Assembly (NCBI RefSeq): GCF_900108505.1
Contig: NZ_FNWU01000001.1
Coordinates: 372,001 to 436,000, forward strand
DNA from: Halopenitus malekzadehii
GTDB lineage: Archaea; Halobacteriota; Halobacteria; Halobacteriales; Haloferacaceae
DNA length: 64,000 bases
Reading direction: 5' to 3'
The position numbers were made by a program, and so were the translations under genes. The notes below the pieces were generated by a model, which made no database searches, was not told where the DNA came from, and saw only the letters and a program-made list of their open reading frames with translations. This document shows, piece after piece, positions 1 through 64,000 of the stretch (its first letter is position 1; every line of letters begins with the position of its first letter).

Positions 1-1
1 C

Positions 2-409
2 CAGGAACGCGATCGCGACCGCCAGGTCGAACTGCTCGATCTCACCGCGTCCTCCGGATCCGGCCTCCCGACCGCTTCGGTCCGACTGCGCGTCGGCGGC
101 GAGGAACGCGTGGCTTCCGGTCACGGTTCCGGGCCGGTCGATGCGGCCGTCACGGCGGTCCGCGAGGCGCTCGCCGACGAGAACGTCGAGTTCGAGCTCG
201 ACTCCTACCACGTCGACGCGATCACCGGCGGGACCGACGCCGTCGTCACCGTCGTCGTCGAGCTCTCGCGTGGCGATCGGACCGTCACCGTCGAGGCTGC
301 CGAGGCCGACATCACCCGCGCGAGCGTGATCGCGATGGTTGACGCGCTCGACCGGCTCTGTGGCGACGTGCTTGAGTCGGGCACCGAACCCGCCCCGGCT
401 GACGACTGA
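2..409 (+). CDS. LeuA/CimA-type synthase, C-terminal regulatory domain (5' truncated)
   Basis: The frame is open from the window edge, so the true start lies outside; any ATG/GTG inside (for example GTG at 110) is internal. The visible ~135 residues match the C-terminal LeuA dimerisation/allosteric domain of 2-isopropylmalate or (R)-citramalate synthases: an early LDLTASSGSGLPTASVRL-type strand, the hallmark GSGPVDAA, and a later ITGGTDAVVTVVVEL strand. In the family this domain binds the feedback inhibitor (leucine or isoleucine); the catalytic TIM barrel is not in the window, so the two enzymes cannot be told apart. It would act in branched-chain amino-acid synthesis in the cytoplasm. Confidence 0.8.
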   Translation, partial: QERDRDRQVELLDLTASSGSGLPTASVRLRVGGEERVASGHGSGPVDAAVTAVREALADENVEFELDSYHVDAITGGTDAVVTVVVELSRGDRTVTVEAAEADITRASVIAMVDALDRLCGDVLESGTEPAPADD

Positions 410-529
410 CCACGGTTCCGCTCGTCGGTCGTCGGGTGTATGCGTCTCCGTTTCCGCGACCGCCGATCGCTGCCTGCACCGGACGTGCGTCTGACGGGGT
501 TTTTATTTGATCGCCGTCCACGACCGCGT

Positions 530-838
530 GTGAGCGTCGTCGTCGCGATCAAGCCGTCCGCACGCAAACGAAACGCGAAGGCCGGGACGCTCGTCTTCGA
601 GGACGGCGTTTGCCATACCTTTCCGAGTCGTGACGCCGCCGAGCGGTGGGCTGATGACCTGTCGGCCGGTGACGGCCACGTTTGGGTCGCGACAGCTCAT
701 CCCGCGGACGACAGCCCGGTCGACTGTTATCTCGTCTCGCGGGCGACGAACGCGAAGCTCGAGGCGGCCTACGACAAGCGTCGTCGACGAACACGCGGCG
801 ATCTGAAATCGGATCAACGGTCGCTGGACGGAGCGTGA
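530..838 (+). CDS. Small conserved-looking haloarchaeal protein, unknown function
   Basis: A 102-residue soluble protein starting MSVVVAIKPSARKRN. I chose the GTG at 530 rather than the upstream ATG at 440 because an AT-rich TATA-like run (about 500-510, in otherwise GC-rich DNA) sits about 25 nt before it, the usual leaderless arrangement. The protein has a basic start, then FEDGVCHTFPSRDAAERWADDL, cut here to its ideas: a short beta segment followed by a helix, and a basic tail with an Arg cluster near residue 85. No catalytic motif is evident. It lies between the LeuA-type gene and a convergent tRNA-Ser. I do not recognise a function. Confidence 0.6.
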   Translation: MSVVVAIKPSARKRNAKAGTLVFEDGVCHTFPSRDAAERWADDLSAGDGHVWVATAHPADDSPVDCYLVSRATNAKLEAAYDKRRRRTRGDLKSDQRSLDGA

Positions 839-869
839 CCTCGGCGTTCGAGCACGAAGACGAAAAAGC

Positions 870-953
870 GCCGAGGAAGGGATTTGAACCCTTGAGTCCG
901 AACGGACAGCAGATTTCGAATCTGCCGCCTTGGCCAGGCTAGGCTACCTCGGC
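870..953 (-). tRNA. tRNA-Ser (anticodon CGA)
   Basis: Read on the minus strand, an 84-nt sequence begins GCCGAGG and ends CCTCGGC, giving a 7-bp acceptor stem. The anticodon stem GCAGA/TCTGC encloses loop TTCGAAA, so the anticodon is CGA (reads UCG, Ser). There is a long variable arm (CTGTCCGTTCGGACTC region), typical of class II tRNA-Ser, and a GGTTCAAATCC T-arm. No intron and no encoded CCA are seen. It lies convergent to the preceding gene and divergent from the MinD-like gene. Confidence 0.95.
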
Positions 954-1067
954 TCGTTCGGGCGTAATCGCGGTCCGATGAAAGGAGTTTCGATCCCGAC
1001 TCCGTCCCCTCGGTCGATCGCGCTGCGTCCCGTGTCACTTTTAGGACATCGCGGTCAGGTGCGATCA

Positions 1068-1835
1068 ATGGTCGAAGCGTTCGCGGTCGCCAGCGGGAAG
1101 GGCGGGACCGGTAAGACGACGAGCACCCTCGCGCTCGGAATGGCGCTGGCTGCAGAACACGACGTGACCGTCATCGACGCCGACACCGGGATGGCGAACC
1201 TGCTGTTTCACGCGGGGCTGGCGGACGTGGAGGTGACCCTCCACGACCTGCTCGTCGCCGAAACCGCGACGAGCGTGGCGGACGCGACCTACGACCGCTT
1301 CGGGATGTCGGTCGTCCCCTGTGGGACCTCGCTTGCGGGGTTCGACCGGGCCGATCCGGGGCGACTGCGGGACGTCGTCGCCGAGCTGGCGGCCGACGCC
1401 GACGTCATCCTGTTGGACTCGCCGGCTGCGCTCGGGTCGAAATCCGCGGTTCTCCCGGTCGTCCTGGCCGATCGCGTCATCATCGTGGTCCAGCCGACGA
1501 TCCCTGCGCTCTCGGACGGCCTGAAGGTCCAGGAGTACGCCCGCTCGTACGGCACCGGAACCGCCGGCGTCCTGTTCAACAAGGTTCGCGAGGACATCGA
1601 TCGGATCGCCGAGCAGGCCGACCGCCACTTCGGCGGACCGACCCTGGCACGGATCCCCGCCGCCGACGTCGTGCGGAGCGCGCGACAGGCGGGTGAACCG
1701 CTGCTGTCACACGCGCCCGACAGTCCCGCGGCGGCAGCGTTCAGACGCGCGGCGGCGTCGATCTCGGTTCGGGAGGGTGGCGGTGCGGATCTCGCCGATC
1801 GATTCCGGAGTGCCGTCGTTCCGGAGACGATATGA
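1068..1835 (+). CDS. MinD/ParA-family ATPase
   Basis: A 255-residue P-loop ATPase of the MinD/ParA/Mrp class. The deviant Walker A KGGTGKTT is at residues 11-18 with the signature lysine K11; DADTGMANL (about 38-46) is the switch/A' region; LLDSPAA (about 118-124) is Walker B. The ATG at 1068 was chosen because MVEAFAVASGKGG is the normal family start and a TATA-like CTTTTAGG lies about 30 nt upstream; the longer frame from 930 runs back through the tRNA. No obvious C-terminal amphipathic membrane helix is present. Family members position proteins, plasmids or divisome parts; the cargo here is unknown. The stop overlaps the next start by 4 nt (ATGA), so the two products are probably coupled. 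Confidence 0.85.
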   Translation: MVEAFAVASGKGGTGKTTSTLALGMALAAEHDVTVIDADTGMANLLFHAGLADVEVTLHDLLVAETATSVADATYDRFGMSVVPCGTSLAGFDRADPGRLRDVVAELAADADVILLDSPAALGSKSAVLPVVLADRVIIVVQPTIPALSDGLKVQEYARSYGTGTAGVLFNKVREDIDRIAEQADRHFGGPTLARIPAADVVRSARQAGEPLLSHAPDSPAAAAFRRAAASISVREGGGADLADRFRSAVVPETI

Positions 1836-2623
1836 CCGGCGCCGAGCCGCCGCCCGGCTCGGGCACTCTCGACGCGGAGCCGTCCGAGTCGGACACCGTG
1901 AACGCGGATCGTTCGCTCACGCTCGACCATCTCCCGGTGCCTAACGGCGATCTCCGTCGATCACGGGTGCTCACCGATCCGGGCGTGGCGTTGCGCTCGG
2001 TCCTCGAGGCGGAAATGGACGGCTATCTCACGCTCGTCCCCCAGGAGACGCTGTTGCTCGGCGGGGACGCACGGGCGGTCATCACCTTTGCGGACGGCGT
2101 GCCGACGGTCGCCTACAACACGGAGACCGACCGGGGTGGAACCGCGGCGCTCGCCGACGTCGCGCTCACTGGTCCCTATCGGGTCGAGGTGTACGAGCTT
2201 CCGCCGGACGCGCTCCAAGCGGTCCACGACGACGAAGCGCTTGCGGTTCCACCGGGGGCTCCCGCTCGGGAGCTGGCCGACGACGCGGCGTTGGCCGATC
2301 GAACGCGTGAGCACGCGCCCGCGGACCGGTCGGTCGGGAAAACGCCACGCGAGGAGCCGAGCGCCGTCGAGGCGTTTCTGGCCGACGAGGACCGGATCGC
2401 GGCCATCCGCGATCAGGCACGCGCGGAGGCGGCCGACCGGGCCGCCGAGTGGGGGTTGGACGGACTCGCGACCGAGACGGACGCTCCCGAGACCCCGACG
2501 GACGATCCTGCACCCGCCGGCGCCGATCGCGATGTCGAGACGCTCGTCCGACGTGACGACGTGGAGGGTGGTGACTCGGCGAAAGAGGGGCCGCCCGGCG
2601 CGGCGGACTCACGAAACCCGTAG
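1832..2623 (+). CDS. Unknown acidic protein translationally coupled to the MinD-like ATPase
   Basis: A 263-residue, strongly acidic protein; the ATG overlaps the stop of the MinD-like gene (ATGA). Residues 1-40 are disordered-looking; about 50-130 form a compact alpha/beta segment (SVLEAEMDGYLTLVPQE, then AVITFADGVPTVAYNTE) resembling a small sensing or binding domain; the second half is a charged, helix-rich then disordered tail with Pro/Asp/Glu. I do not recognise a named family. The coupling suggests a partner, adaptor or cargo of the upstream ATPase, which is inference from position only. Confidence 0.7.
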   Translation: MTGAEPPPGSGTLDAEPSESDTVNADRSLTLDHLPVPNGDLRRSRVLTDPGVALRSVLEAEMDGYLTLVPQETLLLGGDARAVITFADGVPTVAYNTETDRGGTAALADVALTGPYRVEVYELPPDALQAVHDDEALAVPPGAPARELADDAALADRTREHAPADRSVGKTPREEPSAVEAFLADEDRIAAIRDQARAEAADRAAEWGLDGLATETDAPETPTDDPAPAGADRDVETLVRRDDVEGGDSAKEGPPGAADSRNP

Positions 2624-2653
2624 ACTTACGGCGATCGCGTCGGCCAAGGGCTC

Positions 2654-3409
2654 GTGTATGTCGACGACATCGATACGCGCGACGGTCGGCGGGCTGGGAC
2701 GACGCGCCAACCCGGCTTCGCCGGCGGCGTCGTGCTCCTTGCGGTGTGTGCGCTCGGCTACGCCGTGACGGTCGCGTCGCTGCAACTCCACATCTACATC
2801 CACGTGATGGCGGGGATCCTCTGGACCGGCATCGACGTCTTCCTCGGCGCGGTCCTCGGTCCGGTGGTCGGCGGGCTCGACGAGGAGCAAAGCGCCGCAG
2901 TCTTCGAGCGATTGACCCCGAAAACCGCCTTCCTGCTGCCCTCGATGGCGCTCGTGACGATCGCGTCGGGGATCGTCCTCGCGCAGCGACTGAGCCTGTT
3001 CCCGAACGCCGAGCCCTGGCTTGCGGCGTTCACGGCCGTCACCCTTGTGCCGGTTCTGCTGTGTTTGGGCTGGCGGTTCGAGGCCTTCGACGACCGCCGC
3101 TGGCAGGTTCCGTTCGCGGTCGTCGCCGTCGGAGCGCTGGCGTGGGTCGCGACGACGATCGGGTCGCTGCAGCCGACGACTCCCGCGGCCCTCCTCGCGC
3201 TGGCGATCGTGACGGTGCTCTCGGTCCAGGGGTTCGGATTCCTGTTGCCCGGCGAGGTCCGGATGTATCAGGAGATGACCTCGCCGGACCCCGATCCGGG
3301 CGTCATCGCCGCGATCGGCCGACAGAACGCGAAACTCGGCGGCGTCCAGGGCGGCTTCCAGCTGGCGTTGATCCTCGTGATGGTCTCTCTCCGGTTCGGT
3401 GGCTTCTGA
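2654..3409 (+). CDS. Seven-helix integral membrane protein, unknown function
   Basis: A 251-residue protein with about seven hydrophobic segments. The second, HVMAGILWTGIDVFLGAVLG, resembles the His-containing helices of CopD/DUF2269-like membrane proteins, which may bind metal or haem; the similarity is weak. I took the GTG at 2654 because the ATG a few bases later is in another frame, and a TATA-like GACTTACGG lies about 25 nt upstream. It is 30 bp after the acidic MinD-partner gene and may be transcribed separately. A soluble loop (EMTSPDPDPGVIAAIGRQ) precedes the last helix. Confidence 0.75.
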   Translation: MYVDDIDTRDGRRAGTTRQPGFAGGVVLLAVCALGYAVTVASLQLHIYIHVMAGILWTGIDVFLGAVLGPVVGGLDEEQSAAVFERLTPKTAFLLPSMALVTIASGIVLAQRLSLFPNAEPWLAAFTAVTLVPVLLCLGWRFEAFDDRRWQVPFAVVAVGALAWVATTIGSLQPTTPAALLALAIVTVLSVQGFGFLLPGEVRMYQEMTSPDPDPGVIAAIGRQNAKLGGVQGGFQLALILVMVSLRFGGF

Positions 3410-3471
3410 GCGGACGCCGGCCGTCAGATCGGTTCGGGCGTGAACGCACGGGTGCGTTCGAGACCACTACC

Positions 3472-3507
3472 GTCACCATCGTCACCATCGTCACCATCGT
3501 CACCACC
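3472..3507. repeat. 9-bp tandem repeat (4 units) at the end of the cyclodeaminase gene
   Basis: GTCACCATC occurs three times in a row followed by GTCACCACC, ending 1 bp before the minus-strand stop codon (3509-3511). It lies between two convergent genes. Confidence 0.9.
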
Positions 3508-3508
3508 G

Positions 3509-4168
3509 TCACTCCCGATCCGCAGTGACGTCCGCCGAACACACGGCGGCGAGGGATCGGTCCGCGTCCGCCTTGATCGCGTCCGCCCGCTCGGCGAACG
3601 CCGCTGCCGGCTCGTCCTCGAGGTGGTCGAGGTTGGCACGAACGGTCGCGACCGACGCGTGCACTGCGGCGTGTGCGAGGAACGCCCCAGTCACCCCGTC
3701 AGGAACGGCGTTCCGAGCACCGTGCTCGGTCACCGCGATCGCATCCACCAGCACGTCGCGGGTTGTGGCCGCCGTCTCGATCGGAACCTCGGTGGCTCGT
3801 TTCGCGGCCTCGTGCCGGCGATCCGGGCTACCGTCGGCCGCGAAGGCCTCCCCGACGGCATCGACGGCGGCGACGTCCGCGTCCGCAAGATCGAGAAGCC
3901 GCTCGCGGCGGCTCTCGAAGGCGTTTCGGAGTGCGATGAAGTCCGGGGGCGTCGTCTCGGCGTTCGACCGCTTTCGATCCGTGGTCGTTTCCGTGGCGTT
4001 CCCCGCGACGCGGTCGTCCCCGTGTTCGATCGTGTGGATACAGACCATTCCACAGAGTGCGCTCCCCATCGCGCCGCCGATCGCTGCGACCGCGCCGCCG
4101 CTTGGCGTCACGCAGGCTGAGGCGACGTCCGAAAGGAACGCACCGATCGGTCGGTCGGCGATCGTCAT
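3509..4168 (-). CDS. Cyclodeaminase/cyclohydrolase family protein
   Basis: A 219-residue helical protein of the formiminotetrahydrofolate cyclodeaminase / methenyl-THF cyclohydrolase (FTCD C-terminal, FchA) family. The N-terminal glycine-rich segment TPSGGAVAAIGGAMGSALC (about residues 21-39) is the family signature that shapes the folate pocket; the rest is long Ala/Asp-rich helices (DVAAVDAVGEAF about 103-114). In the family the reaction interconverts one-carbon forms of folate in the cytoplasm, matching the folate-type C1 metabolism known in haloarchaea. The start at 4168 overlaps a possible 18-codon leader frame by ATGA. The 3' end runs into a 9-bp tandem repeat. Confidence 0.8.
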   Translation of the reverse strand: MTIADRPIGAFLSDVASACVTPSGGAVAAIGGAMGSALCGMVCIHTIEHGDDRVAGNATETTTDRKRSNAETTPPDFIALRNAFESRRERLLDLADADVAAVDAVGEAFAADGSPDRRHEAAKRATEVPIETAATTRDVLVDAIAVTEHGARNAVPDGVTGAFLAHAAVHASVATVRANLDHLEDEPAAAFAERADAIKADADRSLAAVCSADVTADRE

Positions 4169-4221
4169 CGTGTGCCCGGGCCTCCGGTCGGCCGCGTTCG
4201 TGACGTCGTCGAGTCGTCCAT
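4165..4221 (-). CDS. Possible 18-residue leader ORF upstream of the cyclodeaminase gene
   Basis: ATG at 4221 opens a frame encoding MDDSTTSRTRPTGGPGTR and stops with TGA that overlaps the cyclodeaminase ATG (ATGA). A TATA-like AAAAGGCTTAC (4247-4257, minus strand) lies about 26-36 nt upstream, which would place transcription start near this first ATG. The peptide looks like no known protein. It may only be a leader that couples translation, or a chance frame. Confidence 0.35.
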   Translation of the reverse strand: MDDSTTSRTRPTGGPGTR

Positions 4222-4264
4222 ACCGATCCCCTTCGGTGCGTCCCGAGTAAGCCTTTTCCCGAAC

Positions 4265-5437
4265 TCAGTCGCGTCCCGAAAGCGTCGATCGGGGATACAG
4301 CGCGTCGTCGACGAGGAAGTCCTCGTGGAACGTGCGCAGTTCCGCCGCGGCCTCGGCGACGATCTCTGACGGCGTCGATCCGGAACACTCGTGGACGACG
4401 ATCGCCTTCTTGTACTCCGTCTCGTCAGCCCTCACGACGGTCCTCGCGCCGGTTTCGAGCCACTGCCGCATCTCGGCGGGACGGTCGGTTCGGGCGATCC
4501 CGTCCGTCCACTGATTGAAGCTGTTCATCGATGCCCACAGCTCCAGATCCCGGTCGGCGGCGTACGCGAGGAGGTCATCGAGCCGGTCGGCGACGTACTC
4601 CCGATGCACCTCGACCTCCCGGACGTTGAACACGACCCCGACGTGGACGTCGTGGGTTTCGGTGTCCACCGTAACCGTCAGGTACGACCGCTGGCGCTTC
4701 CAGTCGTCCTCGCGAGACGAGCGCACGAACGGGACGTCGAGGCGCTTGGGGACGAGTCGCTTCCAGGAGGTCGGCTCCGGGTCGGTCGTCGTGGAGGTGT
4801 GTATCTTCCCGGGCTGTTCGAGGTCCGTGTCGGTCAGTTCCTGTCTGAGGTCCCGGATGAAGTAGCGATACTGGAGCTTGTCGGCGTGGTCGAAGCCTGT
4901 AAACGGGTGCATTCCTTCCGCCTCGAAGAGGTCCTGCAGCATTTCGCAGATCGGGCGTTGTTCGGGCGTGAGATCGTCGACGTCGGTTCGGATGAGCGTT
5001 CGCGCGACCGTGTTCCACCCGACCCAGAACACCCGATCGTCGTCGATCCGTTCGACCGCGCTCGGCGGCGTCGTGTGTGGGGTTACGGCGACGAGTACGA
5101 CGTCGCGTCCGTCCGCGTTCAGCTCCAGCTTCGCGAGTTCGTCCCGGAGCTGGGTCGTGCCCAGCGAGTCGCCGTACTTCGACTCGTACCCGATGAGCCG
5201 GTCCGGGTCGCGGACGACCCAGTCGATCTCCCGATCCGGGCCGTCGTCGGTGTACCGCGGAAGCGGCACGTCCTGGGTCCCGACGACGCGGGCACCCTCG
5301 GCGATCGAGAACGGCTGGTCCTCGTGTACCCGGTTCAACAGCTCCGGCCCGATCCGAAGGCTGTACGCGAGATAGCCGGCGAACTGCCGGTTGAGTCGTT
5401 CCTCGTACCCATTCGGCGCGGCGAACGGATAGCCCAT
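4265..5437 (-). CDS. PD-(D/E)XK nuclease-like protein
   Basis: A 390-residue protein. The frame extends back over the ferredoxin gene, but the first real start is ATG at 5437 (MGYPFAAPNGYEERL), with a TATA-like ACTTTTCTCC about 30 nt upstream. A PD-(D/E)XK core is visible: a helix with E12/E13, then REIDWVV with D72, then IGYESKYGD with E85-x-K87, followed by helix TTQLRDELAKLEL. This is the metal-binding and catalytic arrangement of restriction-type nucleases. The remaining 270 residues (about 120-390) form a second alpha/beta region of unknown fold containing WKRLVPKRLDVPF. Its target is unknown; it may act in DNA repair or defence. It lies downstream of the ferredoxin gene on the same strand with an 83-bp gap. 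Confidence 0.65.
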   Translation of the reverse strand: MGYPFAAPNGYEERLNRQFAGYLAYSLRIGPELLNRVHEDQPFSIAEGARVVGTQDVPLPRYTDDGPDREIDWVVRDPDRLIGYESKYGDSLGTTQLRDELAKLELNADGRDVVLVAVTPHTTPPSAVERIDDDRVFWVGWNTVARTLIRTDVDDLTPEQRPICEMLQDLFEAEGMHPFTGFDHADKLQYRYFIRDLRQELTDTDLEQPGKIHTSTTTDPEPTSWKRLVPKRLDVPFVRSSREDDWKRQRSYLTVTVDTETHDVHVGVVFNVREVEVHREYVADRLDDLLAYAADRDLELWASMNSFNQWTDGIARTDRPAEMRQWLETGARTVVRADETEYKKAIVVHECSGSTPSEIVAEAAAELRTFHEDFLVDDALYPRSTLSGRD

Positions 5438-5520
5438 TCGTGTGGTGAACGTTCCCGTGATGGGAGAAAAGTCGATCGGAAATCGGTCGGTTGCGACGTC
5501 GAACCCGGGCGTGTCGAACG

Positions 5521-6102
5521 TTACGGCGCTTCGCCGGTTTCGATGCTGAAGGAGTCGCGCGGATACGCGACGCAGGTGAGCGTGTAGCCGTCCCCGATCT
5601 CGGCCTCGCCGAGCATCTGCTGGTCGTCGTGGACGACGAAGTCCTCGGAGGGACCGTCGGTGATGTGGGCCGCACAGGAGACACACTGTCCCTGCCGGCA
5701 GGCGTAGGGCATGTCCCAGCCCTGGTCCTCGCCTTGGTCGAGGATCGGCTCGTCGTTCGCGAGTTCGACCGTCTCGCCCTCCTTGACGAACTCGACCTCG
5801 TAGTACTCGACCTCGTCCTCAGGGATATCGCCGGGGCCGGCGGACTCCTCGGCGCCGCCCTCCTCGAGCTCGCCGGTCTCGCCCTCGGCGCCGCCGCCGA
5901 CCGCGACGGCGCCGCCACCGCCGCCGATCGCGCGGTTCATCGGCTCGGGGAAGTCGGTTTCGGGCACGGTGGCCGCGCGGCGCTCGAGCACCTCCTCGGA
6001 GATGTCCTCCGCCGGGCTCCAGCCGGTTCCCTCGAGGGAGGAGAAGAACACGACGACGAGCACGATCGTCGTCGCGACTCCGATCGCCAGTGGATCAACC
6101 AT
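5521..6102 (-). CDS. Membrane-anchored 2Fe-2S ferredoxin
   Basis: A 193-residue protein: an N-terminal transmembrane helix (about residues 4-21, GVATTIVLVVVFF), an acidic, Gly-rich linker (about 59-95), and a plant-type 2Fe-2S ferredoxin domain. The cluster ligands are C135, C140, C143 (ACRQGQCVSC) and C177 (YTLTC). It probably carries electrons at the cytoplasmic membrane face; the partner enzyme is unknown. Start ATG 6102 was chosen because the helix begins right after it and a TATA-like CCCTTATGG lies about 25 nt upstream; the longer frame to 6183 adds only intergenic sequence. The gene is followed by the PD-(D/E)XK protein. Confidence 0.88.
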   Translation of the reverse strand: MVDPLAIGVATTIVLVVVFFSSLEGTGWSPAEDISEEVLERRAATVPETDFPEPMNRAIGGGGGAVAVGGGAEGETGELEEGGAEESAGPGDIPEDEVEYYEVEFVKEGETVELANDEPILDQGEDQGWDMPYACRQGQCVSCAAHITDGPSEDFVVHDDQQMLGEAEIGDGYTLTCVAYPRDSFSIETGEAP

Positions 6103-6364
6103 ACGCGCGAGTACGAAGAGGTCCCATAAGGGGGTTTTGATCGGTCCGAGTCGCTGGGAGGCGAGCGATCCGATCGAGACCACGGCGACGATCGGCGCGG
6201 ATGAGGGAACGAACGGTGCTACCGCTGACCGGCGCGTCTTGATAAAACGTGAGAACGAAACGACGGTTCACGATCGACCCGGCCTCCAGGGCCGGACGCG
6301 ATCGGGGTGACGGCGGAGCAGCGATCGTCGAGTGAGCGGATGGGTATGACCTATCGGCCGACGC

Positions 6365-8047
6365 TTACATTGCGCCGCCCATACCGCCCATGCCGCCCAT
6401 GCCGCCCATACCGCCGGCACCGCCGGGCGCGCCCGCGTCGTCGCCGCCGTCGTCGGAGCTGCCACCCTTGAGGTCGCCAGCAGCGATGACGTCGTCGATG
6501 CGGAGGATCATCACGGCCGCCTCGGTGGCGGACTCGATGGCCTGGGTCTTCACGCCGAGGGGCTCGACGACGCCCTCCTCCTCCATGTCGATCACGTCGC
6601 CGGTGTAGGCGTCGAGGCCGGCGCCGAGCTCGCCGCCGTCGTGGCGGGAACGGAGGTCGACAAGCGAGTCGATGGGGTCGAGACCGGCGTTCTCGGCGAG
6701 GGTGCGCGGGATGACCTCCAGCGCGTCGGCGAACGCCTCGACGGCCAGCTGCTCGCGGCCGCCGACGGAGTCAGCGAAGTCACGCAGCTGGAGCGCCAGT
6801 TCCGTTTCGGGTGCGCCGCCGCCGGGCAGGACCGCGCCCTCGAGCAGCGTCGTCCGGACGACGCCGAGCGAGTCGTCGACCGCGCGCTCGACCTCGTCGA
6901 CCACGTGCTCGGTGCCGCCGCGGAGGATGAGCGTGACCGAGCGGGCCTGCTCGACGTCCTCGACGAAGATGCGCTCGTCGCCGCCGACGTCCTTCTGGGC
7001 GACGGAGCCGGCGAAGCCGAGGTCGTCCTCATCGAGGTCCTCGAGGGTGGCGACGATCTGGCCGCCGGTCGCGCGGGCAAGCCGATTGAGGTCGTCGGAC
7101 TTGGCGCGCCGGATCGCGAGGATGCCCTCCTTGGCGAGGTAGTGCTGGGCCATGTCGTCGATGCCGCCGTCCACAAAGACGACGTCGGCGCCGACGTCCA
7201 CGAGCTGGTCGACCATCTCGCGCAGCTGTTTTTCTTCCTGGTCGAGGAACTGCTGGAGCTGGTCGGGGTCGGTGACGTTGACCTCGGTGTCGATCTCCGT
7301 CTCCTGGACCTCGATGGCGCCGTCGAAGAGCGCGACGTTCGCGTCCTCGACCGCGTAGGGCATGTTCTCGTTGACGCGCTCCTTGTCGACGATGACGCCT
7401 TCGACGAGCTCGGACTCGTCGATGGAGCCGCCGACGACCTTCTCGACGGAGACGTTCTCCGTGTCGATGCCGTCGTCGTCGGCCACGGCGAGCACCGCGT
7501 CGACGACGAGGTCAGCGAGCTCGTCCTTGGCGGACTCGGCGCCCTTGCCGGTCATCGCCGTCGCGGCGATCTCGGTGAGCGTCTCGCGGTCGTCCTCGGT
7601 GACCTCGATGGCCTCGCCCTCGAGGATCTCCTTGGCCTTCGCGGCGGCCTGTCGGAATCCCTGTGCGAGCGTCGTCGCGTGGATGTCCTGGTCGAGAAGC
7701 TCCTCGGCCTGGTCGAGGAGTTCTCCGGCCACGACGACGGCGGAGGTCGTTCCGTCCCCGACTTCCTCCTCCTGTGTCTCGGAGACCTCGACGATCATGT
7801 TCGCCGCCGGGTGGTCGATGTCCATCTCCTTGAGGATGGTCACGCCATCGTTCGTGACGACGACGCCGCCCGTCGAGTCGACGAGCATCTTGTCCATCCC
7901 TTTCGGGCCGAGCGTCGTTCGGACGGACTCGGCGACGGCCTTGCCGGCCGTGATGTTCATCGTCTGCGCGTCCTTGCCGGACGTGCGCTGTGATTCCTCG
8001 GAAAGTACGATCATCGGCTGGTTGCCCATTCGCTGTCGCTGACTCAT
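6365..8047 (-). CDS. ths: Thermosome subunit (group II chaperonin)
   Basis: A 560-residue, full-length subunit of the ATP-dependent double-ring chaperonin that folds cytosolic proteins. The N-terminal ATP site [10 protein letters not shown] and TNDGVTIL is near residues 47-75, GDGTTSAVV is near 98-106 and the C-terminal nucleotide-site motif GGGAPE is near 413-418. The C-terminus is the family GGM repeat ([16 protein letters not shown]). Start ATG 8047 ([17 protein letters not shown]) is supported by a clear TATA box CCTTTTATAG at 8083-8074. Haloarchaeal thermosome genes are heat inducible; here only the TATA box can be seen. Confidence 0.97.
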
Positions 8048-8073
8048 AGTACAGAGTGTGATTGTCTGTAGTT

Positions 8074-8083
8074 CTATAAAAGG
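8074..8083 (-). promoter_or_regulatory. TATA box of the thermosome gene
   Basis: CCTTTTATAG on the minus strand, 27-36 nt before the ATG at 8047, the expected distance for a nearly leaderless haloarchaeal transcript. Confidence 0.75.
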
Positions 8084-8153
8084 CTTATGCTACCGGTTGG
8101 ACGAAGCGCCCAACGGGGAAGGGAAAAATTCGTGTGGTATGCGTTCTCACAGT

Positions 8154-8168
8154 CCACTTTATAAGTGG
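8154..8168. promoter_or_regulatory. Inverted repeat with a central TATA, upstream of the thermosome gene
   Basis: CCACTT-TAT-AAGTGG, 6-bp arms around an AT core (CTTTATAAG), in the ~315-bp space between the thermosome and KH genes. It reads almost the same on both strands and could be a symmetrical TATA element or an operator about 107 bp upstream of the thermosome start. Confidence 0.45.
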
Positions 8169-8267
8169 TAGTTGCTGACGAACACACCCGCGTTTATCTG
8201 ACCGACCCGACACCGAGCAGCTCGTGGCCCAACGGCGGACCGGTCGGCTCCCGGTGCTGTGCTTCGT

Positions 8268-8383
8268 GGTTCCGGTCACGATGCGGACGAGGATGCGGTT
8301 CCGATCACGATGGAGGCCGAGAGGTGGCTCCGGTCACGGTGGAGGCTGGGAGGTGGTCCCGGTCACTGCGGAGCCGAGAAGTC
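8268..8383. repeat. 29-bp tandem repeat (4 units) across the 3' end of the KH gene
   Basis: Units start at 8268, 8297, 8326 and 8355, exactly 29 bp apart, each beginning GG(T/C)(T/C)CCG(G/A)TCAC. The fourth unit contains the stop codon (8363-8365) and the last codons of the KH gene; the other three lie beyond it. Inter-unit identity is imperfect, so the duplication is not recent. Confidence 0.85.
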
Positions 8384-8905
8384 GACGTCGTCGTCGAGTT
8401 CGTTCGATTTGCGCTCGAGGAAGGAATAGACCGCGCCGTGGGGGGCGCCGTCGAGCAGCATCCCGACCGCGCGCCGGACCGCCGAAACCTCCTCGGCGTC
8501 GCCGATAACGCCGACGGTCGAGCCGTAGACGACGACCTCGGCACCGGTCAGTTCCTCCATCAGCTCGCGCGTTCGGCCGTTTTCGCCGATGATCCGGCCC
8601 TTCTTCCGTTGCAGATCGTTGTCGTTTCGCGTGTGGTCCGCCAGGTCGATCAGCTCGAACCGTCGCAAGTCGTGGTCCAAAAGCGAGAGCGCGACGTCCG
8701 GGGTGAACCCGCGGCCGATCGCTTTGACGATGTCCGGAGCCACCAGCGCCGTGACCGGGTCGCCGGTCGAGTCGATCGCCACCGACCCCGTCTCGGAATC
8801 GACGTCGAGGCGGACGTCGGCACGATCCTCCACCTCGCGCAGCGTCTCGCCGCCCTCGCCGATGAGGACGCCGATACGGTCTTGCGGAACCGTTACGTGT
8901 CTCAT
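8363..8905 (-). CDS. KH-domain RNA-binding protein (archaeal Dim2/Pno1-like)
   Basis: A 180-residue protein with two KH-like halves: the first has IGVLIGEGGETLREV (residues 11-25), a GxxG loop; the second has GRIIGENGRTRELMEEL (about 104-120), another GxxG-type loop. This architecture matches the archaeal homologue of eukaryotic Dim2/Pno1 (Krr1-related), which binds 16S rRNA near the 3' end during small-subunit maturation. Start ATG 8905 (MRHVTVPQDRIG) follows a TATA-like CCTTAAAA at 8935-8928. In many archaea it follows eIF1A and RIO1 kinase genes; neither is adjacent here. The C-terminal codons lie in a 29-bp tandem repeat. Confidence 0.85.
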   Translation of the reverse strand: MRHVTVPQDRIGVLIGEGGETLREVEDRADVRLDVDSETGSVAIDSTGDPVTALVAPDIVKAIGRGFTPDVALSLLDHDLRRFELIDLADHTRNDNDLQRKKGRIIGENGRTRELMEELTGAEVVVYGSTVGVIGDAEEVSAVRRAVGMLLDGAPHGAVYSFLERKSNELDDDVDFSAPQ

Positions 8906-9033
8906 ACCCTCGATTATTCGCGGATGGTTTTAAGGGTGTTCTCGTCGGCGTCCCCGTGAGGATCGCTGGCGCGGCTCGCGTCGATCCGCACGAGTGAACC
9001 ACCCTCCGGCAGGAGCGTCGTTCCGCGGAATCG

Positions 9034-10770
9034 TCACACCGCCAGCAGGTCGCCGACCAACGCACGCGTGCCGATCGCGGTCAGACAGCCCAACCAGGTC
9101 AACACCACGAAGTGGATGTAGCCGTTCGCGGGGTTCCCGCCGTCGATCGTTCTGATCATCATCGCCGAGAGCACGGCGTTGAACAGCACGATGGTCAACA
9201 GGAGAAACTCGATGAGCGGAAGGTCGTAGACGCCGGCGTAGATGATCTGCCCGATCTCCATCGAATCCAAGGAGAGATCGGCCGAGAGATCCGTGAGGAT
9301 CGCGACGATCTCGAGCCCGATGAAGAACGCGAACGTCGCCGCCGCCGTGATCCCGTAGATCAGCCCGATCAGCGTCACGGTGGACTGGCGCCGCTGTTCG
9401 CGCAGTTGGATGACGACGTTCATGTTCGCCGAGATGAGCTCGCCGAGCTGTTTGGGGTCGCCACCCATTCGCCGCCCGACCAGGTACATCTCCGAGAACT
9501 TCTGAATGAGGTACGACCGCGTATCGATCGCGAACCGCCGCCAGGCCCCCTCGGGCTCGATCCGCATCTGTAATCGGCGGTAGAGGCGCTCGATCGACGG
9601 CGAGAGCGCGCCGAAATCCTTCTCACGGAGCGACTCGAGCACCTTCGACGTCGTCGACTGCTTGGCGCTCTCGGTCGCCCCAAGCGCCCGGATGAACGAC
9701 GGAAACTCCTCGTCGCGGGCGGTGATCGCCGACTCCTCACGCCGGAGGATCACCCCGGTGAAGAACAGCGGCGTCAGCGGGACACAGATGTACAGCGGAA
9801 GCGGCGTTGAATCGAGGAACCACAACAGTCCTGGAAGCCCGGGGCCGATGCCGTTCATCCCGAGGCCGGTGATCGCGATGAGCACGATCGACCCGACCGC
9901 TCCAACGCCGAGGGCGGTATAGAGCCGACGATCGCCGGGCGCACCGCCCTCCGGATGGTACCAGATCGGGTCGTACGGCGCCATCATCCGGATCACGACG
10001 TAAAAGCCCGACTGTACCAGCACGAACAGGACGATCACGGCGATCACCGTGAGCGTGGGATCGGTCCCGGTCAGGATCGGCAACACGACCGCGAACACGA
10101 GCGCGAAGGTCATGGAGAGGATCATCGACATGTACAGGTCCTTCATCACCTCCAGGTTCGCGAGCGCGGACTCATAGAGCGTCTCGTAGTTCGACAGCAT
10201 CACGTCCTGTTCGGACAGCAGGAACTCCTCGAGCGGCTGGCCGGCCCCGATCGTGTAGCCGAGTCGCTCGAAGAAGTCGGCCATCGTCTTCGAGGGGACC
10301 TCCTTGGCGCGGCGGCGACACGCGTCGTCGAGACTCTGGTTCCACGTGTCGACGAGGTGGACGACGCGACCGATCTCCTCGGCGGCGACGCCGTACTCCT
10401 CCTCCCGAGAGAGCGTCCGAAACACCTCCATCCGGTCGATGTTCGTCGTCGACAGAACCGTCATGTGCGTCATCACCAGGTGGAGCTGGTTCTCGATGTG
10501 CGCCTTTCGGCTGTTGATGTAGAGTTTCGGGTACACCGCCGCCGCCGAAAAGACCACGAGCCCGATGCCGATCACGGGCAGCGTCACCGTCAGCGGCAGC
10601 GACACCGTGACGGCGACGACGGTCGAAAGGAGGAGAAACAGCGTTGCCGGGAGGAGGATGTAGCCGACGTACTCCCGCCTGTCGACGTCGAGTTTGTCGT
10701 ACGACTCCAGCAGGTCCGAGACGAACTCCAGGGCGTTCGAGATTCCGGTTCCGGCCTTATCGACGGACAT
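9034..10770 (-). CDS. arlJ: Archaellum assembly platform protein ArlJ (FlaJ)
   Basis: A 578-residue polytopic membrane protein of the T2SF/TadC class, the membrane platform on which the archaellum filament is built. Predicted membrane helices include LPATLFLLLSTVVAVTVSL (about residue 40-58) and several in the 230-350 and 480-575 ranges; the cytoplasmic T2SF loops are Arg/Glu-rich (HMTVLSTTNIDRMEVFRTL about 107-125, repeated in related form further on). It lies 16 bp after arlI as the last gene of the arl cluster, and would be driven by ArlI. Length is normal for the haloarchaeal protein. Confidence 0.93.
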   Translation of the reverse strand: MSVDKAGTGISNALEFVSDLLESYDKLDVDRREYVGYILLPATLFLLLSTVVAVTVSLPLTVTLPVIGIGLVVFSAAAVYPKLYINSRKAHIENQLHLVMTHMTVLSTTNIDRMEVFRTLSREEEYGVAAEEIGRVVHLVDTWNQSLDDACRRRAKEVPSKTMADFFERLGYTIGAGQPLEEFLLSEQDVMLSNYETLYESALANLEVMKDLYMSMILSMTFALVFAVVLPILTGTDPTLTVIAVIVLFVLVQSGFYVVIRMMAPYDPIWYHPEGGAPGDRRLYTALGVGAVGSIVLIAITGLGMNGIGPGLPGLLWFLDSTPLPLYICVPLTPLFFTGVILRREESAITARDEEFPSFIRALGATESAKQSTTSKVLESLREKDFGALSPSIERLYRRLQMRIEPEGAWRRFAIDTRSYLIQKFSEMYLVGRRMGGDPKQLGELISANMNVVIQLREQRRQSTVTLIGLIYGITAAATFAFFIGLEIVAILTDLSADLSLDSMEIGQIIYAGVYDLPLIEFLLLTIVLFNAVLSAMMIRTIDGGNPANGYIHFVVLTWLGCLTAIGTRALVGDLLAV

Positions 10771-10786
10771 CCCTGACTCGATCCTC

Positions 10787-12454
10787 CTAGCGGCGGCTCA
10801 TATCGAACGGGAGTCCCTCGATCCCGTCGCGCTGGAACACGGTGATCGCCTCGTTCACCTCGTGGTAGCCGACGATCCCCTCCTGGATCATTCGTTCCGT
10901 GAGCGACGCACGGAACTGGAGATCGTCGTAGATGTCGCGGGTGTCGGCGTAGCCGAGCAGCGTCGCGATCTGCTCTTCGAGGACGTAGGAGTTGTTCATC
11001 CCCTGGAAGACGATCTGGTCTTCAACGGGGTCCCAGCTGAACACCTCACGCGTGATGACGCCGTCCATCTCCTTGGAGTACCCCTCGATCTCCTGAACGC
11101 TCGTCACCCGGCGTAACACCTCATCGCCCTGCTTGACCCGGTTCTGGAACAGTGCGACGTCGGCGTTGTCCATGAACGTCTCGGGGACGTTGATCGGGTC
11201 GGAGGTGAACCGCTGGATCATCGAGACGATGTCGCTCGCGTGGAAGGTCAACATCACGGGGTGGCCCGTCTGGGCGGCCTGGAACGCCATCCGCCCCTCG
11301 GCGCCGCGGACCTCGCCGACGATGATGTAGTCGGGACGCGACCGCAGCGCCGCCGCGACCAGGTCGAACATATCGACGTCGACGGAGCCTTCGCCGCCGC
11401 CCTCGCGGGTCAACAGCTGCTGCCAGGTGTTGTGCGGCGGGATCACCTCCGCCGTGTCCTCCGCGGTGTAGATCTTCGAGTCCCGCGGGATGTACGAGAG
11501 GACGGCGTTGAGCGTGGTCGTCTTCCCCGATGCGGTTTCCCCGACGACGAAGACCGTCTGTTCGTTCTCCAGACACAACCAGAGGTACGCCGCAAGCTCC
11601 GGCGAGAGCGTCCCCCACTCCGTGATCTGGTTGATCGACAGCGGCGTCTCGCTGCCCTGCCGGATCGTCAGCGAGGACCCCTTGATCGAGATGTCGTCCG
11701 AGTAGATGATGTTGATGCGTGACCCGTCGGGCAGCGTCGAGTCGACGATCGGGTCCGCATCGGAAACCGGATCGCCGATCCGTTCGCCCATGTTTCGCAG
11801 CCAGTTGTCGAAGTTCGATCGGCTCCCGAAATCGACAGTGGTCTCCAACATCCCGAAGACGCTGTGGTCGACGTGACACTCGTGGGGACCGATGACGTGG
11901 ATGTCCTCGTTGGCCGAGTCACGCATCACCGGTTCGAGCGGCCCGTAGCCGACGATGTCGCGTGCAAGCCGGTAACGGATGCTCTCGTAGGTCTCCGGCG
12001 TCACGGTGAGCGAGCCCCAGTCGAGCGCATGTCGGATCCGGCCGAGTCGGCCGGTTTCACCAGTCTTCACCGTGGTGACCTCCGCCAACAGCGTGTCGAT
12101 CAGCTCGTTGTACTCGGCCTCCGTTTCGGGGGCTCGGTAGCCGCCGGAGACCGTCAGCAGGCGGTCCTTGACGTCGGTGAGGGTCTGTGCCTCCGCACCG
12201 GTGAGTTCCGGCTCGATGGCGTAGTACTTCGTGTCCTGGCCCAGATCGCCGTAGATGTGACAGAATATCGGTCCCCCGACCGGGTAGAGGACGTTCGGTC
12301 GGTCGGTCTCGTACTCGTCTTTCGCCTCCTCGATCAGCGTCGGGAACTCCCCCGTGATCTGCCGGAACTTCCGGAGGTGCTGCATCAGGTGTGGCCGACG
12401 CTGTGCCACCTGCCGGAGTTCCTTCGACGGTCTGACGGTACCCTGTTCTGTCAT
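10787..12454 (-). CDS. arlI: Archaellum motor ATPase ArlI (FlaI)
   Basis: A 555-residue secretion-type ATPase that powers archaellum assembly and rotation. Walker A GETASGKTTT lies near residue 305; the Asp box and Walker B region (YTAEDTAEVIPP, RPDYIIVGEVRG) and the His box (MLTFHASD) follow in order. The N-terminal ~230 residues are the ArlI-specific domain. It sits between arlH and arlJ, 12 bp after arlH, and would contact ArlH and ArlJ at the inner membrane face. Start ATG 12454 (MTEQGTVRPSKE). Confidence 0.95.
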   Translation of the reverse strand: MTEQGTVRPSKELRQVAQRRPHLMQHLRKFRQITGEFPTLIEEAKDEYETDRPNVLYPVGGPIFCHIYGDLGQDTKYYAIEPELTGAEAQTLTDVKDRLLTVSGGYRAPETEAEYNELIDTLLAEVTTVKTGETGRLGRIRHALDWGSLTVTPETYESIRYRLARDIVGYGPLEPVMRDSANEDIHVIGPHECHVDHSVFGMLETTVDFGSRSNFDNWLRNMGERIGDPVSDADPIVDSTLPDGSRINIIYSDDISIKGSSLTIRQGSETPLSINQITEWGTLSPELAAYLWLCLENEQTVFVVGETASGKTTTLNAVLSYIPRDSKIYTAEDTAEVIPPHNTWQQLLTREGGGEGSVDVDMFDLVAAALRSRPDYIIVGEVRGAEGRMAFQAAQTGHPVMLTFHASDIVSMIQRFTSDPINVPETFMDNADVALFQNRVKQGDEVLRRVTSVQEIEGYSKEMDGVITREVFSWDPVEDQIVFQGMNNSYVLEEQIATLLGYADTRDIYDDLQFRASLTERMIQEGIVGYHEVNEAITVFQRDGIEGLPFDMSRR

Positions 12455-12466
12455 CCTGCGTTCCCC

Positions 12467-13216
12467 CTAGGCGACGCTCCGACTCTCGACGACGACGCCG
12501 GTCCCGGACCGGACCGAGTAGCCGATCGTGTCGCCCACCTGCTCGCCCATCCCGGCGAACCGCTTGACGCTGATCTGTCGGCGGACCTCGCTGCCGACCT
12601 CGATCATCTCGAGCTGGAGGAAGACGTCCGCGATCGCGCGGAACGGCCCGATCGCGTCCTCGTCGATCGCCGAGGGGTCGATCGTCAACACGATCACCTT
12701 CCCCTGTGAGATGACGTCCCGGAAGAAGGAGATGATCTCGAGGGCGGCCTGTCGCTCCTCGTTCTTCCGGATCAGCGACTCGAAGGTCGGGTCGTTCCGA
12801 AGGATCGAATCGAACGTGTCGATGAAGATCACGTCAGTGTTCCACATCACCTCCGCGTTCATCAGCCGGGTCAACAGCTGCATCCGTTCGCCGGCGTCCT
12901 CGGAGAACGCGCCCCCGGAGTTGAAGTCGGCGTGGAGAAACAACAGCTGCTCGTTCAACAGCGGGCGAACGACGTCGTAGGACAGCGAGTGCATCTGGTC
13001 GAGGAACCCCCGGATCGTCAGCTCCGTCGACAGCATCGTCACCGTCGCTCCCTCCTCGAGCAGCCCGTAGGCGAACCGCTGGGAGAGCGCCGACTTTCCG
13101 GCGCCGTAATCTCCCTCCATCAGAACGATGCTCCCGCGGGGGATCCCGCCGCCGAGCTCCATATTCACCCGGTCGTGGCTCTCGAGCCCCAACGACAGCA
13201 GGTTATCTCGGGGCAT
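12467..13216 (-). CDS. arlH: Archaellum motor-associated protein ArlH (FlaH)
   Basis: A 249-residue RecA/KaiC-like protein that binds ATP and forms a ring with ArlI at the base of the archaellum. Walker A GDYGAGKS is at about residues 35-42; the Walker B-type strand DVIFIDTFDS is at about 127-136. Start ATG 13216 (MPRDNLLSLGLESHD). The 69-bp space before it does not look like ordinary intergenic DNA: it keeps an open acidic frame that reads out of arlG and ends at a TAA just inside arlH (see findings). Confidence 0.94.
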   Translation of the reverse strand: MPRDNLLSLGLESHDRVNMELGGGIPRGSIVLMEGDYGAGKSALSQRFAYGLLEEGATVTMLSTELTIRGFLDQMHSLSYDVVRPLLNEQLLFLHADFNSGGAFSEDAGERMQLLTRLMNAEVMWNTDVIFIDTFDSILRNDPTFESLIRKNEERQAALEIISFFRDVISQGKVIVLTIDPSAIDEDAIGPFRAIADVFLQLEMIEVGSEVRRQISVKRFAGMGEQVGDTIGYSVRSGTGVVVESRSVA

Positions 13217-13284
13217 CGGTTTCCTCCGTTTCGGTAGTCCCTGTTTCGATGTCCTTCATCTCGGTGTCCTCCGTCTCGGCATCC

Positions 13285-13749
13285 TCATTCGTGTCTGAAC
13301 TCGAATACTTCCTCGTCGCCGTTCACCGTCAGGTGGATCCGGTGGTCGCCCGTGTCGATCGACCCGACGTCGATCGTGTACTCGAGGACGTCCCCCCGTC
13401 CCCAGGAGTCCCCGGAACCGCCGTGCAGCGTCGTCTCGATACTTCCGGAGCCGATGAACGCGCCGTCGAAGACGATCACCGCCTCCGAACCGTCCGGGGC
13501 GAGCCGTTGTGTTCCCGTGTTCTTCACGAGCAGGGTCACCGTCTCGTTCCCCGAGTCGTAGACGTTCGAGCTGCCCGCATCCGAGACGATCGTCACGTCG
13601 GTTCGGATGTCCTCGGAGACATCCATGCTGGTCGCCTCGATCGCCGCGTTGACCCGGTCGACCTCGGTGGTCACCGTCCCGACGACGCCGGCGGCGATGA
13701 CGAGGCTCGCGATGAAGAGGATCATATGTGAGATGGAGACGCTCGCCAT
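13285..13749 (-). CDS. arlG: Archaellum stator protein ArlG (FlaG)
   Basis: A 154-residue protein with an N-terminal hydrophobic helix (SISHMILFIASLVIAAGVVG, residues 5-24) and a beta-sandwich domain outside the membrane (VSDAGSSNVYDSGNETVTLLVKN region). In the family ArlG and ArlF form the stator complex that binds the S-layer so the filament can turn. Its ATG follows the arlF stop directly (TAGATG). The C-terminus ends EVFEFRHE; beyond the stop an acidic out-of-frame reading frame continues to the arlH start. Confidence 0.92.
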   Translation of the reverse strand: MASVSISHMILFIASLVIAAGVVGTVTTEVDRVNAAIEATSMDVSEDIRTDVTIVSDAGSSNVYDSGNETVTLLVKNTGTQRLAPDGSEAVIVFDGAFIGSGSIETTLHGGSGDSWGRGDVLEYTIDVGSIDTGDHRIHLTVNGDEEVFEFRHE

Positions 13750-14208
13750 CTAGGCGGCCACCACCGTTCCGCGGACTTGTATCCCGGATTCGGTCGCCAC
13801 GAGCACCGCGTCCTCTCCATCGCTCGGCACCGAGAACCGGAGCCGTTCGCCCGGCAGCCACAGCTCCGTTTCCGTATCGCCGGTCGAGGGGTCCGCGTCC
13901 GCGCCGTAGACAGTCGTCTCGCTCGGATCCACGCTCACGTACTCGTTGTCCGCGACGAGCGTCGTTCGCGGGACCGGGATCGACTCCGCCCCCGTGTTCT
14001 CGACCGTGACGTTCAGCGACGCCCCGTCGTCGGTGGCGTTCACGAACGTCACGTCGACGTTCTCCCGCTCGAGTGCGCGCTCGTGGGACGTCTCCTGTGC
14101 GCTCGTCACCCGGTCGAATCCGTTCTCGGCAACGGGGTACATCGCCCCGAACGCGATGAACAGCCCGGCGGCGATGATGGCCGCCGACGCGGAGACGCTA
14201 ATTCCCAT
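13750..14208 (-). CDS. arlF: Archaellum stator protein ArlF (FlaF)
   Basis: A 152-residue protein with a short N-terminus, one membrane helix (ASAAIIAAGLFIAFGAMYPV, about residues 7-26) and a beta-rich domain (VDVTFVNATDDGASLNVTV region), the architecture of ArlF, which binds S-layer protein and pairs with ArlG. Start ATG 14208 (MGISVSASAAI) lies inside the last codons of arlCE, an 11-nt overlap; longer starts in this frame run through arlCE and are not credible. The gene ends exactly where arlG begins. Confidence 0.92.
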   Translation of the reverse strand: MGISVSASAAIIAAGLFIAFGAMYPVAENGFDRVTSAQETSHERALERENVDVTFVNATDDGASLNVTVENTGAESIPVPRTTLVADNEYVSVDPSETTVYGADADPSTGDTETELWLPGERLRFSVPSDGEDAVLVATESGIQVRGTVVAA

Positions 14209-16084
14209 CCGACCCCCTCCGCGATGTCGGTCGCGTCGCGTCGCGATCGACGCCGCCGAGGGTTCGATCCGGGTCCCGGTCCCCGTCCCGCCGCGGCTTC
14301 GATGGTCGGTCGTGATCGCTCGACGTCGCCGGGCTCGGTGGATGCGGATGATAGCCGTTTCCGAGGCGTTCGTCCCCGGAACCCCCGTTCTCGGGCCATT
14401 CGACTCCGGATCCTCCGACGAGGTCTGCCGGTAGCCCACCCATTCCGTGTCCGTCGTCCGGGGCCGGGCCGTCCCCTGCGGTCGGCCCGTTCTCGCCCGG
14501 GTTCCCCCCTGGAAGCAGCGCCCGGTCGGTCAGGTCGTCCCACCGGTCGACGAGCACGTCCCGCGTGGTCGCCTCGTTGAGCTGGATGATGTACCGGAGG
14601 CTCCGCGTGTGGTGGTCCCGATCGAGTTCGTCGGTTCCCGGCCGGACCACGACGTTCCGGTCCACCTGTCCGAACCCCGCGAGGAAGTCCCGTAGCCGCT
14701 CGGCGACCGACGGCGACACCCAGTCGATCCGCTCGTAATACCGGATCGCGCGCGCAGCATCCGTCACCGTCGCCGTCTCGACGAGGTACTCGAGCCACTC
14801 CATCACGAGGAGATCGCCGACGTACCCCTTCGGCAGCGAACGCAGGTACGGGTCCTGCCGGCCGGGCTCGAGGTCCTCGTCATCGACGTACTCGAAGCCG
14901 TCATCGACCTCATCCGCCGATCGTGTGTCCTCGGTCTCGCGTCGCGTCCGCTCCGTCTCGACGCGATCGGCGGATGAGTTAGAGACCTCCGGGTCCGGTT
15001 CCGGTTTCGGATCGATCGAATCGGTGGATTCCGGCTCCGGCTCCGCGCCGGTTCCGGGTTCTGGCTCGTCTGCCCGTTCGGGTTCCGCGATCGGAACCGA
15101 TCCGGTGCTCATCCGCACCGGACCGGGGTTCCTCGTCGCCGTCGTGTCAGCACCGTCGCGGTCGTATTCCGCCTTGAGATCGCTGAAGCTTTTCGTCCCG
15201 TCAGCTGTTGCGTCCGGTTCCGTACGCCCCGCCGTCGGATCCGGTTTCGGTGCTGGTTCCGGTTCCGTCTCGGTCGAGTCGGCGGATTTCGGCTCCGCTT
15301 CCGGTTCCGGTTCGATCCCGTCGTTCGTCGGCTCGTTGGAGCCCTTCTCGGGCGGGTCCTCGTCGATCGGGTCCGCGTTACCACTCCCCTCGAACTCGAG
15401 ATCCTGCTCCGGGTCCGTCGTCGCGTCGTTTCCCCCCTGTTCGAACAGTCCGAGCGTGGTCTCATTCCCCCCCGAATTGAACCCATTGCCGTCGAAGCCG
15501 TCCACCTCGTCGGCAAACGGGTTGACGCCCTGGGTCACCATCTCGTAGATCCCGAGCAGGTTCCGGATGTCCTCCTCGATGTCCTCGACGGTCCCCTGGA
15601 CGGATTCGTTCTCCGACCGGACCGTCGAGACGGTCGCGTCGATCGCGTCGACGTCGTTCTCGAGCTCCTCGACGCGGCGCTCGAGCTCGAGCGTGTCGAC
15701 CCCTCCACCGCCGTCGAGGCTGTCCCCCCAGTCGCCCCCGCCGCCGGCGTCTCCGCCGGCGTCTGCACCCGGATCCCCGCCGGTACCACCGCCACCGCCA
15801 CCGGCGCCACCGCCGCCCCCGAGTCCGTTCCCCCCCGGTCCGCCGTCACCGGCGGCTCCCCCGCCGCCCAGTTCCGCCTCCAGGTCGGTCCCCCCGCCGA
15901 ACCCGTCGCCGCTCAACCCGTCGCCCCCGCCGCCGTAGCCGGCGTCGTCGGACAACGGATTGGTCCCCCCCGATTCGCTGGCCTCGTCATCGCGGAGTCG
16001 GTCCAAAAAGCCGGCTCCGATGAGCCCAAGCACGGTCCCCCCCGCGACCGTCGGTAGGGCCCAGACTGATGTTTCGAGCGCCAT
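14198..16084 (-). CDS. arlCE: Archaellum cytoplasmic scaffold ArlCE (FlaC/FlaE fusion)
   Basis: A 628-residue fusion linking the motor to the chemotaxis system. Order: a hydrophobic N-terminus (PTVAGGTVLGLIGAGFL, about residues 11-27), a Gly-rich segment (about 45-125), a coiled coil with the FlaC core (LERRVEELENDVDAIDATV, then EEDIRNLLGIYEMVTQGVN, about 138-200), a long acidic, Pro/Glu-repeat linker (about 220-400), and a C-terminal FlaE domain (YVGDLLVMEWLEYLVET, then SLRYIIQLNE, about 420-510), followed by a disordered tail. The N-terminal hydrophobic stretch is unusual for a protein regarded as cytosolic. Start ATG 16084. It overlaps arlF by 11 nt. Confidence 0.9.
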   Translation of the reverse strand: MALETSVWALPTVAGGTVLGLIGAGFLDRLRDDEASESGGTNPLSDDAGYGGGGDGLSGDGFGGGTDLEAELGGGGAAGDGGPGGNGLGGGGGAGGGGGGTGGDPGADAGGDAGGGGDWGDSLDGGGGVDTLELERRVEELENDVDAIDATVSTVRSENESVQGTVEDIEEDIRNLLGIYEMVTQGVNPFADEVDGFDGNGFNSGGNETTLGLFEQGGNDATTDPEQDLEFEGSGNADPIDEDPPEKGSNEPTNDGIEPEPEAEPKSADSTETEPEPAPKPDPTAGRTEPDATADGTKSFSDLKAEYDRDGADTTATRNPGPVRMSTGSVPIAEPERADEPEPGTGAEPEPESTDSIDPKPEPDPEVSNSSADRVETERTRRETEDTRSADEVDDGFEYVDDEDLEPGRQDPYLRSLPKGYVGDLLVMEWLEYLVETATVTDAARAIRYYERIDWVSPSVAERLRDFLAGFGQVDRNVVVRPGTDELDRDHHTRSLRYIIQLNEATTRDVLVDRWDDLTDRALLPGGNPGENGPTAGDGPAPDDGHGMGGLPADLVGGSGVEWPENGGSGDERLGNGYHPHPPSPATSSDHDRPSKPRRDGDRDPDRTLGGVDRDATRPTSRRGSDGN

Positions 16085-16130
16085 TGTGCGTGCAAACGGC
16101 CGTCCACCACTTCAATGTACCTCTGTTATT

Positions 16131-16142
16131 ATCAAATTTGAT
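16131..16142. promoter_or_regulatory. Perfect 12-bp palindrome in the arlCE promoter region
   Basis: ATCAAATTTGAT in a short AT-rich island (about 16115-16170) between the unknown arl-cluster gene and arlCE, 47-58 nt before the arlCE ATG. The AT-rich island is the likely promoter; the palindrome could be an operator or TATA/BRE context. Confidence 0.4.
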
Positions 16143-16205
16143 TCTATATGGTTGGTTAATTGATAAGATGTTCCTTGCAAGCCGGCCAGCCACCGTCGAT
16201 CGGCC

Positions 16206-17405
16206 TCACTCGGCGGTATCGACGTCCGACCCGACCCAGTTCCACGATCCGCCGTCCTCCGTTCCGTTATCGTCCGTTCCGTCGTCGGGAGTGACCTTCG
16301 ACTCGGCGTCCGTGTCGGTTTGCCGGTCGGCGGTCGGATCCGTATGTGGATCGGCATCCGGGTCCGCACTCGGACTGGTGCCCGATTCGGCTTCTCCGGT
16401 CCGGCTGCTCGTTCCAGGTGTGCCGTCGAATCCCGGAACGCGGTCGTCGGATCCGGTCGACCCGTCAGCACTTCGGGTCGAGGCTTCATCGACACCGTGC
16501 GTGCGATCGTCGACGCGATCGCCAGCGCGGGCGGGTCCGTTCCGACTGCGGTCTCCGCGGCTCCGGTCTCCATCCCCGGCCGTGTCCTGACCGGCCGCCC
16601 TCTCGTCGTGTCCGGCGGTCGCGTCGGCTCCGGCGTTCGTGTCGGCGTCGACGTCCTCGTCGGTCACGTCCGCGGCCGTCGCCGACCCATCGCCGGTGTC
16701 GATCCGGAGGCCGCCGTGGGCCTCCGCGACCCGCAACAGCTCGCCGATCGAGTCCTCCGGCGAAAGGTCGTGACGATCCAGGTACCGCTCGAGCGTGCCC
16801 GGCGGGTACTGCACCGGCAGCTCGGCGGCAGCAACCAGGATGCCGAGCGCCTCATCGGGCGGCGCCTCGCTGGCGGCGTGCCGGGTGAACCACGTGAGCA
16901 GCGTCTCGAAGGCGGCGGTGACGTCGTTCGAGACCATCCGGTGGCGAACCACCTCGTCGTCCACCGAGAGGGTCGCATCGAACCCGTACGCGAAGCCGTC
17001 CTCGGCGAAGGAGGTCGCCAGCCACCGGCTCACGTCTTGGGAGGTCACCGCGTCTCGCGGTCGCGTCCCCGAGTTCCTCTCGCCGGCGTCGCCCGCATCC
17101 GGCCCTGCGGCGGTCGACGAGGACTCGCTCGCGGCCGCGTCCGCTGCAGCGTCCGCCGTCGCCGCGTCCGCTGCAGCGTCCGCCGTCGCCGCGTCCGCTG
17201 CGGCGTCCGCGGCCACCTCCGCCACTGCTCCCTCGGCGTCGGTGACCTCGTTCAGCAGGTCCGTGAGCGAGTCCTCGTCCGGCGGCACTCGCGGCGGACC
17301 GTCGCCGGCCGAGACCACGTACCGACCGTCATCGATCTCCGTGACGCGCTCGTCGCGCGTGAAGTCGAGGTCGTCAGGGTCGAACGCGGCGCCGTCGTCG
17401 GTCAT
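16206..17405 (-). CDS. Unknown acidic protein of the archaellum cluster with an Ala/Asp repeat
   Basis: A 399-residue protein between the archaellin genes and arlCE. Residues 1-62 hold a short N-terminal module (DPDDLDFTRDERVTEIDDGRY); about 64-92 are an Ala/Asp repeat encoded by three 27-bp tandem units; about 115-235 form a helical domain (SQDVSRWLATSFAEDGFAYG through YLDRHDLSPEDSIGELLRVA); the rest is a long disordered Asp/Gly/Arg tail. I do not recognise a named function. Location in the arl cluster suggests a cytoplasmic role in archaellum regulation or assembly. A TATA-like TTTATTACG lies about 30 nt before the ATG at 17405, so it may have its own promoter. Confidence 0.65.
   Translation of the reverse strand: MTDDGAAFDPDDLDFTRDERVTEIDDGRYVVSAGDGPPRVPPDEDSLTDLLNEVTDAEGAVAEVAADAAADAATADAAADAATADAAADAAASESSSTAAGPDAGDAGERNSGTRPRDAVTSQDVSRWLATSFAEDGFAYGFDATLSVDDEVVRHRMVSNDVTAAFETLLTWFTRHAASEAPPDEALGILVAAAELPVQYPPGTLERYLDRHDLSPEDSIGELLRVAEAHGGLRIDTGDGSATAADVTDEDVDADTNAGADATAGHDERAAGQDTAGDGDRSRGDRSRNGPARAGDRVDDRTHGVDEASTRSADGSTGSDDRVPGFDGTPGTSSRTGEAESGTSPSADPDADPHTDPTADRQTDTDAESKVTPDDGTDDNGTEDGGSWNWVGSDVDTAE
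17134..17214. repeat. 27-bp in-frame tandem repeat (3 units) in the arl-cluster unknown gene
   Basis: Units at 17134, 17161 and 17188, each close to GCCGCGTCCGCTGCAGCGTC plus seven bases, 27 bp (9 codons), so copy-number change keeps the frame. They encode Ala/Asp/Thr runs. Confidence 0.9.
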
Positions 17406-17452
17406 TCGTATTGTGGGTTCCGTGTAAAAACGTAATAAAGAGGGTGATCGCG

Positions 17453-18046
17453 TTACAGTTCGACGGCACTGCCGGAGAGTGACTCGGGCGCACGCAGTTC
17501 GACGGTGGTCACGGCGCCCGAGGGTGTGGTAATCCTGAGTTCTACTGTGTTACCCGTTGAGAGTCCAGTACTGGCGTCGTTGACTGCTTCGATGTTTGTA
17601 AGATCAAGGGTGATCTGGTACTGTTGTTCATCAGAGAGTATGTTGTCACCACTACTACTCGCTGGCTCGCTCGTAGTGAAGTTCGATCCGTCCGCACCAC
17701 CGCTATTATATCCAAGCGTCGTTCCGCCGTTGCTCCCGACGAGATCGATCGTCGTCTCCGAGAGGTTGATGTCGTTTGCTCCCGGGCTCTTCGTGATCGA
17801 GATATCCGCTGTCTGCACGTTGCTTCCGTCGTGGAGCCCGACCGAATTGATCACCTGGATACGGTCGGTGACCTGTTGGGTACTTTCCTCGCCCGTTGCC
17901 TCGGACTGTTCCTGGAGGAAGCCGGCGGTGTTGATGAGCACGCCTGCGGCGATCGCGGCCACGAGCACCATCGCGATGAACACGATGAGGGTCCCGATCC
18001 CCACCTGCCCGCGTTCCTCGTCGGCGTCGGTGATGAACTCGAACAT
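17453..18046 (-). CDS. arlA: Archaellin (archaellum filament subunit), second copy
   Basis: A 197-residue structural subunit. The class III signal peptide ends ...DEERG, with predicted prearchaellin-peptidase cleavage after G13 before [18 protein letters not shown], the conserved hydrophobic helix of the filament core. The variable outer domain is Ser/Thr/Asn-rich with N-glycosylation sequons NLS and NFT. The ATG shares one base with the stop of the upstream archaellin (TAATG), so translation is likely coupled. The first ~55 codons are nearly identical in DNA to those of the other archaellin; the outer domains are different. Confidence 0.95.
17850..18022. repeat. Direct repeat shared by the two archaellin genes (copy A)
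   Basis: About 173 bp that reappears 557 bp away at 18407-18579 with roughly eight mismatches; the part encoding the filament-core helix (about 110 bp) has only one. The synonymous sites are conserved too, which suggests gene conversion or recent duplication. Confidence 0.85.
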
Positions 18047-18600
18047 TACAGGAACACCGTATCCCCGTCGTCGAAGCTGTCCGGTGCACGCACGGTGACC
18101 GTCGTCGTTGCTCCGGATGCCGTCGTGAAGTGGAACGTCGCATCCTCTCCTTCCTCGAGTACTGCAGTGCCGAGTTGGATCTTCAAGCGATCGTTATCGC
18201 TGGTGAGTGCGGTTCCCGAATTATCACCGACACCGTGTATGTCATCCTGTGTAAGTGCTGTCGTTGATGAACCACCGGGATGAATGATCTGCACTGTTGC
18301 ATCGGTGAGTTCGATTTCACTCGATCCGGGACTCTTAGTGACGGTGAAGTTGAAGGTGTTTAAATCGCTGGTACCATTAGTATCAGTATCTTCTCCAACC
18401 GTTCCGATCACCTGGACTCGATCGGTGACCTGCTGGGTACTTTCCTCGCCCGTTGCTTCGGACTGCTCTTGGAGGAAGCCGGCGGTGTTGATGAGCACGC
18501 CCGCGGCGATCGCGGCCACGAGCACCATCGCGATGAACACGATGAGGGTCCCGATCCCCACCTGCCCGCGTTCCTCGTCTTCCGTTATGCGTTCGAACAT
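18046..18600 (-). CDS. arlA: Archaellin (archaellum filament subunit), first copy
   Basis: A 184-residue archaellin, the promoter-proximal one. The signal peptide is [12 protein letters not shown] with cleavage predicted after G12 before [18 protein letters not shown]. The outer domain carries sequons NGT and NFT and ends in a beta-rich tail ([13 protein letters not shown]). It shares the N-terminal ~55 residues with the next archaellin but little beyond. A TATA-like element at 18656-18664 would give a leader of about 30 nt. Confidence 0.95.
18407..18579. repeat. Direct repeat shared by the two archaellin genes (copy B)
   Basis: Partner of 17850-18022, same orientation. Recombination between the two copies would delete about 557 bp and leave one in-frame archaellin joining the first promoter to the second outer domain. 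Confidence 0.85.
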
Positions 18601-18655
18601 TGTGTCTACGCCCGTGGTCTCCGCACGGACATACTCGCCACGAGGGAGACACCCC

Positions 18656-18664
18656 GCATAAACC
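18656..18664 (-). promoter_or_regulatory. Likely TATA box of the archaellin genes
   Basis: GGTTTATGC on the minus strand, 56-64 nt before the ATG at 18600. A second AT-rich run (about 18685-18695) lies further out. The region up to 18939 is shared with the divergent CBS-domain gene and otherwise holds no gene that I can support. Confidence 0.5.
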
Positions 18665-18907
18665 CTCGTCCCCGATTTTCACATATGATAATAAACTGCA
18701 GTCGTGCGGTTTGGGTCGGATCCGGCCCTGGATCGGCGTCATTCGGGCTCGTTTCGGGTGGCGCGAGATATCGATCCTGAGGCCGTATGACGCCGGATCG
18801 ATGCGGGACCCGTTTCCGCCCCGTCGTTCCCGATCGGTTCCGATCCACGCTTCCCGGTCTGTTTCGGCCCTCCTTCGGTTGGGAACCCATCGCTTGCTCA
18901 GCCCCGG

Positions 18908-18917
18908 TTTATATTTC
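18908..18917 (+). promoter_or_regulatory. TATA box of the CNNM/CorC-like gene
   Basis: TTTATATTTC ends 22 nt before the ATG at 18940, a near-ideal haloarchaeal leaderless promoter; it decides the start against longer upstream alternatives. Confidence 0.75.
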
Positions 18918-18939
18918 ACCCCGGCGTCGTTGGATCGGT

Positions 18940-20226
18940 ATGATCCTCGATTCGATGGTGATGGCGGGGGGCGTGATCGCCGTTCTGTTGTGCTGTAGCG
19001 CGTTCTTCTCGGCCAGCGAGATCGCGATCTTCTCGCTGGAGCGCCACCGGATCGCGGCGTTGGCCTCGGGACCCGATCCCGACGGCGCCGCCTTGGCGCG
19101 GCTGCGCGAGGACCCCCACCGACTGCTCGTGACGATCCTGGTGGGCAACAACGTGGTCAACATCACGATGGCCAGCCTGGCGACGGCCACCCTGGCGGCC
19201 GCCTACGGCCCCGGCGCGGGCGTCACGATCGCCACCGCCGCGATGTCGGTGTTGATACTGGTCGTCGGCGAGATCGCTCCCAAATCCTACGGGGTCGCCA
19301 ACGCCGAGCGCATCGCCCTCCTGGTCGCCCGCCCGATCGCCGTCTTCGAGCGCGTCATCTCCCCGGTGGTGACCGTCTTCGAGGGCGTCGTCTCAGTGCT
19401 CGACCGGCTGACGGGATCGCAGCCCGCCGCTGCGACCGAGCTCACCCGGGCCGAGCTCGAGCGGCTGATCGCCACCGGCGAGGACGTCGGCGCGATCGAC
19501 GACCGCGAGCGCCGGATGGTGCAGGGCGTCTTCGACCTGGAGACGACGAGCGTCCGCGAGGTGCTCGTCCCCCGCCCGAACGTGATCGCGGTGGCCGAGA
19601 CCACGTCACTTTCGGCGATCGTCGGCCTGTGCGCCGACGAACGCGTCACGCGGGTGCCCGTGTACCGTGATTCCCTCGATGACGTGGTCGGGATCGTCGA
19701 CGTCCGCGACGCCGAGCGCGCACTCCGGGAGGGGCTGTCGCTCGCGGACGTCCTCCGCGAACCGGTCATCGTGCCCGATTCCCGGCGCGTCGACGCGCTG
19801 CTCGCCGAGCTCCAGACCCGGCGTTCCCCGATGGCCGTCGTGGTCAACGAGTACGGCGAGACCGAGGGGATCGTCACGATCGAGGACGTCCTCGAGGAGA
19901 TCGTCGGCGAGATCGCGGAGGTCGGCGAGCCGCGCAGCCTGCGCCACACCGACGACGGCCTGCTCGTCAACGGCGAGGTGACCGTCGGCGAGGTGAACGA
20001 CGCCCTCGGAATCGACCTCCCGCGCGCCGGTGATTACGAGACGATCGCCGGACTCGTCACCGCCCGCCTCGGTCGGCTCGGGGAGGTCGGCGACGTTGTG
20101 GCGGTTCCCGAGGCCGGCGTGTCGATCGCCGTCGAGGAGACCGATCGGAACCGTATCGAGCAGGTTCGCGTGCGGCGGGACGACGCAGTCCCGGATGGGA
20201 CGACACACGACGAGTCGGGGACGTAG
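18940..20226 (+). CDS. CNNM/CorC-family membrane protein with CBS domains
   Basis: A 428-residue protein with the hemolysin-C/CNNM architecture: an N-terminal DUF21 transmembrane domain (MILDSMVMAGGVIAVLL, then TLAAAYGPGAGVTIATAAM, and VVGEIAPKSYG near 107-117), a CBS pair (about residues 195-315, EVLVPRPNVIAVAE and GIVTIEDVLEEIVGE), and a C-terminal CorC_HlyC domain (about 330-410, DGLLVNGEVTVGEVNDAL). Homologues are linked to Mg2+ or Na+ transport; the ion is not shown here. Start ATG 18940 is set by the TATA box just upstream; the frame to 18787 is spurious. Confidence 0.92.
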   Translation: MILDSMVMAGGVIAVLLCCSAFFSASEIAIFSLERHRIAALASGPDPDGAALARLREDPHRLLVTILVGNNVVNITMASLATATLAAAYGPGAGVTIATAAMSVLILVVGEIAPKSYGVANAERIALLVARPIAVFERVISPVVTVFEGVVSVLDRLTGSQPAAATELTRAELERLIATGEDVGAIDDRERRMVQGVFDLETTSVREVLVPRPNVIAVAETTSLSAIVGLCADERVTRVPVYRDSLDDVVGIVDVRDAERALREGLSLADVLREPVIVPDSRRVDALLAELQTRRSPMAVVVNEYGETEGIVTIEDVLEEIVGEIAEVGEPRSLRHTDDGLLVNGEVTVGEVNDALGIDLPRAGDYETIAGLVTARLGRLGEVGDVVAVPEAGVSIAVEETDRNRIEQVRVRRDDAVPDGTTHDESGT

Positions 20227-20300
20227 GTCGACCGGCTGCGACGCCTCCGAGTGATCCGCGTCTTCGGTGCCGCCGCTATTCTCGCCGCCTGCCACGCCCG

Positions 20301-21722
20301 CTACTCCGCGTTGCCGGCCACGCCCGCGGCGCACTCGCGGATCAGGCCGTCGAGGGTCTCCGGCGTCGTGGGGTGGTATGCGCGGTCCGGGATCTCCCGG
20401 ACGTCGAGTTCCATCTCGACGGCGAGCTGGAGCGTCTTCGCCATCACGTCGGCGTGATGGTGGAGGCCCTGCCAGCCGAGCACCGTCCCGTCGTCGGCGT
20501 CGACGACGAGCCGGCCCAGCCCGTGGGGCACGTCCTTGGACTTGAAGACGCCGTCGTCGTTGGCCTGCCGGGTCGCCGTGACGATCGAGTGACCGGCCTC
20601 GACGGCCGACCGGGGAGTGTGGCCGACCCGGGCGAACGGGTAGACCGCGGCGCCCGAGAATATCACGTGGTGGTGGACGTTCCCGTACGGTTCGATCGGC
20701 TCGCCGCGTGCGTGCGAGAGGACGTTCTCCGCCGTTTGATACCCCTGCTCCTTGGCGACGTGGAGGATCGGCTCGCGGCCGTTGGCGTCGCCGACCACGA
20801 AGGTTCGGTCGTCGTTCGGGGGCCGCATCGTCGCGTCGATCCAGTCGTCCGCCGGCGACAGCGACGTGTGCTCGAGCCCGAGCCGGTCGAGGTTCGGCAC
20901 CCGACCGGTGAAACAGAAGATCGACTCGGCTTCGACCGGATCGGGGGCCGCGTTCCCGTCAGCGTCGACCAGATCGAGGCGGATCCCGTCGTCGGTCTCC
21001 GTGACGCGCTCCTCGAAGACCTCCGTCCGGATCTCGATGTCGAACTCCTCGCGGTAGATGTCGAGGAGCGCGTCGCCGAACTCGGGGTCGGCCTCGTCGA
21101 TCGGGCGCTCGTCGTGTTCGATCACGGTGAGATCGACGCCAGCCTCCGCCAGGTACGGCGCCATCTCCAGGCCGACGTACCCGAACCCGAGCAGAACCGC
21201 CGACTCCGGCAGCTCGGTCGCGTGCAGCAGGTCCTTGCTCGTGTGGTACCCCGCCTCCTCGAGTCCCGGAATATCGGGAACGTTCGGGACCGACCCCGTC
21301 GCGATCACGACGTAGTCCGCCTCGATCGTCCGGCCGTCGACCTCGATCGTGTGGTCGTCGACGAACGTCGCGGGTGCGTGGATGAACTCCGCGTTCTCGT
21401 CGTCCGCGATCTCGTGGATCGAGTCGCGCCGGTGGCCGGCCCAGCCGCGCGTCCGGTCATTCTTCTCCGCGACGATCCGGTCCAGATCGAGCCCGTGTGG
21501 CTCGCCGGTCAGCCGGTCGTCGACGCGACCCTGGAACCGGTGGCCGGCCGCCGAGAGAAGCTCCTTCGAGGGCATACATCCCTCGAGGATGCAGAGTCCC
21601 CCGCCGGGCTCGCCGTCGTCGATGAGCGTGAGCTGGTCGATCCGCGTTCCGACGGCGGGGGCAAGCCCCTCCGCGACTGCGGCGCCGGCGCTCCCGTACG
21701 CGCCGATCACGACTACGTGCAT
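20301..21722 (-). CDS. FAD-dependent pyridine nucleotide-disulfide oxidoreductase
   Basis: A 473-residue class I flavin disulfide reductase, related to dihydrolipoyl dehydrogenase and mercuric reductase. The redox-active pair C44/C49 is in GGGLCILEGCMPSK; the NAD(P)-binding GFGYVGLEMA is near residues 176-185; the FAD-binding FVVGDANG is near 302-309; the C-terminal dimerisation domain ends YHPTTPETLDGLI. The N-terminal FAD motif reads GAYGSAG rather than GxGxxG. No E2/E3 complex genes are adjacent, so the physiological substrate is unknown. Start ATG 21722 (MHVVVIGAYG); the longer frame to 21761 lacks a convincing start. Confidence 0.88.
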   Translation of the reverse strand: MHVVVIGAYGSAGAAVAEGLAPAVGTRIDQLTLIDDGEPGGGLCILEGCMPSKELLSAAGHRFQGRVDDRLTGEPHGLDLDRIVAEKNDRTRGWAGHRRDSIHEIADDENAEFIHAPATFVDDHTIEVDGRTIEADYVVIATGSVPNVPDIPGLEEAGYHTSKDLLHATELPESAVLLGFGYVGLEMAPYLAEAGVDLTVIEHDERPIDEADPEFGDALLDIYREEFDIEIRTEVFEERVTETDDGIRLDLVDADGNAAPDPVEAESIFCFTGRVPNLDRLGLEHTSLSPADDWIDATMRPPNDDRTFVVGDANGREPILHVAKEQGYQTAENVLSHARGEPIEPYGNVHHHVIFSGAAVYPFARVGHTPRSAVEAGHSIVTATRQANDDGVFKSKDVPHGLGRLVVDADDGTVLGWQGLHHHADVMAKTLQLAVEMELDVREIPDRAYHPTTPETLDGLIRECAAGVAGNAE

Positions 21723-21851
21723 ACCGATCCTCGCGCTCGGGCGGTAGTAAGCGTTGTCCACCGCGCCCGCGTCGTCGGCCTTCCTCGTGACCGTGATCGC
21801 CCACCATCGCGCGATCGCGTCACCGTCACCCTCACCGTCGCCGACGTCGAC

Positions 21852-22853
21852 TCACCGCTCCGTCGCGTCGTGGTCCGCGATCACGGCGTCGACCTCCTCG
21901 CCGGTAACGATGGCCGTTCCGCCGTCGATCCGACCGGTCACCGCCGCGGTGGCTTCGCCCCGCTCGAGCGCGTCCGAGACGTCGCCGCCCGCGATCCGTT
22001 CCGCCAGGAATCCCGCGACGAACGCGTCATCGGTGCCGTCGGGGTCGCGATGGGCGCCGTCGATGGCGGGCCCCTCGTGGACCGACCCCGCGGCGATCGC
22101 GACCGCGCCCGCCCCCTCGCGCGTGAGGACGACGGTCTCGAGGTCGAACTCGGTGCGCAGCGAGTGGACGATCTCGACCGCATCGCCCTCACACGACAAC
22201 ACCGTTCGGGCCTCGTGTCGCGACACGAACAGCGTGTCCACGTGGTCGAACGCGTCCCGGTAGATGTCGGCAGCTGGTTCGGCTCCGCCGTTCCGGTCGC
22301 GACCCCTCTGCCGGTTCCGCCGGTCCTCACCCGTCGATCGGCTCCCGTGGCGGAGCGCGAACGACCGGCGAACGCCTGCCTCGCCGGCGGTGGCGAGCAG
22401 GTCGAGCGCGGTCGAGCGCGCCCGGTCCGAGGCGGCAAGCGTCGCGCCGCTCGTGTGAAACCGGTCGGTCGACTCCACCACGCCGCCCGGCAGCTCCCCC
22501 GGGGTGATCGTGGTGAACGCGGACCCATCACGGTCGTCGATCGCCGCGGTCACGCGTGCGTTCGCGCCGCGATCATCATACACCGTCCCGACGCGGTCGG
22601 CGTCGCCGTCCGCCCAGGCGACGCCGGTCCGGACGCCGTGGCCACGAAGCGCCGCCACGACCCGGCGTCCAAGCGCCGAGTCCGGCAGTTTCGAGAGCCA
22701 GGCTGCGTCGACGCCGAGCCGTGCGGCCCCGACCGCCACGTTGCTTTCCGGTCCGCTCACCCGGACGTCCAGGGACGGGGCCGTTTCGAGTCGATCGCCA
22801 CGCGGCGGCGAGAGTCGAACCGTCGTCTCCCCGAACGTCACCAGATCCGTCAC
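21852..22853 (-). CDS. PfkB-family sugar kinase, degenerate active-site regions (KDG kinase-like)
   Basis: A 333-residue protein that begins TDLVTFGETTVRLSPP, the opening of haloarchaeal 2-keto-3-deoxygluconate kinases. GTG 22853 is preferred over 22877 because it gives this family start; a TATA-like CATATATA lies near 22890. The N-terminal PfkB signature region (SGPESNVAVGAARLG, 33-47) is intact. The C-terminal anion-hole motif GAGD reads GTDD (273-276), keeping the base D276. The segment expected to read FDLNYR is FALRHGSR followed by a ~25-residue Arg-rich stretch (about 165-192). It may be a divergent or decaying kinase. Confidence 0.7.
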   Translation of the reverse strand: MTDLVTFGETTVRLSPPRGDRLETAPSLDVRVSGPESNVAVGAARLGVDAAWLSKLPDSALGRRVVAALRGHGVRTGVAWADGDADRVGTVYDDRGANARVTAAIDDRDGSAFTTITPGELPGGVVESTDRFHTSGATLAASDRARSTALDLLATAGEAGVRRSFALRHGSRSTGEDRRNRQRGRDRNGGAEPAADIYRDAFDHVDTLFVSRHEARTVLSCEGDAVEIVHSLRTEFDLETVVLTREGAGAVAIAAGSVHEGPAIDGAHRDPDGTDDAFVAGFLAERIAGGDVSDALERGEATAAVTGRIDGGTAIVTGEEVDAVIADHDATER

Positions 22854-22962
22854 CGCTCCCACTCCATACAGAGTCACTCAGAAGCCGGGTATATATGTGG
22901 TACGGCCGAACGAGTCGCTGTACTATCAGGACGAACCGTCCGTCATCGCCCCGGCCGCCCCG

Positions 22963-25470
22963 TCAGTCACGCCGCCGCCCCGCGTGGCCGGGATAGTCCC
23001 GCTCGAACCGGTCGGCGATCTCCCCGTCGTCGAACGCGATGATCACGGGCCGGCCGTGCGGGCACGCGTAGGGGTTCATACAGTCGTCGAGCGCCGCGAG
23101 AAGCTCGACGATCGACCCCTCGGTCAGCGACGTGTTGCCGGTCACGGACGGGTAGCACGCGAGATCCGCGAGCAGCTCGTCGACCACGTCGCTGACGGGC
23201 GCGTCGTCCGCGCTCGTCTCGTCGACGAGCGACCCGAGCACGTCCCGGAGGAGTTCCGGATCGAGCGTCGCGTCGAAGACTGCGGGCACCGCCTTGACGA
23301 CGATCTCCCGATCGCCGGCCCGCTCGGCACGGAACCCGACCTCGTCAAGGTCGCCGAGGAACTCCTTGAACAGCGCCGCCTCCCGGGCGGTCACCTCGAT
23401 CGACACCGGCTCCGCGAGCGCCTGGGCGGGGGCGCCGTCGGCGAACACGTCCTGGAGCCGCTCGTAGTTGACGCGCTCGTCGGCCGCGTGTTGATCGATG
23501 AGTACCAATCCCTCGGGGGACTCCGCGACCACGTACGTCTCCCGATGCTGGCCGAGTATCCGCAGCCGCGGCAGCGAGTCGTAGGCCCGCTCGACGGCGG
23601 TCGTTCCATCGATCGGTCCCGTCTCGCCCGCTTCAGCGGTCGCGGGATTAGTGGCCGCGGGATCAGTGGCCGCAGGATCAGCGGCCGCAGGATCAGCGGC
23701 CGCAGGATCAGCGGCCGTGGGATCAGCGGTCGATCCCGCGGAGCCGTCCCCGGCGCCCGGGAGCGTCCCCTGGTCGGTCGGCGCACGGATCGAGCCCGAA
23801 TCGCGGTCCGTCCTGTCGGGCGTCCCGACCGAATCGGTTCGGTCCGGTTCGGTCGCCCCGGCGTTCGTTTCCGTCTCCGCGGTCGTCTCGCTTTTCGCCG
23901 TGTTCGTCTCGCCCTCGACGTCCCCTGACGCGGCTCCATCCTCGTCCGATTGCCACCGCCTCGGTGACGGCGGGGTCGCGGCGTCAGCGTCGGCGTCGGC
24001 GTCGATTGACGCGTCATCCGTCATCGTTCCGGATTCGGGCCTGGGCGTCGGGTCGGAGTCGCCGAGTCCGGAGACGGACCAGGCGTCTCCGTCCGTCGGG
24101 GAGACCTCGCTCACCCCACCACCGTCCGCACCGTCAGGGTCGTCCGTCGCGTTCGCCTCCGTCGCGTCCGCGCCTCCCGCAGCGTCCGCAACCTGCTCGT
24201 GTCGGGTCCCGGCGCCGCCGACCGCCTCCTCGTCGGCGGACGCGCCCTCGCCCGGTGACACGCTCGTCTCCGCGGGCGCCGATCGACCACGGGGTGCCGT
24301 CGACCGGATCACGCCGTGGTCGAGGAGTGCCGACTCGACCGCCGCCGAGACGGTCTCACGCACCGCCGCCGGCTCGTCGAACCGAATCTCGAGCTTGCGA
24401 GGATGTACGTTCACGTCCACCGTTCCGGCCGGCAGCTCGACGAACAGGACGGCGAAGGGGTACCGATCCGGCGCGAGCTGGCCGCCGTAGGCGTCGACGA
24501 CCGCATTCCGAAGGATGCTCGTGGTCACGTAGCGGTCGTTGACGAACGTCGAGAGATACTCCCGGTTCGCCCGCGTCGTCTCCGGGTGCGAGACGAGCCC
24601 GTGCACGCGCTCGATCGGCGTGCCGGCCAGGGGGGATGAGGATTCTGATTCGCCGGGGTCCGGCGTCTCGTCGTCCACCGTGTACTCGACGGGGATCATC
24701 GACGTCGCGACGTCGCGGCCGTAGACCGCGAGCACCGCGCTCTCGAGGTCGCCGTTTCCCTGGGTGGCGAACGTCTCCCGCCCGTCGTGTTCGAGCGACA
24801 CCGCGACGTCGGGGTTCGCGAGCGCATACTGCGTGACGACCCGGTTGACGTGGTCGAACTCCGTGGCGTTCGTCTTGAGGAACTTCCGTCGGGCCGGCGT
24901 GTTGAAGAACAGATCCGCGACCTCCACGGTCGTTCCGACCGGACAGCCGGCCGGCTGAACCGCGCCGACCTCGCCGCCCTCGACGGTCAGCTCCGCTCCG
25001 GCGTCCGGTGCGACATCGACGTCGGTCCGTCCTCCGTCCCCCTCGTCGCCGCGCACGGAGTCGTGTGCGTCCGGTCGAGGTCGCGACCTGACGGTCAGCC
25101 GGGAGACCGCGCCGATCGTGTACAGCGCCTCGCCCCGGAAGCCGAGCGTTCCCACCCCTGCATCCAGGTCCTCAATGTCGGCGATCTTCGAGGTCGCGTG
25201 TTCGGCGACCGCGTCGGGCAGTTGCGCCGGTGGAATGCCGACACCGTTATCACGCACCCGAATTCGGGAGGTACCCCCATCGGTCACCGACACCGCGATC
25301 CGGTCCGCACCGGCGTCCAGGGCGTTCTCAACGAGTTCCTTGACCACCGACGCCGGCCGTTCGACGACCTCGCCGGCGGCGATCCGCTGTACCGTCCGCT
25401 CGTCGAGGTGTCGGATCGACGACGCGTCGGAGCCGCTCGCGGACCCCGTTCCGGGTTCGCCCTCGTTCAT
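22963..25470 (-). CDS. mutL: DNA mismatch repair protein MutL
   Basis: An 835-residue MutL. The GHKL ATPase motifs are present in order: KELVENALDAGA (about residue 45), DNGVGIP (about 74) and GTLGFRGEAL (about 110). The C-terminal dimerisation/endonuclease domain has IDQHAADERVNYERL, fitting the DQHA(X)2E(X)4E metal motif of MutL endonucleases. The linker (about 380-620) is very long, acidic and disordered, and includes a Pro/Ala/Asp repeat. ATG 25470 (MNEGEPGTGSAS) was chosen; longer starts add a basic leader unlike the family. No mutS is in the window. Paired inverted repeats lie upstream. Confidence 0.95.
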   Translation of the reverse strand: MNEGEPGTGSASGSDASSIRHLDERTVQRIAAGEVVERPASVVKELVENALDAGADRIAVSVTDGGTSRIRVRDNGVGIPPAQLPDAVAEHATSKIADIEDLDAGVGTLGFRGEALYTIGAVSRLTVRSRPRPDAHDSVRGDEGDGGRTDVDVAPDAGAELTVEGGEVGAVQPAGCPVGTTVEVADLFFNTPARRKFLKTNATEFDHVNRVVTQYALANPDVAVSLEHDGRETFATQGNGDLESAVLAVYGRDVATSMIPVEYTVDDETPDPGESESSSPLAGTPIERVHGLVSHPETTRANREYLSTFVNDRYVTTSILRNAVVDAYGGQLAPDRYPFAVLFVELPAGTVDVNVHPRKLEIRFDEPAAVRETVSAAVESALLDHGVIRSTAPRGRSAPAETSVSPGEGASADEEAVGGAGTRHEQVADAAGGADATEANATDDPDGADGGGVSEVSPTDGDAWSVSGLGDSDPTPRPESGTMTDDASIDADADADAATPPSPRRWQSDEDGAASGDVEGETNTAKSETTAETETNAGATEPDRTDSVGTPDRTDRDSGSIRAPTDQGTLPGAGDGSAGSTADPTAADPAAADPAAADPAATDPAATNPATAEAGETGPIDGTTAVERAYDSLPRLRILGQHRETYVVAESPEGLVLIDQHAADERVNYERLQDVFADGAPAQALAEPVSIEVTAREAALFKEFLGDLDEVGFRAERAGDREIVVKAVPAVFDATLDPELLRDVLGSLVDETSADDAPVSDVVDELLADLACYPSVTGNTSLTEGSIVELLAALDDCMNPYACPHGRPVIIAFDDGEIADRFERDYPGHAGRRRD
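23642..23731. repeat. 15-bp in-frame tandem repeat (6 units) in the mutL linker
   Basis: Six 15-bp units of the type GCAGGATCAGCGGCC, 5 codons each, encoding an Ala-Asp-Pro-rich repeat in the disordered linker. Three central units are identical, so copy number could vary without breaking the frame. Confidence 0.92.
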
Positions 25471-25521
25471 ACATCCCTCGTCGGCGGGCGGTCCACTTGA
25501 ACGTGCGGTCGTGCCGTCAGT

Positions 25522-25552
25522 TGTTACAGGGTCGGTAACACCCCCACGGGGG
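25522..25552. promoter_or_regulatory. Two adjacent inverted repeats upstream of mutL
   Basis: TGTTAC-N7-GTAACA (25522-25540) followed directly by CCCCC-AC-GGGGG (25541-25552), 52-82 bp before the mutL start. A TATA-like CTATATGTATC lies further out near 25570-25581. These could be an operator, or hairpins in a leader RNA. Confidence 0.4.
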
Positions 25553-25698
25553 ATGAGACAGCCGACAGCGGATACATATAGGTCGTCGCCGCGCAAACGG
25601 TGACTCGCGAGCGACCGGCGATGCTCGCGATGCCGCCGTCTGACGAAACGGCCCTCCTGCCGCCCTACCACGTGGAAATCCCGTGATCGGCGGCGCGT

Positions 25699-26568
25699 TC
25701 ACGCGACGTCCGATTCATCCCCGATATCGGCATCGGCATCCATACCGTCGCGTCCGGTCGGATCGCTTCCGTCGTCGACCACGTCCTCGAGCGGCCGTGA
25801 TCGATCCTGGACGCGATCGAACCACCCGAGCGCCCACTCGTGGACCGATTCGTCGGTACACTCGAACAGGGCCCGTGGCGTGTTCTGGTCGTCGTAGGCC
25901 ATCAGACACGTCCGTGGCCCTTCGCGGTCGGTGAACAGGCCGACCGGCAGCGGATCGGGATGGACGCGTACCGACACGTCACAGCGGTCGAGCGCCCGCT
26001 TGAACGCCTCGGGAAACGACTCGGTCGACGTCTCGAGGACGCGTTCGTCTATCACGAGCTGGATGCTCGTTTCCCGCCCGAGCAGCTCCATCGCGGCCTC
26101 GTTGAACGTCCGCGAGACGATGGGCGAGACGCTCCTGACGGCGGCGCTTTCGGTCTCCTCGAACCGATCGATCAGCCGGTCGACCGGCGCCAACGGGTCC
26201 TGGGCCGAGGCCACCGTCAGCGATCCGTGTTCGAAGGCCGCCGACGGCAGCTCCGTGGCGATCGGTTCGGCGTTGGCGGCGAACGGCGCGAACTCTCGCG
26301 CCCGCGCGGTCGCGTCAAGCAGGTTCTCGTAGGCGTCACACACCCGTTCGCCGGTCGCGGTCAGCCGGTAGGTCGCGTCCCGTTCGACCACCCATCGGCG
26401 CTCCCGAAACCCCGCAAGCACGCGTTGGACCGTCGTTCGCGTCGACTCGACGCGTCGCGTGATCGCCGCCGGGCGCAGCGGCTCCTCGCGGATCGCCCGG
26501 AGTATCGCGATCCGTCCGGGCGACCCCGCGAGATAGCGGACGTCCTCGTGTGCGTCCTCGCTCGGCAT
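25699..26568 (-). CDS. Winged-helix transcriptional regulator (FilR1-like C-terminal domain)
   Basis: A 289-residue regulator of a type common in haloarchaea. The N-terminal winged HTH is at about residues 12-80 (SPGRIAILRAIREEPLRPAA, then TVQRVLAGFRERRWV); the C-terminal ~190 residues form a sensor domain with SPIVSRTFNEAAMELLG and a later DDQNTPRALFECTDESV, as in the HTH plus methanogenesis-regulatory (FilR1) family. Start ATG 26568 fits a TATA-like CTCAAATACG about 25-30 nt upstream, rather than the ATG at 26586. It follows the pilus operon on the same strand and could control it; no binding site is seen. Confidence 0.78.
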   Translation of the reverse strand: MPSEDAHEDVRYLAGSPGRIAILRAIREEPLRPAAITRRVESTRTTVQRVLAGFRERRWVVERDATYRLTATGERVCDAYENLLDATARAREFAPFAANAEPIATELPSAAFEHGSLTVASAQDPLAPVDRLIDRFEETESAAVRSVSPIVSRTFNEAAMELLGRETSIQLVIDERVLETSTESFPEAFKRALDRCDVSVRVHPDPLPVGLFTDREGPRTCLMAYDDQNTPRALFECTDESVHEWALGWFDRVQDRSRPLEDVVDDGSDPTGRDGMDADADIGDESDVA

Positions 26569-26679
26569 CGGTCGCGTGTTCGGCAAAGGTCCTCAAATAC
26601 GTGTCGCCACGGGCGAGACGTCCCCTCGATCGGCGCCTCGACCGGCGTTCTCGAGGCGGGTTTTCACGACCGGTTCGGG

Positions 26680-26739
26680 ACGCCGTCGACCGTGCCCGCC
26701 TCCACACGCCGTCGACCGTGCCCGCCTCCGCACGCCGTC
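26680..26739. repeat. 26-bp tandem repeat (2.3 units) at the end of the pilus operon
   Basis: Units at 26680-26705 and 26706-26731 (ACGCCGTCGACCGTGCCCGC plus six bases) and a partial third, ACGCCGTC, that runs into the stop codon of the last pilus-operon gene (26738-26740). Confidence 0.9.
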
Positions 26740-27337
26740 ACGCCCACGGCGTTGCGACGATCGTCATCGTGGTCCTCGTTCCCGCCCGGCGGATACGGAT
26801 CTCGAACGCGACCGCCACGATCGTCGTCGTTCCCGCACGGTCCTGTACGACGACGCCGCGATCCGCCTCGCAGGCGCCGAAGACGCGGTTCGGGCCGCCC
26901 GGGCACGCCGACTCGGCACGCGACGTTGCGACGGCGGGTGCGACCGTGACGGCGAGTACCGTCCCGTCCTCGAGGGATGCCCCCTCGATCACGTCAAGAT
27001 CGGCGTCGAGGCCGTCGCGGTACGCGGACACCGCCTCGTCGCGGGCGCTCCACTCGTAGGATCCGGCGATGTCGCCCTCCCGGACCGTAACCGTCCGATC
27101 GATCGTCTCGATGACCGACGATCCGGTTCCGCTTTCGGGCCCCGCTCCGCCGGCGGCCCCCGATGTCTCGGTCGTTTCGACGGCCGGTTCGCCGTCGATG
27201 TCGCCCGCATACCCGAGTTGTAGATATGCGAGCGACAGCGGCACGAGCGCCAGCGCGAGCGTCACCGCCGCGAGCAGGACGAGCTGGCCGCGGTCGTGGC
27301 CGCCCGAGCCCGATCGCCCCGTTCGGGGTAGGGTCAT
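26738..27337 (-). CDS. Pilin-like secreted protein of the pilus operon (DUF7261-like)
   Basis: A 199-residue protein with a class III-type N-terminus: a basic start (PRTGRSGSGGHDRGQ), then a hydrophobic helix LVLLAAVTLALALVPLSLAYLQ, trimmed here, starting at residue 19. RGQ-LVLL resembles the prepilin-peptidase site in haloarchaeal pilins, so it may be processed and placed in or near the pilus. The rest is a beta-rich domain with two cysteines (ESACPGG and FGACEADRG). It is the last gene of the operon; its ATG overlaps the stop of the Arg-rich small ORF (ATGA). Confidence 0.78.
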   Translation of the reverse strand: MTLPRTGRSGSGGHDRGQLVLLAAVTLALALVPLSLAYLQLGYAGDIDGEPAVETTETSGAAGGAGPESGTGSSVIETIDRTVTVREGDIAGSYEWSARDEAVSAYRDGLDADLDVIEGASLEDGTVLAVTVAPAVATSRAESACPGGPNRVFGACEADRGVVVQDRAGTTTIVAVAFEIRIRRAGTRTTMTIVATPWA

Positions 27338-27495
27338 CGCTCACCCCCGTCACCGTGTCGCGGATCCGGCGATCGCCGTTCGTTTCGCCTCACCGCGAGC
27401 CGTCCCGAACGTCTCACCGCGAGCCGTCTTGGGCGTCTCACCGCGAGCCGTCTTGGGCGTCTCACCGCGAGCCGTTCGCCGCGGTGACGCCTCAT
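27334..27495 (-). CDS. Candidate 53-residue Arg-rich repeat microprotein in the pilus operon
   Basis: An open frame of 53 codons fills what would otherwise be the only gap in the operon. Its ATG overlaps the stop of the upstream gene (ATGA at 27492-27495) and its TGA overlaps the next ATG (ATGA at 27334-27337), so both junctions look translationally coupled. The product begins MRRHRGERLAVRRPRR, repeats RRLAVRRP-type 8-residue units from a 24-bp tandem repeat, and ends HGDGGER. It is extremely basic (about 20 Arg) in a proteome that is mostly acidic. No known family. It could bind RNA or acidic partners, or be a chance frame. Seen in the sequence; expression is inference. Confidence 0.5.
   Translation of the reverse strand: MRRHRGERLAVRRPRRLAVRRPRRLAVRRSGRLAVRRNERRSPDPRHGDGGER
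27389..27484. repeat. 24-bp tandem repeat (4 units) between two pilus genes
   Basis: Units at 27389, 27413, 27437 and 27461, each CTCACCGCGAGCCGTC plus eight bases; the middle two are identical. 24 bp is 8 codons, so expansion keeps the frame of the Arg-rich ORF on the minus strand. Confidence 0.95.
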
Positions 27496-27968
27496 CGCCA
27501 CACCGCCACGACGATCCGGCCGTTCCGGGTGGTCATCGCCGACCGGCCGACGGTGGCGTCAGGCGGCGGCGCGATCCCGATGTCTCCGTGTGGCGTTTCC
27601 ACGTGGTACTGGAGCCGATCGGGAACGAGCGCCTCGGCGCGAGCGTCGATCGCGTCGCGCTCGGCCGCGAACGTCTCCGCGGTCACGATCGCCGCGGGAA
27701 GCGGTCGCCCGGCCGCGGTCTCGTCGTCGAATCCCGCGCTCCCCTCGTTCGCGAGCACCGTCGCGACGTCGGTGGCCGAGGCATCGAGGTCCGCGGTGGC
27801 CACGCCGGGATCCGCGGGCGCGACCGCGAACGAAGTCGCGATCGCCAGCACGAACGTCACGCCGATCGCCGCCTCGATGGCCGACAGCGAGAGTTGACCG
27901 CGCGTCCCCGGTCGACCGGCATCGAGGACCACGGTGGGATCGCTCCCGCCCCGTTCGCAGCTACGCAT
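27492..27968 (-). CDS. Pilin-like secreted protein of the pilus operon (DUF7262-like)
   Basis: A 158-residue protein with a charged N-terminus (MRSCERGGSDP) and a TRGQLSLSAIEAAIGVTFVL segment (about residues 22-41): a basic residue-Gly-Gln and a membrane helix, as in class III signal peptides. The exported part has an Asp/Ala-rich helix and a beta-rich end (RNGRIVVAVWR). Likely a minor pilin or pilus accessory protein held in the membrane. It overlaps the upstream gene by 8 nt and the Arg-rich small ORF by 4 nt. Confidence 0.75.
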   Translation of the reverse strand: MRSCERGGSDPTVVLDAGRPGTRGQLSLSAIEAAIGVTFVLAIATSFAVAPADPGVATADLDASATDVATVLANEGSAGFDDETAAGRPLPAAIVTAETFAAERDAIDARAEALVPDRLQYHVETPHGDIGIAPPPDATVGRSAMTTRNGRIVVAVWR

Positions 27969-28716
27969 CGACGGTCACCGTGATGACGACCGGCGTCCGT
28001 CGTTCCCGTTCGACCCGCAGTCCGACCACGCCGGTCCCCTCGAGGACGAGCCGGTCGGTGCCCTGCCGCGGCAGGTCGATCGTCGTCGATCCCCGGATCC
28101 CGTTCGGGCGATACAGCACCACCCGGTCGTCGACCCGAACCGTGGTGACGTTCCCCGAGCGGGCTTCGACCGTGAGGCGTCGCGCGGTCGCGGGCAGCGC
28201 TCGTTCCGCCTCCGGATCGACGGTGATCCGATCGGTTCGGGTTTCCGAGCGTGCAAGCAGCGCGATCCGGCTCGCGGTCGTCCCTCCACGGACCGACCCC
28301 CGTTCCAGGATCGTCCGGTCCTCGACCGTCCAGTCCTCGATCGCGTCGCCGGCGAGGCGGACCCGGATCGCTCGGTCACGAACCGCCGGAACGGCGTCCT
28401 CGATCGCCGTGATCGAGAGCGCCAGCGTTGCGTCCCGGTCGAGCACGGTCCGGCGCCGCGTCGTCGGCCCCTCCGGATCGACGAGGATGTCGGCGACCGT
28501 GACCGCCAGCCCCCGGCTCGCGACGTCGCGTTCCGCGGCGGTTCGGGCGTCGTCGGCGATCGTGACGGCGAGGACGGTCGCCGACGCCAGGATCACGATC
28601 GCGACGGCGAGCGCCGGCAACGCCGCCTGTGCACGGCTTCGAGATCGAGAATGATCCCCCCGTCCAGTCCCCCGGTTCGGTGCCCCGGCTATCGGCGTCG
28701 TCGATCGCCGGGTCAT
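27961..28716 (-). CDS. Pilin-like secreted protein of the pilus operon (DUF7263-like)
   Basis: A 251-residue protein. A long basic leader (residues 1-29) precedes the helix RAQAALPALAVAIVILASA (about 28-46), resembling a class III signal with RAQ in place of RGQ. The rest is a beta-rich extracellular-type domain ending ERRTPVVITVTVDA. No catalytic motif is seen. It overlaps its neighbours by 4 nt (28713-28716) and 8 nt, fitting tight co-translation in the pilus operon. Confidence 0.75.
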   Translation of the reverse strand: MTRRSTTPIAGAPNRGTGRGDHSRSRSRAQAALPALAVAIVILASATVLAVTIADDARTAAERDVASRGLAVTVADILVDPEGPTTRRRTVLDRDATLALSITAIEDAVPAVRDRAIRVRLAGDAIEDWTVEDRTILERGSVRGGTTASRIALLARSETRTDRITVDPEAERALPATARRLTVEARSGNVTTVRVDDRVVLYRPNGIRGSTTIDLPRQGTDRLVLEGTGVVGLRVERERRTPVVITVTVDA

Positions 28717-29222
28717 CGGTTCATCAGCTCCACGGTCAACCCCTCCTCATCCCGCTGGACGACGACGATCGTCCGCGCGTCGCTTCGCCAGGTGCTCGGT
28801 GTCCCTGACGGTTGCGTCGGGAACGCAAGCCGTCGTCGTCCGTCGACGGCCGAGTGTGGATGTTCGAGCGTGAGCACGCCGTCCGCAAACCTGACCCGGT
28901 ACGACTCGCCCCGGATCGTCTCCGGAAGGTCGACCGTCGTCCGCGTCGTCGCCGATCGGACCGTCGGCGTCCGTGGTGCCGGTGGAACCGCCGACGTGAC
29001 CGCGTGGTCGGCCGCGGTCAGCGTTCGGTCGCCGACCTCCTCGGCGACCGCCGACCGGTACTCCGGGACGACGCCCCCGTAAAGGGCCGTCGACAGCGTT
29101 GCGACGAACAGCACGACGACGCCGACCTCGAGGAGTTTGCCCGCGACCGGCGCCACGGCGCGGGAGTGGATCGGTCTCGATCCGCCCCTCATCTCGGCCC
29201 TGATCGGCGGATCACGTCCCAT
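28713..29222 (-). CDS. Pilin-like secreted protein of the pilus operon (DUF7266-like)
   Basis: A 169-residue protein with SRAVAPVAGKLLEVGVVVLF starting at about residue 20: a small basic leader and a membrane helix (KLLEVGVVVLFVATLSTALYG), then a short exported domain (TVRSATTRTTVDLPETIRG). It resembles the small pilin-like members of haloarchaeal pilB/pilC operons. It overlaps the upstream gene by 11 nt and the downstream one by 4 nt (ATGA). A start a few codons later (MRGGSRPIHSRAV) is also possible. Confidence 0.73.
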   Translation of the reverse strand: MGRDPPIRAEMRGGSRPIHSRAVAPVAGKLLEVGVVVLFVATLSTALYGGVVPEYRSAVAEEVGDRTLTAADHAVTSAVPPAPRTPTVRSATTRTTVDLPETIRGESYRVRFADGVLTLEHPHSAVDGRRRLAFPTQPSGTPSTWRSDARTIVVVQRDEEGLTVELMNR

Positions 29223-29988
29223 ACGCCACCTCCAGTTCCAGGTCCACGGTGCGGACGAGCAGGTGTCCCTCCCGATCGCCCCCGACGGTCACGACGACGC
29301 TTTCGCGGTTGTCGCCGGCGAACTGCCGCCGGTCGATCGACAGGATGGGTTCCGATTCGGGCTCAGTGGTGGCTGCTCGGTCACCGGTCCGTCGAACCGC
29401 CCGCTCGACCGCGGTCGGGTTCGCCGTCTCGATGGCGATCCGAAACGGGCCCGTTCCCAGGTCCCGTTCGTCGTGGTCGACCGCCAGTCGGAGGCGGGCA
29501 ACGCCGCCGGACTCACCGGAACCGCCCGCCCCGACCGCTCCGCCACCTTGGATAACGGGGATCGTGATCACGAGTGCATCCTCCCCGATGAGCAACGCCG
29601 GATCCCGAACCGCGATCGCGCCGTCGCCGTATTCACGGATGACGAGCCCGGCGACGCTCACCACGCGCTGATCGCCGCCGCTTCCCACGTACCGTATTCC
29701 GTCGGCCTCCAGGGACCGCCACTCGTCGCCGTCGTGTACTCGAACCGTCCGTTCGATCGTGTCGAGTCGGCCGCCGGATAGGCGGACCGACGCGGTCGTC
29801 CGCCCGTCACGGCCGGTTCCATCGATCGCCGCGGTCAGGTCGTCGGTCGCCGCCTCGACGCCGATCGTTCCCGCGTGCTCCTGGACGACGACGCCCGTGC
29901 CCGCGGTGATCAGTCCGAGGCTCGTGACCGTCATCGCGATGAGGAGCGTCACCCCGATGACAGTCGATTGGGCGCGAGCGCGGCTCAC
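29212..29988 (-). CDS. Pilin-like secreted protein of the pilus operon (DUF7289-like)
   Basis: A 258-residue protein. GTG 29988 overlaps the pilC stop (GTGA) and gives MSRARAQSTVIGVTLLIAM, a class III-type leader with an RAQ-ST junction followed by a membrane helix. The exported portion is beta-rich with a Gly-rich loop (IQGGGAVGAGGSGESGG) and ends VELEVAYGT-like strands. The longer frame to 30276 lies inside pilC and is not credible. It is the first pilin-like gene after pilC and a candidate for the major or a large minor subunit. Confidence 0.78.
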   Translation of the reverse strand: MSRARAQSTVIGVTLLIAMTVTSLGLITAGTGVVVQEHAGTIGVEAATDDLTAAIDGTGRDGRTTASVRLSGGRLDTIERTVRVHDGDEWRSLEADGIRYVGSGGDQRVVSVAGLVIREYGDGAIAVRDPALLIGEDALVITIPVIQGGGAVGAGGSGESGGVARLRLAVDHDERDLGTGPFRIAIETANPTAVERAVRRTGDRAATTEPESEPILSIDRRQFAGDNRESVVVTVGGDREGHLLVRTVDLELEVAYGT

Positions 29989-32054
29989 AGCAATCCGACC
30001 CCCGCGAAGACGACGTAACAGACGCCCACGAGGACGCCGGAGTGCAACAGCGCCTCGTACCAGCCGCGTGAGGCGGCTCCCGCGAACCAGCCCGATGCGA
30101 GCATCGTCGCCTGCAACACGACGTAAAACCGGTATCGCTCGCGTTCGGGATCGATCGTCCCCGGGTCGAACCGCATCGCCGACGACCCGGAGACGGCCGA
30201 CAGCTGGGCGAACCCGTCGATGACGTAGAGGTTGACCGCGACGACGATCCCGATGACCAGAAGCGCCGCCGTCCACCCGACCGCGACGTACACGAGCATT
30301 GCCGAGCGGAGCGCCCGCTTCTGGTGGTAGAGGCGCCCGATTTCGGTTTGAAGCGTCTCGAAGACGGTCTGGGTGTCGCTGCCGGCATCGAGCGCCCCAG
30401 TCACGAGCCCGACCGTCTGTTCTGCAAGCGGCGTTCCCACGTTCTCGACGAACCGGTTCAGCGCCGCCGTCCGGACGGTCCCACGATCGGGCTCGTGTTC
30501 ATCGGGGTCATCACCACCATCCCCGTCCGCCGTTCCTTCGAGGACGTTCCGTGCGGATCGTTGGTTCCCGGTCGTCAACGAGAGGTTGAACGCCAGGTCC
30601 GCGACGTCGGCGTCGAGCGCGCCGAGATCGACGTCACGCGCGACGAGCGCGACCGCTTCCGGAAACGGACGGCCAAGCGAGACGTGTCCGGAGACAGCGT
30701 GGACGAAGTCCTTGATCTCGCGATCCTTCGCGTCGTCGAGCCGAGCCCGCCGAACGGATACGACGCCCGTGGGAACCGCGAAGGCGACGTAGCCGAGGGT
30801 TGCGACGTTCACCGGGTCGGCGCCGGCGTTCGCGAGGACGGTGCCTGCGCCGATGGCGGGTATCGCGGCGACGACCGCCGTCGCTCGCGGATTGACGGTC
30901 ACGCTCCGGAGGACCGTGATCGGATCGGCCGGCAGCTCGTAGGCCGTCCGCTGGTCGGGCGGTCGAAGGTGTTCGACGATCGTCGCCGAGACGGCGCCCA
31001 CGACCAGAATGAACGCCGCGCTCCCGTAGACGATCGCCGCGCGTGTCGTCACCGTCACGACCGGCGTGTGAATCGGGTCGGAGAGCCCGGGGGCGATCAC
31101 GCCGATCACGGTCAACACGATGACGAGCAGCGCCGGCAACACCAACAGAACGATGAACAGCTCCGAGAGGAGCTCCAGGAACCCCTCCGCCCGTTTGCGG
31201 GCCCGATCTTCTCGATGTCCGAGCATTCGTCCCTCCATCGCGAGGTAGTTCGAGAGGGCATCCTCACCCTGGTTGGCGTGCTCGCGAAACTTGATCAGGA
31301 AGGGTGCAAGGAGGTCACTCGAGGGCGTATCCCGCGCGACGCGGCCGAGCGCCTGATCGAGGCTTCCGGTCAACCGTGCGCTGTTGAGCGCGGCCCGAAA
31401 GGCGACCGCCGTCTCACCGTACGCCTCGTTGGCGGCGGTCTTGCGGATCATCCCGCGTGCCGTGTCGCTGCCCGACGAGAGCGCGTGGAGATACCGAACT
31501 GCGCCGGGGAGCGTCCGCTCGATGTCCGTTCGCCGAGCGCTCGCGACCCACCCCAGGTACGTGCCGCCACCGCGAACGACGCCCCGCTTGACCGCCGCGC
31601 CGACGCCGATCGCTGCCACAAGCGCCACCCATTCCGGCGGCAGTCGAGCCAGACCGATCCCGTCGATCGGGAGTCCCGAGGCGAGCGCGGCGTCCACCCG
31701 TTCCAATACTGCCGGGGAGAGCTGACGCCCGATCACCACGACCGGCAGCGCCACGATCAGGCCGGCCACCCACGAGAGGCCGTAGATCCTGGCCAGCAGG
31801 ACGTCGAACCCGGTCCGTATCGCCGTCGCCCGATACCGGTCCCGGTCGCGGACGTGTCGTTCCGCGTCGGCGTGGCGGGCGAACAGTGCGTGAAGGCCGC
31901 GGTCGATCCCATGGTCGATCGCCGAGGACCGCGACCCGGTTTCGCCCCCGGATCGATGGCGGTGAGCCTCGGTTTGCCGATCGGTGGTCCGTGTTCCCGC
32001 GTTCGGCTTCGATTCGGCCCCGATGGTCGCCCCGGTCGAGACGCCGTCGCTCAT
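29985..32054 (-). CDS. pilC: Type IV pilus platform protein PilC (TadC/T2SF family)
   Basis: A 689-residue polytopic membrane protein with two T2SF domains. The first cytoplasmic module has RTDIERTLPGAVRYLHALSS (about residues 172-191) and LGRVARDTPSSDLLAPFLI; helices such as LSELFIVLLVLPALLVIVLT (about 290-310) follow; a second module has FVHAVSGHVSLGRPFPEAV (about 457-475). It is the inner-membrane platform for pilus assembly. It overlaps pilB by 4 nt (ATGA) and the next gene by 4 nt. The N-terminal ~65 residues are a charged, disordered extension. Confidence 0.92.
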   Translation of the reverse strand: MSDGVSTGATIGAESKPNAGTRTTDRQTEAHRHRSGGETGSRSSAIDHGIDRGLHALFARHADAERHVRDRDRYRATAIRTGFDVLLARIYGLSWVAGLIVALPVVVIGRQLSPAVLERVDAALASGLPIDGIGLARLPPEWVALVAAIGVGAAVKRGVVRGGGTYLGWVASARRTDIERTLPGAVRYLHALSSGSDTARGMIRKTAANEAYGETAVAFRAALNSARLTGSLDQALGRVARDTPSSDLLAPFLIKFREHANQGEDALSNYLAMEGRMLGHREDRARKRAEGFLELLSELFIVLLVLPALLVIVLTVIGVIAPGLSDPIHTPVVTVTTRAAIVYGSAAFILVVGAVSATIVEHLRPPDQRTAYELPADPITVLRSVTVNPRATAVVAAIPAIGAGTVLANAGADPVNVATLGYVAFAVPTGVVSVRRARLDDAKDREIKDFVHAVSGHVSLGRPFPEAVALVARDVDLGALDADVADLAFNLSLTTGNQRSARNVLEGTADGDGGDDPDEHEPDRGTVRTAALNRFVENVGTPLAEQTVGLVTGALDAGSDTQTVFETLQTEIGRLYHQKRALRSAMLVYVAVGWTAALLVIGIVVAVNLYVIDGFAQLSAVSGSSAMRFDPGTIDPERERYRFYVVLQATMLASGWFAGAASRGWYEALLHSGVLVGVCYVVFAGVGLL

Positions 32055-34417
32055 TCGGCCGCCTCGTCGGGAACGATGCCCGTCGATCGCAGCGCCCGTT
32101 CGACCGTCGCGGCCTCGTCGGTTCGAAGGTCCGAGAGGAACTCGAAGAGCGTCTCGAAGTCGTCGATCCCCTCCTCGGCCAGATAGCGGACGTATCGATG
32201 TTTCCTGTGGAACTCGGCCTCGACGTCAACGACGTCACGGTCCGTCCGTTCGGCAAGTCGGTGAAACAGTCCGAAGCCGATCGATCCGTCGGTGGCGATC
32301 CCGCGGTCGGATGCGCCGACCGGGACGGCGCCGTCGTTGCGATCCCCCGCAAGCGACGGGTGGTCGTACTCGATGGTGAACGTGCCGTCGGTGTCGCGCC
32401 ATACGACCGTGTTCCAGTGGACCGTCGTTCCGTCCTTGCGTATCGTACCGCCGCCACCTCGCCGTCGAACCCCGCCCGCGCCCCGGAGCGCGGCGTCGTC
32501 GAGCGCCTCGAACTCGTCGTCGGAGAGAATCTCGACCACGTGGGCGACGTACCGCTCGCCGCGCGTCTTGTGGGGGAACACGACCAGATCGAGCTCCCGA
32601 AGCAGGTAGGCCGGCAACCCCTGCTCGATCACGCGGTTGACCAGGGTTTCGACGTCCTCCGCGTGTGTCGTCCCCAATACCCCATGGCCGGTGTTCAACG
32701 TCTCTGCAAACGTTTCGAAGGACGCCGGCGTGTTGATCTCCGCGATGACCTCGACGTCGGGGTTCAAATAGTTCGTTTCGGTCATCAACTCGGCCATCGT
32801 TACCCGCTTGTACTCGTTCTCGTGGTCGCGAGTCGTCAGCGAGACGCCTGTCTCGTGCGGGAGATGGACCTCGCGTGACCCCTCGTCGATCGAGATCGGC
32901 CGATCGTCAAACGGGATGAACGGCATATGGGCGTTCATAAGCGTCGTTTTCCCGACCCCGGTCGGCCCGGAGAACAACACGACGCCGTGGTACTCATAGA
33001 GCAGCCACAACACCGTCACCAACTCCGTCGAGAGCGCATCCCGTTCGAGCAGGTCGACCGGCGTCATCGCGTCCGCCGACTGCTTCCGGATCGAGACGTG
33101 GGGGCCACCCTCGGAGATCACCGGGAGCGCGACCGCACACCTGATGGTCTCCTCGACGCCGTCGATGTCGAGGTTCACCTTTGCCGAGGGCCGCGACGCG
33201 TTGAGCTCCGTCCCGTCGCGTGCGGCCAGCTGGGTCACCACGTTGACGAACTCCCGCTCCGTCGTAAACGACAGGTTCGTCGGGACGCGGTCGCCAGCAC
33301 CCCTCGCGTCGTCGAAGACGATCGTCCGCGGAACCACCTTGATCCGCTCGTCGACTCGGTTGGCCTCGATGTCCTCCAGGTTCGGATCGCGTATCGGCAC
33401 CGTCAGGATGCCCTCGCCGACGTAATCACGCAACACGTAGTACACGAGGTCGTCGAGCCGATCGCGCGCGTACCGTGAATCGATCGGCGGCACGGCGAGC
33501 CCGTAGGACGCGAGCGTCGATCGAACCCGATGACGCGTCGCCTCGAGCCAGGCACGCGTATTGTGCGCCAGTAACCGCCGGGTGAGGAATCGCCGCGCCC
33601 GATCGGCGACGAACGACTCCCGGTCGGTCACGACGCGGTCGACGTTGGCCTCCCAAATGCGGGATTTACACTCCTCTATCAGGGCATCATCGCCCGGAAG
33701 CAGATCCGGTTCCAGCACCGCGTATTTCGTCTCGAACTGATCGGACCCCAACAGCCGTTCGCGGTAGACGACGACGTCGACGTCGAACCCCGCGAACGGG
33801 ACCGAATACCGGTGCAGCCGTTCGCCGGCCACGCGGTCGACGTACGGTTCGTCCACGGAGACGCCGGTCGTGACCGGCGCGAACGAGTCGGTATGCACGA
33901 CGAGTTCGTCGGTGTCCCCCACGTCGGCGACCTCGATCCGGGGATCGACCGCGAGCGGCGTGAGATCTCCAAGCAGTCGAAGGTCGTTCAACGCGTGGTG
34001 ATCGATCCGCCGCCGAGCCGCGGGCGTGGTCTCGAGCAGTCGGTCGATCGCCCGCGCGTATTTCGGTTCGAACCCGCGCGTTGCTCGCTCGAGCACACCC
34101 TGTCGGGTGAGCGGTCGTCGATGACGGGCCGCCGAGAAGTGGTCCCGGACCGTTGCCAACGCGGCCTCGTCAGTCGGGGAAAGCGGCGGACCGCGACTCT
34201 CGTAGACGAACCCATCGTCGCGTTCGTGTATCGTGGTAACGATCCCCGATACCGGTTCGTACTGTGCACGGACCGTCGACGCGTACCACGCATCCGGGTC
34301 GTCGGGCGGGCACGGTGCTGGGATCGGTTCAACGGGCCACGACGGCGCTCCCTCGGGTTCGGCGTCGTCATCCGTAGTTTCGTGTCGTTCCGCCTCCATC
34401 GTCGACTCCGCACTCAC
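32051..34417 (-). CDS. pilB: Type IV pilus assembly ATPase PilB
   Basis: A 788-residue secretion ATPase that powers pilus assembly. Walker A SGPTGVGKTTLMN lies near residue 480; DDRPISIDEGSREVHLP is the Asp-box region; LNPDVEVIAEINTPAS is Walker B; GHGVLGTTHAED is the His box. The N-terminal ~450 residues match the large domain of haloarchaeal PilB proteins; about 120 residues at the C-terminus are helical. GTG 34417 was chosen because a strong TATA-like element (34448-34460) lies about 31-43 nt upstream. It heads the pilus operon and overlaps pilC by 4 nt. Confidence 0.94.
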   Translation of the reverse strand: MSAESTMEAERHETTDDDAEPEGAPSWPVEPIPAPCPPDDPDAWYASTVRAQYEPVSGIVTTIHERDDGFVYESRGPPLSPTDEAALATVRDHFSAARHRRPLTRQGVLERATRGFEPKYARAIDRLLETTPAARRRIDHHALNDLRLLGDLTPLAVDPRIEVADVGDTDELVVHTDSFAPVTTGVSVDEPYVDRVAGERLHRYSVPFAGFDVDVVVYRERLLGSDQFETKYAVLEPDLLPGDDALIEECKSRIWEANVDRVVTDRESFVADRARRFLTRRLLAHNTRAWLEATRHRVRSTLASYGLAVPPIDSRYARDRLDDLVYYVLRDYVGEGILTVPIRDPNLEDIEANRVDERIKVVPRTIVFDDARGAGDRVPTNLSFTTEREFVNVVTQLAARDGTELNASRPSAKVNLDIDGVEETIRCAVALPVISEGGPHVSIRKQSADAMTPVDLLERDALSTELVTVLWLLYEYHGVVLFSGPTGVGKTTLMNAHMPFIPFDDRPISIDEGSREVHLPHETGVSLTTRDHENEYKRVTMAELMTETNYLNPDVEVIAEINTPASFETFAETLNTGHGVLGTTHAEDVETLVNRVIEQGLPAYLLRELDLVVFPHKTRGERYVAHVVEILSDDEFEALDDAALRGAGGVRRRGGGGTIRKDGTTVHWNTVVWRDTDGTFTIEYDHPSLAGDRNDGAVPVGASDRGIATDGSIGFGLFHRLAERTDRDVVDVEAEFHRKHRYVRYLAEEGIDDFETLFEFLSDLRTDEAATVERALRSTGIVPDEAAE

Positions 34418-34447
34418 GTCACTACCACACCGTTGTCCGTTCCCGGG

Positions 34448-34460
34448 TTATATATTTAAG
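34448..34460 (-). promoter_or_regulatory. TATA box of the pilus operon
   Basis: CTTAAATATATAA (minus strand) in an AT-rich island (34447-34500), 31-43 nt before the pilB start. This is the only evident promoter for the eight-gene operon. The rest of the 205-bp space to 34622 holds no gene I can support. Confidence 0.65.
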
Positions 34461-34622
34461 AGTTTATTTCGCAGAAATATATCTAAGTATATGTTGATGT
34501 CGTCTCGAAGTTTTCCGGCACACCGATCGTCGTCCAGCCTCGACGAATTCCGCCTCGCGTTTCGGTCTCGGTGGTGAGAAACGGTGCAGTCCGGCCGGTA
34601 ACCGTCGACCGAGGTGGCCGCC

Positions 34623-35573
34623 TCAGTCGACCTGTGCGATCCGGGACTCGAGGGCGTGACGATCCGCTCGGACGCGATCGACGGTCTCGGCGATCGCGGC
34701 CAGTACCGGGTATCGAGCCGCCTCGAGATCAGCATAGAGGTAGTCGTAGAAGGCGGGATCGCGTTCGGTTCGCCGGGTAAACGGTGGATCTCGGAGCCGT
34801 TCTTGCCGGTCCATTGCGATCTCCCCACATGTTGTCTCGAGGTCCTCAAGCGTTCCCCACACGTCCACCAACGCGTCGAAGGTCGGTTCCGACCGTCCCT
34901 CCGAGAGGTGGGCGTCGAGGTTCCGCCGGGTCCGATCGATGCGTGCCAGACGGGCCTCCGCGCTGTCGAGTTCTGACAGTTCGGAGTCGACCGCCGACAG
35001 CAGTCGTTCCCGTGCCTCACGGGCGCCCTGCGCCCGGTTCAAAAGCGTCGTTCGAAGCGCCGGCGAGAGCCGGTCCTCAGTCCAGATCGCCGTGGCGACA
35101 TCGTCTCCGAGCTCCTCGGTGACGCTTTCGAGGTACGAATCATCGTACTCCTCGGTGTAGTGTGGAACCGCCATCACCGTCTCGCGGTACGCCTCGCGTG
35201 CCCGTTCTAACTCATCGTCCGCTGTCCCGCCGGCATCGGTTGGGAACCTGGCAAGTCGAGCTCCACTCCGTCCCGCCGGTTCGGCTGTTACCTCCGATTC
35301 ACGTGGTGTGATGTGTCCCAGCCGATCCGTGAATTCCTCGAACGCATCGCGTTCGTCGACGACGCGGCGTCGCTCCTCTCGGGTATGGGTACGAGCATCC
35401 GCGATATACGCGAACGCGGCGAAAACCGCGATGGAAACGAACACGATCATCGAAACGACTGCCGGATCCGAAAGCAGATCCGACGCCTCACAGGCCAGGT
35501 CGGTACACTCGGTCGCCGTCGGGTCGCGTGCGCCGATCCGGAAGGAGACACTCGCCGGGGACGAAATTGACAT
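34623..35573 (-). CDS. Membrane-anchored coiled-coil protein, unknown (DUF7260-like)
   Basis: A 316-residue protein: a short N-terminus with two cysteines (TECTDLACEASDLL), one membrane helix (VSMIVFVSIAVFAAFAYIA, about residues 41-59), then a long charged, helix-rich domain (THTREERRRVVDERDAFEEF through RVRADRHALESRIAQVD) likely to be coiled coil. Two starts are possible, ATG 35588 and ATG 35573; the latter is preferred from a TATA-like AAAAGCTTT near 35604-35612. It lies upstream of the pilus operon on the same strand, separated by 205 bp. The function is unknown. Confidence 0.7.
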   Translation of the reverse strand: MSISSPASVSFRIGARDPTATECTDLACEASDLLSDPAVVSMIVFVSIAVFAAFAYIADARTHTREERRRVVDERDAFEEFTDRLGHITPRESEVTAEPAGRSGARLARFPTDAGGTADDELERAREAYRETVMAVPHYTEEYDDSYLESVTEELGDDVATAIWTEDRLSPALRTTLLNRAQGAREARERLLSAVDSELSELDSAEARLARIDRTRRNLDAHLSEGRSEPTFDALVDVWGTLEDLETTCGEIAMDRQERLRDPPFTRRTERDPAFYDYLYADLEAARYPVLAAIAETVDRVRADRHALESRIAQVD

Positions 35574-35699
35574 GGTATATATACTCATACGCTCGACCAG
35601 CAAAGCTTTTCCGTCCGTTCTCATCGTTCGGCTCGATCCATCGCCGACGTCAGCTCCCACCGCCGTCGGGTATAAGCCGCCGCCGACGCAAGGATCGGT

Positions 35700-36629
35700 A
35701 TGAACCGAACCCGGTTGCTTGGCGGACTCACGCTCGGTGCCGGCGCGCTCGCCGCGTGGACGCGGCGGTCCCAACTGGAGGCCGACGCGCTTGCCCCGGC
35801 GTTGGACGGCACCCAGGAAACGTATCGCTGGCGGGGGATCGACGTCGCCTATACCGTCGCCGGCGATCCGGATGCCCCGCCGGTGGTCCTCGTTCACGGC
35901 GCCAACGCCGCCGGATCATCCGGCGAGTGGCGGGCCATCTTCGAGGATCTCGCCGAGGATTACCGGGTTATCGCGCCGGATCTCCCCGGATTCGGCCGAT
36001 CCGACCGCCCGGCGTTGCGCTATTCGGCCGCCCTGTACACCGACTTCCTTCGGGAGTTCCTCGCGGCGTTCGATCGACCGCGGGTCATCGCCTCCTCGTT
36101 GTCGGCCGCCTACGTCGCCGACGTCGCCGCCGATTCGGATGGTGACCTTCGGAGCCTCCTGCTCGTCGTCCCGACGACCGTGGCTGGTCCCGACCCACCG
36201 AAACCGTGGCTTCGGGAGCTCCTTCGGTCCCCGATCCTCGGCGAGACGCTCTTCCGCCTGATCGCCTCGAAACCGTCGATCCGATACTTCAACGCCGATC
36301 ACGGCTACTACTCTCCCGATGCGGTGGCCGATGAGTGGATCGACTACGAGTGGCGAACCGCTCACGTCGCGGGTGCCCGGTTCGCGCCCGCCTCGTTCCT
36401 GTCTGGACACCTCAACGCCGACGTGTCACTCGCCGACGCGCTTACGGCAGCCGACGTTCCGGTCTCGCTCGTGTGGGGTCGTGAGACAGAACTCACGCCG
36501 TTGTCCGCGGGCCGCGACCTCGCGACGACGGCGGAGTGCCCGCTCGTCGTGTTCGATCGCGCGAAGCTGCTGCCGCACGTCGAACACCCTGACGCGTTCC
36601 TGGACGTCGTCGCCGACCACCTCGTGTGA
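35700..36629 (+). CDS. Alpha/beta-hydrolase family protein with altered active-site motifs
   Basis: A 309-residue protein with the alpha/beta-hydrolase pattern: oxyanion-loop VHGANAAG (65-72), DLPGFGRSD (94-102), and a nucleophile-elbow position VIASSLSAAY (129-138) where S133 aligns with the usual GxSxG serine but both glycines are replaced. The acid position in WGRETELTP has Glu (262 or 264) where Asp is normal; histidine candidates are H293 and H296. The N-terminus (LLGGLTLGAGALAAW) is hydrophobic and could anchor it. A TATA-like GTATAAGCC lies about 23-30 nt before the ATG. The substrate is unknown. Confidence 0.8.
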   Translation: MNRTRLLGGLTLGAGALAAWTRRSQLEADALAPALDGTQETYRWRGIDVAYTVAGDPDAPPVVLVHGANAAGSSGEWRAIFEDLAEDYRVIAPDLPGFGRSDRPALRYSAALYTDFLREFLAAFDRPRVIASSLSAAYVADVAADSDGDLRSLLLVVPTTVAGPDPPKPWLRELLRSPILGETLFRLIASKPSIRYFNADHGYYSPDAVADEWIDYEWRTAHVAGARFAPASFLSGHLNADVSLADALTAADVPVSLVWGRETELTPLSAGRDLATTAECPLVVFDRAKLLPHVEHPDAFLDVVADHLV

Positions 36630-36640
36630 CGGTCGGGCGG

Positions 36641-37393
36641 TCACCCGATATACCGCAGTTCGTCGTCCCCGACCGCCGGCCCGTCCTGCATCTCCTGGAT
36701 CTTGCCCGCGACCTCCTCCATCTCCTCGGCGCGCTCCTCCAGCGAGTCGAACGCGACCTCGAATCCGAGCCGCTCCTGAAGCACCTCGAGCACCGCTCTC
36801 GCGCTTTTCGGGTCGACGAGATAGCCGCTCGTTTCGCCCATCAGACAGGCCGCCTCGAACCCGCGACGCTCGCCGAGCCCGAGGATGAGCCCCGAGACGC
36901 CGACGATCCCGCCCGCGGGCTCGTCGGACCGGAATTGCACGTCGACGGCTTCCAGTTCCTCGCGCAGCGAGGCGTCGCTGACCGCACCGAGGACGGTGTA
37001 CTCCTCGACGAGCTCGCCGGTCGGGACCCCGCCGAGCGCGTACGCTCGGCTCGCTCCGAACTCCTCGGCGACGTCGAGAAACGCCGACGTCACCCGGTAG
37101 TGGCCCGCGTTCGTCGCCGCCTGGTGGTCCCCGGTCAACACCAGCAGATCCGCTCCCTCGGTTTCGACCGCGTGGAACTCCGCACACGTCAATTCGGTGA
37201 CGCCGTCGTCGTCGACGGTCACCTGCGGCGGGAACTCGGTGGTGTAGACCCGTCGAACGAGGGTGCCATCACACTCCTCCAAGAGCTGTTCGGCCGCCAG
37301 CTTCCCGACGTGGCCCACGCCCGGAAGTCCCTCGATGAGCACTGGGTCGTCGAGTTCCGGCGTCGCGACCGCGTCGATCTCGATGTCGTCCAT
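36641..37393 (-). CDS. PAC2-family protein (proteasome-assembly-chaperone-like)
   Basis: A 250-residue soluble protein of the PAC2 family, seen in archaea next to translation genes. The N-terminal PVLIEGLPGVGHVGKLAAEQ (residues 17-36) is the Gly-rich family motif; VLTGDHQAATNAGHYRV, ALGGVPTG and GGIVGVSGLILGLGERRGF follow. Eukaryotic relatives assist 20S proteasome assembly; an archaeal role is unproven. Start ATG 37393 has a TATA-like GCATAAG about 23-28 nt upstream on this strand. It ends the L44e-S27e-aIF2alpha-Nop10 run and is 36 bp from nop10. Confidence 0.88.
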   Translation of the reverse strand: MDDIEIDAVATPELDDPVLIEGLPGVGHVGKLAAEQLLEECDGTLVRRVYTTEFPPQVTVDDDGVTELTCAEFHAVETEGADLLVLTGDHQAATNAGHYRVTSAFLDVAEEFGASRAYALGGVPTGELVEEYTVLGAVSDASLREELEAVDVQFRSDEPAGGIVGVSGLILGLGERRGFEAACLMGETSGYLVDPKSARAVLEVLQERLGFEVAFDSLEERAEEMEEVAGKIQEMQDGPAVGDDELRYIG

Positions 37394-37429
37394 AGCGTAC
37401 ACTCCCGGCCGCGGCGCATAAGTGCGTGG

Positions 37430-37645
37430 CTATTCCGATTCGGATCCGTCGGATCCGACGTCGACGTCCCCCGATCGGCGCCGTGCTCGGCGTCGATACT
37501 CGCCGTACCGGTCCTCCGGCGAAAACGGCGGCGGCGCGCTGTTCTCCGTGTGAGCTCCGCAGTCGGGACAGCGTTCCGCGAAGGTATAGACCGGTCGGTC
37601 GTGTGCCACACGCCACTCGCTGCAGCAGCGGATCGGTGATTTCAC
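37430..37645 (-). CDS. nop10: H/ACA ribonucleoprotein subunit Nop10
   Basis: A 71-residue protein with the Nop10 signature: start MKSPIRCCSEWR, AERCPDCGAHTENSAPPPF, then a Pro/Tyr/Arg-rich segment (DRYGEYRRRARRR). The CC and CPDC cysteines form the zinc ribbon. Nop10 binds Cbf5 in the H/ACA RNP that pseudouridylates rRNA. The C-terminal acidic tail (DVDVGSDGSESE) is longer than the usual ~60 residues. It lies 73 bp after the aIF2-alpha gene, a placement conserved in haloarchaea. Confidence 0.93.
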   Translation of the reverse strand: MKSPIRCCSEWRVAHDRPVYTFAERCPDCGAHTENSAPPPFSPEDRYGEYRRRARRRSGDVDVGSDGSESE

Positions 37646-37718
37646 GTTCGGGACTCCGTTCCCCGCGCGTGATCGCTACAGGGTATCCGGTGGAACACGG
37701 CGATCACGGATCGACGGG

Positions 37719-38519
37719 TTATTCGTCATCCTCGTTGCGATCGCGATGGAACTGCCCGCTTCCGCCGGTCGCCTCGATCGATTCGCGGGCGCGCTCGGCG
37801 GCCGCCTCGAGCGCGTCCTCGGCCGTCTTGTAGTCGGGCGCTTTGACCTGGATGCGGTACTCGGGTGACCCGACGTATGAGACGGTCAGCTCGACCTCCT
37901 CGGGAACCTCCCCGTTCCCCTCGGCGGCCTGTAGCGCCTCCTTGAGACGGTCGACGCCGTCCGGATCCGGACTCTCGAGGTCGACGTAGCCGGTCACGTT
38001 GACGTACGGCACGGAGACGTTTTCGCGCGCCGTCTCGACGATCGTCGCACGCACGTCGTCGTCCAACTCGACGTCAGAAAGCGCCTCCTCACCGTGGATC
38101 GCGGCGGTTTCGAAGGCGTCATACAGCGAGTCGAACTCGGCCAGCAGGGCGTTCGCGACGGCCGTATATCGGTCGTCGTCGACGTCCTCGCCGAGGGCCA
38201 ACAGCATCCAGTTGTCGGCCTTTCGTGCGTTCTTCCATTCCTGGATCGTTTCCTTGCGCTGGTGCTCGTTGACGTCCTTGATCGAGAGGTCGATCTGTTG
38301 GGACGACTCGTCGACGTCGAGTACCTTCGCGACGACCGTCTGTCCCTCGCGGACGTGATCGCGTACGTTCTTGATCCAGCCGGAGGCGACCTCGCTGATG
38401 TGACAGAGGCCGCGTTTGTTCTCGTACTCGTCGAGATCGACGAAGACGCCGAAGTCGGCGATTTCGTCGATCTCGCCGACGACGAGTTCACCTGGTTCGG
38501 GCCAGCCACTGTACTGCAT
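37719..38519 (-). CDS. eif2a: Translation initiation factor aIF2 alpha subunit
   Basis: A 266-residue aIF2-alpha. The N-terminal S1 domain has [20 protein letters not shown] (10-29), [13 protein letters not shown] and [18 protein letters not shown]; the helical middle and the C-terminal alpha/beta domain ([20 protein letters not shown]) follow. It joins aIF2-gamma and -beta to bring initiator tRNA to the ribosome. Start ATG 38519 ([11 protein letters not shown]) is standard. It follows the S27e gene by 17 bp in one operon. Confidence 0.95.
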
Positions 38520-38536
38520 TCTGGGATTGGAGGCGG

Positions 38537-38710
38537 TTACCGTGCCTCAACGGTCTCGACGATCTCGCCTTCGATCGTGGCCTTGCCGCCGGTCGGCGTG
38601 GCAAGCGTCGTGCCGCAGACGGCACAGGCGACGCTCGCGGACGCCTTCTCGAAGACGGTCTGTTCGTTCTCACAGTCCCCACAGGCGACGCGAAGGAAGT
38701 TCCCCGCCAT
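38537..38710 (-). CDS. rps27e: Ribosomal protein S27e
   Basis: A 57-residue small-subunit protein. ATG 38710 ([20 protein letters not shown]) is right; the longer frame to 38746 overlaps L44e. The zinc ligands CGDC and CAVC flank a 17-residue loop; the end [10 protein letters not shown] is typical. It lies 2 bp after the L44e stop. Confidence 0.95.
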
Positions 38711-38712
38711 CG

Positions 38713-38994
38713 TTACTCCTGGAACGTGAGACGGCCGGCGCGCCATCCCTCACGCATGTGGGCCTTGCCGCAGTCCGAACAGCGGTACTTCAGGTGCGTC
38801 TTCTTGGTCGGCTTGTCGCCACCGGGCACCTTCGAGTATCCGCCGGCGTTGCCGATCGTCGCGAGCGCCCGGCGCTGCTGGCGCGCGTCACGTTTCAGGC
38901 CGGTCTGTCGGCCGGATCGAACCTTCTCCACCTCGTGTTCCTGGTGGGCGTCGCAGTGAGGACAATACGTGTTAAAGCGGCGTGGCATCTCCAT
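38713..38994 (-). CDS. rpl44e: Ribosomal protein L44e
   Basis: A 93-residue large-subunit protein with zinc ligands CPHC (11-14) and CSDC (near 74-77) and the conserved [20 protein letters not shown], trimmed here to its middle. Start ATG 38994 ([14 protein letters not shown]) matches haloarchaeal orthologues, which begin M[13 protein letters not shown]. A TATA-like GGTTTTAAG (39029-39037, minus strand) lies 35-43 nt upstream and probably drives the whole L44e-S27e-aIF2alpha-Nop10-PAC2 operon. Confidence 0.95.
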
Positions 38995-39069
38995 GGTATC
39001 TACCTTATCGGCGGGTTGGATACGGGCTCTTAAAACCTGTTTGGTCTGCGACGCGGTCGGCGTCGGTTG

Positions 39070-40170
39070 CTATCGACTTCCGGCCGTCCGTGACCCGTCG
39101 GATTCAGCGATCCGATCGAGGTCCGACAGGAACGCCCGCAACGTGTCCCGTGTCACGTGCGGCATACAGACGATCCGCAACTCGCCGCGATCGGTTCGCG
39201 CGATTTTCCAGCCCGCCGACCGAAGCTCTTCGAAGATCGGCGTCGGGATCGAGGCAGCAACGATCGGGAGGCTCGGATCGACGACCGTGTAGCCTCTGTC
39301 CGCGAACGCCGCCGCGAGCCACTCGGCGTTGCGCTGGCACCGCTGTGCAGTCTCCCGGTAGCCATCGGGCCACAGCTCCTCCATCGCGGCGACCGCACCG
39401 GCCACCCCGGCCCCGCTTCGTGTGCCCGTCACCGTCGCCTGCGCGTGCGTCTCGAGGTACGGCGTCTCGATCGCCAGCGCGTCGAGCGTCGCGGGATCCC
39501 GGACCACGAGCCCGCCGGCCGGGACCACTGCGCGACCGAGCTTGTGGGGGTCGATGGTCATCGTGTCGATCGGTGCGTCCGCAAACGTCCACGGCACGTC
39601 GTGGAACGGCAGGACGAACCCGCCCCAGGCCGCGTCGACGTGCATTCGTGCGCCCGTCTCGTGGGCGATCGCGCACAGGTCCGGGATCGGGTCGACCCGT
39701 CCGTACTCCGTCGAGCCCGCCACTCCGACGACGAGCGCCGTGTTCTCGTCCACCGCTGCGGACGCCGCCTCGATGTCGGCTCTGTGGTCCCGGTCGAGCG
39801 GGACCGTTCGGAGTTCAACGTCGAGTATTGCTGCCGCCTTTCGGAACGAGAAGTGCGCGCTCTCCGGTGCGACCACGTTGACGTCGCCACCCGCCGCCAG
39901 GTTTCGGGCCGCTCGGACCGCCTGGAGGTTCGCCTCCGTCCCGCCGGAGGTGAGATAGCCCAGGTCGGGGCCACTGCGGGGATGATCGACGACGGTGCAG
40001 AGGAGTTCGACCGCTCTCGACTCCAACTCCGCGATCGTCCCGTAGGTCGCTGGATCGCCGGGGTTGGTCGCCAGAAACCGTTCGGCGGCCGTCCGAGCGG
40101 CCGGATGCGGCTCCGTGCACATCGAGGAGAGAACGCGGTCGAACGACTGTGGTGCGTGCTGTCCGTTCAT
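39070..40170 (-). CDS. mfnA: PLP-dependent decarboxylase (MfnA-type, tyrosine/aspartate)
   Basis: A 366-residue group II amino-acid decarboxylase. The pattern is [17 protein letters not shown] (about residues 73-89), [13 protein letters not shown] (about 190-202), and [10 protein letters not shown] with the PLP lysine near residue 219. The archaeal members make tyramine for methanofuran in methanogens, or beta-alanine for coenzyme A from aspartate; in haloarchaea the CoA role is favoured by established work, so aspartate decarboxylase is the better guess. ATG 40170 ([14 protein letters not shown]) was chosen over 40218. It is transcribed alone. Confidence 0.88.
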
Positions 40171-40263
40171 CCGTCGTGGTCGTGACTGATATCGGGGTGG
40201 TGACTGATCATCGCCCAAACGTCCGTCCGTTCCGATCCCCGATCACGTGATCGGCCGCTTCGA

Positions 40264-42591
40264 TCACCTGACCGAATCGAGCAGGATCCGCTGTTCCTTG
40301 CGTTTGACCTCGTGTTGGACGTCGCGGACGGCATCGATGTTTGCCGAGATGGAGGAAATGCCCTCCTCGACGAGGAAGTTCACCATCTCCGTCTTCGATC
40401 CGGCCTGTCCACAGATGCTCGTGTCGACGCCCAGCTCCCGACACGTCTCGATCGTCTGCCCAATGAGTTCGAGTACCGCCGGGTGGGTCTCGTCGAACCG
40501 ATCGGCCACGTTCTCGTTGTTCCGATCGACCGCGAGCGTGTACTGGGTGAGGTCGTTCGTTCCGAACGAGGCGAAGTCGATCCCCGCGGACGCGAGGTCC
40601 TCGATCTGTAGCGCCGCGGCCGGCGTCTCGATCATCACGCCCCACCGGTGCTCCTCGGGGTCGATCCCGGCTTCACGCATCTGGCGTTTCGCCCCCTCGA
40701 TGTCGTCGCTGTCGTTGACCAGCGGCAACATCAACTCCACGTTGTCGTAGCCCATCTCGTAGATCCGGTCGAAGGCCGCAAGCTCCTGCTGGAACACGTC
40801 CGGCTTGTCGAGACTTCGACGGATCCCGCGCCAGCCGAGCATCGGGTTGTGTTCGGCGGGTTCGTCGTCGCCGCCCTCAAGGTCGCGGAACTCGTCGGTC
40901 GGGGCATCGATGGTTCGAACGCGGACGGGTCGTGGGTAGAACTCGTCGGCGACGGTTCGGATCCCCTCGATGAGCTCGTCCTGGTAGGCACGCGCGCCGT
41001 GTTCGGCGATGTAGCGCTCGGGCGTCTTGCCAAGCGTGAGCACCATGTGCTCGATCCGGAGGAGTCCGACGCCGTCGGCGCCCGTGGCGGCGGCGCGTTC
41101 GGCCGCCTCGGGAATGGACACGTTGACCTTGACCTCGGTCGCGGTCATCGGTTTGACCGGTGTCTGCGGTCGTGCGGCTTCGACGGGTTCGAACTCCTCG
41201 GCTGGTTCCGCCTCGCTGTCCGCCCCAGCCCGGACCGTCCCCTTGTCCCCGTCGATCGTGATCTGCCGTCCATTCTCGAGCTGTTTGGTTCCGGTCCGCG
41301 TCCCGACGACTGCCGGAACGCCGAGCTCCCGCGAGACGATCGCGGCGTGGCTCGTCATCCCGCCCTCGTCGGTGACGATTCCGGCCGCCCGCTTCATTGC
41401 CGGCACCATATCCGGCATCGTCATCTCGGTCACGAGGATGTCGCCCTCCTGGACCTGATCGAGGTGATCGAGCTTGGTGACGATCCGGACTGCCCCCGAA
41501 ACGACCCCGGGACTCGACCCGAGTCCCTGGACCAGAACGTCCTCGTTCTCGTCGTCGTCTCCTCCACCGCCGGAGTTGGTCGCTCCGCCATCCGATTCGT
41601 CGTCCCCGTCCGCCGTGTCCGTGTCGGCGTCGGACGCCGACTCCGCGATCGTCGTGATCGGCCGCGACTGGAGCATAAATACCTCCCCGCCGACGATCGC
41701 CCACTCGACGTCCTGCGGCTCGCCGTAGTGGTCTTCGACGCGTTCGCCGAGTTCGACGAGCGACTCGATCTCCGCGTCGCTCAAGACGCGCTCGTTTCGG
41801 CGGTCTTCGGCGACCTCGCGTTCGACGGTTTCACCCGTTTCGGGATCCTTCTCCATCAACGTCTTCTTGTCGGCTACCGTGACGTCGGCGACGGCGCCCT
41901 GGGCGCGGTCATACACGTAGTTATCAGGGGAGACGGAGCCCGAAACCACCGCTTCGCCGAGGCCCCACGCGGCCTCGATGATGATCTGTGGGTCGCCCGT
42001 CGACGGATGGCTGGTGAACATCACGCCGGACTTCTCGGCGTCGACCATCCGCTGTACGACGACGGCGATGTCGACGTCCTCGTGGGGAAATCCCTGCTGC
42101 TGGCGGTAGTAGATCGCTCGTTGGGTGAACAGCGAGGCCCAACACTCCTTGACGCGTTCGAGGAGGTGTTCCTCCCGGACGTTGAGGAACGTTTCCTGCT
42201 GGCCGGCAAAGGACGCGTCGGGGAGGTCCTCGGCCGTTGCCGAGGATCTGACCGCGACGAAAGTCTCCTCGCCGTCGGGGCCGAGCTGTCGGTAGCTCTC
42301 GACGATCTCCTCGCGGACCGCATCGGGAATGTCGGTCCCGAGGATCAGCTCGGCTGCCCGTTCCTCGGCTGCACGAAGGGCAGCCGAGTCCTCCGGATCG
42401 ACGTCGACGGCCGCGAAGAGTTCCTCGTCGATTCCGGCCTCCTCGATGAAGGTTCGATACGTCTCGGCGGTGACGGTGAACCCCGGCGGGACTGGTAATC
42501 CGGCACCGGTAAGTTCACCGAGCGAGGCCGCCTTGCCGCCGACGAGATCGAGGTCGCCAGCGTTTACGTCGTCCAGCCAGAGTACAGCCAT
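40264..42591 (-). CDS. ppsA: Phosphoenolpyruvate synthase
   Basis: A 775-residue pyruvate, water dikinase, the gluconeogenic route from pyruvate to PEP. The N-terminal ATP-grasp (VGGKAASLGELTGAG, then RSSATAEDLPDASFAGQQET) is followed by the phosphohistidine domain with the catalytic His in GGMTSHAAIVSRELG (near 395-409), and the C-terminal PEP/pyruvate barrel (GVGLLRIEHMVL, GTNDLTQYTLAVDR, SICGQAGSK). An acidic insert (about 318-350, DTADGDDESDGG) lies before the His domain, as in haloarchaeal homologues. Start ATG 42591 (MAVLWLDDVNAGD). Confidence 0.96.
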   Translation of the reverse strand: MAVLWLDDVNAGDLDLVGGKAASLGELTGAGLPVPPGFTVTAETYRTFIEEAGIDEELFAAVDVDPEDSAALRAAEERAAELILGTDIPDAVREEIVESYRQLGPDGEETFVAVRSSATAEDLPDASFAGQQETFLNVREEHLLERVKECWASLFTQRAIYYRQQQGFPHEDVDIAVVVQRMVDAEKSGVMFTSHPSTGDPQIIIEAAWGLGEAVVSGSVSPDNYVYDRAQGAVADVTVADKKTLMEKDPETGETVEREVAEDRRNERVLSDAEIESLVELGERVEDHYGEPQDVEWAIVGGEVFMLQSRPITTIAESASDADTDTADGDDESDGGATNSGGGGDDDENEDVLVQGLGSSPGVVSGAVRIVTKLDHLDQVQEGDILVTEMTMPDMVPAMKRAAGIVTDEGGMTSHAAIVSRELGVPAVVGTRTGTKQLENGRQITIDGDKGTVRAGADSEAEPAEEFEPVEAARPQTPVKPMTATEVKVNVSIPEAAERAAATGADGVGLLRIEHMVLTLGKTPERYIAEHGARAYQDELIEGIRTVADEFYPRPVRVRTIDAPTDEFRDLEGGDDEPAEHNPMLGWRGIRRSLDKPDVFQQELAAFDRIYEMGYDNVELMLPLVNDSDDIEGAKRQMREAGIDPEEHRWGVMIETPAAALQIEDLASAGIDFASFGTNDLTQYTLAVDRNNENVADRFDETHPAVLELIGQTIETCRELGVDTSICGQAGSKTEMVNFLVEEGISSISANIDAVRDVQHEVKRKEQRILLDSVR

Positions 42592-43020
42592 TGCCTATAT
42601 GCGGGTGTCTGCAAGCCGACTCAAGAAACTTCCGAACCGGACAACGCTTCCGAAACCGATCGGTCGGCGGTCGCGCTCTCTCACTCGTTGGCCGTCCCGT
42701 CGCGATCGGCTGCCGAGCCGGTACACTCGGCGGCCGGATCGGCGTCCATCGCGTTCGTCGGGACGACGGTCGGATGGTCCATACCGAGGGGCGATGATCG
42801 TGCAGCCATCGTGCTTGATGGATGGCCCTCGCGAAACAAGTAATTACCCATAGGTATAACGCATCTGCGATCGACGCGGTATTCGTCCTGAACATACCGT
42901 CGTCCCGAACATCCCGCCGTGATCGTGTGGTATCGTCCGCCGTGTGAAGTCCTCGTCAGTCAAACCCGCCCGCTGCGTCGAACGTGCTCGTCTATCCACC
43001 ACGTGACGCGCTCGTCGCCG
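42592..43020. other. 429-bp region without a supported gene, between ppa and ppsA
   Basis: No frame here looks coding. An AT-rich run (42839-42861; minus-strand GTTATACC and GTAATTAC) is the best promoter candidate for ppsA, which would leave a leader of about 240 nt. A short inverted repeat CCATC-GTGCTT-GATGG lies at 42807-42822 within that leader. The rest is ordinary GC-rich DNA. Confidence 0.45.
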
Positions 43021-43554
43021 CTACGCGAAGTGTTCGTCGTAGAGATCCTGTGCGTGTTCGATCGCGTCGACGGCGGCCTCACGATCCTCCCAGCCGAGGG
43101 TTTCGACCTCTTTGCCTTCCTCGAGGTTCTTGTAGGTCGCGAAGAACTCGTCGATCTCGTCGAGCGTCTGCTGGGGCACGTCCTCGAGGTCCTCGAGGTG
43201 ATCGTAGCGGGGGTCCTCGCTCGGGACCGCGATGACCTTGTCGTCCTGCTCGCCGTCGTCATCCATCTTCATCAACGCGACGGGGCGTGCCTCGATGACA
43301 CAGCCAGGGAACGTCTGGTCCTCGACGAGCACGAGGACGTCGAAGGGGTCCTCGTCGTCGTAGTAGGTCTGCGGGATGAACCCGTAATCCGACGGATAAT
43401 GTACGTTCGAGTGGAGCACACGGTCGAGAACGACGCCGGGAACGTCCTTGTCGTACTCGTACTTGTTGCGCTCTCCCTTGAGACACTCCACGACGGCGTA
43501 GATCGTTTCCGGTGGGTTCGGTCCCGTCTCGAGGTCTTCCCAGAGGTTCGTCAT
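43021..43554 (-). CDS. ppa: Inorganic pyrophosphatase (soluble, type I)
   Basis: A 177-residue family I pyrophosphatase that hydrolyses PPi and pulls biosynthetic reactions forward. The active-site pattern is complete: ECLKGERNKYEYDKD (22-36), DYGFIPQTYYDDEDPFDVLV (with the DxDPxD-type metal cluster) and KVIAVPSEDPRYDHLED. ATG 43554 (MTNLWEDLETGPN) is the family start; the frame to 43845 is spurious. A TATA-like GAAAGGGCTTTG lies about 27-38 nt upstream. Divergent from the PadR regulator. Confidence 0.96.
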   Translation of the reverse strand: MTNLWEDLETGPNPPETIYAVVECLKGERNKYEYDKDVPGVVLDRVLHSNVHYPSDYGFIPQTYYDDEDPFDVLVLVEDQTFPGCVIEARPVALMKMDDDGEQDDKVIAVPSEDPRYDHLEDLEDVPQQTLDEIDEFFATYKNLEEGKEVETLGWEDREAAVDAIEHAQDLYDEHFA

Positions 43555-43818
43555 GCATCCGCCCGTCCGGGGAACGGCGGCAAAGCCCTTTCGGGTTCGA
43601 GACGAGTCGGCCGATTCGCGAGTTGTGTGGGGTTGCGGCGGATCGACGGTCCCGACTCGGTGACGGATCGGAATCGGCCGGTGTGGATCGGATTCGGTGG
43701 CCGATCCCTGACACTGCCGACGTCGATCGGCCGATCGGGAGTCCGATCCCGGATGATCGAAACAACTCTCCACAGATTTATCCACGTTTTTTGATACGAA
43801 TATTACTACCCAACCCCG

Positions 43819-43849
43819 CCATATATGCGTTTTTCCTGCCGACATATGG
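43819..43849. promoter_or_regulatory. Inverted repeat CCATAT...ATATGG before the PadR-type regulator
   Basis: CCATAT (43819-43824) and ATATGG (43844-43849) are separated by 19 bp, in the 350-bp space between ppa and the PadR gene (no gene seen there). A TATA box GTTATATATGC (43875-43885) follows, 20-30 nt before the PadR ATG at 43905. The repeat is placed like an autoregulatory operator. Confidence 0.45.
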
Positions 43850-43904
43850 AGAAACCGGTGAAGGGTTGCGAAGCGTTATATATGCGGATGCCATGGCTGG
43901 CAGT

Positions 43905-44264
43905 ATGTCAGAGGCACAAGCTGTTCGAAGTGAGGGGGACATCGTCAGCGAGCTGACCGCGTTTCAACAGAACATCCTCGTCATCCTCACCACGGAGCCG
44001 ATGTACGGTCTCGCGATCAAGCGGAAACTCGAGGAGTATTACGGCACCGAGGTCAACCACGGCCGGCTCTACCCGAACCTGGATGAGCTCGTCGACGAGG
44101 GACTGATCGAGAAGAGCGAACTCGACAAGCGGACGAACCAGTACGAGCTGACCGAGACGGGACGGGACGTCGTCCTCTCCCGCTTGGAGTGGGTGTTCTC
44201 GAAGTACGTCACCGATGCCGAACGGGCCGGCGAACTCCGTCAGTTGGTCGACGACTCTCGGTGA
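43905..44264 (+). CDS. PadR-family transcriptional regulator
   Basis: A 119-residue winged-helix protein: TAFQQNILVILTTEPMYGLA (residues 18-37) and NHGRLYPNLDELVDEGLIEK are the DNA-binding core, followed by a wing (KRTNQYELTETG) and a C-terminal dimer helix. It resembles the small PadR-type regulators common in haloarchaea (often compared with the phage phiH1 repressor). ATG 43905 (MSEAQAVRSEGD) is fixed by the TATA box; the frame from 43512 is spurious. The target is unknown. A 26-bp tandem repeat begins 5 bp after the stop. Confidence 0.88.
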   Translation: MSEAQAVRSEGDIVSELTAFQQNILVILTTEPMYGLAIKRKLEEYYGTEVNHGRLYPNLDELVDEGLIEKSELDKRTNQYELTETGRDVVLSRLEWVFSKYVTDAERAGELRQLVDDSR

Positions 44265-44268
44265 CGAT

Positions 44269-44354
44269 CGTCCACGGCGACTGCCGACGCCGACCGTCCA
44301 CGGCGACTGCCGACGCCGACCGTCCACGGCGACTGCCGACGCCGACCGTCCACG
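44269..44354. repeat. 26-bp tandem repeat (3.3 units) just after the PadR gene
   Basis: Three identical units at 44269, 44295 and 44321 (CGTCCACGGCGACTGCCGAC plus GCCGAC) and a partial fourth. Perfect identity points to recent slippage. It sits between the PadR stop (44262-44264) and the convergent RnhA-linked gene. Confidence 0.95.
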
Positions 44355-44391
44355 ACTCCCGACCACGATCGTCGGCTGCGGGTCGTCGAGG

Positions 44392-45006
44392 CTACGGTTT
44401 CGGATCGATGGCGTCGACGTCCAACGCATCGAGCAGCGATAGCGATCGATCGAGTCGGTCCCGCTGTTCGTCACTGGGCCAGACGTTCCGCGGGTAATAC
44501 TCGGTCCGAAACTTCTCGCGTTCGGCGGCGGTCGCCTCGGTTACGCGCCGGACGTAGTGATTGCTCATAAAGTCCGCGAACGCACGGACGTTGGCGGCGT
44601 GCTCGGGACCGTGTTCGGCCGCGATCCGATCGACGATCGCGGCGTTTGCCGCATCGACCTCGTCGAACTGATCGGCGTCGCCCGGCCCCGACAGGGATAC
44701 CTCAACCGCCCGGTCGGTGTCCTCGATGCGGTCCAGCTGCACCGTTCCGTCGGCCATCCACTCGCTCGGGTACAACACGAGGGTGTCGTCCTCCTCGCGC
44801 ACTCGTGGCGTGTAGTCGTGATCCGAAACCAGCTCCGCACGCCGGCGTCGGTACAGGTCGACTGCCTCGGACTCGTTCGCGTTTCGAGCGAGCCTGGTCA
44901 GTCGCTCCGCTTCCTCGACGGCGTCCGACGGGATGTCGGCGTCATCGGTCGGCTCGTCCGTGGGGGTCGAGTCGATCGCCCGGTCGGTCGGCGAGGGATC
45001 GGTCAT
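44392..45006 (-). CDS. RnhA-linked conserved haloarchaeal protein, unknown function
   Basis: A 204-residue acidic protein found next to RNase HI genes in haloarchaea (known as an rnhA-operon protein; role not established). A disordered N-terminus (1-35) is followed by ADIPSDAVEEAERLTRLARN, a helix, then a beta segment with TPRVREEDDTLVLYPSEWM and an EREKFRTEYYPRNVWPSDEQ motif near residues 165-185. ATG 45006 was chosen because a TATA-like GAGTAAAAACG lies about 26-36 nt upstream. It is 141 bp after rnhA on the same strand. Confidence 0.75.
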   Translation of the reverse strand: MTDPSPTDRAIDSTPTDEPTDDADIPSDAVEEAERLTRLARNANESEAVDLYRRRRAELVSDHDYTPRVREEDDTLVLYPSEWMADGTVQLDRIEDTDRAVEVSLSGPGDADQFDEVDAANAAIVDRIAAEHGPEHAANVRAFADFMSNHYVRRVTEATAAEREKFRTEYYPRNVWPSDEQRDRLDRSLSLLDALDVDAIDPKP

Positions 45007-45147
45007 CTCGGATCGATCGAACGGCGTCACGTCGTTTTTACTCGTCGGTTTCGGTATCGTGAGGGAACCCCGGGCGCAGCGACGTGATGGAGCGGGGAGC
45101 ACGCCGCTGCGTGTCAGATACTGGCCCTATGGTCTACCGACGCTGTC

Positions 45148-45738
45148 CTATGCGTCCAGTGCCTCGTTGGCGAGCGTGTCGGCGCGTTCGTTCACCGACC
45201 GGGGGACGTGGGCGATCGACCATCGGTCGAACTCCTCGAGGAGTTCGCGCACGTCGACGCGATGCTCACGAAGCGTCGGGTCGTTGGTGTTCCACTCGCC
45301 GCGGACCTGCTTGACGATCAGCTCCGAGTCCCCTCGGACGTCGATCGCGTCGAACCCGAACTCGGCCGCGGCCTCCAGCGCGGCGATGAGCGCTTCGTAT
45401 TCCGCCTGGTTGTTCGTCGCCCGCCCGATCCGATCGCCGCCCTCGGCCACGATCCCGTCGCTCGTCACGAGACACCATCCGACTGCAGCCGGTCCGGGGT
45501 TCCCACGGGACGCGCCGTCGAAATACACGTGAGCGCGCTGGCCAGTGTCCCGTAACAGGGCGGTGAGCGACGTCGTCGAGGTGCCTTGCACGACCACTTT
45601 GTCGTCGTAGGCGACGGCGACCGCGCCGTCCCGTTCAGCGCGCCAGCGTTCGTAGGGCGTGTTTCCGGGCTCGATCTCGACGCCGGCGTCGGCGAGTCGC
45701 GTCCGTGCCTCCGACGGGTCGCAGTCGATGGTCGGCAT
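45148..45738 (-). CDS. rnhA: Ribonuclease HI
   Basis: A 196-residue RNase HI that removes RNA from RNA-DNA hybrids. The catalytic acids are in order: VYFDGASRGNPG (D near 74), NNQAEYEALIAAL (E), DVRGDSELIVKQVRG (D) and the last in NERADTLANEALD. About 65 residues before the core (DPSEARTRLADAGVE, YERWRAERDGA) form an extra haloarchaeal N-terminal segment. ATG 45738 (MPTIDCDPSE) has a TATA-like CCTTTATCC about 23-30 nt upstream. It is followed by the RnhA-linked gene. Confidence 0.93.
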   Translation of the reverse strand: MPTIDCDPSEARTRLADAGVEIEPGNTPYERWRAERDGAVAVAYDDKVVVQGTSTTSLTALLRDTGQRAHVYFDGASRGNPGPAAVGWCLVTSDGIVAEGGDRIGRATNNQAEYEALIAALEAAAEFGFDAIDVRGDSELIVKQVRGEWNTNDPTLREHRVDVRELLEEFDRWSIAHVPRSVNERADTLANEALDA

Positions 45739-45863
45739 CACTCGACCGTCGATCGGTGCCGGATAAAGGGGTCCCGATCGGGCCGGCGGCGACGTTCAGC
45801 TCCGGCCACACCCTGCCCCAGGCGAACATTTAACACTCCCGGAAAGGATACTATATAAATGCG

Positions 45864-46892
45864 ATGACACGGCCAACCCGCCAGCGGGAGCACGACCGGC
45901 AGCGCACGCGACATGGCGATGAACGAACGGCCGACGAGGACGAGGCGGAACGAAGCGAGGACGCGGACGAATCGATCGCGACGGATATCGACGTCGACGA
46001 CCTCGACGTCGACGACCTCGATCCTGAGGATCTCACCCGGACTGCTGATGGCGAGCTGATTCACGAGGAGACCGGACTCATCATCGAGGAGGAACAGATC
46101 GATCCCGGTCCGGAATGGCGGGCGTTCAACCACTCCGAGCGACAGGAAAAATCGCGCGTCGGCGCCCCCACGACGAAGACGATGCACGATAAGGGGTTGA
46201 CGACCACGATCGACTGGAAGGACAAGGACGCCTATGGTCGGTCGATCTCCTCGAAGAAACGCTCCCAGATGCATCGGCTGCGCAAGTGGCAGGAGCGCAT
46301 TCGGACGAAGGACGCGGGCGAGCGCAACCTCCAGTTCGCGCTCTCGGAGATCGACCGGATGGCCTCCGCGCTGGGCGTCCCCCGTTCGGTTCGGGAGGTC
46401 GCCTCGGTGATGTATCGGCGTGCGCTGAAGGAGGACCTCATCCGGGGCCGGTCGATCGAGGGCGTCGCCACCTCCACGCTGTATGCCGCCTGTCGGAAGG
46501 AAGGGATCCCCCGATCGCTCGAGGAGATCTCGGACGTCTCCCGCGTCGAGCGCAAGGAGATCGGCCGAACCTATCGCTACATCTCCCAGGAGCTGGGCCT
46601 CGAGATGAAGCCGGTCGATCCGAAAAAGTACGTCCCGCGGTTCTGCTCGGAACTGGAACTGTCCGAGGAGGTCCAGTCAAAGGCCAACGAGATCATCGAA
46701 ACCACGGCGGAAAAGGGGCTGCTGTCCGGTAAATCCCCGACGGGCTATGCTGCGGCGGCGATCTATGCGGCCTCGCTTTTGTGCAACGAGAAGAAGACCC
46801 AACGGGAGGTCGCCGGCGTCGCACAGGTAACCGAAGTCACCATCAGAAACCGGTATCAAGAGCAGATCGAGGCGATGGGGATTCCGAGTTGA
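45864..46892 (+). CDS. tfb: Transcription initiation factor TFB with a cysteine-less zinc-ribbon region
   Basis: A 342-residue TFB that recruits RNA polymerase to TATA/TBP. The two cyclin-like repeats and B-finger region are complete ([36 protein letters not shown], and later [19 protein letters not shown]). The N-terminal ~85 residues ([20 protein letters not shown], then [20 protein letters not shown]) hold no cysteine; the segment that normally reads GELVCxxCGLV is [18 protein letters not shown] (64-81). The first zinc knuckle is replaced by an Asp-rich stretch. This variant occurs beside rnhA in other haloarchaea as far as I recall, so it is not necessarily damage. TATA-like runs lie at 45826-45837 and 45850-45859. 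Confidence 0.9.
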
Positions 46893-47039
46893 TCGCGGCA
46901 GAGCGGATCCCGAAGGACCCGAACCGCACGGCGGATTCCGTGTCGCCGCCGATTCACTGATCGAACGAGACGCGTTCAACTGACGCGACGCGACCCAGCG
47001 GGCAACCTTCAAGCCGGTCGCACCCCAAGCCGCGATCGA

Positions 47040-48323
47040 ATGCGGCTCGACGAGTTCGTGGAACTCGAACGGAACGAGCGCGCCGAGCGGCGGCGCCTCG
47101 CGGAGCGGAAGGACTACGCGATCCTCGACCACGTCGAGACCTTTCAGGACCGGTTCGAGGAGTCGCTCTCAGGCGATTCGATCGTCGGGTCCGTCTCGCC
47201 GTCGATCTTCGTCGGCCGAGCCGACTACCCGAACGTCTCCACGGGCATCCTCTCGCCGGTCGGCCGCGAGGACCAGGCCGACAGCTTCCGGACCTCCGGC
47301 GCGTGGTACGAGGAGGGCGTTTCGATCGCCGACGTCTTCGAACGCCGGACGAGCCTGCTCAACTCCAACCGAACGACGACGGCCGACTCCGTCCACGATG
47401 CGTGGGACGGCTGGCTCGGGACCCAACGCGAGGTCGCGATCGCGGACAGACCCGTCGACGTGGAGATCGGCCTCGACTCGACGCCGGATCTCGATCTCGA
47501 CGTCGACCGTGGCGACCTCGGCGCTCCGGTCGGACCGAGTGCCCGTGCCCGTGAGGCATCCCTCGGTGAGAACCCACACGTTCCACGACCGGTGAAGAAG
47601 ACCCTCGAGGACGACGACTGGCAGGCACAGGGGGCGATGACCTACCTGTACCGCCGTGGGTTCGACGTCTACGACATCAACTCGATCCTCTCGGCCGGCG
47701 CGCTCGGGCGCGGGGACAACCGGCGACTCGTGCCGACACGATGGTCGATCACCGCCGTCGACGACACGATCGGCCAATATCTCCGCGGGACGATCCGAGA
47801 TGCCCCGAGCGTCGATCGCGTGGAGGTTCACCGAAACGAGTATCTCGGGAACGCCTTCTGGGTGATCCTTGCGCCCGGCCGGTGGGAGTACGAACTCGTC
47901 GAGATGAAGGCCCCCGGCAGCGTCTGGAATCCTGACCCGGAGGCCGGCACGTACCTCGCGGCGGCCCACGAGGGCCGGGAGGGTCGAAGCGGCTACGTCG
48001 AGGAGACGGCCGGCGCGTACTACGCGGCCCGCCTCGGCGCGCTCGAACACCTCTCGGACCGCGGCCGGCAGGCGAAGGTACTCGTCCTGCGGCACGTCTC
48101 CGACGAGTACTGGGGGCCCGTCGGCGTCTGGCAGGTTCGTGAGACGGTTCGTGATGCCTTCGACGGCGAACACGGCACCGCGGAGACCTTCGGCGACGCC
48201 GTCCGCGGCGTGACCGAGCATCTCCCGATCTCGCTGGGCGACCTTCGCCGTAAGTCCACGATGGCGGCCGGGCTGCAGACCGACCTCAGCTCGTTCCTCG
48301 GTGGCTCGGATACGCCCTCCTGA
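47040..48323 (+). CDS. nreA: DNA repair protein NreA
   Basis: A 427-residue archaeal Nre protein, linked by genetics to repair of mitomycin C damage together with the proteasome-dependent PCNA pathway. The conserved start RADYPNVSTGILSPVG (about residues 60-75) and the central SILSAGALGRGDNRRLVPTRWS are family motifs; GNAFWVILAPGRWEYELVEM follows. The C-terminus carries GLQTDLSSFLGG, a PIP-box-like PCNA-binding motif (Q-x-x-L-x-x-F-L). Start ATG 47040 (MRLDEFVELERN). It stands alone, downstream of tfb. Confidence 0.9.
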   Translation: MRLDEFVELERNERAERRRLAERKDYAILDHVETFQDRFEESLSGDSIVGSVSPSIFVGRADYPNVSTGILSPVGREDQADSFRTSGAWYEEGVSIADVFERRTSLLNSNRTTTADSVHDAWDGWLGTQREVAIADRPVDVEIGLDSTPDLDLDVDRGDLGAPVGPSARAREASLGENPHVPRPVKKTLEDDDWQAQGAMTYLYRRGFDVYDINSILSAGALGRGDNRRLVPTRWSITAVDDTIGQYLRGTIRDAPSVDRVEVHRNEYLGNAFWVILAPGRWEYELVEMKAPGSVWNPDPEAGTYLAAAHEGREGRSGYVEETAGAYYAARLGALEHLSDRGRQAKVLVLRHVSDEYWGPVGVWQVRETVRDAFDGEHGTAETFGDAVRGVTEHLPISLGDLRRKSTMAAGLQTDLSSFLGGSDTPS

Positions 48324-48448
48324 GCGTCCTCGGGCTGTGTTCGCTGACGTACCGGAACCGTGCCGCCGCCGAACGTCGCCACAGAACGTCGCCACAGAAC
48401 GTCGCCGCCGGTATACCGTCGCCGACGCGCACCGCTTCCGGTTCCGAC

Positions 48449-48922
48449 CTACGCGTCGATCGCCGCCTCGTTCTCGGCCAGCCGGTCGAACACGTCCGCG
48501 ACGAGCTCGCCGGTGTCCGCGATGATCGCGTCCATCTCGTCGGCCGCGTCCGGCTCCGGCAGCCCGAGAAGCCGCGCGATCCGCATGATCGACACGTGGT
48601 AGACGCGTTGGGTCCCCGGTTCGATCTCCTGAATCACCATATTACACGGGAACAGCGCGCCGATATCGCCGCCGGTTGCCTCGAGCGCCCGGTCGGCCAC
48701 CGCCGGGTTGCACGCACCGAGCACGTAGTAGGGATCCCGGTCGGCATCGACCTTCTCGTTGAGCAGCTCGGAGGGTGAAAACTCCACGGGGATGCCGAAG
48801 CCGGCGTCCGAACAGATCGAACGGACGTGTTCGATCGCCTCCTCGTGGCTCATCGCCAGCAGCTGTTCCTCCTCGCCGAAGTCCTCGCCGTCGATCGCGG
48901 CCGGGTCGAACGGGAGCGTCAT
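48449..48922 (-). CDS. DUF302-domain protein
   Basis: A 157-residue soluble protein with the DUF302 fold: MSHEEAIEHVRSICSDAGFG (about residues 23-42), DPYYVLGACNPAVADRALEA and FPCNMVIQEIEPG. Members are single beta/alpha domains of unknown biochemical role; DUF302 proteins often sit near redox or membrane genes. ATG 48922 (MTLPFDPAAIDGED) has a TATA-like CTTTTACC about 24-31 nt upstream. It lies between NreA (convergent) and the DUF5789 gene, which is on the same strand. Confidence 0.86.
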   Translation of the reverse strand: MTLPFDPAAIDGEDFGEEEQLLAMSHEEAIEHVRSICSDAGFGIPVEFSPSELLNEKVDADRDPYYVLGACNPAVADRALEATGGDIGALFPCNMVIQEIEPGTQRVYHVSIMRIARLLGLPEPDAADEMDAIIADTGELVADVFDRLAENEAAIDA

Positions 48923-49047
48923 ACTCCCCCGTTGGTGCGATGCGTGGTAAAAGGGATCGATGGTTCGGGACGCCATCGGGCCGGGGGATCAGGGACGGAG
49001 ACGGTTGCTCGGGAATCGACTCCCGGGTTTTTCCGATCGCGTGCGCG

Positions 49048-49341
49048 CTACTCGGTGGCGACCGGACCGCGTCCGACGGTCTCCGCGACCGTCTCGACGA
49101 ACGCGCCGCGGGAGTCGAACAGCGTTTCGTCGGTCTCCTCGAGCACGCTGGCCAGCTCTCGCGCGCCGTCGGGCGTCCGGATCGTCGCATCGCCCTCCTG
49201 TTCGATGACGTCGCTTTTCGATTTCGGCCACACGAGCCGTGAGGCGACGCGCGTCACCGGCTGTCCCTCGATCGAAGCGCCGGACTCGAGCTCGACCGCG
49301 GGCGCGTCGGTCGCCTCGTCCTCGTCTGCGTCCTCGCTCAT
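49048..49341 (-). CDS. DUF5789-family protein
   Basis: A 97-residue acidic haloarchaeal protein with the family core LVWPKSKSDVIEQEGDATIR (about residues 36-55) and TPDGARELASVLEE. The proline-lysine-serine segment is typical. The N-terminal 25 residues are disordered and acidic. It is monocistronic. The role is unknown. Confidence 0.82.
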   Translation of the reverse strand: MSEDADEDEATDAPAVELESGASIEGQPVTRVASRLVWPKSKSDVIEQEGDATIRTPDGARELASVLEETDETLFDSRGAFVETVAETVGRGPVATE

Positions 49342-49503
49342 ACCGCGCTGGTTCCGCGGGCACGACGGTAATTCTTTCGAAGGTGGTCGGTCCCCGTTCT
49401 CGACCGACCGCTTCCTTCCCGCCCGGGTCGAACGGACCCACCGACCGCTTCGTCACGCGCTCGTCTGACGTAGTGTTTTGGGGATGCGGGATAAAGGGCG
49501 CAT

Positions 49504-50649
49504 ATGACGAGTCTTTCGGAGGTCTATGGGGGGCGTGGTCGATCGACCACGAGCCTCCGACGACTTTACCTCGGTGTCGGACTGTTCGCGGTGGGGATCC
49601 TGTGCATCGTCGCCGGCATCCTCGCTGCCGGGACCGAGATCATTCCGTCGATGGAGGCGTACACCCTCGCGGACGCGCGCTGGTACGGCGGGATCGTCGG
49701 CGGCGTCGGGCTTCCCCTGGCGATGTTGGGCGTAATGAGCGTCCTCCCCGCCGATCGACGGACACGCGCGGCAGCCCTCGTGGGTGCCTCCATTATGGCG
49801 CTCGGCGTCGTGATGTTTTCGTACGCGTACCCCTACCACTGGGTCAACAGCCCTCGTCCGGCGCTCGTCGACCTCACGCTGCCGACCGCCGGTATCTACT
49901 TTCTGGGTGGGGCGACGACCTTCTGGTGTCTGTTCGTCGGCGTCGCCAACTTCAAGACACGAAACGACCCCGGCGGATCGGTCACGCTCGAGGTGACCCA
50001 CAAGGGCGAGACGAAGGTCGTCGAGGTCGATCGCCGCCAGCTCGACGAGTTCGGCGGCGTCGGGCTCCTCGGCGGCACGCCCGATGGGTCCGTCGAGACA
50101 CAGACCAACGACCCGGACGCGAACACGCTCGGCGGCGGCGACGCCGACGTGTCACACGCCGACGCGACCGACTCCGATACGGCCGATCCCGATTCGGCTG
50201 CCCCCGATACGGCCAGCTCCACGACTGCAGGTGGTGGTCTCTTCGGGGGATCCGGCAGTTCCGGTAGTTCCGGCGGTACGAACCGTTCATCCGGAGCCGG
50301 TGGAACGCTCGGATCCGGGGCTGCAAGCGTTAGCGACGGCGGCTCTGACCCCGAATCGATCCGAACCCCGACCGGATCGGACCGATCGTCGACGGGCACC
50401 GACGCGGACGGCGGCTCCGGCTTCTCGACCGAGTGGCCCGACCCCGGACGGAATCGAACCGATGGCTCGGGCCGTCACCGATCCGGTGACTCGAGCCGAG
50501 ATCGGTCCCCCGATCGGCCCCGGGAGCGGAATCGGACCGCGACCGGGGACCAGCCGTCGAACGGATCGACACGGTCCTCGGGATCGAGCGGGTCCTCCGA
50601 ACTGACCCCGACCACCGACGACGACGAGGACGTCGAGTTCATCGAGTAG
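49504..50649 (+). CDS. Four-helix membrane protein with disordered Ser/Gly tail (DUF7139-like)
   Basis: A 381-residue protein with four N-terminal membrane helices (LYLGVGLFAVGILCIVAGIL about 21-40, GGIVGGVGLPLAMLGVMSV about 64-82, ALVGASIMALGVVMFSYAY about 91-109, AGIYFLGGATTFWCLFVGVA about 130-149), a short beta segment (GGSVTLEVTHKGETKVVEVD) and a long acidic Gly/Ser/Arg tail ending DVEFIE. A TATA-like TAGTGTTTTGG lies about 28 nt before the ATG. A 15-bp perfect duplication contains its stop codon. No known function; the tail could be exposed to other proteins. Confidence 0.78.
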   Translation: MTSLSEVYGGRGRSTTSLRRLYLGVGLFAVGILCIVAGILAAGTEIIPSMEAYTLADARWYGGIVGGVGLPLAMLGVMSVLPADRRTRAAALVGASIMALGVVMFSYAYPYHWVNSPRPALVDLTLPTAGIYFLGGATTFWCLFVGVANFKTRNDPGGSVTLEVTHKGETKVVEVDRRQLDEFGGVGLLGGTPDGSVETQTNDPDANTLGGGDADVSHADATDSDTADPDSAAPDTASSTTAGGGLFGGSGSSGSSGGTNRSSGAGGTLGSGAASVSDGGSDPESIRTPTGSDRSSTGTDADGGSGFSTEWPDPGRNRTDGSGRHRSGDSSRDRSPDRPRERNRTATGDQPSNGSTRSSGSSGSSELTPTTDDDEDVEFIE

Positions 50650-50665
50650 CAGTTCATCGAGTAGC
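50636..50665. repeat. 15-bp perfect tandem duplication containing a stop codon
   Basis: AGTTCATCGAGTAGC occurs at 50636-50650 and 50651-50665. The first copy holds the stop TAG (50647-50649) of the membrane protein gene, and the second lies just beyond it. Confidence 0.97.
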
Positions 50666-50692
50666 ACACGATCCGCGATCGATCGATGCCCG

Positions 50693-51247
50693 TCACGTCG
50701 ATCGTGCCGCCCCGATGCGTGCACGGACGTCACGCCAATGGCTCCCCTTCCAGAACCACTGCCCACAGTCGCGACACCGCCACACGGGCCCCTCCGACGG
50801 AACGTATGCCGGTCGGTTCGGCGTGTCCGAGACGCGATCGAGTCGACCGTTGCATCGACCACAGCGTCTCGGCGTCTCCGCGATCTCGATGGTGACGCCG
50901 GCCTCCGCAAGCTCCGCGAGCTGGTCGGCCGGGTCCCGACTCTCGAGGAGCAGCGCGCCGTCGACGCGCTCCGCAAGCTCGCGGTCCCGGGTGAGAAGCG
51001 TCCGATCCTCGGCCGCGGCGATCGACGCGATCCGGTCGTCGTCTTCGACGCCGCGGTCAAGCGCGTAGGCCGCGTCGTAGCCACAGAACCGGAGGTAGGT
51101 GGCGAGCGTTCCGCACATCACGTCGACGAGGAACTGTTCGGTTCCCGTTGGTCGGGTTTCGTCATCGGTCGTCCCGTCGTCGGTCGTCCCGTCATCGGTC
51201 GTCTCGTCGCCGTCGACGGTCTCGCTGTCGCCGCCCTCGCGGCTCAT
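50693..51247 (-). CDS. Mut7-C domain RNase-like protein with zinc ribbon
   Basis: A 184-residue protein with the Mut7-C PIN-like fold: FLVDVMCGTLATYLRFCGYD (about residues 39-58), TLLTRDRELAERVDGALLL, then CGRCNGRL and CRDCGQWFWKGSHWRD as a zinc ribbon. The acids D42 and D89-area resemble PIN nuclease metal ligands, which the family is thought to use on RNA. A DGTTDDGTTDDE repeat (15-bp DNA units, about 51160-51205) lies in the N-terminal tail. Its start overlaps the polX stop by 4 nt (ATGA), so the two are co-translated. Confidence 0.87.
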   Translation of the reverse strand: MSREGGDSETVDGDETTDDGTTDDGTTDDETRPTGTEQFLVDVMCGTLATYLRFCGYDAAYALDRGVEDDDRIASIAAAEDRTLLTRDRELAERVDGALLLESRDPADQLAELAEAGVTIEIAETPRRCGRCNGRLDRVSDTPNRPAYVPSEGPVWRCRDCGQWFWKGSHWRDVRARIGAARST

Positions 51248-52992
51248 CCCTCGAGGAACGACCTGACGCCATCGGCTGATCGCGTGTTCAGTACGTCGGC
51301 ACGCTCGGCCCAGCCGCGTCGGGCCGTGTGGATCCCGTACCGGACGTGTTCGAACTCCCCTGGCGTGTGGGCGTCCGTGTTGATCACGATCGTTGCTCCG
51401 GCGTCGATCGCGGCGTGGACCGCCTCGCCGTTGGCGTCCAACCGTGCCGGGTTCGCGTTCACCTCGATCGCCACGTCCTCGCGGGCGGCGACGGTGGCGA
51501 GGCGCTCGAAGTCGACCGTCAGTCCCTCGCGGCTGTTGATCATTCGGCCGGTGGGGTGTCCGAGGACGTCGACTGCAGGGTGTTCGATCGCTCGGACGAG
51601 CCGGTCGGTTGCGTCGTCGCTCGTCCCGAGCGCGGCGTGTGGCGAGGCCACGACGATGTCGAGATCGGCGAGCGTGTCGTCGTCGGTCGCAAGCTCGCCG
51701 TCGGCGGTGATGTTCGCCTCGACCCCGTGGAAGACGGGGATCGATGCCTCCTTCCGGACCGCGTCGACTGCTGCCGCCTGATCGGCCAGATTCGCCGGAT
51801 CGAGGCCGGTGTTTCCGAACACGCCGGGGCCGGTCGCATGGTCGGTGATCGCGTGGTAGTCGTAGCCCCTGTCGGCGGCCGCAGCAACCATCCCCTCGAT
51901 CGACGCGTCGCCGTCGGACCAGTCGGTGTGTGTGTGGAGGTCGCCGCGGACGTCACCCTCCTCGATCAGCGTCGGTAGATCGTCGGCTGCCGCCGCGTCG
52001 ACCTCACCCGTGTTCTCACGCAGCTCCGGCGGGATCCACGCCATCTCGAGCGCCTCGTAGACCCCTGCTTCGGTCTCGCCGGCGATCCGGTCGCCGACGC
52101 GCTGGCCCGCCTCGGGGTCAGCGACGTCGCTCACGTCGAAGACGCCGTACTCGTTCACCTTCAGCCCGCGGTCGAGCGCGCGGTTCCGGACCGCGATGTT
52201 GTGGTCTCGCGAGCCGGTGAAATACTGGAGCGCCGCGCCGAACTCCGCGACGGCGACCACGCGGAGGTCGACGCGGAGGCCGTCGGCCCGGACGCTCGCC
52301 TTGTTGGTGCCGGCCTCGATGACCGCGTCCGCCTCGGGCCAGTCGGTGAACCCCGCGACGGTCGCCTCGGGGTCGTCGCTCCCGACGAGGAGGTCGACGT
52401 CGCCGATCGTGTCCCGCCACCGCCGGATCGAGCCGCAGACCTCGATGGTCGCGACCGGGTCGGCGTCGGCCAGATACGTCACTGCCGCGTCCGCGATCGG
52501 GCGGGCGTCCCCGAGCCGCTCGCGCTCCCGTGCCTGCCGGGCGAACGGGACGTTCTCGCGGATGTTCTCCTCGGTCGTCTCGCCGAAGCCCGTGATCTCG
52601 CGGATCTCCCCGGCCTCGGCGGCGGCCGCCAGCTCGTCGAGGGTGGTGATGCCGAGCTCCTCGTAGAGGGTTCCGACCGTCTTCGGACCGACCCCTTCGA
52701 CCCGGGTGAGTGCGTCGATCTCCACGGGAAACTCCGATCGGAGCTCCTCGAGCTCCTCGATCGAGCCGGTTTGCACGTACTCGACGATCTTGGCCGCGAT
52801 CGCGTCCCCGACGCGGTCGATCCCCTGCACCGCCTCCTCGCCCTCCTGGACGAGGGTCTCGATCGGCGTCGGGTGGTCGCGGACGTTCTCGGCCGCGCGC
52901 CGGTAGGCGGTGGGTTTGTACTCGACCCCGGTCGCCTCGAGGCGGTCGGCGAACTCCTCGAGAACGCTCGCGACCTCGTCGTTGCGGCTCAT
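51244..52992 (-). CDS. polX: DNA polymerase X (polymerase/3'-5' exonuclease)
   Basis: A 582-residue family-X polymerase with a C-terminal PHP exonuclease domain, used in gap filling and repair. N-terminal 8-kDa/HhH region VEGVGPKTVGTLYEELG (about 94-110) and ITGFGETTEENIREN; palm SIRRWRDTIGDVDLLVGSDD with the GDVD acid pair; third acid in VDLRVVAVAEFGAALQYFTG. PHP metal ligands: GDLHTHTDWSDG, YHAITDHA, FHGVEANI, and NTDAHTPGEF. A TATA box ATTTATAAG (53021-53029) lies 29-37 nt before ATG 52992. It overlaps the Mut7-C gene by 4 nt. Confidence 0.95.
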   Translation of the reverse strand: MSRNDEVASVLEEFADRLEATGVEYKPTAYRRAAENVRDHPTPIETLVQEGEEAVQGIDRVGDAIAAKIVEYVQTGSIEELEELRSEFPVEIDALTRVEGVGPKTVGTLYEELGITTLDELAAAAEAGEIREITGFGETTEENIRENVPFARQARERERLGDARPIADAAVTYLADADPVATIEVCGSIRRWRDTIGDVDLLVGSDDPEATVAGFTDWPEADAVIEAGTNKASVRADGLRVDLRVVAVAEFGAALQYFTGSRDHNIAVRNRALDRGLKVNEYGVFDVSDVADPEAGQRVGDRIAGETEAGVYEALEMAWIPPELRENTGEVDAAAADDLPTLIEEGDVRGDLHTHTDWSDGDASIEGMVAAAADRGYDYHAITDHATGPGVFGNTGLDPANLADQAAAVDAVRKEASIPVFHGVEANITADGELATDDDTLADLDIVVASPHAALGTSDDATDRLVRAIEHPAVDVLGHPTGRMINSREGLTVDFERLATVAAREDVAIEVNANPARLDANGEAVHAAIDAGATIVINTDAHTPGEFEHVRYGIHTARRGWAERADVLNTRSADGVRSFLEG

Positions 52993-53020
52993 TCGATACG
53001 GGACCTTTCTCGCGTGTTCA

Positions 53021-53029
53021 CTTATAAAT
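53021..53029 (-). promoter_or_regulatory. TATA box of the polX operon
   Basis: ATTTATAAG on the minus strand, 29-37 nt before the polX ATG at 52992. Confidence 0.65.
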
Positions 53030-53131
53030 CGCGGGGCGGTCGGGACGGTCGCGGACGCGTCGTCCCGCCGAGTCGCGGCCGTCGTCCCCCAAGCCGCGGC
53101 CGTTATCCCGCGGGCGACCCTACGAGCGGCA

Positions 53132-54235
53132 ATGGCAACGCGAGAGGGTACCTGGCGCTATCGGGAGCGGTTCGGCGACGCCTTCGGGCGGACCTACTTC
53201 CGCCGGTTCGGTCCCGGCGTCGCCTCCAGCGTCGGGATCGGGACCTACCTCGGCGACCCGACCGATGCCGTCGACGACCGGTACCGCGAGTCGATACGGC
53301 TCGCGCTCGAGTCCGGGGTGAACCACGTCGACACCGCGAGCAACTACCGCTGTGGGCGCTCGGAACGGGTCGTCGGCGAGGCGCTGTCCGAGGCCGCCGT
53401 CGATCGGGAGTCGGTCGTCGTGGCCTCGAAGGCCGGCTTCGTCCCGTTCGACGGCGAGCGCCCCGACGATCCGGCCGCCTACGTCCGCGAGGAGTTCCTC
53501 GAGACCGGGATCCTCTCCGCGGACGATCTCGTCCACGGCAGCCACGCGATCGCGCCGGGATTCATCGAGACGATGCTCGACCGGTCGTTGGACGCGATCG
53601 GCGTGGAGACGATCGACTGCTATTACGTCCACAACCCGGAGACCCAACTGGCCGAACGGTCGCCTGAGGAGGTCTATGACGCCCTCGAGACCGCCTTCGA
53701 GCGCCTCGAACGACGCCGCCTGGCGGGCGACATCGGCGGCTACGGCGTCGCGACCTGGGACGCCTTTCGCGTCCCGCCGGACCACGACTCGGCGCTCTCG
53801 CTGCCCGCGATCATCGAACGCGCCGAACGGGCGGCCGCGACGGTCGGCGCCGACGACCACGGCTTTCGCGCGGTGCAGCTCCCCTTCAACGTCCGGATGG
53901 CCGACGCGTTCACGCGGCCGACGCAGCCGACGTCGTCGGCCGACGCCGACCGGTGTTCGCTGCTGGAGCGCGCTCACAAGGCCGGCGTCGACGTCGTGAC
54001 GAGCGCGAGTCTCGGTCAGGGGTCGTTGGCCGAGCCCGGAGCGATCCCGGAACCGATCGCCGACCAGCTCGCGGGCGAGACGCCGGCGCAGCGGGCGATC
54101 AACTTCGCACGCAGCGCGCCCGGCGTGACGACCGCACTCGTCGGTGCGCGCGATCCGGACCACGTGCGAGAGAACGTTGCCGCGGGCACGTTCGACCCGC
54201 TCGGGGCGAACGCGTTCGATGCCGTCTTCGAGTGA
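53132..54235 (+). CDS. Aldo/keto reductase
   Basis: A 367-residue TIM-barrel NAD(P)H oxidoreductase. The catalytic tetrad pattern is present: VNHVDTASNYRCGRSE (Asp and Tyr), VVASKAGF (Lys) and CYYVHNPETQ (His). The start ATG 53132 (MATREGTWRYRERFGDAFG) fits a TATA-like CGTTATCC about 25-32 nt upstream; the frame from 52910 runs through the polX promoter and is not used. It is longer than many aldo/keto reductases (~280-330) because of an N-terminal extension of about 30 residues and an insertion before the His. Substrate unknown. Confidence 0.9.
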   Translation: MATREGTWRYRERFGDAFGRTYFRRFGPGVASSVGIGTYLGDPTDAVDDRYRESIRLALESGVNHVDTASNYRCGRSERVVGEALSEAAVDRESVVVASKAGFVPFDGERPDDPAAYVREEFLETGILSADDLVHGSHAIAPGFIETMLDRSLDAIGVETIDCYYVHNPETQLAERSPEEVYDALETAFERLERRRLAGDIGGYGVATWDAFRVPPDHDSALSLPAIIERAERAAATVGADDHGFRAVQLPFNVRMADAFTRPTQPTSSADADRCSLLERAHKAGVDVVTSASLGQGSLAEPGAIPEPIADQLAGETPAQRAINFARSAPGVTTALVGARDPDHVRENVAAGTFDPLGANAFDAVFE

Positions 54236-54264
54236 GCGTCGTCTCCGATCGGTGATCTCGGCGG

Positions 54265-54435
54265 TTAACGGAGTTCCTTGTACGTGGCGCCGCACTCGGG
54301 ACAGGCCCTGACGGAGAACACCTCGTCGGGGTCGTTCTCCTTTTTGAGCGGCTTGTCACACTCCGCACACGTGAGCCGCTCGTAGGTGTCCTTCTTCAGG
54401 TCGCCGTCACGCAGGCCCTTCCGAGTCGATTTCAT
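54265..54435 (-). CDS. Zinc-finger microprotein (HVO_0758-like)
   Basis: A 56-residue protein, easy to overlook because of its size. It begins MKSTRKGLRDGDLKKDTYER and has two cysteine knuckles, LTCAECDKPLKK and RACPECGATYKEL, a CPxC-type zinc ribbon as in haloarchaeal zinc-finger microproteins of the HVO_0758 family. The role may be in biofilm or general regulation in relatives, but I infer nothing more here. A TATA-like GGTATTTAA (54461-54469, minus strand) lies 26-34 nt before the ATG at 54435, supporting expression. Confidence 0.87.
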   Translation of the reverse strand: MKSTRKGLRDGDLKKDTYERLTCAECDKPLKKENDPDEVFSVRACPECGATYKELR

Positions 54436-54621
54436 ACGCCACCGTATGTCGCCGGACGTGTTAAATACCGTGCCCGAGGTCGTTTCGATTCAGCAACACG
54501 AACGTGAACGAACGGTTCGCGTTCACGCCGACGGTCGGTCCACGCTCGTGCCGGGGACCGGTCGTCATCGGCGCCACCCGAAACGGGTCGTTTTTCCCCC
54601 GTCCACCCCACCGATCCGCCG

Positions 54622-55719
54622 ATGGAGTACGTCCAGGAGCGCGTGACCACGCTGCACGCCCTGCGCGATCGGACGCCCGAGGCGCCGACGGGCCGGGCCG
54701 CCGTCGTCGTCCCGATGACCGAACGGGAGCTCGGAGGTCTGGCGGCCGAACGCGTGCTCGACACTCTCGCGGCCGTCGATCCCGCCCGGGTCGTGGTCCC
54801 GCTTCGCGCCTCGCCCGATCGCGTCGGTCCCGCTCGGGAGTGGCTTCGGGGGTTCGACCTGCCGATCGAGATCCTGTGGTGTGACGGCCCACGATTGGAG
54901 CGGCTGCTGTCCGACCACGGGCTCGACGGCCAACGTGGGAAGGGGCGGGACGTCTGGGTCGGGTTGGGTCCGGCGCTGTCCGAGCAGTACGTCGTCGTTC
55001 ACGACGCGGACACGCGGAGCTACTCGCCGGCCTACGTCGCCCGATTGCTGTTCCCGCTTGCACACGGGTACGCGTTCTCGAAGGGATACTACGCCCGCGT
55101 CGAGGATGACCGACTCTACGGACGGCTCTTCCGGTTGTTGTTTCGTCCGCTCGTCCGCGCTCTCGCGGAGGTTCACGACGATCCGGTGATCGACTACCTC
55201 GAGTCGTTTCGGTACGCCCTCGCGGGCGAGTTCGCAGCCACGAGCGATCTCGTCGCGGATCTGCGGGTCCAACGCGGCTGGGGCCTCGAGATCGGGACCC
55301 TCGGCGACGCCTTCGAACACGGTGGGTTCGAGGAGTCGGCGCAGGTCGATCTCGGCCGCTACGAACACGACCACCGGTCGGTTCGGGGCCCGACCGGCCT
55401 GGCCGATATGAGCGACGCCGTCGTCGACGCCACGCTCCGCGTCCTCCGTGACCGGGGGATCACGGTGGATCACGATGCGCTCGTCGATCGGTATCGAACC
55501 GCCGCGCGGACGCTCGTCGGATCGTACGCGACCGACGCCTCCTTCAACGGGCTTACCTTTGACCGCGAGGCGGAACTCGACCAGGTCGAGACCTACGCCG
55601 AGGCGATCGGCCCCCCGGCGAGCGACGGCCGGCTGCCCCCGTGGCGGGAGTCCCCGATCACGGTCGCCGACCTTCGGGAGGCCGCAGCGGCCGACCTCCG
55701 GGAGGCGGTCGACGAATGA
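54622..55719 (+). CDS. gpgS: Glucosyl-3-phosphoglycerate synthase-like glycosyltransferase (GT81)
   Basis: A 365-residue GT-A fold enzyme. It opens RAAVVVPMTERELGGLAAER (nucleotide-binding start, about residue 25), has the DxD-type metal motif VVVHDADTRSYSPAYVARLL (about 124-143), then FSKGYYARVEDDRLYGRLFR and LQRGWGLEIGTLGDAF-like end of the active site. Relatives join glucose from a nucleotide sugar to 3-phosphoglycerate to make the compatible solute glucosylglycerate. Osmolyte synthesis in a haloarchaeon would be a secondary strategy beside KCl. It overlaps the next gene by 4 nt (ATGA at 55716-55719). Confidence 0.82.
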   Translation: MEYVQERVTTLHALRDRTPEAPTGRAAVVVPMTERELGGLAAERVLDTLAAVDPARVVVPLRASPDRVGPAREWLRGFDLPIEILWCDGPRLERLLSDHGLDGQRGKGRDVWVGLGPALSEQYVVVHDADTRSYSPAYVARLLFPLAHGYAFSKGYYARVEDDRLYGRLFRLLFRPLVRALAEVHDDPVIDYLESFRYALAGEFAATSDLVADLRVQRGWGLEIGTLGDAFEHGGFEESAQVDLGRYEHDHRSVRGPTGLADMSDAVVDATLRVLRDRGITVDHDALVDRYRTAARTLVGSYATDASFNGLTFDREAELDQVETYAEAIGPPASDGRLPPWRESPITVADLREAAAADLREAVDE

Positions 55720-56303
55720 CGGACGACCGGGAAGCGGACGGAAGCGGGGCCAGCGTCGCCGCACACGACGATCTCGCCGGAATCGTAGACCTGTTCGGCG
55801 CGATGACCCGGTCGGAGCTGCGGCGTGGACTGTCCGAGCTCGCGTTCAAACGGGGTGCCGACGTCGACGATGCGGCGCTCCAGACGACGATCGATGCAGC
55901 CGTTCGCGACTATTATTTGGTGCCGATCGATGGTGGAGACGCCGACCTGGGCCCGGCGGACGAGTCGCTCCTCGTGGTCGGACCGGCGGCGTTTCCCTCG
56001 GTGCCGCCGAACGCGGAGGATCTCCCACACATTCTCGACGTTCCCGATCGCCACCTCGACCGAGACACGCTGGGCCGAACCGTGCGGGACCGCCTGGCGG
56101 CGGACGTCGCGGATGCCGTCGCGTCGGCGGACCGGTCGCGACTGGCGGCGCTGCTCGAGGTGACCTACGACCTCGAGGCGTGGGGATCGGTGGACGCCGC
56201 CGACCTCCGTGAGCGGATCCTCGAGGCCGTCGAGACGATCGAGGCCCGGGGCGACGGCGATTCAGCGGGGACAACTGGCGGCGACAGCGATGTCGAGAAC
56301 TGA
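55716..56303 (+). CDS. Haloarchaeal protein coupled to the gpgS-like gene, unknown function (DUF7109-like)
   Basis: A 195-residue protein whose ATG overlaps the gpgS-like stop (ATGA). Residues 15-55 are a helical segment (DDLAGIVDLFGAMTRSELRR, then LSELAFKRGADVDDAALQTT) that resembles a small winged or helical domain; the middle has DYYLVPIDGGDADLG and PNAEDLPHILDVPDRHLDRD; the end is a helix followed by a short Gly/Ser tail. Not recognised as an enzyme. It could regulate or assist glucosylglycerate synthesis, judged from coupling only. The stop codon lies in a 12-bp tandem repeat. Confidence 0.75.
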   Translation: MTDDREADGSGASVAAHDDLAGIVDLFGAMTRSELRRGLSELAFKRGADVDDAALQTTIDAAVRDYYLVPIDGGDADLGPADESLLVVGPAAFPSVPPNAEDLPHILDVPDRHLDRDTLGRTVRDRLAADVADAVASADRSRLAALLEVTYDLEAWGSVDAADLRERILEAVETIEARGDGDSAGTTGGDSDVEN

Positions 56304-56336
56304 GCCGAGAACTGAGCTGAGGACTGAGCCGAGGAC
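56295..56336. repeat. 12-bp tandem repeat (3.5 units) over a gene's stop codon
   Basis: GAGAACTGAGCC (56295-56306), GAGAACTGAGCT, GAGGACTGAGCC and a half unit. The TGA stop (56301-56303) is inside the first unit. Confidence 0.9.
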
Positions 56337-56354
56337 ACACGTCATTCCGGAGAG

Positions 56355-56951
56355 TTAGCCGGAAACGTCGGCATCCGGACCGACGACGCGGTCCGGCTCC
56401 TCCGGGATCCGCCAGTCGGTCGTGAGTTCGAGCAGTTGCGCGACGATCCGACCGGTCGCCCCCCAAACCGTGTAGCCGTCGACGTGGAAGTAGTGGATCC
56501 GGAGGTTTCCGTAGTCGGTCTCGCGGCGTTCCGACTCGTAGTTGGCCGGATCGATCAGATCCTCGACCGCGAGGACCGCGATCTCTGCCACCTCGCGCTC
56601 GTCGGGGACGTATTCCCGATCGACCACGGTCGCGACGAAGGGGCGGACCGCGTAGTCGGTGATCGTCGTGATGTCGTCGAGGCGGCCGACGACGTCGACC
56701 TCCTCGGCGGCGACGCCGATCTCCTCGTCGGCCTCCCGGAGCGCCGTCTCCCGAAGCGTCGCGTCCACGGGCTCGTGACCGCCGCCCGGGAAGCTCATTT
56801 GGCCGGGATGTTCCCCGAGGTGGTCGGCCCGCTTGGTGAACAGGAGGTGGGGGCCCTCGTCCCGGTGGATCACCGGGGCGAGGACGGCCGCCTCACGCGG
56901 CGCGCCCGTGACGCCCCGCGGCGTGTGTCGGTCGATCCCCGACAGGTCCAT
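56355..56951 (-). CDS. Nudix hydrolase (CoA pyrophosphatase-like)
   Basis: A 198-residue Nudix protein. The Nudix box GGGHEPVDATLRETALREAD-EEIGV begins near residue 56, with the READEE acids of GX5EX7REUXEEXGU; upstream LLFTKRADHLGEHPGQMSFPG is the NudL/CoAse motif. Likely substrate coenzyme A or a related nucleotide. A later loop (EVAEIAVLAVEDLIDPANYE, then HYFHVDGYTVWGATGRIVAQ) closes the active site. ATG 56951 was chosen; the frame to 57047 overlaps nth. It is in the same orientation as nth, with about 90 bp between. Confidence 0.9.
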   Translation of the reverse strand: MDLSGIDRHTPRGVTGAPREAAVLAPVIHRDEGPHLLFTKRADHLGEHPGQMSFPGGGHEPVDATLRETALREADEEIGVAAEEVDVVGRLDDITTITDYAVRPFVATVVDREYVPDEREVAEIAVLAVEDLIDPANYESERRETDYGNLRIHYFHVDGYTVWGATGRIVAQLLELTTDWRIPEEPDRVVGPDADVSG

Positions 56952-57043
56952 ATCGACCGGAGGGGTGCGATGCGCCTTAGTCTTACCTCTCGGCGATCGA
57001 TCTCTCCACGGCAACCGACCTCCTCGCGGCGGTCGATCGACGG

Positions 57044-57850
57044 TCATTCGTCGACGACCGTGGCCGGGTCGCGAACGTTGCCGTCGATCTCGTCGATCCC
57101 GACGCGGTCACAGCGATCGTACAGGGGACACGCCTCCGGGCCGTCGAGGCACGCGGGTTTGCGTGCGGTACAGTACTCCCGGCCGAACTGGATCATCGCG
57201 GTGTGGCCGAAGCCGCACTTTTCGGCCGTGACCGCGGCCTCGATCGCCTCCCTGACCGCCTCGTGGTCGGCGTCGGGCGGCGCGATCCCCGTTCGGCGCG
57301 CGATCCGGTGGACGTGGGTGTCGACGGGGAACACGCCGCCGCGGCCGCCGGCGAACAGCAGGACGCAGTCGGCAGTCTTCGGGCCGACCCCGGACACCCC
57401 CAACAGCGTCTCCCGGACCTCGTCGGGGTCTCCCTCCGCGACGAACGCGTCGAAGGCGGCGGTCGAGCCGAACTCCTCGAGTGCCCAGCGCGCCGCGTTC
57501 CGGATGACCTCCGACTTCCGATTGTACAGGCCCGCAGCCGCGATCGTTTCGGCAAGCTCGTCGTGGTCGGCCTCGGCCAGCGTCTCGGCGAGTTCTGCGG
57601 GCGGACCGTATCTGTTCAGGAGGTCGTCGTGGGCCGGCTGGCTCGCGACGTCGGAGGTGTTCTGTGAGAGGATCGTCCGGACGAGACACTCGAAGCCGTC
57701 CCGACCGCCGTACTCCTTCTGCCAGTACAACTCACCCAACTCGTCCACGATCGCCTCCGTGCGGGACGTTCCATCGCCCGGTTCGAACTGCGCCGGCGTC
57801 CCGCCGCCGGAGGTGCCGCCGCTGATGTTTCGATCGGGTTCCTCGGCCAT
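57044..57850 (-). CDS. nth: Endonuclease III (HhH-GPD DNA glycosylase/AP lyase)
   Basis: A 268-residue base-excision repair glycosylase. The helix-hairpin-helix LLGVSGVGPKTADCVLLFAG carries the catalytic Lys (PKTA) and the following VFPVDTHVHRIARRTG carries the catalytic Asp. The C-terminal Fe-S cysteines are CTARKPACLDGPEACPLYDRC, trimmed to 20 here in reading as C-X6-C-X6-C-X5-C, where the usual middle spacing is X2. ATG 57850 (MAEEPDRNISGGTSG) was chosen over the longer frame. The 25-residue Gly/Ser-rich N-terminus is extra to the family. Confidence 0.92.
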   Translation of the reverse strand: MAEEPDRNISGGTSGGGTPAQFEPGDGTSRTEAIVDELGELYWQKEYGGRDGFECLVRTILSQNTSDVASQPAHDDLLNRYGPPAELAETLAEADHDELAETIAAAGLYNRKSEVIRNAARWALEEFGSTAAFDAFVAEGDPDEVRETLLGVSGVGPKTADCVLLFAGGRGGVFPVDTHVHRIARRTGIAPPDADHEAVREAIEAAVTAEKCGFGHTAMIQFGREYCTARKPACLDGPEACPLYDRCDRVGIDEIDGNVRDPATVVDE

Positions 57851-57917
57851 CACGATCGAGTTCGTCGCCCTCCGGTTAAGATGTTCCTCCCGGTGCTGTG
57901 CACCAGACGCCAGCCAG

Positions 57918-58355
57918 TCAGGCGTCGACGGCGAGCCGCAGCGTACACGGCGCTCCATCGGCGAGTGCGTCGACGAGATCGCGATCGAGATCCGTGGCTG
58001 CGCCATCGGCGTCGACCATCACCGTCCGATCGTCCACGTACGTGCTCGTCCGCGCGACGGCGGATCGGTCGTCGATCAGGGTGAGGTCCGGATGGCCCGA
58101 CCCAACGATGGTCTCCTCGTGGGCCCGGCTGGGGCCCTCAACGGTCAGCGTCGCCGTGATCGTGGCCTCGTGGCTCCGGCAGGCCTCCTTGAAGTCCCGA
58201 TCGAACGTCCGGGGGGTCGCGTCAGCCTCGACGGCGAGGATGCAGTCTCCGGCCGGGGTGAGCCAGTCGTCGGTGGTCACCTCGAAGGTGCTCACGTGTT
58301 CGGCGCGGACGTTCTCGTGTCCCCGTGCCGTGATCGTCTCGACGAGTTCGGTCAT
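57918..58355 (-). CDS. DUF371-family protein
   Basis: A 145-residue archaeal protein of the DUF371 family. The pattern is TITARGHENVRAEHVSTFEV (about residues 7-26), TTDDWLTPAGDCILAVEADA and VGSGHPDLTLIDDRSAVART. ATG 58355 (MTELVETITARG) is the likely start; longer alternatives run through the intergenic region. The biochemical function is not established; it lies 67 bp upstream of nth on the same strand and may be co-transcribed with it. Confidence 0.85.
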   Translation of the reverse strand: MTELVETITARGHENVRAEHVSTFEVTTDDWLTPAGDCILAVEADATPRTFDRDFKEACRSHEATITATLTVEGPSRAHEETIVGSGHPDLTLIDDRSAVARTSTYVDDRTVMVDADGAATDLDRDLVDALADGAPCTLRLAVDA

Positions 58356-58842
58356 CGTGCCGGCCCCTCCACGCGTTCGGTCATATCGCGTCATCGGCGG
58401 TCCCCGCCGAAAGTCGTTCGGATCCCGGCCGATCGACTCACGTCCGCCGATCGACGCCGTGTCCGTGGGCGATCTGTCCGTGGACGATCTGTACGTTGGG
58501 CGATCCCGTGTCCGAGCAGGTGCGTGTGGTGCGGGCGAGAGACGGCGCCACACGGACGCCGTCGCTCCGGCTCCCAGCCTCTCCCGTGTGAATCGTTGTC
58601 ATTTATATATCCCTGTAGACCGACCGAGATCGAGTGAAACCGCCGAATTCTGGGTGTATGGTACCTTCTTCCACACTTCTAGCCACCAAAGAATTTATAT
58701 ATGATACGGGACTATGGGTAAGTACCAGAACGCATCCGGCGCTGGTGGAACCGCACGACGAATGATCGGGAATTCTTATCCACGGTCGGACGCATCGGGG
58801 CGAGCGTCTGCCATATCCGGAGCGGTGATGGAGTGATAAAAA
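58356..58842. other. 487-bp AT-spotted region upstream of the coiled-coil gene
   Basis: No gene is supported. It holds AT-rich, TATA-like runs at about 58606-58616 (ATTTATATATC) and 58688-58702 (AGAATTTATATATGA), and GAATTCTTATCC at about 58770-58781. The last is followed by a GGAGTGAT Shine-Dalgarno-like stretch about 58828-58836, 6-14 nt before the ATG at 58843. A long-leader transcript is plausible, unlike most genes in this window. Confidence 0.5.
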
Positions 58843-59766
58843 ATGGTAACGAAACAGGAAGTCATCGAACAGTACGAAATCGAAGCGCTTGAAGAATCAG
58901 ACAACGTCGACCTTTCGGAGGACGAACTCGAGAACGGCTCGAAGGGTCAGCTCATCAAACGCGCAGGACAGCTGCGCGACCGGCGAAACGAGCTGAACCA
59001 GATGGCCTCCGAGCGTGCCTCGAAGCGCGACGACCTCAACGCGAAGACGCGTGAGAAGGTCGACGAGGCCCAGACACACCGCGAAAAGCGCGACGAGCTC
59101 AACGAGCAGGTCCAAGAGCACAAGGAGAGCCGCAACGAGCTCAACGCCGAGGCCAACGAGCTGTTCGACGAGGTCGAGGAGCTCAAGGAGGACCTCGAAC
59201 TCGACGAGGGCAAGTCGATCGAGGAGCTTGAGGAGGAGATCGAGGACCTCGAGTTCCGCCAGCAGACGGAAGTGCTCTCGGCGGAGGACGAGCGCGAACT
59301 CATCGAGAAGATCGAGGACAAGCGCGAACAGCTCGCCGAGAAGAAGGACAAGGTCCAGGACACCGGCGAGCTCGAGGACCTCATCGAGGAGGCCGAGGAG
59401 GTCCGCTCGGAGGCGTCCAAACACCACCAGAAGGTCACGGAACTCGCGGACAAGGCCCAGGAACATCACAACCAGATGATCGAGGCCTACCGTGAGGCCG
59501 ACGACATCCGTGACGAGGCCGACGAGGTGCACGAACTCTTCGTGGAGGCCCAGGAAGCCGCCGACAAGCACCACGAGGACTTCGTCCGCGTCCAGAAGCG
59601 TCTTCGCGAACTCGACAAGCAGGAGGAGGAGGAACGCAAGGACGAGCGCGCCGAAAAGCGCGAGGAGGAGAAGGAGGAGGCCGAGGAGATCTATCAGAAG
59701 TTCAAGGAGGGCGAGACCCTCGACACCGAGGACCTGATGAAGCTCCAGAAGACGGGGCTGCTGTAA
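58843..59766 (+). CDS. Long coiled-coil protein (COG1340-like)
   Basis: A 307-residue, almost wholly helical protein with heptads through about residues 30-280 (SKGQLIKRAGQLRDRRNELN, then RNELNAEANELFDEVEELKE and KKDKVQDTGELEDLIEEAEE). It is Lys-rich for a haloarchaeal protein. Relatives in COG1340 are conserved archaeal coiled-coil proteins of unknown role, some discussed in relation to chromosome or cell-envelope organisation. The C-terminus ends DTEDLMKLQKTGLL. ATG 58843 has an SD-like GGAG upstream, so it probably has a leader, unlike its neighbours. Monocistronic. Confidence 0.85.
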   Translation: MVTKQEVIEQYEIEALEESDNVDLSEDELENGSKGQLIKRAGQLRDRRNELNQMASERASKRDDLNAKTREKVDEAQTHREKRDELNEQVQEHKESRNELNAEANELFDEVEELKEDLELDEGKSIEELEEEIEDLEFRQQTEVLSAEDERELIEKIEDKREQLAEKKDKVQDTGELEDLIEEAEEVRSEASKHHQKVTELADKAQEHHNQMIEAYREADDIRDEADEVHELFVEAQEAADKHHEDFVRVQKRLRELDKQEEEERKDERAEKREEEKEEAEEIYQKFKEGETLDTEDLMKLQKTGLL

Positions 59767-59892
59767 GCCGGCGCCGGATCCCGGTCACCTGCGCGTTTTC
59801 TCGTTCTCGATCGGCTCTTTCGTTTTGACACCATCACTCACACAGCGATGCCGTCGGGGGGCTTTACTTCGCTGCGGATCGACCTCATAGAT

Positions 59893-60915
59893 ATGAATAT
59901 CCGCAACGAGACGCTTCGCGGCGGCCTCGGCCTCCTCGCCGCGGTGCTTGCGGCCGCGGTCGGCGTCACAGTCGGGTGGATCGTGTTTCTCGAGATTCCG
60001 ACGACCGGACCGGAGCTCGTCGGAGTGCTCTTGACGATCGGTCTCGCCGGCGTGGCCGGCCGGTTCGGCGCCGCGGTCGTCGCGAATGCCCTCGCGGACT
60101 ACGACGTCGCCGAGGTCGCCGTCGAGGGGCCGATCACCCGTGACGGCGGGCGACCCTCGCCGATCGCTGCCTCGACCGGGGCGACCGCCGACGAGATCGT
60201 CGAGACGATCGACCGCGCCGACGACGACCCGTCCGTCGACGCGCTGTTGGTCACGCTCAACACGCCGGGCGGCGAGGTGCTGCCGAGCGACGACATCCGC
60301 CGTGCCGTCGATCGGTTCGACGGGGTCACCATCGCTCACGCGAGCGACGTCTGTGCCTCCGGCGGCTACTGGATCGCCGCCGGCTGTGAGGAGGTGTGGG
60401 CCCACGAGGCGAGTCTCGTGGGATCCATCGGCGTTCGCGGGTCACGCCCCAATGCCTCCGAGTTGGCCGACAAACTCGGGATCCGCTATGAGGAGTTCGC
60501 GGCTGGCCGGTTCAAGGAGGCCGGCAATCCGCTTTCGGAGATCGACGATGCCGACCGTGAGTACCTCCAGGGGATCGTTGACGACCTCTACGCCCAGTTC
60601 GTCGCGACGGTGAGCGAGGGGCGTGACCTCGATCCCAAGGACGTCCGGGAGACCGAGGCCCGCGTTTTCCTCGGACCTGACGCCGTCGATCGGGGACTCG
60701 TCGACGACCTCGGGACGAGCGAGGACGTCGAATCGCGACTCACCGAGCGACTCGGCCGCGAGCAGCCGGTCGAGATACGGGAGTTCGAGCCACAGCGAGG
60801 CCTCACGGATCGACTCGGCGTCGGCGTCCGCGCCGTCGCCTACGCCTTCGGCTCCGGGATCGCCGGCGTGCTGGCCGCCGACGACACCGCCGAGGTGGAT
60901 CTCCGGACGCGGTGA
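59893..60915 (+). CDS. sppA: Signal peptide peptidase SppA (S49 family)
   Basis: A 340-residue membrane protease. Two N-terminal membrane helices (GGLGLLAAVLAAAVGVTVGW about 9-28, LVGVLLTIGLAGVAGRF about 43-59), then the S49 domain: ALLVTLNTPGGEVLPSDDIR, nucleophile Ser in ASDVCASGGYWIAAGCEEVW, GSIGVRGSRPNASELADKLG and the catalytic Lys in FAAGRFKEAGNPLSEIDD. It cleaves membrane-embedded signal remnants or other peptides. ATG 59893 (MNIRNETLRGG) was chosen; a TATA-like GGCTTTACTTC lies about 25-33 nt upstream. It is 61 bp before the DUF373 gene. Confidence 0.93.
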   Translation: MNIRNETLRGGLGLLAAVLAAAVGVTVGWIVFLEIPTTGPELVGVLLTIGLAGVAGRFGAAVVANALADYDVAEVAVEGPITRDGGRPSPIAASTGATADEIVETIDRADDDPSVDALLVTLNTPGGEVLPSDDIRRAVDRFDGVTIAHASDVCASGGYWIAAGCEEVWAHEASLVGSIGVRGSRPNASELADKLGIRYEEFAAGRFKEAGNPLSEIDDADREYLQGIVDDLYAQFVATVSEGRDLDPKDVRETEARVFLGPDAVDRGLVDDLGTSEDVESRLTERLGREQPVEIREFEPQRGLTDRLGVGVRAVAYAFGSGIAGVLAADDTAEVDLRTR

Positions 60916-60975
60916 GTGTGGTGATCGTTCCGTCGAGGATGAGGGTTTTTACCGTACCCGTGCCTGGGTACGACC

Positions 60976-62115
60976 GTGACGTCGTTGGTGTGTTGTGTCG
61001 ACCGCTCGGGAGAGGTGGCCCGGAAGACGAGCGTGCCGATGCCGGTCTCGGGGTGGGAAGCCGTCAGATCGCTCGTGACGGAGATCGGCCTTGCGGACCC
61101 CGAGGACGCAAGCGTCAACTGCATCCTCGAGGCGCTCCGCGTGGCCCGGGATCTCCGGGACGGCCGTGAGGAGGCGGTCGTCGCCGTGGTCTCTGGCGGA
61201 TCCGACTCACGGGTCGGCGCCGACCGGTCGATCGCCGCCCAACTCGACGAGCTGGTGGACCGCCACGACCCGACGTCGGCCATCGTCGTCGTCGACTCCG
61301 CGGAGGACGAGCGCGTCCTCCCGATCGTCGAATCGCGCCTTCCGGTCGACTCCGTCGACCGCGTCGTCGTTCGACAGGCACACGACCTGGAGTCGTCGTA
61401 CTACCTCCTCAAACAGTTCCTCGCGGACGAGGAGCTCCGATCGACGGTTCTGGTTCCGGTCGGGATCGGGCTGCTCGTGGTTCCTTCGTTGCTGTTCTGG
61501 TTCTCCCCGGAGGTCGCGATTGCCGGACTCTCCGGGCTGCTCGGGACCGTGTTGCTGTATAAGGGGCTCGCGATCGACGAATACCTCGCCGACGTTCCGG
61601 ACCGCGTCCGGGCGGCACTGTACGCCGGCAAGGTGTCGATCGTCACCTACGTCGTCGCGGCGGGGCTCTCGCTCGTCGGGATCTTTCTCGGGGTACTCTC
61701 GATCTCGGAGCTGCCGGGTTCACAACCGCTCGTCGTCGAGGCCATTCAGATCGTCTACGCCGCGGTTCCGTGGCTCGCCGGCGCGGCGCTGACCGCTGCG
61801 ACCGGCCGACTTCTCGACGAACTCATCCGGGATGAGGGGATCCGGAGCCACTTTTTGAACCTCCCGTTCGTCGCCGTCGCGGTGGGGCTCGTGGTCCGCG
61901 GGTTCGCCGGGTACTTCCTCGAACAGGAACGGCTGCTGCCTCCGCTTTCAGCCGGCGGGATCGTCGTCTCCCCGACTCAGCGGTTGGCGCTGTTCATCGT
62001 CGGTGGAATCGTGGTCTCCCTGCTCGGGGTCGCCCTGGCGTCGGATATGGGCGGCGACCGGCTTGAGGACGTGATCGACGCCGAGGAGGACGATCGCGGC
62101 CGCCAGCCCCGATGA
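60976..62115 (+). CDS. DUF373-family membrane protein
   Basis: A 379-residue archaeal DUF373 protein. An N-terminal cytosolic Rossmann-like domain (TSLVCCVDRSGEVARKTSVP about 2-21, VAVVSGGSDSRVGADRS, DPTSAIVVVDSAEDERVLPI) precedes a hydrophobic C-terminal half with about six membrane helices (TVLVPVGIGLLVVPSLLFWF about 156-175, through LALFIVGGIVVSLLGVALAS). GTG 60976 was chosen with a TATA-like GGTTTTTACC about 22-31 nt upstream. Function not established. In the same orientation after sppA. Confidence 0.9.
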   Translation: MTSLVCCVDRSGEVARKTSVPMPVSGWEAVRSLVTEIGLADPEDASVNCILEALRVARDLRDGREEAVVAVVSGGSDSRVGADRSIAAQLDELVDRHDPTSAIVVVDSAEDERVLPIVESRLPVDSVDRVVVRQAHDLESSYYLLKQFLADEELRSTVLVPVGIGLLVVPSLLFWFSPEVAIAGLSGLLGTVLLYKGLAIDEYLADVPDRVRAALYAGKVSIVTYVVAAGLSLVGIFLGVLSISELPGSQPLVVEAIQIVYAAVPWLAGAALTAATGRLLDELIRDEGIRSHFLNLPFVAVAVGLVVRGFAGYFLEQERLLPPLSAGGIVVSPTQRLALFIVGGIVVSLLGVALASDMGGDRLEDVIDAEEDDRGRQPR

Positions 62116-62202
62116 CCTCAGTGGGGTGGGTCGGTACGTGGACCGGGTGAGGATGGACCGGATGAGGGTGGAACACCTGGAGCGCTCCCGCCGTGATGGC
62201 GC

Positions 62203-63132
62203 TCACGCTTCAAGGATGTCGTCGTCGTCCGGCTCCGGAACGACGATCTCGCCGTCGAGGGCCTGCGCGGCCCGACCCGCGATCGAAACGCTCGTGTCGG
62301 CGTCCGTTTCGGCGTCACGGACGCGAACGCGGACGCGCCCGGGACGGTCGAGAACGTGGCCCTGTTCGACCACGATCTCCGCCGGCGGGTCGCCGTCGAA
62401 GGCCGCCTGCCGGTGGAGGTAGGCCCCGCACGCACCGCTTGCGGTGCCGGTTACTGGATCCTCGGGAACGCCGACGCCGGGCACCCACGCTCGTGCGTGG
62501 ATCGTCGCGTCGGCTGCGACCGTATCGAACGTGAACGCGAAGATGCCGGCGACGTCGAGATCGTCGGTCAGCGTCTCGATCGCCGCCATCGACGGATCGG
62601 CTTCCAGAAGTCGCTCGAGGAAGTTGACGGGGACCATCAGGAACGTCACTCCCGTCGAGGCACGCGCGATGGGGAGGTCGGCGCCCACGTCAGTGAGCGC
62701 GGCCGGATCGATCCCGATCGTCTCGCCGACCCGATCGTAGGTCACCTCGACCGGCTCGACGGTCGGCGTCGACTGGGTCATCCGGACCACTCCGTCGTTG
62801 GTCACCTCGATCGGCAACACGCCGACGTTCGTCTCGAGGTGATGGGACCCCGCCTCGATGGTTCCGGCTTCGAACAGGTGTGCGTGGCTGGCGACCGTCG
62901 CGTGCCCACAGAGGTCGATCTCCTGTGTCGGCGTAAAGTATCTGATTCGGCGGTCGGCTTCGGGGTCGGTCGGCTCGGAGAGGAACGCCGTCTCGCTGAC
63001 GCCGAGTTCGGCGGCGATCGCCTGCGCCTGGTCGTCCGACAGATCGGTCGCGTCCGGGACCACGCCGGCGGCGTTCCCCGTGAACGGCTCCGCGGTAAAC
63101 GCGTCGACGAGGAGGGCCCGTCGTGTTTCCAT
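62203..63132 (-). CDS. PhzF-family isomerase-like protein
   Basis: A 309-residue protein with the diaminopimelate-epimerase-like fold of the PhzF family: VDAFTAEPFTGNAAGVV (about residues 9-25), ELGVSETAFLSEPT with the catalytic Glu, TPTQEIDLCGHATVASHAHL, and GVPEDPVTGTASGACGAYLH (C-terminal half). The name phenazine is historical; the substrate in archaea is unknown. Start ATG 63132 (METRRALLVDAF). It is divergent from the phosphodiesterase gene with a 66-bp spacer. Confidence 0.92.
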   Translation of the reverse strand: METRRALLVDAFTAEPFTGNAAGVVPDATDLSDDQAQAIAAELGVSETAFLSEPTDPEADRRIRYFTPTQEIDLCGHATVASHAHLFEAGTIEAGSHHLETNVGVLPIEVTNDGVVRMTQSTPTVEPVEVTYDRVGETIGIDPAALTDVGADLPIARASTGVTFLMVPVNFLERLLEADPSMAAIETLTDDLDVAGIFAFTFDTVAADATIHARAWVPGVGVPEDPVTGTASGACGAYLHRQAAFDGDPPAEIVVEQGHVLDRPGRVRVRVRDAETDADTSVSIAGRAAQALDGEIVVPEPDDDDILEA

Positions 63133-63198
63133 ACCTCACGGTCTCGCGGGGCGGTGAAAACCTCCACGCTTTTTACCGCGCTGGGTGGTATGTGTCGT

Positions 63199-64000
63199 AT
63201 GGGGTTGATCGACCGGTTACGAGGGACGGACGATCCCCGTGTGGCGTTCCTCGGGATCGACGGCGTGCCGTATCGGCTCATCGCCTCCGAGCCCGAGACG
63301 TTCCCGAACCTGACGGCGATGATCGAGTCGGGGTCTTCCGGGTCGATCGAGAGCATCTACCCGCCGGAGACGACCGCCTGCTGGCCGGCCATCACCACGG
63401 GGTCGAACCCCGGTGAAACCGGCGTCTACGGCTATCAAGACCGGGAGGTTGGGTCCTACGACACCTACGTCCCGATGGGTCGTGACGTCCAGCGTGAGCG
63501 GATCTGGGATCGCGTCACGGAAGCGGGTCGCGACGCGAGCGTGTTCAACGTTCCCGTGACCTTCCCGCCACAGCGGACCGTCCAGCGGATGGTGTCCGGC
63601 TTCCTTGCGCCCGACGTCGACGCGGCCGCGACGCCTGAGGAGCTGCGGTCGTATCTGGACTCGATCGACTACCTGATCGACGTCAACGCCAAGCTCGGCC
63701 ACCACACGGACAAGACCGACTTCCTCGACCACGCCCGACGGACGCTCGACCGCCGGCAGCAGGCGTTCCGTGAGTACGTCGATCGCGACGACTGGGACCT
63801 GTTCGTCGGCGTCTACCTCACGCCAGACCGCATCAACCACTTCCTGTTCGACCAGTACGTCTCCGACGGGCCCGACCGCGAGGCGTTCCTCGCGTTCTAT
63901 GAACGGCTCGACGAGCACATCGGCGCCATTCGCGACGCCCTCGGTCGCGATACGACCCTCGTCGTCGCCTCGGATCACGGATTCGCGCCGATCGACCGCG
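63199..64000 (+). CDS. Type I phosphodiesterase/nucleotide pyrophosphatase family protein (3' truncated)
   Basis: An alkaline-phosphatase-superfamily enzyme cut by the window end; 267 codons are visible. The metal site starts with Asp in VAFLGIDGVPY (about residue 20); the nucleophile Thr is in PPETTACWPAITTGSNPGET (about 55-74); DHGF (SDHGFAPID) is the later metal-binding His/Asp site. ATG 63199 (MGLIDRLRGTDDPRV) was preferred over ATG 63190 because a TATA-like CTTTTTACC lies about 25 nt upstream. Relatives hydrolyse phosphate diesters, sometimes lipid headgroups; the substrate here is unknown. Confidence 0.88.
   Translation, partial: MGLIDRLRGTDDPRVAFLGIDGVPYRLIASEPETFPNLTAMIESGSSGSIESIYPPETTACWPAITTGSNPGETGVYGYQDREVGSYDTYVPMGRDVQRERIWDRVTEAGRDASVFNVPVTFPPQRTVQRMVSGFLAPDVDAAATPEELRSYLDSIDYLIDVNAKLGHHTDKTDFLDHARRTLDRRQQAFREYVDRDDWDLFVGVYLTPDRINHFLFDQYVSDGPDREAFLAFYERLDEHIGAIRDALGRDTTLVVASDHGFAPIDR

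Follow-up and report, generated by a model that had tools for sequence, protein, structure and literature searches.

A repeat-containing, Arg-rich open reading frame in a pilus operon of Halopenitus malekzadehii: a putative displaced DUF7261 leader and possible coupling bridge

In the window analysed, a 64,000-nt stretch of the 3.14-Mb Halopenitus malekzadehii genome (G000, a draft assembly of 41 contigs), a 53-codon Arg-rich ORF lay between the last two genes of a pilus operon. Comparison with relatives indicates that it is probably a DUF7261 leader that was expanded by a repeat and displaced (or duplicated); any role it has is probably that of a bridge in translational coupling, and it was not supported as an independent conserved gene. 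The operon, on the minus strand, comprised pilB (T2SSE), pilC (T2SSF), DUF7289, DUF7266, DUF7263, DUF7262, and DUF7261 as assigned by Pfam, with the ORF located between DUF7262 and DUF7261. The features are the following.

27961–34417, minus strand: upstream part of the operon, pilB to DUF7263 (consecutive overlaps, Pfam)
27492–27968, minus strand: DUF7262 pilin-like gene, the upstream cistron, with its stop inside the first ATGA (Pfam PF23923, E 4.4e-41)
27492–27498, minus strand: GCGATGA at the first junction, orthologous to the overlap of DUF7262 with DUF7261 in relatives (sequence, junction comparison)
27334–27495, minus strand: 53-codon Arg-rich ORF, putative displaced repeat-expanded DUF7261 leader and possible coupling bridge (ORF scan, leader comparison)
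27380–27475, minus strand: four 24-bp units with the core ACGGCTCGCGGTGAG common to all, coding R-L-A-V-R-R plus variable residues (sequence)
27341–27348, minus strand: GGGGGTGA, resembling a Shine-Dalgarno sequence and separated from the ATG of DUF7261 by 3 nt (sequence)
27334–27340, minus strand: second junction, GCGATGA, ORF stop/DUF7261 start, a 7-bp direct repeat of the first junction
26738–27337, minus strand: DUF7261 pilin-like gene, start ATG 27337 (MTLPRTGRSGSGGHDRG/QLVLLAAV..) (Pfam PF23922, E 3.5e-55; alignment A1)

The ORF, read from 27495 to 27334, encoded MRRHRGERLAVRRPRRLAVRRPRRLAVRRSGRLAVRRNERRSPDPRHGDGGER*, a peptide of 53 aa with 21 Arg residues and a net charge of +16. The frame and its ATGA at each end, as described in the sequence-only reading, were exact in the sequence: stop/start overlaps of 4 nt were present at both ends (ATGA at 27495–27492 and 27337–27334), the ATG of the ORF overlapping the stop of DUF7262 (27498–27492) and its TGA overlapping the start of DUF7261 (27340–27334), and the overlaps listed there for the other gene pairs of the operon (4, 4, 11, 4, and 8 nt) were also correct. 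The in-frame 24-bp tandem repeat was confirmed, with four units starting at 27475, 27451, 27427, and 27403, which were identical in their first 15 nt (4 of 4) and varied in their tails; TRF placed the array at 27375–27478 (period 24, 4.3 copies, score 117). A dispersed element was rejected, the array unit being found nowhere else in the H. malekzadehii genome, as was the idea that a degenerate further repeat fills the stretch from the array to the second start, the similarity being not significant. GGTGA occurred 6 times in the ORF versus 0.28 expected, an excess for which the repeat unit is mostly responsible. That the product would be very basic was borne out, a net charge of at least +16 being reached by 2.9% of composition-matched sequences and thus moderately unusual; this character is accounted for because DUF7261 leaders, 3–38 residues long in the family with 22% Arg, are Arg-rich. 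Neither a strong RNA structure (z = -1.38 versus shuffles, 15 of 200 shuffles folding equally well) nor a programmed -1 frameshift at GGGGGT was retained; in the latter case a -1 slip meets TGA 27343–27341 at once and the frames are unjoinable.

The congeneric comparison covered three genomes, those of H. malekzadehii, H. persicus (G002; L039/L044), and one other congener (G001). In H. persicus, the ATGA ending DUF7262 starts DUF7261 itself (MRRRDGRLAVRRGGRD-RG/QLVL, MRRRDGRLAVRRGGRDRGQ, MRRRDGRLAVRRGGRDRGQLVLLAAV), and the leader contained one RLAVRR unit within the basic segment before the predicted prepilin-peptidase site. The same ATGA in H. malekzadehii starts the ORF (MRRHRGERLAVRRPRRLAVRRP...), which has four tandem copies in the same frame. 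The two are thus alike in the ATGA start, the frame, and the GRLAVRR unit, but a single unit is fused in frame to the gene in H. persicus (L044), whereas H. malekzadehii has four units together with a stop and a second start. DNA alignment of the two species was unbroken to GGTGAGACGC and picked up at GACCGCGGCCAG (D-R-G-Q). Among all collected DUF7261 leaders, that of H. persicus was the top match to the ORF at both the protein level (score 46 versus 31 for the next) and the DNA level (local score 31 versus 26), and none of 2000 shuffles matched it as well. With its best leader match in H. persicus, the ORF starts out as a DUF7261 leader and keeps the frame of that leader.

DUF7261 of H. malekzadehii was intact in alignment A1 and must start at ATG 27337, because TGA 27343–27341, which is included in GGGGGTGA, shuts its frame upstream. 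This second start is 158 nt downstream of the first ATGA, and DUF7261 has its own basic leader there. No in-frame continuity existed between the ORF, with its stop at 27334–27336, and the body of DUF7261, and because this body is in the -1 frame the ORF is regarded as a displaced rather than a working leader. Class III signals have G or A at -1, a charged residue at -2, and a hydrophobic stretch next (PMC4371748). DUF7261 possessed a basic N-terminus, a charged residue followed by G, and then a hydrophobic stretch (RG/QLVLLAAVTLALALVP), with RGQ invariant in alignment A1, and its leader is predicted to be cleaved by the prepilin peptidase (PibD) at RG/Q; a class III-like motif, RG/QLSL, was also observed in DUF7262. 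The likeness of DUF7261 to archaeal class III (type IV prepilin) signals thus lies in the basic N-segment and the R-G/Q-LVLLAAV hydrophobic stretch, but here the expanded basic segment forms an ORF apart, closed by a stop of its own, and would not be attached to the pilin-like protein. The present DUF7261 leader (ATGACCCTACCCCGAACG...) best matched the DUF7261 start of G001 (GTGACCCGAACCGGAACG...), with 24 of 1035 null leader pairs as good, a resemblance that offers modest support. Identity of DUF7261 was 79% between the two congeners and 67–69% to H. malekzadehii, which suggests that the congeners are sisters; if so, both leader elements may date to the genus ancestor.

The proposed origin is that the 5′ leader-coding segment of DUF7261 gained a 24-bp array (RLAVRR+2) in H. 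malekzadehii and would then have been split from the gene body, either because the array expanded out of frame or because the GCGATGA junction was duplicated, with DUF7261 restarting at the second ATGA with its own basic leader; the order of these steps is tentative. Such a change would be tolerated because the leaders, which are short and variable with many Arg residues, are predicted to be cut off at RG/Q. Ribosomes ending DUF7262 would reinitiate on the ORF and in this way reach the DUF7261 start. PMC6728339 reports that 4-nt overlaps couple genes by termination-reinitiation in Haloferax volcanii and that, in H. volcanii and E. coli, strict translational coupling was found in 13 of 14 overlapping pairs tested, and PMC10666635 reports that a gap of 22–23 nt brings reinitiation in H. 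volcanii near zero. The contribution of the Shine-Dalgarno (SD) sequence to reinitiation in this species is variable. Because gaps of 22–23 nt abolish reinitiation there (PMC10666635), the 150-nt gap in H. malekzadehii would break coupling unless translated, and, by analogy, an open and correctly phased ORF could act as a translational bridge regardless of its peptide. The arrangement resembles the ATGA-coupled pairs of H. volcanii in having 4-nt ATGA overlaps on both sides within a haloarchaeal operon and an SD-like sequence before the second start, but what lies in the middle here is a repeat ORF specific to the lineage, not a conserved gene. In the available parts of PMC6728339 and PMC10666635, no example of an ORF of this kind spanning a gap was found. 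If the bridge is true, a coupled operon can survive a stop/start insertion provided that the insert stays open and ends in another ATGA; this would be a route for small ORFs to arise without selection on the peptide, and it advises caution in microprotein hunting in GC-rich archaea.

Loci containing DUF7262 and DUF7261 were gathered from whole genomes and named GTDB contigs, giving 114 distinct junctions including that of H. malekzadehii. An exact 4-nt overlap (ATGA/GTGA) was present at 104 of the 113 other haloarchaeal junctions, and longer overlaps occurred at seven (8 nt in two, 13 nt in one, and 19 nt, with an in-frame ATG, in four). The four with 19 nt were L051, L072, L082, and L088, one of them a Natronomonas. 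No start could be located close to the junction at L056, and at L090 (Halomicrobium katesii) an opposite-strand gene was inserted between the two genes (2308–2814). In L065 (Halorussus amylolyticus), which falls outside the distance filter and so is not among the 114 junctions, a gene of 264 codons was inserted (1973–2767); by eye it was hydrolase-like. These whole-gene insertions indicate that the junction tolerates insertions and that coupling there is dispensable. An ORF like that of H. malekzadehii was absent from the 113 other junctions, including those of both congeners. The comparison of this interval that the sequence-only reading had proposed, in search of a conserved open frame, found that the ATGA of relatives starts DUF7261 itself, with no such ORF.

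Less probable, though still credible, is that the ORF is neutral debris, that is, an insert made by slippage at the junction, open by chance and without a role, with DUF7261 starting independently. Tandem arrays (score at least 80) were abundant in the genus, with 11 per 100 kb in H. malekzadehii and 27 per 100 kb in G001, as counted in samples of 464 kb and 400 kb, respectively; about two thirds had periods divisible by three, and a 24-bp array that keeps frame is therefore nothing unusual in Halopenitus. Arrays of 24 bp numbered nine in the 464 kb of H. malekzadehii and were also common in a congener. For a composition-matched insert, the chance of being open (0.55) multiplied by that of being in phase (1/3) was about 0.18; because of this value and the frequency of 24-bp arrays, being in frame and being open are weak signals, and bridging may not be selected, phase and openness together being roughly a one-in-five coincidence. 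Codon use of the ORF was poor as well: its CAI-like value, 0.364, was the lowest of its three frames and lay below the minimum of 0.408 across 53-codon windows of neighbouring genes (0.65–0.70 for the whole genes), GC3 was 0.63 versus 0.81–0.87 for whole genes, and AGA accounted for 5 of the 21 Arg codons versus 1 of 336 in nine neighbouring genes. The insertions tolerated in L065 and L090 fit debris too, as does the strong SD-like GGGGGTGA preceding ATG 27337, which could aid DUF7261 starts of either kind, by reinitiation or independent. However, the second ATGA with its exact 4-nt overlap fits coupling, in an operon whose gene pairs all overlap, and gaps abolish coupling in Haloferax (PMC10666635). 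If neutral, the ORF would illustrate clearly how a repeat in a leader region can mimic a coupled microprotein gene.

A more specific form of the bridge is rather doubtful: a relay cistron, born from the repeat-expanded leader and kept only to carry ribosomes across the gap between the coupled pilus genes, in which the repeat number, changing in 8-codon steps with one SD-like GGTGA each, would set the output of the downstream pilin-like gene.

A functional Arg-rich microprotein, binding for example nucleic acid or acidic partners, is highly improbable. The rarity of its charge among composition-matched sequences and the coupling of both start and stop are in its favour, but the ORF was confined to one genome, 169 family genomes had no homologue of the peptide at this locus, and matches elsewhere were low-complexity Arg-rich stretches, many with stops. 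The peptide had no match in Pfam, its Arg-richness is inherited from the leader, and the poor codon use also counts against it. The suggestion of a microprotein gene that had been overlooked at a fixed, coupled position finds no support in the 113 junctions or in codon use. The gene body that had been called expandable did undergo repeat expansion, but of a leader expected to be removed by the prepilin peptidase, and among the roles guessed at, a slippage-made spacer and coupling come close to the best reading.

There is likewise very little to recommend a sequencing or assembly error that split one frame with a very long basic DUF7261 leader, even with a draft assembly, error-prone repeats, and a unit sharing one frame with DUF7261 in H. 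persicus, for the two frames close at 27343–27341 (DUF7261) and 27336–27334 (ORF), which would confine a single missing base to the few nt between, a stretch outside the array and not a homopolymer.

Additional repeats were observed. A 26-bp tandem repeat (26680–26739, 2.3 copies, 97% match) adjoins the DUF7261 stop downstream, and the spacing from DUF7261 to the regulator was about 150 nt in H. malekzadehii versus about 60–75 nt in the two congeners; thus, expansion in H. malekzadehii has affected DUF7261 on both sides. A search of the available literature on tandem repeats of Halopenitus found nothing. In G001 (L202–L221), array density was about 2.5 times that of H. malekzadehii, and one array (L213, 17978–18270) had 12 copies of a 24-bp unit. 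Elsewhere in the window, a 15-bp array of 6.5 copies (23633–23729) in a mutL-like gene encoded, in the linker region, a repeat of Asp, Pro, and Ala (AADPAAADPAA..), and a 26-bp array of 3.5 copies with 98% match, its period not divisible by three, was located at 44265–44354.
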